Shown: one piece after another, positions 1 through 47,127 of the stretch
Position numbering within the stretch: the stretch's first letter is position 1
How the letters are laid out: the number at the start of each line of letters is the position of its first letter
NCBI GenBank assembly: GCA_035512495.1
Contig: DATKDW010000082.1
Span: 1-47,127 of the forward strand
Origin: Acidimicrobiales bacterium
GTDB lineage: Bacteria > Actinomycetota > Acidimicrobiia > Acidimicrobiales > CADCSY01
Length of the DNA stretch: 47,127 nt
Direction: 5' to 3'
Program-made: the position numbers and the translations under genes
Notes under the pieces: generated by a model
Told to the model about the DNA's origin: nothing
The model's input: the letters and a program-made list of their open reading frames with translations, nothing else
Database searches by the model: none

Positions 1-435
1 GGGGCAGCGGCCGTCGTCGAGCTCGTCGCGTGTGTAGAACCGCTCGCATCCCACGCAGTAGTCGCCTGTGTAGGGCTGCTTGTACAGGTCTTCGTTCAAG
101 GCTGCCGCGGCCCACAGTCGCTGCACGGCTGGGACGTGGCGAGGATCTGCGCTGGTCCGGATGAAATCATCGAAGCTGAGTCCCAGCGGGTCGCGAAGAC
201 CCTCGAAGCGTCGTGCGTGCGCGTCGACGAAGGTGCGGACCGCGACTCCAGCGTCCTCTGCGGCGAGGACGTTCTTGAGGGAGTAGTCGTCCGTGCCACC
301 GAGGAATCGCGTGGCGGTGCCTTCGAGGCGGCTTGCCCGCGCGTGAACGTCGGCCAGGATGAGCTCGTAGGCGTAGCCGAGATGCGGGTCGGCGTTCACG
401 TAGGGAATCGCCACCGTCACGTAGTTCGTGGCCAC
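1..435 (-). CDS. metG: Methionyl-tRNA synthetase, second-type paralogue (5' part, runs off the window)
   Basis: Reading the minus strand from the window edge gives an open frame with the N-terminal half of a class I methionine-tRNA ligase. It contains YVTVAIPYVNADPHLGY (HIGH-box region, ending HLGY), then GGTDDYSLKN, then SFDDFIRTS, then the start of the Cys-containing insertion (YCVGCERFY, DGRCP). The enzyme charges tRNA-Met in the cytosol. GTDDYSLKN in place of the usual GTDEHG and Tyr at the end of the HIGH box resemble the paralogous actinobacterial MetRS-like ligases rather than the housekeeping enzyme; this is from memory of the family. The start is placed at GTG 435 because GGAGG lies 5 nt upstream. 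An in-frame ATG at 483 has no ribosome-binding site. The C-terminal half, with KMSKS and the anticodon-binding domain, is outside the window. Confidence 0.85.
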   Translation of the reverse strand, partial: MATNYVTVAIPYVNADPHLGYAYELILADVHARASRLEGTATRFLGGTDDYSLKNVLAAEDAGVAVRTFVDAHARRFEGLRDPLGLSFDDFIRTSADPRHVPAVQRLWAAAALNEDLYKQPYTGDYCVGCERFYTRDELDDGRCP

Positions 436-777
436 AGGTGCCTCCAAGGTTGAAGCCTCGGAGAACGCCGGCGAGTCCGTCATTGGCGGCCTCGGTGTCC
501 CCGAGGCCGTGCGGATCGCTACAGGTACGTGCGCGAACCCGGCCCCGTCCGGGGCCGCATCATCAGACTGGAGCCGACGAAGCTGTAGCGCACGGACCGG
601 ACGATACGCGCCCCTGGCTCAGCCGGGCCAGTGAATTCTCCGACCTTCCTGCTGCGTCCGAGCGATGCCGAGGAGGTGCGAGCCGCCTGAGCCCAACGGA
701 GTGCCCCGCGGGGCACTCGGCCTCCTCGCCCGGCTACTTCCTCGGGCACTGACGTCGGCCCTCGCCTGCCGGCGTCG
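436..777. other. Gene-free stretch with several GC-rich hairpins between metG paralogue and chdC
   Basis: No convincing coding frame. It holds a 9-bp perfect hairpin at 487-495/501-509, a 7-bp hairpin at 540-546/551-557, a long-range pairing of GGCTCAG (616-622) with CTGAGCC (687-693) that continues with 3 more bp, and the 20-bp palindrome at 699-718. Most of it would be transcribed as the leader of the minus-strand metG paralogue. It could be a regulatory leader or a small structured RNA; no known RNA family signature was recognised. Confidence 0.5.
699..718. repeat. 20-bp perfect palindrome
   Basis: GAGTGCCCCG followed directly by CGGGGCACTC, a perfect dyad without a spacer. It lies between the divergent metG paralogue and chdC. 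It may be an operator for a dimeric regulator or the base of a transcript hairpin; no T-run follows on either strand, so a classical terminator is unlikely. Confidence 0.6.
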
Positions 778-783
778 TAGCCT
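778..783 (+). promoter_or_regulatory. Probable -10 box for a leaderless chdC transcript
   Basis: TAGCCT ends exactly 7 nt before ATG 791, so transcription would begin at or next to the start codon. No Shine-Dalgarno sequence precedes the ATG. The same arrangement recurs at several other genes in this window. Confidence 0.5.
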
Positions 784-790
784 GACCGCC

Positions 791-1474
791 ATGAGCAAGC
801 CGATCATGCCGTCCGTGGGGTGGGGCGTCCTCCACCTGTTCTGCAAGCGCGGCCCCGGCGCCGACGCCGATGGGGTCACCACCGCGGTGAAGGCTGCGAC
901 GGGTGACGACCACCAGGTGGTGCCCTTCGCCGTCCTCGGCCACAAGGCCGACCTCGGCTTCCTCGCCATCGGGCCCGACCTCTGGCGCCTCCGGGCGCTG
1001 CAGACCGACCTGCAGGCTGCCGGTCTCGAGCTCGCCGACTCCTACGTCTCGCTCACCGAGCTGTCGGAGTACTCGAAGGGTGTGCCCGAGGCGCAGCGCA
1101 CCGCCCGCCTGCGGCCGGTCCTGCCGCCCGAGGACAAGCCGGTGTTCTGCTTCTACCCGATGTCCAAGCGCAGGGCGGTGGGGCAGAACTGGTACGCCCT
1201 GCCCTACGAAGAGCGCCTCGAGCTGATGTACGCCCACGGCGCCTCCGGCCGGAAGTTCGCCGGGCGGATCGTGCAGCTCGTCACCGGCTCCACCGGCCTC
1301 GACGACTGGGAGTGGGGCGTGTCGCTGTTCGGCACCCACATCGACGACCTCAAGGAGTGCGTCTACACCATGCGCTTCGACGAGGCCTCCACCACCTACG
1401 CCGAGTTCGGGCCGTTCTACACGGGGCTCGTCGCCCCCCTCAGCGAGGTCCTGGTCCGCGCCGGCCTCCGGTGA
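791..1474 (+). CDS. chdC: Coproheme decarboxylase (HemQ/ChdC)
   Basis: 227 residues, chlorite-dismutase fold. It catalyses the last step of the coproporphyrin-dependent haem pathway of Gram-positive bacteria: oxidative decarboxylation of two propionates of iron-coproporphyrin III to give protohaem. Diagnostic stretches are FYPMSKRR (the Tyr and Lys match the catalytic Tyr and Lys of the Staphylococcus enzyme by family knowledge), NWYALPYEER, LMYAHGASGRKF (His expected to be the proximal haem ligand), GSTGLDDWEWGVSLF and MRFDEASTTYAEFGPF. ATG 791 fits the family N-terminus; the frame is open further upstream but lacks family similarity there. No other haem genes are adjacent, so it appears to be a single-gene unit. 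A leaderless promoter precedes it. Confidence 0.93.
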   Translation: MSKPIMPSVGWGVLHLFCKRGPGADADGVTTAVKAATGDDHQVVPFAVLGHKADLGFLAIGPDLWRLRALQTDLQAAGLELADSYVSLTELSEYSKGVPEAQRTARLRPVLPPEDKPVFCFYPMSKRRAVGQNWYALPYEERLELMYAHGASGRKFAGRIVQLVTGSTGLDDWEWGVSLFGTHIDDLKECVYTMRFDEASTTYAEFGPFYTGLVAPLSEVLVRAGLR

Positions 1475-1531
1475 GCCCGGCGCCGTGCCGGCGACCGGCA
1501 GGGGCCCGATACGGAACCACCCCAGCAGCTG

Positions 1532-1551
1532 GATGACGGGATCCGTTCATC
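1532..1551. promoter_or_regulatory. Imperfect 20-bp dyad upstream of livK
   Basis: GATGACGGGA/TCCGTTCATC matches its own reverse complement at 8 of 10 positions per half. It lies just upstream of a TAGGAT -10-like box at 1569-1574 and would overlap the -35 region, a typical place for an operator. Confidence 0.35.
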
Positions 1552-1568
1552 TGCGGGCCATCTCGGCC

Positions 1569-1574
1569 TAGGAT
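1569..1574 (+). promoter_or_regulatory. Candidate -10 box of livK
   Basis: TAGGAT, about 80 nt before the livK start, would give a transcript with a roughly 70-nt leader. AGAGGA, about 10 nt upstream of ATG 1653, is the likely ribosome-binding site. Confidence 0.35.
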
Positions 1575-1652
1575 GCGCGCTGAGAGCGGCTGCCCTGCAG
1601 CCCGGGGGCGTGGAGATCCGCGTCGCCGCCGACATGAGAGGAATCCCCACAT

Positions 1653-2936
1653 ATGCGATCCAACAGGTGGTTGCGCCTTCTGGCGTTGTTCGCTGTGCTC
1701 GGCCTCGTGGCCGCAGCCTGCGGTGACGATGACGACGACACCGCGGACGGCACGACGACGACCGCGGCCGACGACGACATCGACGTCCAGCCCGTGGCCG
1801 AGGGCCTGATCATCGGTGCGATCCTGCCCGAGACCGGCGGCCTCGCCGAGGCCGGCCTGGGTGAGCCCCAGATCGCCGCCATCCAGCTGGCCATCAACGA
1901 CATCAACGCCGCCGGCGGCGTGCTCGGCAACGACGTCACGCTGCTCCAGGGCGACGAGGCCGGCGACGAGGCCCTCGCCCGCGAAGCTGCCCAGCGCATC
2001 CTCGGCCAGGGCGCCAACGCCATCGTCGGCGCGGCGGCGTCGGGCATGTCGCAGGCGATCATCCAGCTGCTGTCCGACAACCAGATCCCGCAGTGCTCGG
2101 GCTCGAACACCTCGCCGGCCTTCACCGGCCAGGCCAACGCCGACTACTACTTCCGCACTGTGCCGCCCGACGAAGCCGTGGCCCCGATCATCGCCGACGA
2201 GGTCGCCGGCGACGGCCACGAGAACGTCGTGATCGTGGCCCGCGCCGATGACTACGGCACCGCCCTGGCCACCCTGGTCGAGGGTGCTCTCGACGAGCTC
2301 GGCGCCACCGTGGCAGCCAACGTCACCTACGACCCCGACGCCACCACCTTCGACGCCGAGGTCAGCCAGATCACCGATGCCAACCCCGACGCTGTGGTGG
2401 TCATCTCCTTCGGCGAGGGCTTCCCGTTGATCGCCGGCCTGTTGGAGGCAGGGATCAGCGCCGACCAGATGTACGGCGGCGACGGCATCTTCGGCCCCGC
2501 CACCATCGAGGGGGTCGACCCGAGCGACCCCAACGTCGTCGACGGCATGAAGGTCATCGGTGCCGCCGGTGGTGCGGAGTTCAATGAGCGACTGGCGGGC
2601 GACGTGAGCGCCGGGAACTACATCTACGCCGGTCAGGTCTACGACTGCGCCATCATCATCGCCCTCGCCGCCGAGATCAGCGGTAGCACCGACGGCGCGG
2701 AGTTCATGGACGCCGTCTTCGACATCACCCGGGGCGGAACCGAGTGCGAGACCTTCGAGGAGTGCAAGCAGCTCATCGAAGACGGCGAGGAGGACATCAA
2801 CTACAACGGTGCCTCCGGCCCCCTCGAGCTCGACGACAACGGCGACCCCACCGTGGGCCGCTACGCCATCGGTCAGTTCCAGGACGGTGAGCTCGTGATC
2901 ATCGACGACCAGGACGTCGACGTCACCGCCCTCTAG
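1653..2936 (+). CDS. livK: Branched-chain-amino-acid-type ABC transporter substrate-binding lipoprotein (LivK-like)
   Basis: 427 residues. A lipoprotein signal peptide ends in the lipobox LVAAAC (Cys23), followed by an acidic Asp-rich tether. The mature protein has the type I periplasmic-binding fold of the Leu/Ile/Val-binding family (IIGAILPETGGLAEAG, QLAINDINAAGGVLG, VVIVARADDYG). It would sit on the outer face of the membrane and deliver ligand to the LivHMGF importer encoded just downstream on the opposite strand. The exact ligand cannot be read from sequence; this family also binds aromatic compounds, urea and amides. The gene is transcribed towards livF rather than with the transporter operon, so the receptor can be regulated separately. 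A strong terminator follows. Confidence 0.9.
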   Translation: MRSNRWLRLLALFAVLGLVAAACGDDDDDTADGTTTTAADDDIDVQPVAEGLIIGAILPETGGLAEAGLGEPQIAAIQLAINDINAAGGVLGNDVTLLQGDEAGDEALAREAAQRILGQGANAIVGAAASGMSQAIIQLLSDNQIPQCSGSNTSPAFTGQANADYYFRTVPPDEAVAPIIADEVAGDGHENVVIVARADDYGTALATLVEGALDELGATVAANVTYDPDATTFDAEVSQITDANPDAVVVISFGEGFPLIAGLLEAGISADQMYGGDGIFGPATIEGVDPSDPNVVDGMKVIGAAGGAEFNERLAGDVSAGNYIYAGQVYDCAIIIALAAEISGSTDGAEFMDAVFDITRGGTECETFEECKQLIEDGEEDINYNGASGPLELDDNGDPTVGRYAIGQFQDGELVIIDDQDVDVTAL

Positions 2937-2964
2937 CCAAACCCAGCACCACCGAAGAGAACAC

Positions 2965-3001
2965 CTGAGGGGCCCGGGAGACCGGGCCCCTCAGCCATTT
3001 T
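2965..3001 (+). terminator. Rho-independent terminator after livK
   Basis: A 13-bp perfect stem (2965-2977 with 2982-2994) closed by the loop GAGA and followed by CCATTTT. It ends the livK transcript. Confidence 0.85.
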
Positions 3002-3013
3002 CAGGACAAGAGG

Positions 3014-3055
3014 AGAGGCCTCGGCGAAGCCCCAACAAGAGGCCTCGGCGAAGCC
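3014..3055. repeat. Two direct copies of an 18-bp sequence
   Basis: AGAGGCCTCGGCGAAGCC occurs at 3014-3031 and again at 3038-3055. Each contains CTCGGC-GAA-G, and the second copy closes a CTCGGC/GCCGAG hairpin at 3044-3058. It lies in the 270-bp gap between the convergent livK and livF. The rest of the gap (3060-3209) holds short GC-rich repeats of GCCCCGCTACCG type and no gene. Confidence 0.6.
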
Positions 3056-3209
3056 GAGACCGCTCAACATCCCCCGACGAAACCTGGGGACGCCGACCCA
3101 AGCGAGGTAGCGGGTGGCACCGAACGGAAGGGCCCCGCCCGGAGCTTGCGGAGGGTGGGAGGGTTCCGTCGGTGACAGGCCCCGCTACCGGAACCCGCCG
3201 ACCGCCCCG

Positions 3210-3955
3210 CTACCGAGACCGCGCGAGCGTCCCCAGGTAGAGCTCGATCACCTTGGGATCCTCCAACAGCTCGGTGCCCGTGCCGGTGTAGGCGTTGGTG
3301 CCCTGGTCGAGCACATAGCCCCGGTGGCTGACCTGGAGGCAGCGGCTGGCGTTTTGCTCGACCATGATGATCGAGACGCCGGCCTCGTTGATCTCCCGCA
3401 CCCGCGTGAACACCTGGTCCTGGAAGGCGGGGGAGAGGCCGGCCGAGGGTTCGTCGAGGAGGAGCACGCTCGGGTCCATCATCAGGGCGCGGGCCATCGC
3501 CACCATCTGGCGCTCGCCACCGGAGAGCGCGCTGCACCGTTGACCCGACCGCTCGGCGAGGAGCGGGAAGAGGTCGGCAACGAGCTCGAGGCGTTCCTTG
3601 AGGCCCTTTGGGCGCAGGTAGGCGCCCATCTCGAGGTTCTCGGCGATGGTGAGGCTGGGGAAGACGTTTTGGGTCTGGGGCACGTAGCCCACGCCCTTCG
3701 ACACCAGCGAGTGGGCGGGCAGGTTGGTGATGACCTCGCCCCGGAGGCGCACGGCTCCCGTGCGGACGGGCACGAGCCCGAAGATCGCCTTGAGCAAGGT
3801 CGACTTGCCGGCGCCGTTGGGGCCGATGATGCCCACGATCTCGCCCTCGGCCAGCTCGAGGTTGCAGCCGTTGAGGATGTCGACGCCGGGGATGTAGCCG
3901 GCCACGAGGGACTCGGCGGCGAGGATGGGGGTGGCGACGGCGCCGTCGGTGGTGG

Positions 3956-3959
<4 letters not shown>
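3210..3959 (-). CDS. livF: ABC transporter ATP-binding protein, LivF type
   Basis: 249 residues. One of two ATPases powering the branched-chain-amino-acid-type importer at the cytoplasmic face. Walker A is GPNGAGKS (about 46-53), the signature LSGGERQ (about 145-151) and Walker B VLLLDEP (about 165-171), followed by MVEQN in place of the switch-His segment, which is typical of LivF. The short length without the extra C-terminal LivG segment fits LivF. Its ATG overlaps the stop of livG by 4 bp (ATGA), so translation is probably coupled. It is the last gene of the livHMGF operon. Confidence 0.93.
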
Positions 3960-4808
<849 letters not shown>

Positions 4809-4816
<8 letters not shown>

Positions 4817-5798
4817 CGAGCCTCATCTCGTCCTTGTCGCCGAAGATGCCCTGCGGTCTGAAGATCATCAGCAGCATGAGGCCGAGGCCCACGAGGCCGA
4901 TGCTGACCGCACCCACGGCCTCCGAGCCCGACAGCAGGTCGGGCAGCCAGTCGGTGCCCGCTGCCTCGCGCAAGAACGACTGCACGCCGGCGATCAGGAA
5001 CCAGAACAGCACGGCACCCACGATGGGGCCCATGCGGGTGGCGGCCCCGCCGAGGATGAGGATGGCGTAGGCGAAGAAGGTGACCTGGGGCCGGAAGGCG
5101 TCGGCGTTCACCGCCGAGGGGGTGATGGCGAACATGATGCCGGCCATGCCGCCGATGAGGCCGCCGACCACCAGGCTCTGCATCTTGTAGGCGAAGACGT
5201 TCTTGCCCAGGCTGCGCGCCGCGTCCTCGTCTTCCCGGATCGACTTGAGGACCCGGCCCCACGGGCTGCGCACCAGCAGCACGATGAGGATGGTGGCCAG
5301 GGCCACGACGGCCCAGGTGACGAGCAGGGCCCAGAGCTGGGTGTGGGGGAAGCTGAGGACGCCGATGCCGTGGCGGCCCCGGGGGATGGGGTTGAGCCGG
5401 TAGAACTCGACGGCGATGCCCTGGAGGCCGAAGACCGAGCCGGTGAGGGGGTCGGCGGGGGCCGAGCGGACCACCAGGCGGAGGATCTCGGCGACGGCGA
5501 TGGTGGTGATGGCGAAGTAGTCGGAGCGCAGCCGCAGGGTGGGCAGGCCCATGGCGAGGGCCAGCACCACGCAGCCGGCGAGGCCGACGCCGATGCCGAC
5601 CCACATCGACCAGCCGAAGGTGGCCACGCTGATGCCGACGCCGTAGGCGCCGACGAGCATGAACCCGACCATCCCGAAGTTGAGGAGGCCGGTGAAGCCG
5701 TAGTGCAGGTTGAGGCCGATCGCCGCCAGGGCGTAGACCGCGGCCTCCGGGCCCATCGCCGCCCGGAAGGCGTTGCCGAGGATCGTAGAGAGGTCCAT
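4809..5798 (-). CDS. livM: Branched-chain-amino-acid-type ABC permease, LivM
   Basis: 329 residues, strongly hydrophobic with about 8-10 membrane segments. The LivM landmarks are GLNLHYGFTGLLNFG near the N-terminus, LRLRSDYFAITTIAVAEI in the middle, the EAA-like cytoplasmic loop GRVLKSIREDEDAARSLG, and the C-terminal MIFRPQGIFG. With LivH it forms the translocation channel. ATG 5798 is chosen because it follows the livH stop by 2 bp and starts the family match. The frame is open for another 350 codons upstream, but that is non-coding antisense to livH. Confidence 0.92.
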
Positions 5799-5800
5799 CG

Positions 5801-7156
5801 CTAGCCCAGCCGCTCCTTCATGCCGAGGATGCCCTGCGGTCGCACCAGGAGCACGATGATCAGGGCGAAGAGGGCGAAGACCAGCTTCAGCTCGGGGGAG
5901 AACCAGACGACGCTGATCTCGGTCACGAGGCCGATCACGATGGCACCCACCATGGCGCCGTAGGCGGTGCCCAGCCCGCCGAGGATGACGGCGGCGAACA
6001 TGAGCAACAACAGCCGGAAGCCCATGAGGTAGCTCACCGACTCGGTGGTGCCGAGGAGGATGCCGCCCGAGGCGGCCAGGCCCGCGCCTGCCACCCAGAC
6101 GAAGAGCAGGACGCGCTTCACGTCGATGCCGGACGACTCGGCCAGGTCGACGTTGTCCGACACGGCCCGCATGGCCTTGCCCATCCGGGTGCGCTGCAGG
6201 CAGACAGCAACGGCGACGAGCACCACGGTCGAGATCACCATGATCCAGATGTCGCGCTCGGTGATCGACAGCGGGCCCCAGCTGAGGCGCTCCTGGATCA
6301 CGAAGTCGGTGTAGCGGCGGCGTCCGCCGCCGAAGAACAGCTGGATGCCGTGGCGGAGCACGAGCGAGAGGCCGATGCTGATGACCAGCAGCTGGAACAG
6401 ACCCAGCTTGCGGGCGCGCAGGGGCTGCCACAGGCCCTTCTCCAGCCCGGCACCGAGGCCACCCGCGATCACGATGGCGATGGCGGCGGCTGCCAGGAGG
6501 TGGAGCTCGGGCCCCTGCAGGTTGAGGTACCACGCCACCACGGCACCGAAGGTGACCAGCTCGCCGTGGGCGAAGTTGATCAGCCCGCTGGTACCGAAGA
6601 TCAGCGAGAGGCCGATTGACGCCATGGCGATGATGAGGCCGAGACGCAGCCCGGTGAGGGCGGCCTGGGCGATGCGGTCGAGGGTGGCGGTGCCGGTGCG
6701 GGCACCCTCCCCGAACTGGAAGATGGCGGTCGTCTCGCGGCCGGTGCGCACGTTGCGCTCGACGGAGTCGCGCTCGGGGTCGCGGAGGGTGACATCGTCG
6801 GGGAGGGTCTCCTGGTCGAGCGTCACGACGTAGCGGCCGCCCCCGGGGAGCTCGATGCTCCACGAACCGTCGTCGGCGGTGGTCGCGGCACCCACCTCGT
6901 TGCCGTCGAGGTCGCTGACGGTGATGTCGACGCCGGCGATGGGCTCGTCGTCGCCGGAGCGCAGGGTACCCCCGACCGAGGTGACCTCATCGACGTCGGT
7001 GTCGTCACCGTCGGTGTCGGCCTGCGGCGCTTCTCCCACGTCGGTCTCGGCCGGGTCGCCTGGGGCCTCCTCCTGGGCATGCGAGGGGGCGGCCACGAGG
7101 AGGAGCACCGACAGCGCAGCGAGGAGGAGGGGAGGGAGGAGGCGTGGCGCAGACAA
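5801..7156 (-). CDS. livH: LivH-type ABC permease with secreted N-terminal Ig-like domain
   Basis: 451 residues from TTG 7156 (467 if GTG 7204 is used). It begins with a signal peptide (hydrophobic run LLPPLLLAALSVLLLVAAP, likely cleaved after SHA). An acidic linker of about 30 residues follows, then roughly 95 residues resembling a carboxypeptidase-regulatory/SpaA-like beta-sandwich (GVDITVSDLDGNEVG, DDGSWSIELPGGGRYVV). The normal LivH permease comes last, with ASIGLSLIFGTSGLINFAHG and the C-terminal VRPQGILG. Ordinary LivH is about 300 residues, so the outside domain is an addition. TTG 7156 is preferred because TACACT ends 8 nt upstream and neither candidate start has a ribosome-binding site. 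First gene of livHMGF. Confidence 0.88.
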   Translation of the reverse strand: MSAPRLLPPLLLAALSVLLLVAAPSHAQEEAPGDPAETDVGEAPQADTDGDDTDVDEVTSVGGTLRSGDDEPIAGVDITVSDLDGNEVGAATTADDGSWSIELPGGGRYVVTLDQETLPDDVTLRDPERDSVERNVRTGRETTAIFQFGEGARTGTATLDRIAQAALTGLRLGLIIAMASIGLSLIFGTSGLINFAHGELVTFGAVVAWYLNLQGPELHLLAAAAIAIVIAGGLGAGLEKGLWQPLRARKLGLFQLLVISIGLSLVLRHGIQLFFGGGRRRYTDFVIQERLSWGPLSITERDIWIMVISTVVLVAVAVCLQRTRMGKAMRAVSDNVDLAESSGIDVKRVLLFVWVAGAGLAASGGILLGTTESVSYLMGFRLLLLMFAAVILGGLGTAYGAMVGAIVIGLVTEISVVWFSPELKLVFALFALIIVLLVRPQGILGMKERLG

Positions 7157-7220
7157 GCGGGCGCAGTGTAGTGGTGGGTCGGGGCTTGGGCCCACCGGTG
7201 CCACGAGGCATCATCACGGC

Positions 7221-8039
7221 GTGCCCACCGACGTCACCGAGCGGATCGACGCCCTCCGGGACCGCCTGCGCGAGCTCGACCGCGTGGTGGTGGCCTTCAG
7301 CGGGGGGGCCGACTCGTCCCTGCTCGCCTGGGTGGCAAACGACACCCTCGGCCCGCACCGGGTTCATTCGGTCACGGCGGTCTCACCCTCGCTCGCACCG
7401 GAGGAGGAGGGCGACTGCGCCCAGCTCGCCCGTGAGTGGGGCCTGCGCTGGACCCCCGTCGAGACCGACGAGCTGGCCAACCCCGCCTACGCCGCCAACG
7501 ACGGGGAGCGCTGCTACCACTGCAAGGCCGAGCTGATGGCCGTGGCCGGGCCCATCGCCGACGACGAGGGTGCCACCGTGGTCCTCGGCGTCAACGTCGA
7601 CGATCTCGGCGACCACCGGCCGGGGCAGCTGGCAGCCGCCGAGCGCGGCGCCGCGTTCCCGCTGGTCGACGCCGGGTTCACGAAGGCCGACGTCCGGGCC
7701 GCCTCGCGCGACCTCGGCCTGCGGACGTGGGACAAGCCGGCTGCCGCCTGCCTGGCGTCCCGCGTCCCCTACGGCACCGCCGTCACGATCGGCGTGCTGG
7801 CGGAGGTGGCGGCGGCCGAGTCGGCGCTGCGCAGCCTGGGGTTCCTCCAGCTCCGGGTCCGCCACTACGGCGACCTCGCCCGCCTCGAGCTCCCGCTCGA
7901 CGAGCTCGACGCGGTGCTCGCCCGCCGGGTCGAGGTGGTCGACGCCGTCCGGTCGGCGGGCTACCGCTACGTGACCCTCGATCTCGAGGGATTCCGCTCC
8001 GGCAACCTCAACGCCACGATCGGTGGTCCGACGCGATAA
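7221..8039 (+). CDS. larE: ATP-dependent sacrificial sulfur transferase, LarE-like
   Basis: 272 residues. The PP-loop ATP pyrophosphatase motif SGGADSS is at 28-34. The family stretches RCYHCKAEL (Cys98 and Cys101) and KPAAACLASRVPYG (172-185) follow; Cys177 aligns with Cys176 of Lactobacillus LarE, the cysteine that gives up its sulfur. LarE thiolates pyridinium-3,5-biscarboxylate mononucleotide to build the nickel-pincer cofactor of lactate racemase. Neither larB/larC nor a lactate-racemase-like gene is nearby, so the partners must lie elsewhere or the enzyme thiolates something else. The GTG start is at the beginning of the family match. It is divergent from livH. Confidence 0.8.
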   Translation: MPTDVTERIDALRDRLRELDRVVVAFSGGADSSLLAWVANDTLGPHRVHSVTAVSPSLAPEEEGDCAQLAREWGLRWTPVETDELANPAYAANDGERCYHCKAELMAVAGPIADDEGATVVLGVNVDDLGDHRPGQLAAAERGAAFPLVDAGFTKADVRAASRDLGLRTWDKPAAACLASRVPYGTAVTIGVLAEVAAAESALRSLGFLQLRVRHYGDLARLELPLDELDAVLARRVEVVDAVRSAGYRYVTLDLEGFRSGNLNATIGGPTR

Positions 8040-8103
8040 ATTGGTTACCACGTGCGCGACCCCTCGGTCGTCGCCGAGTCCCTCGAGTCCAGCTGGAGCA
8101 CCC

Positions 8104-9924
8104 ATGACGGCCACCACCGGTCCCACCACGCCCGACAGCGCTCCCATCGACAAGGAGGCGCTCCGGCAGAAGTACCTCCACGAGCGCGACAAGCGCCTGC
8201 GGCCCGACGGCAACGACCAGTACCTGCGCATCACCGGCCAGCTGGCCCACTACCTCGACGACCCCTACACGCCCGTGGCCGAGCGTGCACCGCTGACGGA
8301 CCACGTGACGGTTGCGTTCATCGGTGGCGGTTTCGCCGGCCTGGTGACCGGCGCCCGGCTGAAGGAGGCGGGGGTCGACGACGTCCGCATCATCGAGAAG
8401 GGTGGTGACTTCGGGGGGACGTGGTACTGGAACCGCTACCCGGGGGCACAGTGCGACACGGCGTCGTTCGTGTACATGCCGCTGCTCGAGGAGACGGGCC
8501 ACATGCCGTCGGAGAAGTACGCCCGCGCCCCGGAGATCCTCGAGCACTGCCAGCGCATCGGCAAGCACTACCGGCTCTACGACGACGCCCTGTTCCACAC
8601 CGAGGTCGAGGACCTCGAGTGGCAGGAGGCGTCGTCGCGGTGGCTCATCCGCACCAATCGGGGCGACGCCTTCACCGCCCAGTTCCTCGCCATGGGCACC
8701 GGGCCGCTGCACGTCCCCAAGCTCCCGGGCATCGCTGGGATCGCAACCTTCGGGGGTCATTCGTTCCACACCAGCCGCTGGGACTACGACTACACCGGGG
8801 GCGACCCGCACGGCGCCCCGATGGAGCGGTTGGCCGACAAGCGGGTGGCCATCATCGGGACGGGGGCGACGTCGATCCAGTGCGTGCCCCACCTGGCCCG
8901 GGCCTGCGCGGAGCTCCACGTCTTCCAGCGGACCCCGTCGTCGGTCGACGTCCGCGACAACCGGCCGACCGACCCGGAGTGGTTCGCCGAGATCGCCACG
9001 CCCGGCTGGCAGCAGCGCTGGCTCGAGAACTTCACCGCCAACCAGACCGGCGGCCTCGTCGAGGACGACCTGGTCATGGATGGCTGGACCGACCTGGCGC
9101 GGCGGATCCGCGAGAGGATCATGGCGCTGCCCCCCGAGGACATGACCCCCGAGAAGATGATCGCCGCCTTCGAGGACTCCGACTTCGAGAAGATGGAGGA
9201 GATCCGGTCCCGGGTGGAGTCGATCGTCGAGGACCCAGAGACCGCCGAGAACCTCAAGGCGTGGTACCGCCAGCTGTGCAAGCGGCCCTGCTTCCACGAC
9301 GAGTACCTCCAGGCCTTCAACGAGCCCGGCACCCACCTCGTCGACACCGACGGCAAGGGCGTCGAGAGGATCACCGAGCGGGGGGTGGTCGCCGCCGGCC
9401 GGGAGTACGAGGTCGACTGCATCATCTACGCCTCCGGCTTCGAGGTCGGCACCGAGTACACCCGCCGGGCGGGCTACGACCTGACCGGCCGCGACGGGGT
9501 GAAGCTCTCCGAGCACTGGGCCGACGGCATGCGCACCAAGCACGGCATCCACGTGCACGGCTTCCCCAACGCCTTCATCGTCCAGCCGACCCAGGGCGCC
9601 AACCTCATCTCCAACATCCCCCACAACCTCACGGAGTCGGGCCGGACGATCGCCACGGTCGTCAAGCAAGCCCTCGACCACGGCTTCGACGAGGTCGAGG
9701 TGACCGAGGAGGCCGAGCAGGCCTGGATCGACCTCCTGCTCACCGGCGGCGGACGGATGCTGGGCTCGCCAGACTGCACCCCCGGCTACTACAACAACGA
9801 GGGCCAGGACCCCGGCCCCGCCGCCAAGCTCAACGTCGGCTACCCGCAGGGCGCCATGGCGTTCTTCCGCTACATCGACGAGTGGCGCTCGTCCGGCGAC
9901 TTCGAGGGCCTCGCCTTCCGCTGA
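8104..9924 (+). CDS. Flavin-containing Baeyer-Villiger-type monooxygenase
   Basis: 606 residues. An FAD-binding Rossmann motif (GGGFAG, 74-79) is followed by GGDFGGTWYWNRYPGAQCD, typical of cyclohexanone/phenylacetone monooxygenases. FGGHSFHTSRWD (216-227) matches the type I Baeyer-Villiger fingerprint FxGxxxHxxxW[P/D]. The NADPH Rossmann motif GTGATS is at 252-257. The enzyme is expected to insert oxygen next to a carbonyl of a ketone (or steroid), giving an ester; the substrate is unknown. The roughly 60-residue N-terminal extension before the FAD domain is seen in the longer members of the family. ATG 8104 has GGAG 6 nt upstream. Confidence 0.88.
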   Translation: MTATTGPTTPDSAPIDKEALRQKYLHERDKRLRPDGNDQYLRITGQLAHYLDDPYTPVAERAPLTDHVTVAFIGGGFAGLVTGARLKEAGVDDVRIIEKGGDFGGTWYWNRYPGAQCDTASFVYMPLLEETGHMPSEKYARAPEILEHCQRIGKHYRLYDDALFHTEVEDLEWQEASSRWLIRTNRGDAFTAQFLAMGTGPLHVPKLPGIAGIATFGGHSFHTSRWDYDYTGGDPHGAPMERLADKRVAIIGTGATSIQCVPHLARACAELHVFQRTPSSVDVRDNRPTDPEWFAEIATPGWQQRWLENFTANQTGGLVEDDLVMDGWTDLARRIRERIMALPPEDMTPEKMIAAFEDSDFEKMEEIRSRVESIVEDPETAENLKAWYRQLCKRPCFHDEYLQAFNEPGTHLVDTDGKGVERITERGVVAAGREYEVDCIIYASGFEVGTEYTRRAGYDLTGRDGVKLSEHWADGMRTKHGIHVHGFPNAFIVQPTQGANLISNIPHNLTESGRTIATVVKQALDHGFDEVEVTEEAEQAWIDLLLTGGGRMLGSPDCTPGYYNNEGQDPGPAAKLNVGYPQGAMAFFRYIDEWRSSGDFEGLAFR

Positions 9925-9932
9925 GCCAGTCG

Positions 9933-10226
9933 CTACCGGTGCTCGAGCTCCACCGGGGTCCAGAACGGGAACGACAGGTGGGCGGCGCCGAGGTGGTCGA
10001 CGATGCGCCCACGCTCGCGGAGCCCCATCAGGCACGGCGCCACGACCTCGGGTCCCCCGGCCAGGGCCGCGTAGTCGGCGACGGTGACGAGCAGCGGGCC
10101 GGCGTCGACGTCGCCGTCGCGGACCAGCGCCTCCACCTCGAGCGTCGGGCGGCAGGGGTTGGACGTGTCGACGGCGTAGCAGTGGTACACCACGCCCTCG
10201 AAGACCGACACGGCCCTGATGATCAC
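9933..10226 (-). CDS. Hypothetical protein
   Basis: About 98 residues from GTG 10226 (the frame stays open to 10304, but the upstream part looks non-coding and would overlap the divergent gene's start). It is soluble, has no signal peptide or membrane segment, and contains a predicted beta-rich start (VIIRAVSVFEGVVYHCYAV). No family recognised. It converges with the monooxygenase gene (8 bp apart) and is divergent from the next gene. The start is uncertain. Confidence 0.5.
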   Translation of the reverse strand: MIIRAVSVFEGVVYHCYAVDTSNPCRPTLEVEALVRDGDVDAGPLLVTVADYAALAGGPEVVAPCLMGLRERGRIVDHLGAAHLSFPFWTPVELEHR

Positions 10227-10275
10227 CGGGACGTGGAGGTGCGGACCGGGGCCATGTCGGCCAGCATGGCCAGCG

Positions 10276-10788
10276 ATGGACCAGCCCGCCAACCATGCCG
10301 CCAACCACCAGCCCGAGGACGCCGAGCTGCGCGTGGCGACGCTGGAGCTGGCACTGGGTGTCGAATCGGCGCTGCCGGGTTGGGTGGTCCGGTCGGTCGG
10401 GGAGCTCCATCGGGCGTGGGCGGGGGAGGTCCCCGCCGAAGTCAGCCAAGCGGCTGAGGTGGCCGGGCGGCGAGCCGCCGACGAGGTCGGCGCGGAGCTG
10501 CGGCGGATGGCCGACGCCGGCCCCGACGAGCAGCCGACGACGCCGCTCGGCGTGATCCGTGACGCCGTCCGCTTCCCGACGGCGGTCCTGCGGGAGGCGG
10601 GGGTCCCCGGTGTGGTGCGGGACGCCTTCGACGAGCGCCACTTCCCTCACGACCAATACGGGCTCACCCCCCGAACCTTCGCCGACGTCGACCCGGCGCT
10701 GCACGAGCCCGGTCTGCGCTGGGGGGCGGCGAGAGCCCGCTCCCACCTCGCCCGCCACGGACACAAGCGCACCCTCGGGCAGGGCTGA
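10276..10788 (+). CDS. Hypothetical actinobacterial protein
   Basis: 170 residues, soluble, mostly helical. It starts with an acidic, Asn/His-rich tail, then helices (LRVATLELALGVES, ADEVGAELRRMADA), and ends in a conserved-looking block FPTAVLREAGVPGVVRD followed by HFPHDQYGLTPRTFADVD. Function unknown. The gene sits 3 bp before the receiver-like protein gene and probably shares its transcript. Confidence 0.65.
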   Translation: MDQPANHAANHQPEDAELRVATLELALGVESALPGWVVRSVGELHRAWAGEVPAEVSQAAEVAGRRAADEVGAELRRMADAGPDEQPTTPLGVIRDAVRFPTAVLREAGVPGVVRDAFDERHFPHDQYGLTPRTFADVDPALHEPGLRWGAARARSHLARHGHKRTLGQG

Positions 10789-10791
10789 GGG

Positions 10792-11106
10792 TTGCGGGCC
10801 GTGGCATACGTCCCGGACCTGATGGACCGCTCGCGCGTGCTGGACGCCCATCCGGGCGTCGAGGCGGCTGGTGACGTGGCCGGCCTCGTGGCGATGGCCG
10901 AGGGGGCCGACGTGGTGGTGGTGGACCTCGCCCGGCCCGGCGTGCTGGAGGCCCTGCCGGCGGTCGTGGCTGCCGCCGGTCGGGTGGTCGGCTTCGCCAG
11001 TCACGTCGACGTCGGCCTCCTCGAGGCCGCGTCCGCGACCGGGTGTGACGCCCTCCCGAGGTCACGCTTCTTCCGCGATCTCGACGAGGTGCTCCGCCCC
11101 GGGTGA
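10792..11106 (+). CDS. Small receiver-like (CheY-fold) protein
   Basis: 104 residues from TTG 10792 (GTG 10801 is an alternative). The pattern of beta strands and helices (AVAYVPDLMDRSRV, ADVVVVDLARPGVLEAL, GRVVGFASHVDVGLL, GCDALPRSRFF) resembles a response-regulator receiver. VVVDLA matches the strand carrying the phospho-accepting Asp, and HV near the third strand sits where Thr/Ser normally lies. No DNA-binding domain is attached and no kinase is adjacent. It may be a degenerate receiver working with the preceding unknown protein, only 3 bp upstream. Confidence 0.6.
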   Translation: MRAVAYVPDLMDRSRVLDAHPGVEAAGDVAGLVAMAEGADVVVVDLARPGVLEALPAVVAAAGRVVGFASHVDVGLLEAASATGCDALPRSRFFRDLDEVLRPG

Positions 11107-11122
11107 CGGACCGACCGGGCGG

Positions 11123-11308
11123 TCAGCCCAGGCCGCGTTCCCAGCCGGCGTCGGTGATCGGGCGTGGCTCGAAGAAGAGGCAGCCCTCGGGGCAGGCGAA
11201 GGGCATCTCCTCGTTGGCGTCGAGGCGGCAGCGCTGCAGCACGTCGCCGCCCGTCGTCGAACGGGTCGAGTAGTGGCGGCAGTCGCGGCGCACGGCCATG
11301 GTGCCCAT
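11123..11308 (-). CDS. Small cysteine-containing protein of unknown function
   Basis: 61 residues with four cysteines in the pattern RRDCRHYS, LQRCRLD, FACPEGCLFFEPR. This spacing could bind zinc or an iron-sulfur centre. ATG 11308 is used; an internal ATG three codons later is possible. It is convergent with the receiver-like gene and divergent from the flavoprotein gene. Short cysteine proteins of this type are common and uncharacterised in this class; that statement is from memory. Confidence 0.6.
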   Translation of the reverse strand: MGTMAVRRDCRHYSTRSTTGGDVLQRCRLDANEEMPFACPEGCLFFEPRPITDAGWERGLG

Positions 11309-11348
11309 TGTGGTGCACCGTCGGTGACCGCACCCTCACGGTGCGGTC

Positions 11349-11354
11349 TAGCCT
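11349..11354 (+). promoter_or_regulatory. Probable -10 box for a leaderless flavoprotein-glnD transcript
   Basis: TAGCCT, identical to the box before chdC, ends 6 nt before GTG 11361. No ribosome-binding site is present. GTGACC at 11324-11329 is a possible -35 with a long spacer. Confidence 0.5.
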
Positions 11355-11360
11355 CGTCCG

Positions 11361-12716
11361 GTGGGCGAGCGGCTGGTGGTGATCGGTGGCGATGCCGGCG
11401 GCATGGCCGCGGCGTCGCAGGCCCGCCGCCTCCGCGGCGACCTCGACATCGTGGCGCTCGAGCGTGGCCCCCACACGAGCTACTCGGCCTGTGGCATCCC
11501 CTACCTCGTCGGGGGCGAGGTGGGCGCCGTCGCGGACCTGGTGGTGCGCACCCCGCAAGAGCACCGCGACCGCTCCCGGATCGACGTCCGCACGCGGCAC
11601 GAGGCGGTGGGCATCGACCTTGGCTCCCGGCGGGTGGAGGTCCGCGACCTCGAGCGCGGCAGGACCTTCAGCCTCGGCTTCGACCACCTGATGCTCGGTC
11701 TCGGCGCCCGCCCCCGCCGGCCACCGCTGCCCGGGATCGACGGGCACTCCGTGCACGGCGTCCAGACGCTGGCCGACGCCACCGCCTTGCTGTCGTACGC
11801 CGAGCGGACGCCGTGCCAGGACGTGGTGGTGGTGGGCGGCGGCTACATCGGCCTCGAGATGGCCGAGGCGTTCGCCCGGCGGGGGAGCGCGGTGGTCGTG
11901 GTCGAGCGAGGCCCCCAGGTCATGGGCACCCTCGACCCCGACATGGGGGCGCTGGTGAGCGCGGCCATGCGGAGCCACGGCATCGAGGTGCGCTGCGGCA
12001 CGATCGTCGAGGCCTTCGAGGACGGTGTCGTCCACACCGGTGCCGGCGACCTGCCGGCTGACCTGGTGATCCTCGGCATGGGGGTGGAGCCCAACGTCGA
12101 GCTCGCGGCCGACGCCGGGGTGGCGCTCGGTGACAGCGGCGCCATCGCCGTCGACCGCCGTCAGCGGACCAGTGCCGAGGGCGTGTGGGCGGCCGGTGAC
12201 TGCTGCGAGGTGCGACACCTCGTCTCCGGGCGCAGCACGCACGTGGCCCTCGGCACCGTCGCCAACAAGGCGGCCCGGGTCGCCGGCACCAACATCGGCG
12301 GCGGGTACGCCACCTTCGACGGGGTCGTCGGCACCGCTGCGGTCCAGGTCTGCGCCACCGAGGTGGCCCGCACGGGCCTGACCGAGGCGGAGGCCACCCG
12401 CGACGGGTTCGAGCACCATGCCGTCACCGTCGACAGCACCACCAGCGCCGGCTACCTGCCCGGCGCGTCCCCCATCACCGTGAAGCTCGTCGCCGAGCAG
12501 GGCAGCGGACGGCTCCTCGGCGCCCAGATCGTGGGCAAGAGCGGGGCGGCCAAGCGCATCGACGTGGTGGCCACCGCCCTCCACGCGCGGATGACCGTCG
12601 AGGCGATGACGCAGCTCGACCTGGCGTACGCGCCGCCGTTCTCCCCTGTGTGGGATCCCGTGCTGATCGCCGCCAGGAAGGCAGCCCAGGCGGTGGCGGA
12701 GGCGTCGTCGTCGTGA
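11361..12716 (+). CDS. CoA-disulfide-reductase-like FAD/NAD(P) oxidoreductase
   Basis: 451 residues. N-terminal FAD motif GGDAGGMAAA, then SYSACGIPYLVGG with the single redox cysteine (about Cys44) in the position used by CoA-disulfide reductases and NADH oxidase/persulfide reductases. A second Rossmann motif VVVVGGGYIGLE binds NAD(P)H. EGVWAAGDCCEV is the second FAD contact, and a C-terminal dimerisation domain follows. It likely reduces CoA disulfide or a CoA/thiol persulfide in the cytosol; NADH oxidase activity is an alternative. There is no C-terminal rhodanese. The stop overlaps the glnD start (GTGA). Confidence 0.85.
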   Translation: MGERLVVIGGDAGGMAAASQARRLRGDLDIVALERGPHTSYSACGIPYLVGGEVGAVADLVVRTPQEHRDRSRIDVRTRHEAVGIDLGSRRVEVRDLERGRTFSLGFDHLMLGLGARPRRPPLPGIDGHSVHGVQTLADATALLSYAERTPCQDVVVVGGGYIGLEMAEAFARRGSAVVVVERGPQVMGTLDPDMGALVSAAMRSHGIEVRCGTIVEAFEDGVVHTGAGDLPADLVILGMGVEPNVELAADAGVALGDSGAIAVDRRQRTSAEGVWAAGDCCEVRHLVSGRSTHVALGTVANKAARVAGTNIGGGYATFDGVVGTAAVQVCATEVARTGLTEAEATRDGFEHHAVTVDSTTSAGYLPGASPITVKLVAEQGSGRLLGAQIVGKSGAAKRIDVVATALHARMTVEAMTQLDLAYAPPFSPVWDPVLIAARKAAQAVAEASSS

Positions 12717-15043
12717 CCCCTACCGGCGACCCCGGCGACGGCGGCGAGGGAGCGCTGAGCGGTCGCGAGGCGGTCGTCGCCGACCGGTCGCTGCGCGGTC
12801 GGGCGCTGTGCCGGGCGCTTGCCACCGAGACCGACCGGTGGGTGGTGGGCCTCTTCGAGTCGGCCTGCGGCGGCGACCCTGACGGCCTCGCCCTCGTGGC
12901 CGTGGGCGGTTACGGACGTGGGGAGCTGGCGCCGGGTAGCGACCTCGACCTATGGCTGCTCGACACCGGGCGGTCCGACGTCGCCGAGGTGGCCGAGCGC
13001 CTCTGGTACCCGATCTGGGACGCCGGCGTGAAGCTCGGACATGCCGTGCGCAGCCCACGCCACGCGCTGGCGCTGGCCGGGGAAGACCTCGAGACGGCCA
13101 CCGCATCGCTCTCCGTGCGGCACCTCGCTGGCGAGGTCGCCACCTCGACCGGACTGGCCGAGCGGGCGCTGGCGCAGTGGCGGACCCACGGCTCGCGGTG
13201 GTTGGCCCGCCTCGCTGACCGGGTCGACGAGCGCCATCTGGCTGCCGGGGAGGTCGCGTTCCTGCTCGAGCCGGACATCAAGGACGGGCGGGGCGGGTTG
13301 CGCGACGTCCACGCCCTGGTGTGGGCCGAGGCGGCGCGCCGGGTGCTGCTGGAGGGCGACGCCGGTGCGGTGGGCGCCGCCGAGGCGCTGCTCCTCGACG
13401 TGCGTGTGGAGCTGCACCGCCTGACGGGCCGCCCGAGCGACGTGCTCCTACTGGAGCGACAGGACGACGTGGCGCGGGCACTCGACCTCGGTGACGCCGA
13501 TGCCCTGATGTCGCAGGTGGCTGCGGCCGCCCGGGTGGTGGCGTGGCGGTCCGACGAGACGTGGGCCCGCCTCCGCTCGGCCGTCACCGGACCCTCCGGT
13601 CGGGCCGTCCGTCGCGAGCGGCATGCCGGACCGGGCGTGGTCGTCCGGGAGGGCAGCGCGCACATCACCCACGAGGCCGACGTGGCCGGGGACGCGTCGC
13701 TGGCCCTGCGCGTGGGGGCTGCGGCCGCGGCCCACGGCGCTCGAATCGACCGCACCACGCTCGACCGGCTCGCGGGACAGGCCCCCGTGCTCACGGAGCG
13801 GTGGCCCGACGCGGCTCGCCTCGCCCTCGTCGAGCTCCTCGGCACCGGTCGTGCGGCCATCGGGGTGCTCGAGGCGCTCGACCAGCGCCGCATCCTCGAG
13901 CGGGTCCTCCCCGAGTGGGAGCCCACGCGCTCGAAGTCCCAGCGCAACGCCCTCCACCGCTTCACCGTCGACCGCCACCTGTGCGAGGCCGCCGCCAACG
14001 CCGCCCGCCTGGTGTCCACCGTCCGGCGCCCGGACCTGTTGCTCGTCGGCGCCTGGCTGCACGACCTGGGCAAGGGCTGGCCCGGGGACCACACCGTGGT
14101 CGGCATGGAGCTCATGGGCACCATCGCGGATCGCATGGGCTTCCCGCCGGCCGACGTCGACGTCCTCGTCGCCTTGGTGCGACACCACCTCCTGCTCCCC
14201 GACGTCGCCACCCGGCGCGACCTCAGCGACGACGACGTGATCGTCGCCGTCGCCGACGCTGTCGGCTCCCTCGAGGTCCTGGAGCTGCTCGCCGCCCTCA
14301 CCGAGGCCGATGCGCTGGCGACGGGGCCCTCGGCGTGGGGGCCGTGGAAGGCCGAGCTGGTCGGCGAGCTGGTGGACCGCACCGCCCACGTGCTGCGGGG
14401 CGGGGTCGCCGCCGAGCGCATCGGGGAGGGCTTCCCCCCACCGGAGGTCGCCGAGCTGATGAAGGCCGGGGCCACCGTGGTGCAGGGCGTCGACCTCGTC
14501 CTCACGGTGGTCGCACCTGACCGTCCCGGCACCCTCAGCCGGGTGGCGGGGGCGCTCTCGCTCGGCGGGGTGGGGGTGCTTGCCGCCGACGCCGCCTCCG
14601 ACGACGCCGGGATGGCGGCGTCGAGGTTCCGCGTGTCCCCGCCCCCGCAGGGGATCGACTGGGACGCGCTCACCCGCGACGTCGAATTGGCGCTCCAAGG
14701 CCGGATCGCCCTCGAAGCCCGAATGGCTGAGCGGCTGCGCACCGCCCGCCGGCCTGCCCGCGGTGCGTCCCTGCTCGGTGCACCGACGGTGCGCATCGAC
14801 AACACGGCCTCGGGCACGTCGACGGTCGTGGAGGTCCGTGCGCCCGACGCCATCGGTCGCCTGTACCGGATCACGAGGGCGCTGGCGGACCTGGACCTCG
14901 ACATCCGCACCGCCCGCATCTCCACCCTCGGTGACGAGGCGGTCGACACCTTCTACGTCCGCACCGCCACGGGGTCGAAGGTCGTGGACCGCGACCACCT
15001 CCGAGAGCTCGAGCGCGCCGTGCTCCACCAGGTCTCGCTGTAG
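12713..15043 (+). CDS. glnD: [Protein-PII] uridylyltransferase/uridylyl-removing enzyme (GlnD-like)
   Basis: 776 residues, slightly shorter than proteobacterial GlnD (about 890). The nucleotidyltransferase motif GGYGRGELAPGSDLD is at about 65-79, with DIKDGRGGLRDVH in the helical linker. The HD hydrolase domain has LHDLGKGWPGDH (His-Asp near 450) and ALVRHHLLLPDVA. Two C-terminal ACT domains start near residues 592 (LVLTVVAPDRPGTLSRVAG) and 702 (TVVEVRAPDAIGRLYRIT). It senses glutamine and modifies/demodifies the PII signal protein (uridylylation, or adenylylation in actinobacteria). No glnB/glnK or amt gene is adjacent; it is instead coupled to the flavoprotein. The GTG start overlaps the preceding stop. 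Confidence 0.9.
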   Translation: MTPTGDPGDGGEGALSGREAVVADRSLRGRALCRALATETDRWVVGLFESACGGDPDGLALVAVGGYGRGELAPGSDLDLWLLDTGRSDVAEVAERLWYPIWDAGVKLGHAVRSPRHALALAGEDLETATASLSVRHLAGEVATSTGLAERALAQWRTHGSRWLARLADRVDERHLAAGEVAFLLEPDIKDGRGGLRDVHALVWAEAARRVLLEGDAGAVGAAEALLLDVRVELHRLTGRPSDVLLLERQDDVARALDLGDADALMSQVAAAARVVAWRSDETWARLRSAVTGPSGRAVRRERHAGPGVVVREGSAHITHEADVAGDASLALRVGAAAAAHGARIDRTTLDRLAGQAPVLTERWPDAARLALVELLGTGRAAIGVLEALDQRRILERVLPEWEPTRSKSQRNALHRFTVDRHLCEAAANAARLVSTVRRPDLLLVGAWLHDLGKGWPGDHTVVGMELMGTIADRMGFPPADVDVLVALVRHHLLLPDVATRRDLSDDDVIVAVADAVGSLEVLELLAALTEADALATGPSAWGPWKAELVGELVDRTAHVLRGGVAAERIGEGFPPPEVAELMKAGATVVQGVDLVLTVVAPDRPGTLSRVAGALSLGGVGVLAADAASDDAGMAASRFRVSPPPQGIDWDALTRDVELALQGRIALEARMAERLRTARRPARGASLLGAPTVRIDNTASGTSTVVEVRAPDAIGRLYRITRALADLDLDIRTARISTLGDEAVDTFYVRTATGSKVVDRDHLRELERAVLHQVSL

Positions 15044-15060
15044 TCGGGCGGGCGCCTCGG

Positions 15061-15066
15061 TACCCT
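15061..15066 (+). promoter_or_regulatory. Probable -10 box for a leaderless Nudix transcript
   Basis: TACCCT ends 7 nt before GTG 15074, and no Shine-Dalgarno sequence is present. It gives the Nudix gene its own promoter only 17 bp after glnD ends. Confidence 0.45.
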
Positions 15067-15073
15067 CCAGGGT

Positions 15074-15772
15074 GTGGACGAGCGGCCGGTCTCGCATCGG
15101 GATCTCCTGCGGTGGAGCGAGGCGCTCGCCGGGATCGCCCGCACCGGCCTCGGCTTCACCGACAACCTCTACGAGCGTGAGCGCTTCGAGGAGGTCCTGA
15201 AGGTCGCGGCCGACATGCGCACCCGCGCCGCCGGCTCCGGTGACCCTGCCGATCTGATCGCCGAGTGGATGAAGCTCGTGGGCAAGGGTGTCGCGGGCTA
15301 CGTGACGCCAAAGACCGCTGTGGGGGCCGTCGTCGGCAACGACGACGGTGAGATCCTGCTCGTGCAGCGCGCCGACTCGGGGGTGTGGCTCTACCCCACC
15401 GGATGGGCCGACGTCGGGTACTCGGCCGCCGAGGTGGCGATGAAGGAGGTCGAGGAGGAGACGGGGATCGAGTGCGTCCCCGAGCGCCTGATCGCCGTGC
15501 TCGACGGGTTGCGCCTCGGCTTCACCCGCATCCCCCTCTACTCGCTGGTGTTCCACTGCCATGCCGTCGGTGGCGAGCTGCGCGCCCACCCCCTGGAGTG
15601 CACCGACGTGGGCTGGTTCGCGGAGGACGCCCTCCCCGAGCCCCTCGCCGGCGCCGAGCGGTGGGGTCCCCAGGCCTTCGCCGCCATCCGGGGTGAGCCG
15701 GTCGACGTGCTCTTCGACGCCCCCCGCAGCCCCATGTGGCGCGACGACGACCCCGCGGACCCCGATGTCTGA
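15074..15772 (+). CDS. Nudix hydrolase with N-terminal helical domain
   Basis: 232 residues. A roughly 75-residue helical N-terminal region (DLLRWSEALAGIARTGLGF) precedes the Nudix fold (TPKTAVGAVVGNDDGEILLVQR). The Nudix box reads GWADVGYSAAEVAMKEVEEETGI: the REUxEExGU end is intact as KEVEEETGI, but the first conserved Glu (GxxxxxE) is Tyr, where relatives have GWADVGES. It likely hydrolyses a nucleoside-diphosphate derivative such as ADP-ribose. The substrate cannot be predicted. The stop abuts the convergent hypothetical gene. Confidence 0.85.
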   Translation: MDERPVSHRDLLRWSEALAGIARTGLGFTDNLYERERFEEVLKVAADMRTRAAGSGDPADLIAEWMKLVGKGVAGYVTPKTAVGAVVGNDDGEILLVQRADSGVWLYPTGWADVGYSAAEVAMKEVEEETGIECVPERLIAVLDGLRLGFTRIPLYSLVFHCHAVGGELRAHPLECTDVGWFAEDALPEPLAGAERWGPQAFAAIRGEPVDVLFDAPRSPMWRDDDPADPDV

Positions 15773-16249
15773 CTAGGGGGCGTCGCCGAGCTGGTCGAGG
15801 ACCGCGGCCACGATCGACAGGCGGCCGCCGGTGGCCTCCCACTGATCACCGATGGCGCGGTGGTCGGCGACCCCCGCCCCGTCCGGGGGGATCCCCAGGG
15901 CGTCGGTCGCCGCCGCGGCGAGCGGGGCGGGTTCCACCTCCTCGCCGTAGGCGGCGAACGCCTCGAGGCCGTCCCACAGCGAGGCAGGCTCGGCTGGCAG
16001 CTCGCCCCCGGTCGCCAGGGCGAGCGCGACGGTGGAGAAGACCTCATGGGTGGTCAGCGCCGGCGGGCGGGCGTAGCCGGGTGCCGGGTGGAGGCGCCAC
16101 TCGAGGGTCATGCCGCCCGGCCCGTCGTCGCGCAGCCACACCTGGGAGCCGTTCACGTAGGCATCGACCGGCTCGCCGAAGCGATCGTCGAGCGCCAGGA
16201 TGAGCGCGGAGGTGGTCCGCCACACGCAGGTCGGCACGAGATCGGTCAT
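15773..16249 (-). CDS. Hypothetical protein
   Basis: 158 residues, acidic and soluble, without signal peptide or membrane span. It has a beta-rich first half (AYVNGSQVWLRDD, GMTLEWRLHPAPGY) and a helical second half. No family recognised. ATG 16249 follows GGAGG with a 3-nt spacer, and TACGCT about 20 nt upstream could be the -10 box. It is divergent from the amidase gene. Confidence 0.65.
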   Translation of the reverse strand: MTDLVPTCVWRTTSALILALDDRFGEPVDAYVNGSQVWLRDDGPGGMTLEWRLHPAPGYARPPALTTHEVFSTVALALATGGELPAEPASLWDGLEAFAAYGEEVEPAPLAAAATDALGIPPDGAGVADHRAIGDQWEATGGRLSIVAAVLDQLGDAP

Positions 16250-16304
16250 GGGGCCTCCAGAGCCCGCAGCGTAGTGTCGCCGTCCCCCGCCCCGGAGCGG
16301 TGGG

Positions 16305-16310
16305 TAGAGT
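16305..16310 (+). promoter_or_regulatory. Probable -10 box upstream of amidase uORF
   Basis: TAGAGT is followed by exactly 7 nt and then GTG 16318, the start of a 9-codon ORF, so the transcript would begin at that GTG. Confidence 0.45.
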
Positions 16311-16317
16311 CGCCCCC

Positions 16318-16347
16318 GTGCTCGCCGGCTTCACCCCCCGCTCGTGA
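16318..16347 (+). CDS. Leaderless 9-codon upstream ORF overlapping the amidase start
   Basis: GTG-initiated frame encoding MLAGFTPRS. Its TGA overlaps the amidase GTG as GTGA. The amidase has no ribosome-binding site of its own, so ribosomes loaded at the 5' end could reinitiate at the overlap. No known leader-peptide signature (codon runs) is present. This is a predicted regulatory ORF. Confidence 0.35.
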   Translation: MLAGFTPRS

Positions 16348-17747
16348 TCCGCGACAGCGCCATCGAGGTGGCCGAGTCGGTCCGCGCCGGTCGACGCCGT
16401 GCCGTGGAGGTGCTCGACGAGGCTCTGGCGGCGGTCGCCGAGGCCGACCCGGCGCTCAACGCCTGGGTCGTGGTCGATGAGGGTCTGGCCCGTCGGGCGG
16501 CGGAGGCGGTGGACGCCACGGTGGCGAGGGGCGACGACCCCGGCCCGCTGGCGGGCGTCCCGTTCGGGGTGAAGGACCTCGAGGACTGTGCGGGCTTCAC
16601 CACGGGCCACGGTTCGCTGGTGTACGCCGACCACCCGCCGGCCGCCCGCGACTCGCTCCACGTGGCGCGCATGCGGGCAGCGGGCGCGGTGCCGCTGGGC
16701 AAGACGGCGGCGCCGGAGTTCGGCACCCTCAACTTCACCAAGAACCGGGTCACCGGCGTGACCCGCAACCCATGGGACCCGAGCCGCACCCCAGGCGGCT
16801 CGTCAGGGGGCTCGGCAGCGGCAGTCGCCTCGGGCATGGTGCCGATGGCCACCGCCAGCGACGGCGGCGGCTCGACCCGGATCCCGGCGGCCTTCGCCGG
16901 CCTGGTGGGGTTCAAGCCCAGCCACGGCCGCATCGCCAACCCCAGCGCCCAGGCGTCGCAGACGTCAGTCGTGGGCGTGGTCACCACGACGGTCGCCGAT
17001 GCCGCCCGGCACCTCGACGTCACCGCCGGGCCCGACGAGGCCGACCGCCTCTCCCTGCCGCCCGCCGGGGTGGTCTACGAGCAGGCCATCGCCTCGCTCG
17101 ACGTGTCCGGCCTCCGGGTGGCGTGGTCCTCGGACCTCGGCTTCGCCGCGGTGGCGCCCGACGTCGAGGAGGTTGCCCGGTCCGCCGCCGGGGACCTCGT
17201 CGAGGCCGCCGGCATGACGTGGGTGGAGCGCGAGGTGTCGCTCACCGACCCGGTGCGGGCCTGGATGTCCTCGGGCGCCGTCGACCTCTGGCTCGATCTC
17301 GAGCCCGGGATGTGGCCCGAGCGGGCTGACGACCTCACCCTCTACGTTCGCCAGGTGTTCGAGCAGACGGAGTCCTACCAGGTCTCCCGCTACGCCCGCG
17401 CCCTCCAGCGTCGCCTGGAGCTCCAACGCGAGACCGCTGCGCTCTTCCACGACGTCGACGTGTGGCTCACCCCGACGACGGCCGTCACCGCCTTCGCGGC
17501 CGAGGGCCCACCGCCCGACGAGATCGCCGGCCGCCCGGTGGGCCCCGCCATGGCCACCCCCTTCACGATGCTCGCCAACCTCTGCTGGGGCCCGGCGTGC
17601 TCGCTGCCCGCCGGGCTCGGCGCCGACGGCCTCCCCGTGGGCTTGCAGGTGATGGCGCGGCGTCACGCCGACGAGGTCGTGCTCCGGCTGGCCCGTGTGC
17701 TCGAGGAGGCTCGCCCGTGGCCGAGGTGGGCCCCGGAGCGACCCTGA
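16344..17747 (+). CDS. Amidase-signature family amidohydrolase
   Basis: 467 residues. The Ser-cisSer-Lys triad of the amidase-signature family is visible: Lys77 in GVPFGVKDLED, cis-Ser153 in TPGGSSGGSAAA, and nucleophile Ser177 in DGGGSTRIPAAF (24-residue Ser-Ser spacing as in malonamidase). It hydrolyses a carboxamide to acid plus ammonia. GatA is unlikely because there is no gatC/gatB neighbour and the C-terminus differs. The substrate is unknown. The GTG start overlaps the stop of a short upstream ORF. Confidence 0.9.
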   Translation: MIRDSAIEVAESVRAGRRRAVEVLDEALAAVAEADPALNAWVVVDEGLARRAAEAVDATVARGDDPGPLAGVPFGVKDLEDCAGFTTGHGSLVYADHPPAARDSLHVARMRAAGAVPLGKTAAPEFGTLNFTKNRVTGVTRNPWDPSRTPGGSSGGSAAAVASGMVPMATASDGGGSTRIPAAFAGLVGFKPSHGRIANPSAQASQTSVVGVVTTTVADAARHLDVTAGPDEADRLSLPPAGVVYEQAIASLDVSGLRVAWSSDLGFAAVAPDVEEVARSAAGDLVEAAGMTWVEREVSLTDPVRAWMSSGAVDLWLDLEPGMWPERADDLTLYVRQVFEQTESYQVSRYARALQRRLELQRETAALFHDVDVWLTPTTAVTAFAAEGPPPDEIAGRPVGPAMATPFTMLANLCWGPACSLPAGLGADGLPVGLQVMARRHADEVVLRLARVLEEARPWPRWAPERP

Positions 17748-17763
17748 CCTCCGGGCCCGGCGC

Positions 17764-18621
17764 TCAGTCGCGCTGCTCGCGCAGGAAGCGCTCGACCTCG
17801 TCGACCAGCGAGGCCGCGGAGGGCAGCTCGTCGCCGGTGCCGCCGGCCTCCTGGGCGGCGTAGCGGGCTTCGAGGCGGGTCACGTACTCGGTCATCTCCT
17901 CGTCGTCGACGACCACCTCGGTGACCTGTCGCTCGTAGGAGGCAGCGGCGATCTCGAGGTCGGTGACGGTCACCGGGACGGCGAGCAGCTCGGCGGTGCG
18001 CTCCACGAGGGCGAGGGCGGCCTTGGGGGACGGGGCACCGGGCACGTACGCCGGCACGGCCGCCCAGAGCGACGCGCCGGGGATCCCGGCGGCGGTGCAG
18101 CGGTCCTGGAGGACGCCGACGATCCCGGTGGGTCCCTCGTAGCTCGACCGGCGCAGCTCGTGGCGCTCGATGAGCTCGTCGTCGACCGAGGTGCCGATGA
18201 TGGACGTGGGGCGAGTGTGGGGGACCTCGGCGAGGAGGGCGCCGAGGGTGAGGACGAGCCTGGCGTCGAGCTGCTCGGCGACGGCGACCACCTGGTCGGC
18301 AAAGGTGCGCCACCGCAGCTGCGGCTCGGTGCCGACGACGACGACGGTGTCGACCCCGGCGCCGCTTCCCGAGGTCAGCTCGGTGGACGGCCACTCGATC
18401 TCCCGGGTCACCCCGTCGGTGAGCACCACCTGGGGGCGCGTGGTGGTGAAGTCGAAGAAGTCCTCCGGGTCGATCTCGGCCATGGGATCGGGCGCCCAGC
18501 GGCCCCGGAGCCACCGCGCCGCCGTGCTGGCGGCGTCGCCGGCGTCGTTCCAGCCCTCGAAGGCGGCGATGACGACCGGACGGTGGAGCGCCGGTCGGCT
18601 GATCCAGCGGACGTGCTCCAT
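17764..18621 (-). CDS. PAC2-family protein
   Basis: 285 residues. It matches the actinobacterial PAC2 (proteasome assembly chaperone-like) family: PVVIAAFEGWNDAGDAAS at the start, FFDFTTTRPQV, REIEWPS, VVVVGTEPQLRWRTF, and PTGIVGVLQDRC with ASLWAAVPAYVPG. The molecular role in bacteria is not established; in eukaryotes and archaea relatives help assemble proteasomes, and proteasome genes are not in this window. It converges with the amidase and has its own leaderless-type promoter. Confidence 0.85.
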   Translation of the reverse strand: MEHVRWISRPALHRPVVIAAFEGWNDAGDAASTAARWLRGRWAPDPMAEIDPEDFFDFTTTRPQVVLTDGVTREIEWPSTELTSGSGAGVDTVVVVGTEPQLRWRTFADQVVAVAEQLDARLVLTLGALLAEVPHTRPTSIIGTSVDDELIERHELRRSSYEGPTGIVGVLQDRCTAAGIPGASLWAAVPAYVPGAPSPKAALALVERTAELLAVPVTVTDLEIAAASYERQVTEVVVDDEEMTEYVTRLEARYAAQEAGGTGDELPSAASLVDEVERFLREQRD

Positions 18622-18628
18622 GGGTCCG

Positions 18629-18634
18629 AGGGTA
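18629..18634 (-). promoter_or_regulatory. Probable -10 box for a leaderless PAC2 transcript
   Basis: On the minus strand TACCCT is followed by 7 nt and ATG 18621. The same hexamer and spacing precede the Nudix gene. Confidence 0.45.
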
Positions 18635-18665
18635 CCGGTTTGGTCCTCCCGTCCCCGCCGGACCG

Positions 18666-19562
18666 TCAGGCGCGGGCGCGGACGCGCTCGTCCCGGGAGG
18701 GGGCACCGGGGACTTCGTCAGGGTCGGCGGTCTCGCCGGCGCAGCTGCGGGCCAGGCAGAAGCCGGTGAGCAGGATGGCGTTGGCGAGGTACAGCCAGAG
18801 GGCGAGCAGGACGACTGCGGCGAAGCCGCTGCCCGCCACCCGCTCCTCGAAGTCGGCGCCCTGCCCCAGGTAGACGATGTAGCCGAGCGACATCACGGAG
18901 ATGGCGGCCGCGGCGGCTCCGGCGCCCTGGAGCAGCGACCGAAGCGGCAGGGGGTCGGGCCCGAAGACCCGATAGATGACGGCGAGCGTGACCAGCCCGG
19001 CCGCCGTGCCGGCGATCAGCGCCAGCGCCCACCCCGCGACCATGAGCAGCGCTCCGTCGCCGAGGACGTTCGTCGCCAGGTACGACGTGGCCAGCGCGCC
19101 GAGCACGAACACCGGTAGGAGGATGACGAAGAGGAGCGCCTTGGCCCGGCCGCGCAGCCCTTGGGCCACTCGCTTCGGGCGTTGGGAGATGCGTTCGAAG
19201 GCGCGAACCAGCCCGCCGCCGTAGGCGGTTGCCGGCCAGAGGGCGGCGATCAGGGCGCTGACCCCGATGCCGGTGTCGATCCCCGCGAGCTGGTCGATCG
19301 CGCCGGAGACGTCGGCGCCGCCCGGGGCCAGCTCGTCGAGGTTGGCGCCGAGCTGGCGGAGGCCGTCCTCCCCGACGATGCCGCCGGCGATCCAGAAGCC
19401 GATGACGACGAAGGGGGCGATCGAGATGAGGCCGTAGAAGGCCAAGCCCCCGGCGAAGAGCAGGAGCTCGTTCTCCCGGATGGCGTCGATGAGGGCGCCG
19501 ACCGTCGGCGGGAGACGGCTCTTGGCCGCCTCCAGCCGGTCGTCGAGCGCCCGCGGGCTCAG
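18666..19562 (-). CDS. YihY/BrkB-family inner membrane protein
   Basis: About 298 residues with six predicted membrane helices. It matches the YihY/virulence factor BrkB family (LLLFAGGLAFYGLISIAP, ALWPATAYGGGLVRAFERI, VIYRVFGPDP, YLANAILLTGFCLA) and ends in a charged tail. The function of the family is unclear; some members have been linked to membrane transport or stress. Between the upstream peptide's stop and the first helix there is no ATG, GTG or TTG. The likeliest start is CTG 19562, which overlaps that stop as CTGA. The frame extends upstream to GTG 19655, but its third codon positions there are T-rich and look non-coding. Confidence 0.8.
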   Translation of the reverse strand: MSPRALDDRLEAAKSRLPPTVGALIDAIRENELLLFAGGLAFYGLISIAPFVVIGFWIAGGIVGEDGLRQLGANLDELAPGGADVSGAIDQLAGIDTGIGVSALIAALWPATAYGGGLVRAFERISQRPKRVAQGLRGRAKALLFVILLPVFVLGALATSYLATNVLGDGALLMVAGWALALIAGTAAGLVTLAVIYRVFGPDPLPLRSLLQGAGAAAAAISVMSLGYIVYLGQGADFEERVAGSGFAAVVLLALWLYLANAILLTGFCLARSCAGETADPDEVPGAPSRDERVRARA

Positions 19563-19651
19563 ATGCCCCGGCGGCCGCGGCCGCGCATGGTGAAGCCGCC
19601 GAAGGCGCCGAGCAGGAGCAGGACCACGAGGATGATCAGCAGGGTTCTCAT
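19559..19651 (-). CDS. 30-residue single-span membrane peptide
   Basis: ATG 19651 is preceded by GGAAGG at 8 nt. The product starts MRTLLIILVVLLLLGAFGGF and ends in an Arg/Gly-rich tail (MRGRGRRGI), so it has one membrane helix with a positive C-terminal end. Third codon positions are almost all G or C, as in real genes here, whereas the competing frame is T-rich. It is directly coupled to the YihY/BrkB gene. Function unknown; a small membrane partner of the BrkB-like protein is plausible. Confidence 0.6.
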   Translation of the reverse strand: MRTLLIILVVLLLLGAFGGFTMRGRGRRGI

Positions 19652-19697
19652 GCACGGATCCTTCCCACCTTCGGCGATCCTTGACCCTTCGGGCTCC

Positions 19698-19703
19698 TAG
19701 GAT
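19698..19703 (+). promoter_or_regulatory. Probable -10 box of the citrate synthase remnant
   Basis: TAGGAT ends 7 nt before ATG 19711, the leaderless spacing seen elsewhere in the window. The promoter therefore remains although the gene behind it is broken. Confidence 0.4.
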
Positions 19704-19710
19704 CGGGCCG

Positions 19711-20500
19711 ATGGTCGAGGTGCCGCCGGGGCTGAAGGGCCTGCTCGTCACCGACACCGAGGTCGGCGATGTCCGGGGACCTCTTGAGGTTGCGGCAAGG
19801 TGAGGAGCCCGTGGCCGTTCGCCCCGAGCTGGGTCACGCCGCCCACCTCCTCCACCAGCACCTGGGGGAGGTCCCCGACCCGGACGTTGCAAGGGCCCTC
19901 GAGCAGTACCTGATCACCACCATCGACCACGGGTTCAACGCGTCGACCTTCACCGCCCGGGTGATCGCCTCCACCGGTGCCGACCTGGGCTCAGCCGTCG
20001 TCGGCGCCCTCGGCGCCCTCTCTGGTCCGCGTCACGGCGGCGCCCCGAGCCGTGCGCTCGACGCGCTCGACGCCATCGGTGAGCCCGGTGCTGCCGCCGC
20101 CTGGGTGCGTGCCACCGTCGGCCATGGGGAGCGGATCATGGGCTTCGGCCACTCCGTCTACCGGGGCCCCGACCCACGGGCCGTGCTGCTGCGGGAGGTC
20201 GCCCTGCGCCTCGGAGGCCGGCTCGTCGACCTGGCCGTGGCGGTCGAGCCGATCATCACCCGCACCCTTGACGAGCTCCGGCCCGGGCAGCGCATCAGCA
20301 CCAACGTCGAGTTCTACGCCGGGGTGGTCATGGCCCGGTGCGGCCTGCCCCGAGAGGCGTTCACCACCACCTTCGCCGCCAGCCGGTCGATCGGGTGGTG
20401 CGCCAACGTCCTCGAGCAGGCACGCGACCCGCGGGTGATCCGGCCCAGCGCCCGGTACGTGGGGCCACCGGCGCCGCAGCCGGTGCCGCCCGGTCCGTGA
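19711..20500 (+). pseudogene. citA: Citrate synthase gene with large internal deletion and frameshift
   Basis: ATG 19711 opens with a typical citrate synthase N-terminus (MVEVPPGLKGLLVTDTEVGD), which is lost by frameshift after about 23 codons (stop at 19801). Another frame, open from ATG 19769, resumes at LLRLRQGEEPV and PELGHAAHLL and runs through DHGFNASTF, GPRHGGAP, IMGFGHSVYRGPDPRA, NVEFYAGVVMARCG and the usual C-terminus PSARYVGPPAPQPV. Relative to a roughly 375-residue enzyme about 110 residues are missing. Catalytic His of GHSVY and the HGG loop are present; Glu stands where many enzymes have the catalytic Asp (NVDFY). Activity is doubtful without the N-terminal helices. An assembly error is the other explanation. 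Confidence 0.7.
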
Positions 20501-20527
20501 GGCGGCGCCGCCATCGGTGGGCAGGGG

Positions 20528-20533
20528 TACGGT
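20528..20533 (+). promoter_or_regulatory. Probable -10 box for a leaderless acetyltransferase transcript
   Basis: TACGGT followed by 7 nt and ATG 20541; no ribosome-binding site. Confidence 0.4.
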
Positions 20534-20540
20534 CGGCACC

Positions 20541-20984
20541 ATGAGCGTCGTCGTGCAGGAAGCATCCGAGGTCACCTCGGCCGTGGTGGAGGCGTTCGAG
20601 CGCCTCGTGCCGCAGCTGTCGCGGACGTCCCCCCCGCCGGACCGCGCCGCGCTCGACGAGATGCTCGCCGCGCCGGGGACCATGGTCCTGTTGGCCCTCG
20701 ACAGCGACAGCGGCGACATCGTCGGGAGCCTCACGCTGGTGGTGTTTCGCATCCCGACGGGCATGCGGGCCTGGATCGAGGACGTGGTCGTCGATGAGGC
20801 CGCTCGTGGCCGCGGGGTGGGTGAGGCGCTGAACGAGGCCGCCCTCGACCGGGCGCGGCGCCTCGGAGCCCGCACCGTCGAGCTCACCAGCCGCCCCTCC
20901 CGCGAGGCTGCCAACGCCCTCTACCGCAAGCTCGGCTTCGTGCAGCGGGAGACCAACGTCTACCGGTACGAGCTAGAAGGCTGA
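20541..20984 (+). CDS. GNAT-family N-acetyltransferase
   Basis: 147 residues. The GNAT fold is recognisable from WIEDVVVDEAARGRGVGEAL (motif A, with the acetyl-CoA pyrophosphate loop RGRGVG) and from EAANALYRKLGFVQRETNVYRYEL (motif B). It transfers an acetyl group from acetyl-CoA to an amine; the substrate is unknown. The start at ATG 20541 is set by family length and the upstream -10 box. Confidence 0.88.
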   Translation: MSVVVQEASEVTSAVVEAFERLVPQLSRTSPPPDRAALDEMLAAPGTMVLLALDSDSGDIVGSLTLVVFRIPTGMRAWIEDVVVDEAARGRGVGEALNEAALDRARRLGARTVELTSRPSREAANALYRKLGFVQRETNVYRYELEG

Positions 20985-21245
20985 CTCTCCTCGGTCTATC
21001 GTCCTGACTCGCCGTCTGTACGCAACCACGCCTCCCTGGCGCAGGCGCATCGGCCCAGGTGGCCTTGCCTCGCCAGCCGCCCGATGGGTGGTGCGCGCAG
21101 ACATCCGGTGATCGACATCAGTCGTAGCCGATCATCTCCGACGCCGCAGACGCTCGCGGAGTTGAGGCGGATCAGAGGTGCTCCGCGTTGTGTTATGAGA
21201 CTTTCTCTCACCATCTATGAAGATTCACAGACGGCGACATAGAGT
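20985..21245. other. Intergenic region with lower GC before the AAA ATPase gene
   Basis: No convincing gene. Its last 60 bp are notably AT-rich for this window. They include TTGTGT (21188-21193) and TATGAA (21216-21221), possible promoter elements with a long spacer. The change in composition continues into the ATPase gene. Confidence 0.4.
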
Positions 21246-22445
21246 ATGATCGTGGACCCTGTCAGGAACCCCTACTCGCCTGGTGCGGGCACCCCGCCGC
21301 CATACCTGGCAGGACGGGACGACTTGATCGCTGCGTTCGACACACTCCTGGGACGGGCAACGATCGGCAACACGGTGCAGCCGCTCGTGCTCTCAGGTCT
21401 ACGAGGCGTCGGCAAGACCGTCCTCCTCCTCCAATGGAGGTCTCAGGCAGAGGCTGCCGGCTGGACCGCCAGTCACATCGAAGCGCGAGCGACCGTGGAC
21501 CTGCGTCACCAGCTCGGTGACGCAGTTGCCGATCTCCTTCGCCAGGTGAGCCGTCGCTACCGCAATGCCCAACGCGTCGAGCGACTGAAGCGGGTGGCTG
21601 CCTCGTTCATCCGGACGGCCGGTGCCTCGGTGTCGCGCGGAGGCATCACCCTCGACGTCGACCCAGAGCCTGGTGTTGCAGACTCCGGTGATTTGGAGAC
21701 CGACCTCACCGAGTTGCTCATCGAGCTCGGAACTGCGGCCAGGGAGGAGGGCGTCGGCGCGGTGATCCTGATCGACGAACTGCAAGACGCCGGATCCGAG
21801 CACCTCGCCGGTGTCGTCGGTGCGTGCCACCGCATCAACCAGGAGCGCCTTCCAGCGCTGGTCGTCGGAGCGGGCTTGCCCACCGTCGGGAAGGTCCTCT
21901 CGGACGCCAAGTCCTACGCTGAGCGCCTCTTCGACCTTCGCACCGTCGGTCCACTCGTCGGCGAGGCCCAGGACCTGGCCATCGTCGAGCCCGCCGAGGA
22001 CCTCGGTGTTGCCTTCGAAGCAGCCGCATTGGGAGCACTGCGTTCTCTGGCGGGCGGATACCCGTTCTTCATCCAGACACACGCGAAGTTCGTCTGGGAC
22101 GCGGCGATCGACAGTCCGATCGACGAAGCGGATGTCGCAGCGGCATCGCCGCTCGCCGAAGACCAGCTGCGTCGCTCGTTCTTCGGTCCGCGTTACGACA
22201 GGGCAACGCCAGCCGAAAGGCGATACATGCATGCCATGGCGGCACTCGGCGATGGCGGCGTGGCGACGGCCGACGTGGCGGCCAAGCTCGGTCGACGCCA
22301 ATCCGCTGTGTCCGTCCAGCGCGACGGTCTCCTGAACAAGGGGCTCGTCTACGCCCCCGAGCGCGGGCTCGTGGCGTTCACCGTGCCGCACATGTCCGCA
22401 CACCTTCGCTCGCTACCGACCCACGAGTTCACCGATGACTTCTAA
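21246..22445 (+). CDS. AAA ATPase with C-terminal winged-helix-like region
   Basis: 399 residues. The conserved start NPYSPGAGTPPPYLAGRDD precedes an AAA/STAND-like core: Walker A GLRGVGKT (about 51-58), Walker B VILIDELQDA (about 178-187), sensor-like LPALVVGAGLP, and SLAGGYPFFIQTHAKFVWD. The C-terminal part (VATADVAAKLGRRQSAVSVQRDGLLNKGLV) looks like a winged helix, as in Orc1/Cdc6-type ATPases. The family is widespread and largely uncharacterised. Codon use is less GC-rich at third positions than its neighbours and it has an AT-rich upstream region, so recent acquisition is plausible. No partner toxin, nuclease or protease is adjacent. Confidence 0.8.
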   Translation: MIVDPVRNPYSPGAGTPPPYLAGRDDLIAAFDTLLGRATIGNTVQPLVLSGLRGVGKTVLLLQWRSQAEAAGWTASHIEARATVDLRHQLGDAVADLLRQVSRRYRNAQRVERLKRVAASFIRTAGASVSRGGITLDVDPEPGVADSGDLETDLTELLIELGTAAREEGVGAVILIDELQDAGSEHLAGVVGACHRINQERLPALVVGAGLPTVGKVLSDAKSYAERLFDLRTVGPLVGEAQDLAIVEPAEDLGVAFEAAALGALRSLAGGYPFFIQTHAKFVWDAAIDSPIDEADVAAASPLAEDQLRRSFFGPRYDRATPAERRYMHAMAALGDGGVATADVAAKLGRRQSAVSVQRDGLLNKGLVYAPERGLVAFTVPHMSAHLRSLPTHEFTDDF

Positions 22446-22499
22446 GAACTCGTCGTACACGAACGTCTACCGCTTCACCCTCGGCTGACCTGGTCGCGG

Positions 22500-23240
22500 A
22501 TGGACCTCCTCCTGCTGTCGAACTCCACCAACCACGGCAGCACGATGTACTCGCACGCCCGTGACGAGATCGTCGAGCTGGTGGACGGCGACGCGGTGGT
22601 GTTCATCCCCTATGCCCTGGCCGACTGGGACGACTACGCCGACCGGGCCACCGCCGCGCTCGGCGGCTTCGGCGTCGACGTCGCATCGGCGCACCGGTCG
22701 GCTGATCCCGCCCGGGCCATCCTCGAGGCCCCGGTGGTGATGATGGGTGGTGGCAACACCTTCCGGTTGCTCGACACGCTCTACGGCCTCGGAGTGCTCG
22801 AGCGGCTCGGCCAACGGGTGCGAGAGGGAGCCACCCGCTACATGGGGGCGTCTGCGGGGACCAACGTGGCCTGTCCCACCATCCGCACCACGAACGACAT
22901 GCCGATCTGCATGCCCCCGAGCCTCGATGCGCTCGCACTGATCCCCTTCCAGATCAACCTCCACTACCTCGATGCCGAGCCCGACTCGACCTTCATGGGC
23001 GAGACCCGTGCCGAGCGCATCGAGGAGTTCCTGGAGGAGAACGACTGCCCGGTGGTCGCGATGTACGAGGGCTCGTTCCTCCGCGTGTCCGGTGACGCCG
23101 CCGTGGTGACCGGTCGCTCCCGGCTCTTCGAACGGGCGAGCCACCAGGCGTTCGACGAGCAGCTCGATGCCTCCCCGCTGCTGCGGGCCACACCCCGCTT
23201 CGACGCCGGGAGGCGCCCAAGGGGCGGAACCACGGGTTGA
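22500..23240 (+). CDS. pepE: Peptidase E (alpha-aspartyl dipeptidase, family S51)
   Basis: 246 residues. Ser118 in GASAGTN, Asp133 in TNDMP and His155 in INLHYLD line up with the Ser120-Asp135-His157 triad of Salmonella PepE at the same spacing. GGGNTFRLLDTL and PPSLDALALIPFQINLHY are further family landmarks. The enzyme cleaves dipeptides with N-terminal aspartate in the cytosol. It is followed at about 110 bp by the DgcN-like gene and racemase gene in the same direction, suggesting a role in scavenging peptides or D-amino-acid compounds. Confidence 0.92.
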   Translation: MDLLLLSNSTNHGSTMYSHARDEIVELVDGDAVVFIPYALADWDDYADRATAALGGFGVDVASAHRSADPARAILEAPVVMMGGGNTFRLLDTLYGLGVLERLGQRVREGATRYMGASAGTNVACPTIRTTNDMPICMPPSLDALALIPFQINLHYLDAEPDSTFMGETRAERIEEFLEENDCPVVAMYEGSFLRVSGDAAVVTGRSRLFERASHQAFDEQLDASPLLRATPRFDAGRRPRGGTTG

Positions 23241-23244
23241 GCGG

Positions 23245-23250
23245 TAAACT
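23245..23250 (+). promoter_or_regulatory. Candidate -10 box for the dgcN-racemase operon
   Basis: TAAACT lies immediately after the pepE stop and would start a transcript with a leader of about 95 nt. Confidence 0.35.
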
Positions 23251-23256
23251 CGGCCG

Positions 23257-23352
23257 CTCACCCTTGCTTAGCGGGGACCTCTTCTCTTCGCTCCGGTCGT
23301 CGTTGACCGAGCCATCTGGTCGCCTCCTCTGAGTCCAGCTCTGAGGAGCCCC
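23257..23352 (+). promoter_or_regulatory. Structured leader that can sequester the dgcN ribosome-binding site
   Basis: CTCCTC (23324-23329) can pair with GAGGAG (23343-23348), which is the Shine-Dalgarno sequence 4 nt before ATG 23353. Upstream, GACC (23305-23308) can pair with GGTC at 23295-23298 or with GGTC at 23318-23321, so alternative folds exist. A TTG-initiated frame of 22 codons (23264-23332) runs through it. No known riboswitch class was recognised. Confidence 0.4.
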
Positions 23353-24492
23353 ATGTTCGTGCCCTCCGCACCCCTTCCCGTCGTCGCGCCCGCCCGTGCG
23401 TTGCCGGCCCGTCCGACCGCCGTCGTCTACTGCGAGGCGAACTTCGGCGCAGGCGATGGCAAGACGGCCAACGGGCTGGTCCGGCACTCCGAGCGCTACG
23501 AGATCGTGGCGGTCATCGACAGCTGGCAGGCAGGCCTCGACGCCGGCGAGGTCCTCGACGGCGAGGTGAGCTCGATCCCCATCGTGCGCGACCTGGCCGG
23601 CGCGATCTCGCTCGTGGGTGGCACCCCCGACGTCTTCATCTTCGGGGTGGCGCCGTCGAGCGGCATGCTCTCCGCGCCGGAGCGCCTCGTCATGCTCGAC
23701 GCCATCGGTCGCGGGATGCACCTGGTCAACGGCCTCCATGAGTTCCTGAACGACGACCCGGAGTTCGCCGCCGCAGCCGCCGCGAACGGCGTGACGATCC
23801 TCGACGTGCGCCGGCCGCGCGACAAGAAGGATCTGCGCCTGTTCAGCGGGCGCATCGCCGAGGTCACCTGCCCTCGCATCGCCGTGCTCGGCACCGACAG
23901 CGCCATCGGCAAGCGCACGACGGCCACGCTCCTCACCCAGGCGCTCAACGAGCGTGGCATCAGGGCGGTCATGGTCGGCACCGGCCAGACCGGCCTCATC
24001 CAGGGTGCGCGCTACGGCGTGGCACTCGACGCCATCCCGTGCCAGTTCTGCTCGGGCGAGATGGAGGCGACGGTGGTGGAGGCATTCGAGGGCGAACACC
24101 CCGATGTGATCGTCATCGAGGGTCAGGGCGCGCTCAGCCACCCTGCCTACCTCTCGTCGAGCTTCATCCTGCGGGGCAGCCAACCCCATGCCGTGGTCCT
24201 CCAGCACGCGCCGGCCCGGCGCACGCTCGGTGACTTCCCCGGCGTGGCGATGCCGACCCCGGCGAGCGAGATCAACCTGATCCAGACCTTCGCCGACACG
24301 CGGGTCATCGGCCTCACGATCAACCACGAGGACATGACCGACGCCGAGGTGACTGCCGCCATCATCGGCTACGAAGCCGAGCTCGGGATCCCAGCGACCG
24401 ACGCCCTCACCCGATCGCCGGACCGCTTGGTCGACATGGTGCTCGGCGCCTTCCCCCAGCTCGAGGTGAAGCTGGTCGCGGCAACCTCGTGA
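23353..24492 (+). CDS. DUF1611 protein, DgcN-like (putative D-glutamate N-acetyltransferase)
   Basis: 379 residues. An N-terminal Rossmann-like domain (AVVYCEANFGAGDGKTANGLVR, VFIFGVAPSSG) is followed by a P-loop-containing domain with GTDSAIGKRTTA (about 180-190), IRAVMVGTGQTG, DVIVIEGQGALSHPAY and ITINHE-like LTINHEDM. This is the DUF1611 family. A marine member, DgcN, acetylates D-glutamate in a D-Glu degradation pathway together with the racemase DgcA; that comes from family knowledge. Here the partner encoded 4 bp overlapping downstream is a PLP-type racemase, not an enolase-type one. Substrate and acyl donor in this organism are inference. Confidence 0.8.
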   Translation: MFVPSAPLPVVAPARALPARPTAVVYCEANFGAGDGKTANGLVRHSERYEIVAVIDSWQAGLDAGEVLDGEVSSIPIVRDLAGAISLVGGTPDVFIFGVAPSSGMLSAPERLVMLDAIGRGMHLVNGLHEFLNDDPEFAAAAAANGVTILDVRRPRDKKDLRLFSGRIAEVTCPRIAVLGTDSAIGKRTTATLLTQALNERGIRAVMVGTGQTGLIQGARYGVALDAIPCQFCSGEMEATVVEAFEGEHPDVIVIEGQGALSHPAYLSSSFILRGSQPHAVVLQHAPARRTLGDFPGVAMPTPASEINLIQTFADTRVIGLTINHEDMTDAEVTAAIIGYEAELGIPATDALTRSPDRLVDMVLGAFPQLEVKLVAATS

Positions 24493-25607
24493 GCGGTCCG
24501 AGACTGGAGCTGCGCCTCGACCGGATCCGCCACAACGCCGCGACCCTCGTCTCCCGCCTCGCCGCCCGCAAGATCGCCGTCACCGGCGTCACCAAGGTGA
24601 CGCTGGGGTCGGCCGAGGTCGCCCGGGAGCTCCTCCAGGCCGGTGTCCGCTCGCTCGGGGAGTCCCGGATCGAGAACGTCGAGACCCTGCGCCACGCTGG
24701 GATCACCGCCCCCATGACCTTGATCCGCTCGCCGATGCTGAGCCAGGTCGACCGGGTGGTCGAGCACGTCGAGGTCAGCCTCAACAGTGAGCTCACCGTG
24801 CTGGCGGCCCTCTCGGCGGCGGCCGGCGCCCAGGGCAAGCGACACGGCGTCGTCCTCATGGTGGAGCTCGGCGACCTCCGGGAGGGCATCCTGCCGGGGG
24901 ACGTCGCGGCGACCGTCCGGGAGACCCTCCGCCTCCCCTCCATCGACCTCGTCGGCATCGGCACCAACCTGGCCTGCCAGAGCGGCGTGACGCCCGATGC
25001 CCGCAACATGGCTGAGCTGTCGTCGCTGGCGACCTCGCTCGAGTCGACCTTCGGGGTGAGCTTCGACGTGGTATCAGGCGGGAACTCGGCCAACCTGGAC
25101 TGGGCCCTCGGGTCTGGCGACGTCGGTCTCGTCAACGACCTCCGCCTCGGTGAAGCAATCCTCCTCGGGCGCGAGACCCTTCGCCGGCGTCCGGTCGATG
25201 GCCTCCACACCGACGCCATCACCTTGGTCGCCGAGGTGATCGAGGCCAAGGTGAAGCCGACGCAGCCTTGGGGCGAGATCAACCAGGCCGCCTTCGGCGC
25301 CTCCACCGCCGTGGTCGACCGGGGCACCATCTCCCAGGCCATCGTGGCCCTCGGCCGGCAGGATGTCGATCCCGCCGGGCTCGGAGCGCCCCCGGGGATG
25401 GCGGTCCTCGGTGCCAGCAGCGACCACCTCGTGCTGGACACTGGGGCGACCACCCTCCCCGTCGGGTCGGAGGTGCGCTTCGCGGTCGACTACAGCGCCC
25501 TCCTCGCGGCCATGACCTCGCCGTTCGTCGGCCGGGTCTTCACCCGGGGCGATGAGCCGGGGGATGGGCCGAGCCCCGCGGTGTTCGACCGCGCCGGCGC
25601 CCCCTGA
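24489..25607 (+). CDS. Alanine-racemase-fold (type III) PLP amino-acid racemase, Orr-like
   Basis: 372 residues. The N-terminal TIM-barrel of the alanine racemase family has Lys36 in VTGVTKVTLG, the expected PLP Schiff-base lysine. LGESRIENV, LMVELGDLREGI, VGIGTNLACQSG, VVSGGNSANLDW and NDLRLGEAILLGRE match the ornithine racemase/YhfX-like subgroup rather than housekeeping Alr, and a C-terminal beta domain follows. It probably interconverts D- and L-forms of an amino acid or N-acylated amino acid produced by the upstream enzyme. The GTG start overlaps the dgcN-like stop (GTGA), so the two are translationally coupled. Confidence 0.82.
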   Translation: MSGPRLELRLDRIRHNAATLVSRLAARKIAVTGVTKVTLGSAEVARELLQAGVRSLGESRIENVETLRHAGITAPMTLIRSPMLSQVDRVVEHVEVSLNSELTVLAALSAAAGAQGKRHGVVLMVELGDLREGILPGDVAATVRETLRLPSIDLVGIGTNLACQSGVTPDARNMAELSSLATSLESTFGVSFDVVSGGNSANLDWALGSGDVGLVNDLRLGEAILLGRETLRRRPVDGLHTDAITLVAEVIEAKVKPTQPWGEINQAAFGASTAVVDRGTISQAIVALGRQDVDPAGLGAPPGMAVLGASSDHLVLDTGATTLPVGSEVRFAVDYSALLAAMTSPFVGRVFTRGDEPGDGPSPAVFDRAGAP

Positions 25608-25616
25608 CGCCGTCGC

Positions 25617-26342
25617 TCACTCCGAGTCGACGAGGCTGCGTTGCTCCACGATGCGCTGGGCGACCTCTCGGAGCTTGATGTTCTCTCGCTGCGAGGCCTG
25701 GCGCAGCAGATCGAAGGCATCGTCGGCTGTCCTGCCCGGTGAGGCGGCCATCAAGATGCCCTTGGCCTGTTCGATGACCGCCCGGCTCGCCATGGCCTCG
25801 GTCAGCTGCTCGCCCAGCTCGAGGGCGTCCCAGTAGGCGACGGCGTTGGCCAGCACGGCGGCTGCGGCGACGGCGAGGTCCACCCCGAGTGCCTCGTCGT
25901 CGTCGGAGAACCCGTGGCGGCGGCCGGAGTAGAGGTTCATGGCGCCGAGGGCCCTGCCGGCCGCGACCAGCGGCAGCGACAGGGTGCTGTGGACACCGTG
26001 GCCGGCGCAGGTGGCGGAGAACTCGGGGTAGGCGCCGCCGTCACCGGCGGCGATGTCGTCGAGCCTGACGACCCGGTCGTGCCGCCAGGCGTCGAGGCAG
26101 GGGCCGCGCCCGCTGTCGTACTGGCTCTGGTCGATGTCGGGGGACTCCTGGTCGGTGAAGACCTCAGTGGTCGGCTGCCCCTTGTCGTCGAGCATGGTGA
26201 AGCCGGCGAACTCGGCGCCCGGCAGGGCCGCCACGGTGATCTCGGCCACCCGTCGGAGGCTGTCGCCGAGCGAGGCCTCCGCCACCAGGAAGGTCGATAG
26301 GGATCGCAGGGCCTCGGCGAGGGCGTCGTCCTTGGTGCTCAT
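25617..26342 (-). CDS. GAF-ANTAR RNA-binding antiterminator
   Basis: 241 residues. A GAF sensor domain (about 25-165: GFTMLDDKGQPT, SGRGPCLDAWRHDRVVRLDDI, VHSTLSLPLVAAGRALGAMNLYS) is joined to an ANTAR domain (about 180-235: SRAVIEQAKGILMA, DDAFDLLRQASQRENIKLREVAQRIVEQ). ANTAR proteins bind paired small hairpins in nascent RNA and prevent termination. The GAF domain probably senses a small molecule. The gene is divergent from the DapA-like/OYE pair, whose leader is highly structured, making that operon a candidate target. ATG 26342 has GAAGG 5 nt upstream. Confidence 0.9.
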   Translation of the reverse strand: MSTKDDALAEALRSLSTFLVAEASLGDSLRRVAEITVAALPGAEFAGFTMLDDKGQPTTEVFTDQESPDIDQSQYDSGRGPCLDAWRHDRVVRLDDIAAGDGGAYPEFSATCAGHGVHSTLSLPLVAAGRALGAMNLYSGRRHGFSDDDEALGVDLAVAAAAVLANAVAYWDALELGEQLTEAMASRAVIEQAKGILMAASPGRTADDAFDLLRQASQRENIKLREVAQRIVEQRSLVDSE

Positions 26343-26417
26343 CACGGCCTTCAACGTCGTTGGAGACGGTGGCCCTGTGTGGTCAAGGAGGAACGTCTGC
26401 ACCCACCTTACTGGTGT

Positions 26418-26512
26418 GACGTCGCAGTTCAGGACGTCTGGGCCGCCCCGCCGGACGTCCTGCGGCGGGGGCCGTTCCGTCGAACTGCGAGACTTGGCCT
26501 GCCGTCGACGTC
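26418..26512 (+). promoter_or_regulatory. Structured leader with interleaved helices and four GACGTC sites
   Basis: Outer arms TCGCAGTTC (26422-26430) and GAACTGCGA (26482-26490) are perfect 9-bp complements. Inside, AGGACGTC (26431-26438) pairs with GACGTCCT (26454-26461), and CCCCGCCG (26446-26453) pairs with CGGCGGGG (26463-26470). These two helices interleave and cannot easily coexist. GACGTC occurs at 26418, 26433, 26454 and 26507. The region could be an RNA switch acted on by the adjacent ANTAR protein, or DNA operators, or both. Confidence 0.5.
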
Positions 26513-26527
26513 GAGGGGGTGCGGGTC

Positions 26528-27475
26528 GTGAACACCGTGGAGGTCGCCGCCCGCCTTGCTCCCGAGCGGCCGGTCACCGGGATGGCGGCCGTCCTCCTCC
26601 CGTACACGGCGGATGGCGCTGTCGACTGGCCCGCGCTGGAGGCCCATGTGGCGCGCACCGCCGAGGCGGGCCTGACGCCGGCGGTCAACATGGACACCGG
26701 CTACGTCCAGCTCCTCGACGGCACCACGTCCGCCCGGGTCCTCGACCTGGCCGCCGCCGTCACCGGCGGGTCGTTCGTGGCGGGTGCCTTCGTGGCGGAC
26801 GACGCCGGTGCTGCGGTCGACCTCGATGCGCACCGCGCCGCGGCCGAGGCGGTCGCGGCGCGCGGTGGCACGCCGGTCGTCTTCCCCTCCCACGGGCTCA
26901 ACGGGCTCGCCGAGGACGGCTGGGTGTCGGCGCTCGCCGCCATCGGCTCGGCGGTCGACCGCTTCATCGGCTTCGAGCTCGGCCCGAGTTTCGTCCCCTA
27001 CGGGAGGATCTTCTCCCTCGACGCCTACCGAGGCCTCATGGGGATCCCGTCGTGCATCGGGGCCAAGCACTCGTCGCTGAGCCGGCGCCTCGAGTGGGAT
27101 CGCCTCGTCCTGCGGGATGAGGTGCGCCCCGACTTCATGGTCCTCACCGGGAACGACCTCGCCATCGACATGGTCATGTACGGCTCGGACTACCTGCTCG
27201 GCCTCGCCACCTTCGCCCCCGACGCCTTCGCTGAGCGCGACCGCCTCTGGGCCACCGGCGACGCCTCGTTCCACGAGCTCAACGACCTGTTGCAGTACCT
27301 CGGCCAGTTCGCGTTCCGGCCGCCGGTGCCCGCCTACCGCCACGACGCGGCGATGTTCCTGGAGCTGCGCGGCTGGGCGGGCAGCGACGCCACACCACCA
27401 GGGGCACCCCGTCGCCCAGCATCGGATCGCGCCGTGCTGGCCGACATCGTCGAGCGGCTGGGCCAGTGGGTGTGA
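26528..27475 (+). CDS. DapA/N-acetylneuraminate-lyase superfamily aldolase
   Basis: 315 residues. It begins RPVTGMAAVLLPYTADGAVDW, has MDTGYV where classical members carry the pyruvate-binding loop, and IGAKHSSL with Lys180 as the expected Schiff-base lysine. RPDFMVLTGNDLAIDMVMYG corresponds to the LSGDD region of DapA. It is not the lysine-pathway DapA because the canonical GTTGE loop is absent; a catabolic aldolase or dehydratase acting on a sugar acid or keto acid is more likely. GTG 26528 has GAGGGGG 8 nt upstream; GTG 26519 would overlap that site. The stop overlaps the OYE start (GTGA). Confidence 0.8.
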   Translation: MNTVEVAARLAPERPVTGMAAVLLPYTADGAVDWPALEAHVARTAEAGLTPAVNMDTGYVQLLDGTTSARVLDLAAAVTGGSFVAGAFVADDAGAAVDLDAHRAAAEAVAARGGTPVVFPSHGLNGLAEDGWVSALAAIGSAVDRFIGFELGPSFVPYGRIFSLDAYRGLMGIPSCIGAKHSSLSRRLEWDRLVLRDEVRPDFMVLTGNDLAIDMVMYGSDYLLGLATFAPDAFAERDRLWATGDASFHELNDLLQYLGQFAFRPPVPAYRHDAAMFLELRGWAGSDATPPGAPRRPASDRAVLADIVERLGQWV

Positions 27476-28878
27476 GGTACACCCAGGTCAAGAAGCTCGC
27501 CTCAACGGAGGCGCTGCGACGCCACCTGGCCGGACTCGGGGTCGAGGTCCCGGTCGACGACGAGGTCGACCCGAACGGGGTGCTCGCCACCCCGCTCGAC
27601 GTCGTCGACGCCGGCGCCGGGACCCTCCGTGTGCCCAACCGGTTCGCGGCGCTGCCCATGGAGGGGTGGGACGCAACCGTCGACGGCCGGCCCACCGATC
27701 TCGTGCGGCGACGCTGGGCACGGTTGGGCTCGAGCGGTTGCGGACTGGTGTGGGGTGAGGCCACCGCGGTGCGGCCCGACGCCCGGGCCAACCCCAACCA
27801 GCTCGTGCTCGACGAGTCGACCGTCGACGGCATCGCCGCCCTGCGGGACCTCCTCGGCCAGGAGCAGGTTGCCGGCCTCCAGCTCACCCACTCGGGACGG
27901 TGGAGCCGGCCGGGTGGTCGACCGGCACCGCGCACCGCCTACGAGCACCCGCTCCTCGACCGCCGCGTCGGTGCCTCGGCCAGCGACGTCCTCGGCGACG
28001 ACGAGCTCGACGAGCTGGTGGCCGGCTTCGTCAGCGCCGCGGTGCTGGCAGAACAGGCCGGCTTCGACTTCGTCGACGTCAAGCACTGCCACGGCTACCT
28101 GCTCCACGAGCTGCTCAGCGCCACGGGCCGGCCCGGGCGCTACGGCGGGGACCTCGCCGGCCGGACGCGCTTCCTCCGCTCCGTCGTCAGCGGCATCCGG
28201 GCATCCGCACCGGGGCTGGCGGTGGCGGTGCGGCTGTCGGCCTTCGACCTCGTGCCCCACGTCGCTGGAGACGACGGGACCGGGGTCCCCGAGACCACCG
28301 GTCCGTACCACCACGCCTTCGGCGGTGACGGCACCGGACTGGGGATCGACCTCGGCGAGGCCCACGCCTTCCTCGACCTGCTCGCCGAGCTCGGGGTGGG
28401 GCTGGTCGGCATCACGGCCGGCAGCCCCTACTACACCCCCCACGTCCAGCGGCCCGCCTACTTCCCGCCCTCCGACGGCTACCAGCCCCCCGAAGACCCC
28501 CTGGTGGGCGTGGCCCGTCACCTGGCGGTCACCGCCGAGCTGGCGGCCGCCCACCCCACGCTGGCCCTCGTCGGCTCCGGCTACTCCTACCTCCAGGACT
28601 GGGTCCCCCACGTCGCCCAGGCCGTGGTGGCCTCGGGCGGCGCCGCCATGGTGGGGCTGGGTCGCATGGTCCTGTCCTACCCGGACCTGCCCGCCGACGT
28701 CCTCGCCGGCCGGCCGGTGCAGCGACGTCTGGTGTGCCGGACGTTCAGCGACTGCACCACCGCCCCCCGCAACGGTCTGGTGTCCGGCTGCTACCCCCTC
28801 GACCCCTTCTACAAGGAGCACCCGCAGCGGGTGGAGCTCACCCGGGCGAAGCGGGCGGCGAGGCCCAGCCCACGCTGA
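27472..28878 (+). CDS. Old-yellow-enzyme-family NADH:flavin oxidoreductase
   Basis: 468 residues. An FMN-binding TIM barrel: VPNRFAALPMEGWD, GLQLTHSGRWSRPGG, FDFVDVKHCHGYLLHELLS (the His pair binds substrate), GRYGGDLAGRTRFL, and MVGLGRMVLSYPDLP near the phosphate site. The C-terminal block CRTFSDCTTAPRNGLVSGCYPLDP has three conserved cysteines, spaced Cx5C and Cx11C, that could hold a metal or cluster, though it is shorter than 2,4-dienoyl-CoA reductase. It likely reduces an activated C=C bond. Overlap with the DapA-like gene by GTGA suggests sequential steps of one catabolic route, possibly controlled by the divergent ANTAR protein. Confidence 0.83.
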   Translation: MRYTQVKKLASTEALRRHLAGLGVEVPVDDEVDPNGVLATPLDVVDAGAGTLRVPNRFAALPMEGWDATVDGRPTDLVRRRWARLGSSGCGLVWGEATAVRPDARANPNQLVLDESTVDGIAALRDLLGQEQVAGLQLTHSGRWSRPGGRPAPRTAYEHPLLDRRVGASASDVLGDDELDELVAGFVSAAVLAEQAGFDFVDVKHCHGYLLHELLSATGRPGRYGGDLAGRTRFLRSVVSGIRASAPGLAVAVRLSAFDLVPHVAGDDGTGVPETTGPYHHAFGGDGTGLGIDLGEAHAFLDLLAELGVGLVGITAGSPYYTPHVQRPAYFPPSDGYQPPEDPLVGVARHLAVTAELAAAHPTLALVGSGYSYLQDWVPHVAQAVVASGGAAMVGLGRMVLSYPDLPADVLAGRPVQRRLVCRTFSDCTTAPRNGLVSGCYPLDPFYKEHPQRVELTRAKRAARPSPR

Positions 28879-28900
28879 GCCGTCACCAGCCGAGACGAGC

Positions 28901-29884
28901 ATGGCGAGGCGGTGTGACAGACCGGGAGGATCTGCCCGTGTCGGTGGCGAACTCTGGAGGGTGCGCCGCCTCGGGGTCCTCGTCATCGTCCTGGCCGTCG
29001 TCTCGCCGCTGGCTCCACTGCGGGCCGGGATGGTCGAGGACACCCTCGGCCCATCCGAGCCCCGGCGGGAGTTCGAGAAGGGGTTCGTCGAGTACCTGCC
29101 AATCGACCGCCAGTCCGAGAGCACCCTGTCGTCTTGGGACGACCCCCATGTGGGCGGATGGGGCGGCGTCCTCCCCGGCGACATCGACGGCGACGACGAG
29201 TGCGTGCGCCGGCCGCGGCTGCGCCCGGTCGTCTTCGTCCACGGGACCACGGAGGACGCCTGGTTCTGGCGGGCCGCCGAGAACGACGCGACCGTCGACG
29301 TCCGCGAGCGGTTCCTCGCCGCAGGTTGGTGCCCAGACCAGCTCTGGGCGATCTCCTACACCGGTGGCAAGGGCTACTTCACCTACAACGACATCAACGC
29401 CGACGAGGTGGCCGAGTTCATCGACGCCGTCCGCCGGTACACGCGGGCCCCCAAGGTCGACGTGGTCACCCACTCGCTCGGCGTCACCGTCTTCCGCAAG
29501 GCGGCGTTCGAGCACCCGAAGCTGTACCGGCGGGTGGCCAACGTCGTGGCGATCGCGGGCGCAAACGAGGGGGTCACCACGTGCCGGGGCCTGGGGACGG
29601 CGCAGGGCAGCGAGGTGTGCATCGAGCTCGAGCCCGGTTCCGAGTGGCTCGCCGAGCTCAACTCCATCGGCCAGACCCCGAGGGGGCCTTCGTACCTCGC
29701 GCTGTACGACCCGGTCGGCGACCAGTTCTACCAGGGGCCCGACGCCCGCAGCCCCCGCCTCGAGGGCGGGTGCAACCATGAGATGCCCGGTGCCTTCCAC
29801 AACGGCCTGGCCCGGGGGCCGCTCGCGGTCTCGACCTACATCCCGTTCCTCCAGGGGGGTCAGCTGCCGGCCTGCCACCCCTGA
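28901..29884 (+). CDS. Secreted alpha/beta hydrolase (lipase class 2-like)
   Basis: 327 residues from ATG 28901. A signal peptide ([22 protein letters not shown]) would be exactly N-terminal if GTG 28961 is used instead. The hydrolase domain has the oxyanion strand [15 protein letters not shown], nucleophile elbow VVTHSLGV with Ser in T-H-S-L-G, Asp in [11 protein letters not shown] and His in [10 protein letters not shown]. Four or more cysteines in the mature part ([30 protein letters not shown]) fit disulfides outside the cell. It probably hydrolyses esters or lipids at the cell surface or in the medium. Confidence 0.8.
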
Positions 29885-29892
29885 GCCGACCC

Positions 29893-30537
<645 letters not shown>

Positions 30538-30649
30538 GGGTGCTCCTGGTGGATCGACGTCGTGTTCAACAGCCTGCACCAGGGAGGGCATTCCGGCCAG
30601 CCGCGCGCGCGGGTCGAGAGCGAGGGCAGGGGTGCGAACAGGCGGAGAC

Positions 30650-30675
30650 GGGAATGGGCCATTCGGCCCATTCCC
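30650..30675. promoter_or_regulatory. 26-bp inverted repeat between msrA and the copper operon
   Basis: The 11-bp arms GGGAATGGGCC (30650-30660) and GGCCCATTCCC (30665-30675) are perfect complements with the spacer ATTC. They sit in a 229-bp divergent intergenic region about 90 bp before the cupredoxin gene. With no T-run on either side, an operator for a dimeric regulator is more likely than a terminator. TTGACT at 30694-30699 could be a -35 element. Confidence 0.5.
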
Positions 30676-30766
30676 AGCGTGGGGATCCCACAGTTGACTC
30701 TCTCCACCGGTGCGGTGCCGGTGCGCGGCCGGATGGGCGTGGGGCGGATCGACGATGGAGGACCAG

Positions 30767-31981
30767 ATGATCCGAGGGAGGCGACCGCTGGCGCTGCTGG
30801 CGGTGGTCATGCTGCTGCTGGCGGCATGCGGCAGTGACGACGACGGGGTGGCCGGCACGGGGTCGGAGACGACCGAGGCGGGAGACGGCGCCGAGGACGG
30901 GCCGCAGGAGATCACCGTGCAGATCGACGGGAGGGCCGACGACTTCAACGCCGCGTTCCTCGCCTACTTCCCGGACCAGGTAACGGTCCACCCGGGCGAC
31001 ACCATCGTGTACCGGAGCAACTTCACGGGCGAGCCCCACTCGATCTCGTTCGGCTCCATCGTCACCGACGTCGTCGACGCGTTCCGCGCCCTGACGCCGG
31101 AGGAGCTCGAGAGCGAGGGTCCCCCTCCGCCGGAGCTCATGGCCGCCTTCGAGGCGGTGCCGTCCATGCTGCCCGAGGGCCCAGGTGACGCCAACCAGTC
31201 GAGCATCAACCCGTGCTTCGTCGCAGCGGGCGAGGACCTCCCAGAGGACGAGTCCGCGCAGTGCGACGTCACCGAGCCGGCGCCCTTCGACGGCACGGAG
31301 GTGTTCTACAACTCTGGGTTCCTCCCCGACGGTGAGACCTTCGAGCTCCAGCTGGCCGATGACATCGAGCCAGGAACGTACGTCGGCTTCTGCACCCTGC
31401 ACTTCGTGGAGATGATCTCCGAGGTCACCGTCGTGCCGGCCGACCAGGAGATCCCGTCCGCAGGCGAGGTGGACGACGAGGGTCAGGAGCAGCTCGACGC
31501 GCTGATCGAGCAGCTCGAGCCCGCGGCCGAGGACCCGGAGTCGCCGGGCGACGGCGAGGTCCAGGCGGGTGCCGGTTCGGAGGAGCTCCCGAACGCCATG
31601 GTCGTCGAGTTCCTCCCCGATGAGATCGAGGTCGGAGTCGGTGACGAGGTCACGTGGACCTTCGTCGGCCCCCACACCGTCAGCTTCAACGCCCCCGAGG
31701 AGGCCCGCGTCCCAATCAGCCGCGGCGACGACGGTGGCTTCCACCTCGTCGCGGCTGCCCTCGCGCCGGCGGGCTTCGACCCACCGCCCCCGCCTGACCC
31801 CCCGCCCGACGAGGAGGGCCCGCCACCCGACATCGAGGGTGGCGTCTGGGACGGGTCCGGGTTCTTCAGCTCGGGCATCGCGTTCGGCGGAGGGTTCACC
31901 GTGACCTTCAGCGAGGAGGGGTCGTACGAGTACGTCTGCCTGATCCACCCCGAGATGGAGGGCACCGTCACCGTCTCGTGA
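30767..31981 (+). CDS. Lipoprotein with two cupredoxin (type 1 copper) domains
   Basis: 404 residues. Lipobox LLAAC (Cys21), acidic linker, then two blue-copper domains. Domain 1 (about 47-224) has His91 (EPHSISFG), Cys209, His212 and Met216 (FCTLHFVEM). Domain 2 (about 270-404) has His303 (GPHTVSFN), Cys391, His394 and Met397 (VCLIHPEM). Both therefore have a complete His-Cys-His-Met set. A Glu/Asp-rich linker joins them and domain 2 carries a proline-rich insertion at about 338-355. It would sit on the outer membrane face and pass electrons to or from the multicopper oxidase whose gene overlaps it by 4 bp. ATG 30767 has GGAGGA at suitable spacing. Confidence 0.88.
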
Positions 31982-34900
31982 GGCGGCGGCTCCTCTCGGG
32001 TCTCGTGCTGCTGGCCTCGGCGCTCGCCGGGGTCAGCGGCGCGCCGGTGGCCGAGCATGGGCACGAGGGGCACGAGAGCCACGACGAGAGCAGCCCATCC
32101 CAGCTCGAGGGCCCGACGGGTCACGAGCACGACGAGGGTCTCGCCCTCCGGCCGCAGTCATCGGAGTCCACCTCGGCTGGTGCGACCTGCACCGAGGAGA
32201 TGCCGCACCGTCGCTACGACATCACCGCGGTGGCCCTCAGCATCACCCTGAACCGCTACGGCGACCACGACCCCGCCGGACGTGCCTACGTGCTCGACGA
32301 GGCGCTCGACGATGTCCTCGCCGCCGCCGAGGCTGGCACCGAGGCCGTCACCCTCGGCCTGCAAGGCGACGCTGTCCAGCCGCTCGTCCTGCGGGTGAAC
32401 CCGGGCGAGTGCCTCCTGGTCCGGCTGACCAATGGGCTGGCCGAGTCGGCGAGCTTCCACCTCCACTCGTCGTCTCTGGTCGTCTCGGCCACCGGCGAGG
32501 CGGCCACGGCGGCGAACTCGGATGCGACGGCGGCACCGGGGGAAGTGGTGACATACGAGTGGGCGGTGCCCACCGAGGAGGCAGAGGGCAGCCGGGTGTT
32601 CCACTCCCACGGGCACGTCCGGGCCCAGTCGGGTCACGGCCTGTTCGGGACGCTGGTGGTGGAGCCGCCCGGCTCGACCTGGTCGGACCCTCGAACCGGC
32701 GTGGCCGGCACCGTGGGCTGGGATGCCATGATCTCGTCCCCCGAAGGCCGGTTCCGCGAGTACGTGCTCGCCTACCACGAGGTCGGTGACGAGGAGTACC
32801 GGATCTCGCGCGAGGGCGGCGGGACGGTGCCCCAGGTCGACCCGATCACTGGCGCCTACCGCCCGGCGGCGCGCGCCATCAACTACCGCAGCGAACCGTT
32901 CCTGAACCGGCTGAGGCTCCAGGAAGGGGTCGCCGGGTTCGCCGACGAGTCCCTCGCCTACAGCTCGTACGCGTTCGGTGACCCCGCAACCCCGATCCTG
33001 CGCAGCTACGTGGGGGACCCGGTGAAGCAGCGCGTGGTCCACGCCGGCGGCGAGGTCTTCCACGTCCACCACGTGCACGGCGGCTCCGTTCGCTGGCGTC
33101 GTCAACCGGGCGCTGGGCCCACCGGGTTCGGTGACGGCCTCACCAAGCACCCATCGCTGCTGCCCGGGCCCTCGGAGCGCACCGACTCGCAGAGCCTCGG
33201 GCCCTCCGAGGCCTTCGACGTGGACCACGAGTGCTCCGCCGGGGGCTGCCAGCAGGGTGCGGGCGACCACCTGGTCCACTGCCACGTCGCCCATCACTAC
33301 TTCGCGGGGATGTGGGGGATCTGGCGGGTCTACAACACCGTCCAGGACGGTGCGGCATCGACCGACGCACTCCCGCCGCTGCCCGTGCTTGCCGACCGGG
33401 CGGACGCCACCGACGTGGGCGTGGACCTGAGTGACCTGGCGCCGACCCAGCGGGAGAAGGCCCTACGCCACCTCCCGCCACCGGGACGGCCGGGGTCGTA
33501 CGACGCGTCGGTGTGGGACTGGGTGGAGGCCGACGGTGGCGTGCGTGGCGAGCCGGCCGAGCCTCGGCGTTGGCCGGGCCACGAGCCCGACCATCCTGGC
33601 GAGCGACCCGTCGTCCTGTTCGAGCCGACCACCGGTCGACCCGCGTACCCGCTGCTCCGGCCTCAGCTCGGCCGCCGGCCTCCGTTCGCGCCTGGTCACG
33701 GTCCTGCGCCATACCTCGACACGCCGACCCCGGACGGTGAGCCACCACCCCCCGGTGCCGACGGGCCGACGTCTCTGTGCCCTGAGGGCACGACCCGGCA
33801 GGAGCTGATGCTGCGCGCCGTGGAGGTGCCCGTTCCCCTCGACCCGAGCAGTGGCCTGATCGACCCGGCGGGGACGATCTTCGTGCTCGCCGAGGATGCG
33901 GACGCCGTGCGTGGCGACCCCTCACTGCGCACACCGCTGGTGGTCCGCGCCAACGCGGGAGAGGACTGCGTCGACGTCCTGCTCACAAACGAGATCGCTG
34001 ACGGAGCCGACCACCCCTTCAGCAAGGTGAGCGCCCACATCCACTTCGTGCAGTTCGACGTGCAGGGTGGTGACGGGGTGGACACGGGGTTCAACTTCGA
34101 GCAGAGCGTCCGACCATATGCAGCGGCGGGAGAGCGGCTGGCTCGGTCGGTCGCCGCCGGTTCGACCGAGGTGAGGGTGGGGTCGGGGGAGCGGTTCCAC
34201 GTCGGTGCCCTGGTGGGTGTCGGCCTGGACCAGGCCGGGAGGCTCGAGGTCCGCCGGATCACCGCCCTCGACGAGTCGGGCGCCGTCACCCTCGACCGGC
34301 CCCTCGAGCACGACCACGGTGAGGGCGAGGCGGTGAGCGCTGAGTTCGTCCGCTACCGCTGGTACCCCGACGCGCAGGTGGGCACCTCCTACTTCCACGA
34401 TCACGTCAACGGCCTGCGGACGTGGCAGCACGGCCTGGTGGGTGCGCTCGTGGTGGAGCCGCCGGGCTCCACGTACCACGATCCGAGGACAGGGGAGCCG
34501 ATGCGGTCGGGCTCGATCGCCGACGTGCACGTGCCACCGGGCACGCCGGTCTCGGCCGATGTGCAGGGCAGCTTCCGCGAGCTCGTGAGCTTCCTCCAGG
34601 ACGGCAGCCGGCTGAGCAACGTGCGCCGCTCCCCGGGCAGCAAGCTCAACCTGCGGGCCGAGCCCCTCTCCCGGCGGCCCGGCCCGCGGTCGGAATCCTT
34701 CTCCTCGGCACGGCACGGCGACCCCGAGACGCCGCTGCTCGAGGCGTACGTGGGTGACCCCGTCGTCGTGCGGGCCGCGGTGAGCGGGGTCAACGAGGTC
34801 CACACCTGGCACCTCAGCGGGCACTGGTTCCGCCGGGAGCCCTGGAGCGACGCATCGGCACCGACGAGCACCGTCCACGTGGGGATCAGCGAGCGGATGG

Positions 34901-36153
34901 ACCTCGTGGTTCCCGCCGCCGGGGGGCCACAGCGCCGCGCCGGTGACTACCTCTACGCAAACGGACGTGCCGTCAAGCTCGAGGAGGGTGCGTGGGGGAT
35001 CCTCCGTGTGCACGACCTCCTCGGCGACATCGAGCCGCTTCCAGGCCATCCAGTCAGTGCGGAGCCGGCGCGTCCCGTCTGTCCGGCGGGCGCCCCCGTC
35101 CGGCGCTTCGAGATCGCTGCGGTCGAGTCACGGCTGTCGATGCTGGGCACCGGCCGTGGGCGGGTCTTCGTGCCGGCCGACGAGGCCGATGCCGTGCTCG
35201 GGGGACAGCGGCCGGCCAGCCCGCTCGTGCTGCGGGCCGCGGTGGGGGACTGCCTCGAGGTCACGCTCCACAACCGGCTGCCGCCGGGTTCGGGGCCCGT
35301 GTCCCTCCACACCTCCGGCCTCGCCTTCGACCCCCTCGAGTCGGGAGGGCTCGAGATCGGCCGCAACCCCGCCCAGGCGGCTGACGTCGGGCGCAGGAGG
35401 ACGTCGACCTTCTTCGCCCATCCCGAGTACGGACCGGGCGCGGCGATCCTGCGCGACGGGGGCGACCTGGCGCGGTCGGGTGCCCGCGGCCTCTACGGGG
35501 CGGTGATCCTGAGCCCCGCGGGGGCAATGATCGACCCCCACGGCGGCTGGACGACCGTCGTCACCGACCCGGACGGCCGGTCATGGCGCGATGTCGTGCT
35601 CTTCCTCCACGACGAGGATGACGCCATAGGCAGCCATCGCATGCCCTACACAAGGGTCGTCCGGGGCGCGACGGGCATCAACTACGGGGGCGGAAGCGAT
35701 GGGCCGACAGTCGAGGCTCGGGTCGGGGACCCCCTGCGGTTCCACGTTCTGGCGCCGTGGAGCGAGCAGGTCCAGGTGTTCTCGGTCGAGGGGCACCGCT
35801 GGCCCATCGAGCCGGCCATGGCGGGCAGCTCGCTGGTGGAGTCACTCGCCATCGGCGGGATGGAGTCGATCAGCGTGGTGCCCGAGGGAGGCGCGGGCGG
35901 GCCTTCCCGGCTGGCGGGGACCTACTGGTTCGGCAACCACCGGGAGCCGTACCGGGACGCCGGGCAGTCCGGCCAGCTCGTCGTCCACGGGCGTTGCGCC
36001 GAGGTGCCGGGCCTGGCGCTCTTGCCCGGCTCGCCGCGCTGCGGGGCCGGTCGGTCGCCGGTGCACGGTGTGGTCCTCGTCGGCGCCGCCCTCTCGGGCG
36101 CCCTGGTCCTGGGCGTGCTGCTGTCCTCGCGGCGCCACCGGCGACGGAGCTGA
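31978..36153 (+). CDS. Giant membrane-anchored multicopper oxidase with three repeats (MnxG/ceruloplasmin-like layout)
   Basis: 1391 residues. Signal peptide 1-21, His-rich segment 27-51 (six His), three two-domain repeats, C-terminal helix about 1361-1382 and an Arg-rich end. Repeat 1 (about 75-455) has HLH 161-163, HSHGH 209-213, HVHHVHG 362-368 and the HCHVAHHYFAGM signature 434-445, a full type 1 plus type 2/3 set. Repeat 2 (about 600-1013) keeps HIH 687-689 and HDH 807-809 but lacks the HCH motif. Repeat 3 (about 1035-1340) has lost nearly all ligands. Size and layout recall the Mn(II) oxidase MnxG and ceruloplasmin. Oxidation of Mn(II), Fe(II) or Cu(I) at the cell surface is inferred. 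The GTG start overlaps the cupredoxin stop. Confidence 0.85.
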   Translation: MRRRLLSGLVLLASALAGVSGAPVAEHGHEGHESHDESSPSQLEGPTGHEHDEGLALRPQSSESTSAGATCTEEMPHRRYDITAVALSITLNRYGDHDPAGRAYVLDEALDDVLAAAEAGTEAVTLGLQGDAVQPLVLRVNPGECLLVRLTNGLAESASFHLHSSSLVVSATGEAATAANSDATAAPGEVVTYEWAVPTEEAEGSRVFHSHGHVRAQSGHGLFGTLVVEPPGSTWSDPRTGVAGTVGWDAMISSPEGRFREYVLAYHEVGDEEYRISREGGGTVPQVDPITGAYRPAARAINYRSEPFLNRLRLQEGVAGFADESLAYSSYAFGDPATPILRSYVGDPVKQRVVHAGGEVFHVHHVHGGSVRWRRQPGAGPTGFGDGLTKHPSLLPGPSERTDSQSLGPSEAFDVDHECSAGGCQQGAGDHLVHCHVAHHYFAGMWGIWRVYNTVQDGAASTDALPPLPVLADRADATDVGVDLSDLAPTQREKALRHLPPPGRPGSYDASVWDWVEADGGVRGEPAEPRRWPGHEPDHPGERPVVLFEPTTGRPAYPLLRPQLGRRPPFAPGHGPAPYLDTPTPDGEPPPPGADGPTSLCPEGTTRQELMLRAVEVPVPLDPSSGLIDPAGTIFVLAEDADAVRGDPSLRTPLVVRANAGEDCVDVLLTNEIADGADHPFSKVSAHIHFVQFDVQGGDGVDTGFNFEQSVRPYAAAGERLARSVAAGSTEVRVGSGERFHVGALVGVGLDQAGRLEVRRITALDESGAVTLDRPLEHDHGEGEAVSAEFVRYRWYPDAQVGTSYFHDHVNGLRTWQHGLVGALVVEPPGSTYHDPRTGEPMRSGSIADVHVPPGTPVSADVQGSFRELVSFLQDGSRLSNVRRSPGSKLNLRAEPLSRRPGPRSESFSSARHGDPETPLLEAYVGDPVVVRAAVSGVNEVHTWHLSGHWFRREPWSDASAPTSTVHVGISERMDLVVPAAGGPQRRAGDYLYANGRAVKLEEGAWGILRVHDLLGDIEPLPGHPVSAEPARPVCPAGAPVRRFEIAAVESRLSMLGTGRGRVFVPADEADAVLGGQRPASPLVLRAAVGDCLEVTLHNRLPPGSGPVSLHTSGLAFDPLESGGLEIGRNPAQAADVGRRRTSTFFAHPEYGPGAAILRDGGDLARSGARGLYGAVILSPAGAMIDPHGGWTTVVTDPDGRSWRDVVLFLHDEDDAIGSHRMPYTRVVRGATGINYGGGSDGPTVEARVGDPLRFHVLAPWSEQVQVFSVEGHRWPIEPAMAGSSLVESLAIGGMESISVVPEGGAGGPSRLAGTYWFGNHREPYRDAGQSGQLVVHGRCAEVPGLALLPGSPRCGAGRSPVHGVVLVGAALSGALVLGVLLSSRRHRRRS

Positions 36154-36206
36154 ACCATTGGCTCCGGCCACCCGCCGGGCCCAGCCGCGTGCGCGACGAT
36201 GGCGGC

Positions 36207-36575
36207 GTGGAGGAGACGCGGATCGACCGGTGGCTCTGGGCGGTGCGGCTCTACAAGACCCGCTCGGCTGCCACCGATGCGTGCCGGGGCGGCCACGTGG
36301 AGGTCAACGGCGCCCCCGCCAAGGCGGCCACGCTCGTCCGGCCCGGCGACCGGGTGCGGGCCGTGGTGGGGGACCGCCTGCGCATCCTCGAGGTGGTGCG
36401 CACCATCGACAAGCGGGTGGGCGCGCCGGTTGCCGCCACCTGCCTCGTCGACCACAGCCCGCCGCTGCCGCCGCGCGAGGAGGCGCCCGCCCCCGTGTTC
36501 GCGCGCGAGCCCGGTGCCGGTCGCCCGACCAAACGGGACCGTCGCCTCCTCGACCGCTTCCGGACCCAGGAGTGA
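36207..36575 (+). CDS. S4-domain RNA-binding protein (Hsp15-like)
   Basis: 122 residues. The S4 domain spans about 3-65: TRIDRWLWAVRLYKTRSAATDACRGGHVEVNG, then PGDRVRAVVGDR. A basic tail follows (GRPTKRDRRLLDRF), as in Hsp15/HslR, which binds stalled 50S-peptidyl-tRNA complexes. GTG 36207 is the first start matching the family. Its stop overlaps the modA start as GTGA, an unexpected coupling to molybdate uptake. Confidence 0.88.
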   Translation: MEETRIDRWLWAVRLYKTRSAATDACRGGHVEVNGAPAKAATLVRPGDRVRAVVGDRLRILEVVRTIDKRVGAPVAATCLVDHSPPLPPREEAPAPVFAREPGAGRPTKRDRRLLDRFRTQE

Positions 36576-37354
36576 GCGACCCGTGGAGGCGTCGCCTCGT
36601 CGTTGCCCTCGTCCCCCTCCTCCTCGGCGCCCTCGCCGCCTGCGGCGACGGGGGGACCAGAGACGGTCAGCTCCTGGTGGCTGCGGCGTCGGACCTCCGT
36701 CCTGCCTTCGAGGAGCTCGGACGGCGGCACCAGGAGGCGACGGGCACCTCGGTGACCTTCACGTTCGGCTCGTCGGGGCTGCTCGCCCGCCAGATCGCCA
36801 ACGGTGCCCCCTACGACGTGTTCGCCTCGGCCGACGAGCGCTTCGTCGACGACGTCATCGCCGCCGGACGGGGCGACGCCGCCACCAAGGCCCACTACGC
36901 CATCGGGCGCATCGTGGTCTGGACCCGACCCGGGGCCGACCCGGCCGTGGCCATCGAGGACCTCGAGGACGACGACATCGCCCGCATCGCCATCGCCAAC
37001 CCCGACCACGCGCCCTACGGCCGGGCCGCCGAGCAGGCCCTAGGGTCGGCGGGTGTGCTCGACGGGGTGCGTGACCGCCTCGTGTACGGCGAGAACATCT
37101 CCGACACCCAGCGCCTCGTGCAGTCGGGCAACGCCGACGTGGGGGTCATCGCCCTCTCCCTGGCGCTGGCGTCGCCCGAGGGAGACCACGTGATGGTCCC
37201 GGCGACCCTCCACGAGCCGCTCGACCAGGCGCTGGTCGTCACCGCCGGCAGCGCCCGGTCCGAGGCCGGGCGAGCCTTCGCCGCCCTCGTGGTGAGCGAG
37301 GAGGGCCGCGAGGTGCTCCGTCGTTTCGGCTTCGGGCCTCCGGCGGTGCGCTGA
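36572..37354 (+). CDS. modA: Molybdate ABC transporter substrate-binding lipoprotein
   Basis: 260 residues. Lipoprotein signal with lipobox ALAAC (Cys24). The mature protein is a type II binding protein: LLVAAASDLRPAFEELG, TFTFGSSGLLARQI, ANGAPYDVFASADERFVD, IANPDHAPYGRAAEQAL and YGENISDTQRLVQSGNADVGVIALS match ModA. It binds molybdate or tungstate outside the membrane. The frame is open far upstream, but only the part from GTG 36572 is family-like. Overlaps: GTGA with the S4 gene, and 1 bp with modB. Confidence 0.93.
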   Translation: MSDPWRRRLVVALVPLLLGALAACGDGGTRDGQLLVAAASDLRPAFEELGRRHQEATGTSVTFTFGSSGLLARQIANGAPYDVFASADERFVDDVIAAGRGDAATKAHYAIGRIVVWTRPGADPAVAIEDLEDDDIARIAIANPDHAPYGRAAEQALGSAGVLDGVRDRLVYGENISDTQRLVQSGNADVGVIALSLALASPEGDHVMVPATLHEPLDQALVVTAGSARSEAGRAFAALVVSEEGREVLRRFGFGPPAVR

Positions 37355-38010
37355 TGGACTGGTTCCCCCTCTGGCTGTCGCTGCGGGTGGCGGCGACGGC
37401 GACGGTCATCGCCGGGGCCCTCGGTCTCACCGGGGGCTACCTCCTGGCCAAGGCCAGCTTCCGCGGACGCGGGTTGCTGGAGGCCATCGGGACGCTCCCC
37501 ATCGTCCTGCCGCCGACGGTGCTCGGGTACTACCTGCTGGTGGTGCTCGGGGTCGACAGCCCGATCGGCCGGACGTGGGAGCGTGTGACCGGACGGCCGC
37601 TGGTGTTCACCGTGGCGGGAGCGGTCGTCGCCGCGTCGGTCTCCGCCCTCCCGTTCGTCCTGCGCACGGCGAGGGCGGCGATCGAGGGGGTCGACCCCCG
37701 CGTGGAGCAGGCCGCCCGTGTCGCCGGCCTCCCCGAGTGGCGGGTGGCGCTGAGCGTCACCGTGCCCCTGGCCGGGCGCGGCCTCATCGCCGGGGTGGCC
37801 CTCGGTTTTGCCCGCGCCATCGGCGAGTTCGGTGCCACCGTGATGGTGGCGGGGAACATCCCGGGCCGGACCCAGACGATGCCCGTGGCCGTCTTCGATG
37901 CCGTCCAGGCTGGGGACGACGACCGGGCGGCGGTGCTCGCCCTGGTCCTCGCCGCCATCGCCGTGGCCGTGCTGCTCGTCGCCAACCGCCTGTCGCGAGC
38001 GGCGCCGTGA
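37354..38010 (+). CDS. modB: Molybdate ABC transporter permease
   Basis: 218 residues with about five membrane helices. Landmarks include LPIVLPPTVLGYYLLVVLG and the EAA loop VEQAARVAGLPEWRVALSVTVPLAGRGLIAG, followed by FARAIGEFGATVMVAGNIPGRTQTMPVA, characteristic of ModB/CysT permeases. It forms a homodimeric channel. ATG 37354 shares a base with the modA stop (TGATG), and the stop overlaps modC (GTGA). Confidence 0.94.
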   Translation: MDWFPLWLSLRVAATATVIAGALGLTGGYLLAKASFRGRGLLEAIGTLPIVLPPTVLGYYLLVVLGVDSPIGRTWERVTGRPLVFTVAGAVVAASVSALPFVLRTARAAIEGVDPRVEQAARVAGLPEWRVALSVTVPLAGRGLIAGVALGFARAIGEFGATVMVAGNIPGRTQTMPVAVFDAVQAGDDDRAAVLALVLAAIAVAVLLVANRLSRAAP

Positions 38011-38732
38011 GCACGCCCACCACCGTCGAGGTCGACATCACCTGCACCGTCGGCGACGTGTCAGTGCGGGCGCGGTGCTCCGCGGGGCCCGGCGTCACCG
38101 TCTTCCTCGGACCCTCTGGTGCCGGCAAGTCGGTCACGCTGGCCGCCGTGGCCGGCCTGCTCCGCCCGAGCGCCGGCACGATCACCATCGGTGGGCGGAC
38201 GGTGGCCGACGCCGCGGCCGGCATCCACGTCTCGAGCCAGGAGCGCCACGTGGGCCTGGTGTTCCAGGACGCGCTCCTGCTGCCCCACCACCACGTGCTC
38301 GACAACGTGGCCCTGGCGGTGCGCTCCGGGCGCCGGGTGGAGCGCCGTCGCACTGCCTCGGCGTGGCTCGAGCGGGTGGGCGCCGGGCACCTGGCAGGGG
38401 CGCGGCCCGCACGGTTGTCCGGAGGTGAGCGCCAGCGGGTCGCCCTGGCCCGGGCCCTGGCCGGCGAGCCGCTGGCGCTCCTGCTGGACGAGCCGTTCAG
38501 CGCCCTGGACCTCCCGACCCGCCGCCAGCTCCGCCGGGTGGTGCGCGAGGTGGTCGACGAGCGGCGGTTGCCGACCCTGCTCGTGACCCACGACCTCGAT
38601 GAGGCCGGCGAGCTGGCCGACTCCGTGGTCTCGTTCGTGCCGGGTGCCACCGTCGCTCAGCGCGACACGGCACCCTTCGACCCAGTCGAGCTGGCAGGCC
38701 TCCTCAGCGGAGAGGGTGACGTCCGCCGCTGA
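38007..38732 (+). CDS. modC: Molybdate ABC transporter ATP-binding protein (short, no TOBE domain)
   Basis: 241 residues. Walker A is GPSGAGKS (about 35-42), Q-loop VGLVFQDALLLPHHHVLDNVA, signature LSGGERQRVALARALA, Walker B LLLDEPFSALD and switch VTHDLDEAGELAD. ModC proteins are usually about 350 residues with a C-terminal molybdate-binding TOBE/Mop domain. Here the protein stops after the ATPase, so feedback inhibition by molybdate through that domain is absent. Last gene of modABC; it converges with the lipoprotein gene 4 bp away. Confidence 0.9.
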   Translation: MSTPTTVEVDITCTVGDVSVRARCSAGPGVTVFLGPSGAGKSVTLAAVAGLLRPSAGTITIGGRTVADAAAGIHVSSQERHVGLVFQDALLLPHHHVLDNVALAVRSGRRVERRRTASAWLERVGAGHLAGARPARLSGGERQRVALARALAGEPLALLLDEPFSALDLPTRRQLRRVVREVVDERRLPTLLVTHDLDEAGELADSVVSFVPGATVAQRDTAPFDPVELAGLLSGEGDVRR

Positions 38733-38736
38733 GCAG

Positions 38737-39411
38737 CTAATCGCCGAAGACGAAGAAGCGCCACTCGCCATCCTCGGTGAACCCGAGCCGCCAGCCGAGG
38801 TACTGCCCGTCGCCGAACCACTCCTCGGCCTCCTCGCCGAACACGTCGACGACCTCTTGGCGGGCGGCCTCGTCGTCGTCGTCGTGCAGGGCGCGGGGCG
38901 CCACGTAGAGGGTCTCGGCGGCGCCGTCCGCCACGGTCGTGTCGACCTTCGAGCGGCTCATGGTGGTCAGGTGCACGATGATCGCCGTGATGGGCTCCTC
39001 GCGCTCCCCCTCCTCGGCGCGCCAGTAGGCGGCCAGGTCGGCGGACTCTGCGAAGGCCTCCCCGAAGCTGGCCGTGAAGGTGCCGTCAGCGAGGGCCAGC
39101 TCCGCCAGATCGTCGTAGTCGCACCGCTGGGCGGCGCTGCGGACGGCGAGGAGGGTGGTGGCCACCTGCTCGGGGATGTCCCCCGGGAACTCCATGGTGG
39201 TCATGATCCCGGCGCCGGCGCACTCGGGCTCGTCCGGCCGGTCGCCGTCCCCGGTGTCGTCGCTGTCGCCGGTCCCCTGGTCGGTGGTCATCGGCGATGT
39301 GGTGGTGGTGTCGCCGCTGCTCGCCTGTTGGGCGTCGTCGTCACCGCAGGCGGCCAGCGCGAGGGCGAGCAGCGGCGCCGCCAGCAGGAGGGTCAGGGAT
39401 CGGGCGGGCAT
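38737..39411 (-). CDS. Hypothetical lipoprotein
   Basis: 224 residues. Signal peptide with lipobox LALAAC (Cys22), then a Thr/Asp-rich tether of about 40 residues. The globular part (VATTLLAVRSAAQRCDYDDLAELAL, YLGWRLGFTEDGEWRFFVFGD) resembles the NTF2-like arrangement found in actinobacterial lipoproteins; this fold guess is weak. Two cysteines in the mature part (PECAG, QRCDY) could form a disulfide. GGAGGAACCC before ATG 39411 gives a good ribosome-binding site. Function unknown. Confidence 0.75.
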   Translation of the reverse strand: MPARSLTLLLAAPLLALALAACGDDDAQQASSGDTTTTSPMTTDQGTGDSDDTGDGDRPDEPECAGAGIMTTMEFPGDIPEQVATTLLAVRSAAQRCDYDDLAELALADGTFTASFGEAFAESADLAAYWRAEEGEREEPITAIIVHLTTMSRSKVDTTVADGAAETLYVAPRALHDDDDEAARQEVVDVFGEEAEEWFGDGQYLGWRLGFTEDGEWRFFVFGD

Positions 39412-39485
39412 GGGTTCCTCCGGAGGGTCGGTCGATGGTCTCGTTCGTTGTGACGACGCGGCAGCCGGGTTCGTTCCCGGCCATC

Positions 39486-40604
39486 TCAGCCACCCGATAC
39501 CAGCAGGTCGGCACCGGTCGGTGGCGCCGGGTCGTCGATGGTCTCGAGCCAGCCCGGCGGGAGCTGGACCGGACGGGGCCCCTGGGTGTGGCCGCGTTGC
39601 AGACGGGCGGCGTCGGCGGGGAAGGGGAGGCCGTGGTCCAGGCCGGCGAGGAGCTCGTCGAGCTCGTCGAGGGTCGCCACCAGGGCCATCCGGCGACGGA
39701 CCTCACCGCCCACCGGGAAACCGGTGAGGTACCACGACGTGTGCTTGCGGAAGTCCCGGACCCCGGCGTGCTCGTCGCCCATCACCTCGCACAGGAGCCG
39801 GGCGTGGTCGGCCATGATCCCCGACACCTCACCGAGCGACGGGGGTGCCTGGGTCGGCCGGCCCGCGAAGACGTCGGCGAGGTCGCGGAACAGCCACGGG
39901 CGCCCGAGGCACCCGCGTCCGATGACCACGCCGTCGCAGCCGGTGGCAGCCATCATCGCCACCGCGTCGGTCGCCTCCCAGATGTCGCCGTTGCCCAGGA
40001 CCGGCACGGTGGTGACGGCCTCCTTGAGGGCGGCGATGGCGGTCCAGTCGGCGGTGCCGGAGTAGAGCTGCTCGGCGGTGCGGGCGTGCAGCGCCACCGC
40101 GGCCGCGCCCTCCTCGGCGGCGGCCGTGCCGGAGGCGATGGCGGTGCGGTGGCGGTCGTCGATCCCGATGCGGAACTTGACCGTCACCGGCACGTCGCCG
40201 GCGGCGGTCACCGCGGCCCGCACGATGGACCGGAACAGCAGCGGGTGGGCCGGCAGCGCGGCACCACCGCCCTTGCGGGTCACCTTGGCGGCCGGGCAGC
40301 CGAAGTTGAGGTCGATGTGGTCCACGTCGACCTCGTCGACGAGGCGGCGCACGGCCGCGCCCACCACCTCGGGGTGCACGCCGTAGAGCTGCACGCTGCG
40401 CCGGTCCTCGTCCTCGCTGAACGAGACCATCCGAAGGGTCCTGGCGTTGCCCTCCACCAGGGCGCGGGCGGTGACCATCTCGCTCACGTAGAGCCCGGCG
40501 CCGTAGCGCCGGCAGAGACGCCGGAACGCGGCGTTGGTGACCCCGGCCATCGGGGCGAGGACCACCGGCGGGTCGAGGGCGAGGGGGCCGATGGTCAGGA
40601 CCAC
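39486..40604 (-). CDS. dusB: tRNA-dihydrouridine synthase, DusB type
   Basis: 372 residues. FMN-binding barrel with [20 protein letters not shown], the catalytic cysteine loop [50 protein letters not shown] and [19 protein letters not shown], and [15 protein letters not shown], then a helical tRNA-binding domain ([14 protein letters not shown]). It reduces uridines in the D-loop of tRNA with NADPH. The ATG overlaps the end of maf by 10 bp, indicating coupling. Confidence 0.95.
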
Positions 40605-41188
40605 AGGTCGGTCACCTCCAGGTCGAGGCGGGCCAGGAGCTGGCGCAGGAGGGGGAGGGACAGGCCGATGACGTTGCCGGGGTCACCGTCGACACCGTCG
40701 ATGAACGGCGCCGACCGGCCGTCGAGGGTGAACGCCCCGGCGACGTGGAGGGGCTCGCCCGTGGCGACGTACGCCTCGACCTCGGCGTCGCTGGGGCACC
40801 CGAACCGCACGACGGTGGAGGCCACCGCAGATGCCTGCGCCGAGGTGCGGGTGTCGACGACGCAGTGCCCGGTGCGCAGCACACCGCTTCGCCCCCGCAT
40901 GGCGTGCCAGCGGGCCACGGCGTCGTCGCGGCCGGCGGGCTTGCCCAGCGCCACGCCGTCGAGGTCGAGCACGGAGTCGCAGCCGACGACGAGGGCGCCG
41001 GTGGTGCGGGAGGCCACGGCGGCCGCCTTGCGCTCCGCGAGGGCGAGCGCCAGCCGGCCGGGGTCCGTCTCGTCGACGTCGTCCTCGTCGATCCCGCTGA
41101 CCACGACGGTGGCCTCGATGCCCGCGGCGCGGAGCAAGCGCAGTCGGGCCGGTGAGGCGGACGCGAGGACGAGGGGCGGGCCGTGCAT
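40595..41188 (-). CDS. maf: Maf-family nucleoside triphosphate pyrophosphatase
   Basis: 197 residues. [20 protein letters not shown] is the Maf N-terminus; [39 protein letters not shown] and [33 protein letters not shown] follow. Maf proteins hydrolyse non-canonical or modified nucleoside triphosphates and have been linked to septum formation. ATG 41188 has GGAG 5 nt upstream; a start 13 codons earlier has no such site. Translation is coupled to dusB. Confidence 0.93.
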
Positions 41189-41233
41189 GTCGCTCCATGG
41201 TGGCACCGCCACGCGCTGGTGCCACACCGCGCC

Positions 41234-41262
41234 TTGACCCCGTGGTCCCCGGGGGGTTCACT
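41234..41262 (+). promoter_or_regulatory. Promoter of the leu leader
   Basis: TTGACC (41234-41239), a 17-bp spacer and TTCACT (41257-41262). The next 7 nt lead to ATG 41270, so the transcript probably starts at the leader-peptide initiation codon. Confidence 0.55.
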
Positions 41263-41269
41263 ACGAGGG

Positions 41270-41317
41270 ATGCACGCGACCGCTCTCCTCGCCCGCAACC
41301 TCCTCCTCCTCGCCTGA
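41270..41317 (+). CDS. leuL: Leucine-rich leader peptide of the leuA attenuator
   Basis: 15 codons encoding MHATALLARNLLLLA, with six Leu codons, all CTC, in runs of two and four. Ribosome stalling at these codons when charged tRNA-Leu is scarce would alter folding of the RNA that follows. It ends immediately before two hairpins and 105 bp before leuA. GAGGG directly abuts the ATG and is too close to act as a ribosome-binding site, so leaderless initiation is more likely. Confidence 0.75.
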   Translation: MHATALLARNLLLLA

Positions 41318-43114
<1,797 letters not shown>

Positions 43115-43196
43115 GGGCGAGAAGAGCGACAGCCCGGTTGGTACGATCCTCGTGCCCAGGTCGGGCTCACGGTGGATCATGAGCAGGAGGCGCACG

Positions 43197-44873
43197 ATGC
43201 ACGACGCCACGTTCACCGCTCCCGGAGCAGGCCAGTGGGAGCTCGATCGCAGCCACGGACTCGGCGGCGCCACCCCGATCTGCCAGTGGCTGCTCGGTGA
43301 GTCGTGCGAGGTGGCCTTCCGCCGCCTGTTCCGCGAGTTCGGAGTGGCCGCGGACACGATGAGCATGGAGTTCGTCAACGGGTTCATGTACACGCGCCTG
43401 CGGCCCCTCTTCGGCGCCGACAAGCAGTCGACCAAGGCGCCGCCGACGCTGGTGCTCAAGATCCTCGGCCGCCTCCACCCCGAGCTGCGCCGGCGCGACC
43501 GGGCGGCCGCCCGAACGCTCGACGAGCGGCCCTGGCGCCAGGCGATCGCCAACTGGCACGCCGAGCTGCGACCGCAGATCGAGGCCTGCAACCTGGCGTT
43601 CCAGGACGTCGACCTCGCCACGATCGACGATGTCGCCCTCGCCGATCACCTCGTCGCGCTGCTCGCCCACTGCCGCGAGGGGTTCGAGCGCCACTTCTAC
43701 CTGCACGGCTTCGACCTCGGCCCGCTCGGGCTGCTCATCTACGACGCCAAGGGCTGGGGCCTGCCCACCACCGAGGTGCTGCAGGCGCTCGTCGGCGCCT
43801 CGCCGTCCACGTCGGCGCCGCGGGAGGCCCTGGCACGGATCCGGCGCGAGGTCGACGCCGCCGGGGCGTCACCGTCCACGCTCGACGAGCTCCGTGCCGT
43901 GTCGCCGGCGGTGGCGGCCGCCCTCGACGACTACCTGCGCTACCGGGGCCACGTGCTCTACACCCGCTACGACATCGACGGGCTGACCCTGGTCGAGACC
44001 CCCGAGGTGCTCCTCGCCACCATCCTCCACGGGCGGGCCGACGACGGCACGGGACCCGACCCCGCCGCGGTCGCCGACTCGCTGCGGGAGCGCGTGCCCG
44101 CCGAGCACCGGGACCGCTTCGACGACCTCCTGGCGGAGGCACGGGCGGCGATGGACCTTCGCGACGACAACGGCCCCACCACGGTCGAGTGGCCGATGGG
44201 CCTCCTGCGGCTCGGCCTCCTCGAGGCCGGCCGCCGGCTCGCCGCGTCCGGCCGGATCCAGGTGCCGGACCACATCCTCGAGCTGGAGCCCGGCGAGGTC
44301 GACGCCCTCGTGCGCCGCGGGGAGGGGCCGGGCGCGGCCGCGCTGGCGGCGCGCGCCGAACGACGACGTTTCGAGATGACGCTGGACCCCCCGATGACCC
44401 TTGGGCCGCCGCAGGCGGAGCCGCCGCTCGACGCCCTTCCCGAGAACCTGGGGCGCATGGTCGCCATGGTCCAGGCGATCATCGAGGAGCTGGGCATGGC
44501 CGAGCGGGACGACGCGTCGGCCGATCCCCTGCGCGGCGTCGGCATCGGCTCGGTGGCGTACCGCGGGCGGGCCCGGGTGGCCCTCTCGCCCGAGGACGCC
44601 ATCGCCTCGTTGGAGCCGGGCGACGTGCTGGTCACCCGTACCACCTCGCCCGCCTTCAACCTCGTGCTGACCCTGGTCGGTGGGCTCGTGACGGCCGAGG
44701 GCGGGCCCATGTCGCACGCCGCCGTCCTCGCCAGGGAGCTCGGCTTCCCCGCGGTGGTGGGCGTCCCAGGCGCCCTCGAGGCCATCCCCGATGGGTCGCT
44801 GGTCGAGGTCGACCCCAGCTCGGGCCGGGTCTCGGTGGTCGATCTCGCCACCGAGGAGCCTGCCCCGGCCTGA
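43197..44873 (+). CDS. PEP-utilizing-enzyme mobile-domain protein (phosphohistidine swivelling domain)
   Basis: 558 residues. The last 90 residues are the swivelling phosphohistidine domain of PPDK/PEP synthase-type enzymes: DVLVTRTTSPAFNLVLTLV, then TAEGGPMSHAAVLARELGFPAVVGVPGA with His507 in GGxxSHAA. The first 400 residues are helical and resemble the central region of rifampicin phosphotransferase/PEP-synthase-like proteins. The N-terminal ATP-grasp domain is missing, so it needs a separate ATP-grasp partner or is a phospho-carrier. No such partner is in the window. ATG 43197 has AGGAGG 7 nt upstream, whereas ATG 43179 lies before that site. Confidence 0.8.
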   Translation: MHDATFTAPGAGQWELDRSHGLGGATPICQWLLGESCEVAFRRLFREFGVAADTMSMEFVNGFMYTRLRPLFGADKQSTKAPPTLVLKILGRLHPELRRRDRAAARTLDERPWRQAIANWHAELRPQIEACNLAFQDVDLATIDDVALADHLVALLAHCREGFERHFYLHGFDLGPLGLLIYDAKGWGLPTTEVLQALVGASPSTSAPREALARIRREVDAAGASPSTLDELRAVSPAVAAALDDYLRYRGHVLYTRYDIDGLTLVETPEVLLATILHGRADDGTGPDPAAVADSLRERVPAEHRDRFDDLLAEARAAMDLRDDNGPTTVEWPMGLLRLGLLEAGRRLAASGRIQVPDHILELEPGEVDALVRRGEGPGAAALAARAERRRFEMTLDPPMTLGPPQAEPPLDALPENLGRMVAMVQAIIEELGMAERDDASADPLRGVGIGSVAYRGRARVALSPEDAIASLEPGDVLVTRTTSPAFNLVLTLVGGLVTAEGGPMSHAAVLARELGFPAVVGVPGALEAIPDGSLVEVDPSSGRVSVVDLATEEPAPA

Positions 44874-44931
44874 CCCGGGATGCGTTTGGTTCGTCGAGGT
44901 CCCGCCAGGGAGTGCTGGTCGGACCACTGCG

Positions 44932-45333
44932 TCAGAGCGCTGTCAGGACGCCGATGAGCACGATGGCCATCCCGGGTAGGTGGCCGGCGCTGCTGGTTGC
45001 GAGAAGTTTCCAGCCGAGAGACCGGACCGCGAAGTGGTCGCCGATGTCCTGACGCCAGTTGGCGATGGCGCCGGCGACGAACAGCGCGGAACCGGTGACG
45101 AGCAGCCCGGCAGCGGTGGTCTCCAGCCATGCGGTCAGCGACGAGAAGGCCACGGCCACGGACAGCCCCAAGTGGACTGCTCCCTGGATGATCGCCGAGA
45201 GGTGCGCGGTCACCAGGTGGCGAGGTGCCTCAGGGACCCGACTGCGGACCTGGGACAGCGGGATGCCGAGCAGGAACCCCACGGTGAGGCTCACCGTGCC
45301 ATACACGACGAGGATCTTCGCTGCTGTCTCCAT
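44932..45333 (-). CDS. Small four-helix membrane protein (hydroxylaminobenzene mutase/styrene-oxide-isomerase-like?)
   Basis: 133 residues with four predicted membrane helices. VTAHLSAIIQGAVHLGL in the second helix and GAIANWRQD resemble the AH...G and NW patterns of hydroxylaminobenzene mutase and styrene oxide isomerase, small membrane isomerases of about this size; the resemblance is from memory and weak. The gene is divergent from a TetR regulator with a 69-bp shared promoter region, the usual layout for a regulator controlling its neighbour. TTGACG-N18-CATGAT lies upstream. Confidence 0.65.
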   Translation of the reverse strand: METAAKILVVYGTVSLTVGFLLGIPLSQVRSRVPEAPRHLVTAHLSAIIQGAVHLGLSVAVAFSSLTAWLETTAAGLLVTGSALFVAGAIANWRQDIGDHFAVRSLGWKLLATSSAGHLPGMAIVLIGVLTAL

Positions 45334-45362
45334 CCGCCCCCCAACTTGGTGAGATTCTACGT

Positions 45363-45392
45363 ATCATGGATTAGGTGGTAGGGATCCGTCAA
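45363..45392 (-). promoter_or_regulatory. Promoter of the small membrane protein gene
   Basis: On the minus strand TTGACG (45392-45387) and CATGAT (45368-45363) are separated by 18 bp. The region also contains the near-complementary ends CCAACTTGG (from about 45343) and CAAGGTTGG (45390-45398), a possible operator for the divergent TetR protein. Confidence 0.45.
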
Positions 45393-45402
45393 GGTTGGAG
45401 AC

Positions 45403-46023
45403 GTGACACGCAACTACGACCTCGGTGAGCGGGCGAAGGGGATGGAGGAGACGCGCCAGCGGATCCTCGATGCCGCCTGGAACCTCACGGCGGCTGCGGG
45501 CTTCGAGCCCGTCAGCGTCGACGAGATCGCCGCCGAGGCGGGAGTCGGGCGTGCCACGATCTTCCGCCACTTCGGTTCCAAGACCGCCCTGTACGAGGCC
45601 GCCCTGTGGCACCGCATGTCCCTGGTGGATCTCGATCGCGTCGAGGCTGCCCACCAGCTTCCCGACCCCGTGGACGCGCTCGCCGAGGTGCTGCGAGCGA
45701 ACTGCGAGATGTTCGACCAGATCGGCGACGCCCTGGCCCGCTGCCTCGAAGTGGCCCGCACCAACGACCTCATGCGCCAGCTCCTCGACATCTCCTACTT
45801 CGGCCGCCGAGTCGACTCGATGTCCCGGCTCGCACGACGCCTCCACGACGCCGGCCGGCTCGCCCCCGGCTGGACCCAGCCTCGCGTCGCCGACGCGCTC
45901 GTCGTCCTCACCAGCCTCGAGGCCTACGAGACCCTCACCCGTCACCGTGCCCGACCCACCAATGCGGCGTCCGACACCCTGTTCGCCATGGCCCAGGCGT
46001 TCCTCGTCGCACCGGGCAGCTGA
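45403..46023 (+). CDS. TetR-family transcriptional regulator
   Basis: 206 residues. N-terminal helix-turn-helix: MEETRQRILDAAWNLTAAAG, VSVDEIAAEAGVGRATIFRHFGSKTALYEAAL. The C-terminal ligand-binding part is all helical. It probably represses the divergent small membrane protein gene and itself through the 69-bp intergenic region. GTG 45403 is preceded by TTGGAG. The inducer is unknown. Confidence 0.88.
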   Translation: MTRNYDLGERAKGMEETRQRILDAAWNLTAAAGFEPVSVDEIAAEAGVGRATIFRHFGSKTALYEAALWHRMSLVDLDRVEAAHQLPDPVDALAEVLRANCEMFDQIGDALARCLEVARTNDLMRQLLDISYFGRRVDSMSRLARRLHDAGRLAPGWTQPRVADALVVLTSLEAYETLTRHRARPTNAASDTLFAMAQAFLVAPGS

Positions 46024-46074
46024 CTGGATCACAGCCGGGCTTGGGCGGGGGGTACACCAGTCCCGGCATCCCGT

Positions 46075-46080
46075 TAGCGT
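46075..46080 (+). promoter_or_regulatory. Probable -10 box for a leaderless hydrolase transcript
   Basis: TAGCGT followed by 7 nt and ATG 46088. No ribosome-binding site is present. Confidence 0.45.
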
Positions 46081-46087
46081 CGAGACG

Positions 46088-47035
46088 ATGGGCGCGCCGA
46101 CGAGCCACGACCACCACGACGACCGCCTCCCGCCGCCGGTGACGGTGGAGGTCGGGGACGGGCTCTTCGCCTACGTGCAGCCCGACGGCAGCTGGTGGAT
46201 CAACAACACCGGCTTCCTCGTGGGCTCCGACGGCGTGGTGGCCGTCGACACCTGCTCCACCGAGCGGCGGACGCGCGCCTTCCTCGGGGCGGTGTCGGAG
46301 GTGACCACCGCGCCCATCCGCACGCTGGTCAACACCCACCACCACGGCGACCACACCAACGGCAACTGCCTGCTGCCCGAGGCGACGATCCTCGCCCACC
46401 ACCAGTGCCGCGAGGGCGTGCGGGCCACGCCCATCGGCGGCCTCGAGGCCGTCTTCGGCGAGGTCGGGTGGGGCGACCTCACCCCCAACCCGCCGTTCGT
46501 GACGTTCGACGACCGCCTCGACGTGCACGTCGACGACACCCGCCTCGAGCTGCACCACATCGGCACGCCCGCCCACACCACCGGCGATGTGGTGGCGTGG
46601 GTGCCGGAGCAGTCGGTCCTCTACGCCGGCGACCTCGTGTTCAACGGCGCCACGCCCTTCGTGGTCATGGGCTCGGTGGCAGGGTCGTTGCAGGCGGTCG
46701 AGCGGGTCCGGGCGTTCGGTGCCCACACCATCGTCCCCGGCCACGGCGGCGTCTGCGGCCCGGAGGTGCTCGACCGCATTGCCGGCTACCTCCGCTTCGT
46801 GCAGGAGCTCGCCGCCGACGCCAAGGAGGCGGGCGAGGGGCCACTCGACGCCGCCCGCCAGGCCGACCTCGGGGAGTACGCCGAGCTGCTCGACAGTGAG
46901 CGCATCGTCGGCAACCTGCACCGCGCCTACGCCGAGCTCGACGGCGCCGAGCCCGGGGCGCCCATCGACGTCCTCGCCGCCTTCGGCGACATGATCGTCT
47001 ACAACGGCGGCAAGCCGCTCCGCTGCCTCGCCTGA
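46088..47035 (+). CDS. Metallo-beta-lactamase-fold hydrolase
   Basis: 315 residues. The metal-binding motif THHHGDH (His84, His86, Asp88, His89) is followed by GTPAHTTGDVVAWVPEQSVLYAGDLVFNG (third His and bridging Asp) and IVPGHGGVCG (last His). The conserved opening SWWINNTGFLVGSDGVVAVDTC is typical of the SoxH/quinoprotein-relay-like branch rather than glyoxalase II or true beta-lactamases. It has no signal peptide, so it acts in the cytosol; the substrate is unknown. Confidence 0.88.
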   Translation: MGAPTSHDHHDDRLPPPVTVEVGDGLFAYVQPDGSWWINNTGFLVGSDGVVAVDTCSTERRTRAFLGAVSEVTTAPIRTLVNTHHHGDHTNGNCLLPEATILAHHQCREGVRATPIGGLEAVFGEVGWGDLTPNPPFVTFDDRLDVHVDDTRLELHHIGTPAHTTGDVVAWVPEQSVLYAGDLVFNGATPFVVMGSVAGSLQAVERVRAFGAHTIVPGHGGVCGPEVLDRIAGYLRFVQELAADAKEAGEGPLDAARQADLGEYAELLDSERIVGNLHRAYAELDGAEPGAPIDVLAAFGDMIVYNGGKPLRCLA

Positions 47036-47127
47036 GGATCGGCGGTCGCGTGGTGGTCGCCGATGCTCGGCGCTCGCGCGACGCTCGTCCTGTCATCCTC
47101 TCCGGCGGTGGATGGAGACGGCGTAGT
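47036..47127. other. Window end, non-coding
   Basis: ATCGGCG (47038-47044) can pair with CGCCGAT (47058-47064) just after the hydrolase stop, a weak terminator-like hairpin without a T-run. No gene start could be supported in the remaining bases. Confidence 0.3.

Follow-up and report, generated by a model that had tools for sequence, protein, structure and literature searches.

Gene content of the locus

The window, by which we mean the whole analyzed stretch of 47,127 nucleotides from the Acidimicrobiales contig, carries a cluster of three genes on its plus strand, encoding a peptidase E (PepE), a DUF1611 protein and a PLP racemase (Table 1). The cluster that the preliminary description had reported is thus present, with PepE upstream of the DUF1611 gene at a spacing of 112 bp. 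The junction between the last two genes would be consistent with translational coupling of the DUF1611 protein and the racemase. Scans of positions 20400-26500 for promoters and terminators found none, and the operon structure therefore rests on the gene overlap. The DUF1611 gene is the only match to its family in this genome (n = 1).

Table 1. Features of the PepE/DUF1611/racemase locus, in window coordinates.
Feature	Position	Strand	Basis
PepE, peptidase E (alpha-aspartyl dipeptidase, MEROPS S51), 246 aa	22500..23240	+	PF03575, NCBIfam PepE, catalytic residues
DUF1611 protein, DgcN homologue of the PLP-racemase-partnered clade, 379 aa	23353..24492	+	PF07755 + PF17396
Fold-type III PLP racemase, ornithine-racemase-like family, 372 aa, GTG start	24489..25607	+	PF01168, Orr model
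GTGA junction, racemase GTG start overlapping the DUF1611 TGA stop by 4 bp	24489..24492	+	sequence

The first gene product matches PF03575 (162.5 bits) and exceeds the cut-off of the NCBIfam PepE equivalog NF003642 (260.2 bits; cut-off 156). Its Ser118, Asp133 and His155 align with Ser120, Asp135 and His157 of Salmonella Typhimurium PepE (1fy2), and the catalytic Ser, His and Asp are all present.

The DUF1611 protein consists of a Rossmann-like N-terminal domain and a P-loop C-terminal domain (PF07755, 228.7 bits; PF17396, 84.1 bits). Against the NCBIfam DgcN model (NF041892) it scores 165.3 bits, far under the cut-off of 480, and because of this score the earlier label ‘DgcN-like’ is right while ‘DgcN’ itself would be wrong. 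Its AlphaFold model (pLDDT 92.0) is closest to 2obn from Anabaena (Z 41.4, rmsd 1.8 over 336) and to TM0796 of T. maritima (2g0t, Z 38.9). DgcN itself (7xrj, titled in the PDB as an N-acetyltransferase) aligns with the predicted model at Z 33.4 and rmsd 3.6 over 322 residues, so that the two-domain fold is shared; the matches that follow the DUF1611 structures are P-loop ATPases and synthetases at Z about 14. The window protein also retains the conserved core of DgcN, which is common to DUF1611 proteins partnered with PLP racemases (PLP type), those partnered with enolases (enolase type) and the three solved structures: the P-loop Gly186-Lys187, TGQT, Asp226, Glu238, EGQG and His263. However, Gln231 is fixed in the PLP type, whereas Asp occupies this position in the enolase type, DgcN, 2obn and 2g0t, making it a departure at a residue conserved in all other DUF1611 proteins examined. 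Arg274 and Gln284 are further positions that are fixed differently in the PLP type.

By its sequence, the racemase is a member of the ornithine-racemase family, in line with the label ‘ornithine-racemase-like’ of the preliminary description. It scores 99.6 bits against PF01168 (Ala_racemase_N) and matches the NCBIfam ornithine racemase model Orr (NF040742) over its full length at 341.4 bits, under the cut-off of 480; racemases from unambiguous ornithine clusters do not reach this cut-off either, at 404 and 386 bits. The predicted structure (pLDDT 93.7) matches alanine racemases at Z about 29-30, in a tie with D-threonine aldolases and related fold III enzymes, which places it among the fold-type III enzymes. 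Lys36, the PLP lysine, is invariant among the homologues. The nearest relatives that are not paired with DUF1611 lie in ornithine clusters: one racemase adjoins the D-ornithine fermentation genes OraE, OrtB and Ord (locus L176), and another is fused to an arginase domain and lies next to a GlmL-related ornithine protein (L177). In the comparison made here, paired racemases differ consistently from this ornithine set at four positions only (L24, E126, W205 and L239).

Among the window’s open reading frames, a Pfam search found no ornithine degradation genes beside the racemase. Elsewhere, the pair has a divergent ornithine cyclodeaminase gene beside it in Sedimenticola (L139/L182); in a Geobacteraceae metagenome-assembled genome (L110), a gene 99 bp downstream of the pair encodes an ArgZ-like domain protein. 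These ornithine-related neighbors occur in two loci only and could be due to chance; we treat them as a hint.

Conservation of the DUF1611-racemase pair

The genomes of GTDB were scanned with an alignment built from five paired racemases and one unpaired racemase; at least 577 relatives were returned, of which the best 80 were examined. A DUF1611 gene lies directly upstream of the racemase in 78 of the 78 loci that have upstream sequence, the two remaining loci starting at a contig end; this pairing rate applies to the top-scoring 80 of at least 577. The upstream DUF1611 proteins are 60-79% identical to that of the window. Of 82 junctions between the two genes, 61 are 4-bp overlaps and 19 are 1-bp overlaps (80/82 together). 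The adjacency of the two genes is far beyond chance, and the coupling suggested by the preliminary description, which would have failed had the pair not been conserved elsewhere, is upheld by this neighborhood survey.

The pair occurs in about a dozen bacterial phyla. Those represented in the DUF1611 tree are Actinomycetota, Pseudomonadota, Planctomycetota, Acidobacteriota, Gemmatimonadota, Nitrospirota, Thermodesulfobacteriota, Myxococcota, Kiritimatiellota, Verrucomicrobiota, Lentisphaerota and Krumholzibacteriota. Some phyla are intermixed in this tree, which suggests lateral transfer of the pair. Its distribution is sporadic: sampling 198 genomes of the window’s phylum yielded 4 with the pair, the window’s own among them, and of 274 genomes in the class that contains a Sedimenticola (G250) about 5 have it. 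Vibrio, Phaeobacter, Aliiroseovarius and Ruegeria also carry the pair, intact, on plasmids. At 40-50% identity several racemases lack a DUF1611 gene in the sequence covered, and some paired racemases are as low as 43-50%; given this overlap, pairing tracks clade rather than identity. Our literature search found no paper on the DUF1611-PLP racemase pair, and the annotated plasmid records examined carry family-level names only (DUF1611 domain-containing protein; alanine/ornithine racemase family or alanine racemase).

Two exclusive DUF1611 systems

Within the window’s phylum, DUF1611 genes fall into two mutually exclusive arrangements. In 26 of 30 DUF1611 loci the gene lies beside an enolase-type, DgcA-like gene and no PLP racemase, and in the other four, as in the window, it lies beside a PLP racemase and no enolase; none of the 30 has both partners or neither. 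The same division is seen in sequence identity to the window’s DUF1611 protein, which is 63-83% for the PLP type and 30-38% for the enolase type. No enolase was found in the pair loci. Four of the five pair genomes have weak, distant enolase matches elsewhere only and one has none; the best match in the window’s genome scores 34 bits and lies on another contig.

Phylogeny gave the same picture, with all 83 PLP-type DUF1611 proteins on one side of a single branch (SH-aLRT 99), although the attachment of TM0796 and DgcN 7xrj in this tree is uncertain because of their long branches. In a quick tree of the racemases, the paired enzymes (48 rows) likewise form one clade, with support of 99.

Neighbors of the pair

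PepE is a lineage-local, facultative neighbor of the core pair. It lies upstream of the pair in only four of the loci examined beyond the window, all of Acidimicrobiia type (L067, L111, L127 and L133), and is absent near the pair in two further Acidimicrobiia loci (L076 and L138) and in the large majority of loci examined. A role for PepE as a core partner is rejected on account of its absence from most pairs.

A Pfam tally of 123 nearby open reading frames gave no dominant family. By clustering, the sole neighbor that recurs often is an M81 metallopeptidase of the MlrC family, which 11 of 84 loci have in the vicinity of the pair; in three loci (L081, L086 and L139) the start of the M81 gene and the stop of the racemase gene share a 4-bp overlap. 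At another locus (L137) an Amidohydro_3 protein takes the place of M81, with the same 4-bp overlap.

Around the pairs on the Vibrio, Phaeobacter, Aliiroseovarius and Ruegeria plasmids lie genes for GroES/GroEL, Hsp20, HflK/HflC and NhaA in varying combinations; on the Vibrio plasmids a GspS-beta-like lipoprotein gene follows the racemase. A secreted Cys-repeat protein, which we call up1, is encoded near the pair in several loci, one of which (L168) reads hflK, hflC, up1, DUF1611, racemase. We did not count GroESL, HflKC or up1 as core parts; these recur at a minority of loci.

Discussion

The DUF1611-PLP racemase pair is an uncharacterized variant of the DgcN system, to which PepE is incidental. 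In the DgcN system, DgcN acetylates D-glutamate, and the N-acetyl amino acid is then racemized by the enolase-type DgcA. Catalysis by a PLP racemase requires an aldimine with a free alpha-amine, and because of this requirement a PLP racemase cannot carry out DgcA’s step on N-acetyl-D-glutamate. A simple swap of one racemase for the other is thus chemically unlikely, as judged from established enzyme chemistry. Since the PLP enzyme would be unable to replace DgcA, racemization should precede acylation or run separately, whereas in DgcN-DgcA acetylation comes first.

Our preferred reading, which we advance tentatively as a possible account, is a coupled two-enzyme module in which a free amino acid, probably one like ornithine, is the substrate of the racemase and one of its enantiomers is acylated by the DUF1611 protein. 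The strictly paired, overlapping genes would form a probably translationally coupled module. With PLP bound to Lys36, the racemase would most likely convert a free amino acid between its D and L forms; as substrate, ornithine or another basic amino acid resembling it is our best guess. The DUF1611 protein, as a P-loop/Rossmann relative of DgcN, would most likely transfer an acyl group to the amine of one enantiomer, thereby drawing the racemase equilibrium in one direction. PepE in Acidimicrobiia, and M81 or the amidohydrolase elsewhere, may be optional hydrolases that feed or finish the pathway. Overall, the analysis establishes the pairing, the gene overlap, the separate clade, the folds as predicted and the retention of the core residues; we infer the substrate class, acyl transfer by the PLP-type DUF1611 protein, and the order and direction of the steps, and the module is probably a small amino-acid handling unit.

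Some observations count against parts of this reading. For the acylation step, Gln231, Arg274 and Gln284 might indicate that the clade catalyzes something other than acetylation, and the P-loop domain also resembles ATP-using synthetases. For ornithine, the cyclodeaminase-type neighbors, found in two loci only, are little above chance expectation; the window has no ornithine gene beside the pair; and the four positions that distinguish the paired racemases from the Orr set might shift their specificity elsewhere.

The preliminary description had envisaged a variant D-amino-acid or dipeptide degradation route, handling for instance D-Glu or D-Asp, with the Asp-specific dipeptidase PepE as a pathway part. 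Spelled out as a variant of DgcN-DgcA, this would have the DUF1611 protein acetylate D-Glu or D-Asp, the PLP enzyme replace DgcA and PepE supply Asp from dipeptides. The homology to DgcN, alike in fold and core residues, and the adjoining PepE in Acidimicrobiia agree with such a route, but an N-acetylated alpha-amine cannot form an external aldimine with a PLP racemase, the racemase is of the ornithine family, the DgcN score is well short of its cut-off, and most pairs have no PepE. We therefore consider it improbable as a whole. Handling of a D-amino acid by a coupled pair remains plausible; the case for D-Glu or D-Asp is weak, given the family of the racemase and the departure of the DUF1611 clade from DgcN (Asp to Gln231), and PepE, being lineage-local and absent from most pairs, drops out of the proposal. 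It is most improbable that the three genes form a dedicated dipeptide-degradation operon with PepE as an essential partner: PepE does lie upstream of the pair, with short gaps, in five Acidimicrobiia-type loci, but the large majority of pair loci, including two from Acidimicrobiia, have no PepE nearby.

A further possibility is that the PLP-type DUF1611 protein is no acyltransferase but an enzyme that uses ATP, in the manner of a synthetase, on whichever amino acid, D or L, the racemase produces. This would fit its clade-specific changes at conserved positions and the alignment of its P-loop domain with dethiobiotin synthetase, CTP synthetase, cobyrinic acid a,c-diamide synthase and cyclic 2,3-diphosphoglycerate synthetase (Z 13-14.5). 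Such Z scores are common for P-loop folds, however, and the conserved core is shared with 7xrj, a close characterized homologue by fold that is titled an N-acetyltransferase, which leaves the synthetase reading quite unlikely. The pair could also be a biosynthetic or protective module: an L-amino acid would be turned into its D form by the racemase and capped by the DUF1611 protein, and the resulting N-acyl-D-amino acid would help the cell to tolerate stress, for instance as a solute or as part of the cell envelope. This is suggested by the chaperone, Hsp20, HflK/HflC or NhaA genes near the pair on Vibrio, Phaeobacter and Ruegeria plasmids, and by HflC and up1 adjoining it in other lineages. 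Against this, the stress genes occur in a minority of loci and are absent from the window, unrelated genes gather in plasmid islands, and M81, PepE and amidohydrolase neighbors suit catabolism better; we hold a protective role to be unlikely.

More broadly, it is conceivable, if rather unlikely, that the pair represents a new type of pathway, in which an ornithine-racemase-like enzyme works with a DgcN relative put to a new use, producing or consuming an N-acyl D-amino acid that may be an acylated D-ornithine-like compound. Such a pathway would have spread between phyla partly on mobile elements and would be tied to stress tolerance in marine bacteria. The strict pairing and overlap across many phyla make the two proteins a well-defined target, and assays on them could assign both functions. 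Such assays could also reveal how the family of DgcN, which is known for its role with D-glutamate, was adapted to a racemase of another chemistry.

Comparison with known systems

The window’s PepE is like known alpha-aspartyl dipeptidases of family S51 in its equivalog score and catalytic Ser, Asp and His, but its location beside the pair is confined to some Acidimicrobiia. The racemase shares with Orr of the ornithine fermentation cluster a full-length match and conserved residues including Lys36. It differs from Orr in scoring below the cut-off of 480, in having no OraE, OrtB or Ord neighbors and in being coupled to DUF1611. The solved DUF1611 proteins 2obn and 2g0t, which have no assigned function, are the best fold matches to the window’s DUF1611 protein, although both retain Asp where its clade has Gln231.

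Another of the closest known systems is DgcN-DgcA (NF041892; PDB 7xrj), for which the facts used here are from PMC12363236 and PMC10845958. The window’s DUF1611 protein is set apart from DgcN by its score of 165 bits against a cut-off of 480, by Gln231 in place of the conserved Asp and by its separate clade. The racemase partner is of the PLP type and lies downstream, whereas the partner in DgcN-DgcA is of the enolase type and lies upstream. Both systems nevertheless have in common the DUF1611 fold, the P-loop and core residues, and a DUF1611 gene placed beside a racemase gene.

Genes flanking the cluster

At the upstream edge of the three-gene cluster, the peptidase E gene begins 54 bp past the end of an AAA ATPase gene, while the racemase stop codon lies approximately 10 bp from a convergent gene for a GAF-ANTAR regulator. 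The citrate synthase-like ORF is without the N-terminal part of its family.

Features in the window and in compared loci
Feature	Locus	Coordinates	Strand	Detail
Citrate synthase-like ORF	window	19769-20500		Pfam positions 132-357, C-terminal part of family only
AAA ATPase	window	21246-22445		PF13191
GAF-ANTAR regulator	window	25617-26402	-	
Secreted Cys-containing repeat protein	L162	8853-9692		repeated YGxGWxCxxGF units
Ornithine-racemase-like domain fused to arginase domain	L177	9438-11450		404 bits (NF040742, cut-off 480); arginase, 181 bits
Sigma-54 activator	L087	4111-5745		close relative of the other two
Sigma-54 activator	L101	9389-11032		reference copy
Sigma-54 activator	L112	2367-4001		close relative of the other two

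Neighbors of the DUF1611-racemase pair in other genomes

The secreted Cys-repeat protein is found repeatedly close to the pair across unrelated lineages. Genes similar to the L162 copy occur in L087, L101, L123, L130, L137, L155, L165 and L168; an NCBIfam search with the L087 copy returned no match. Sigma-54 activators, with 75–85% identity to the L101 copy, are located close to the pair in loci of Acidobacteriota and Myxococcota. In L177, the locus of an unpaired racemase relative, a GlmL-related ornithine degradation gene adjoins the racemase-arginase fusion.

On marine plasmids (L161, L162, L163 and L165), the pair is accompanied by nearby GroESL, Hsp20, HflKC or NhaA genes, and this setting suggests that the plasmid-borne pair is part of a mobile stress-related island.
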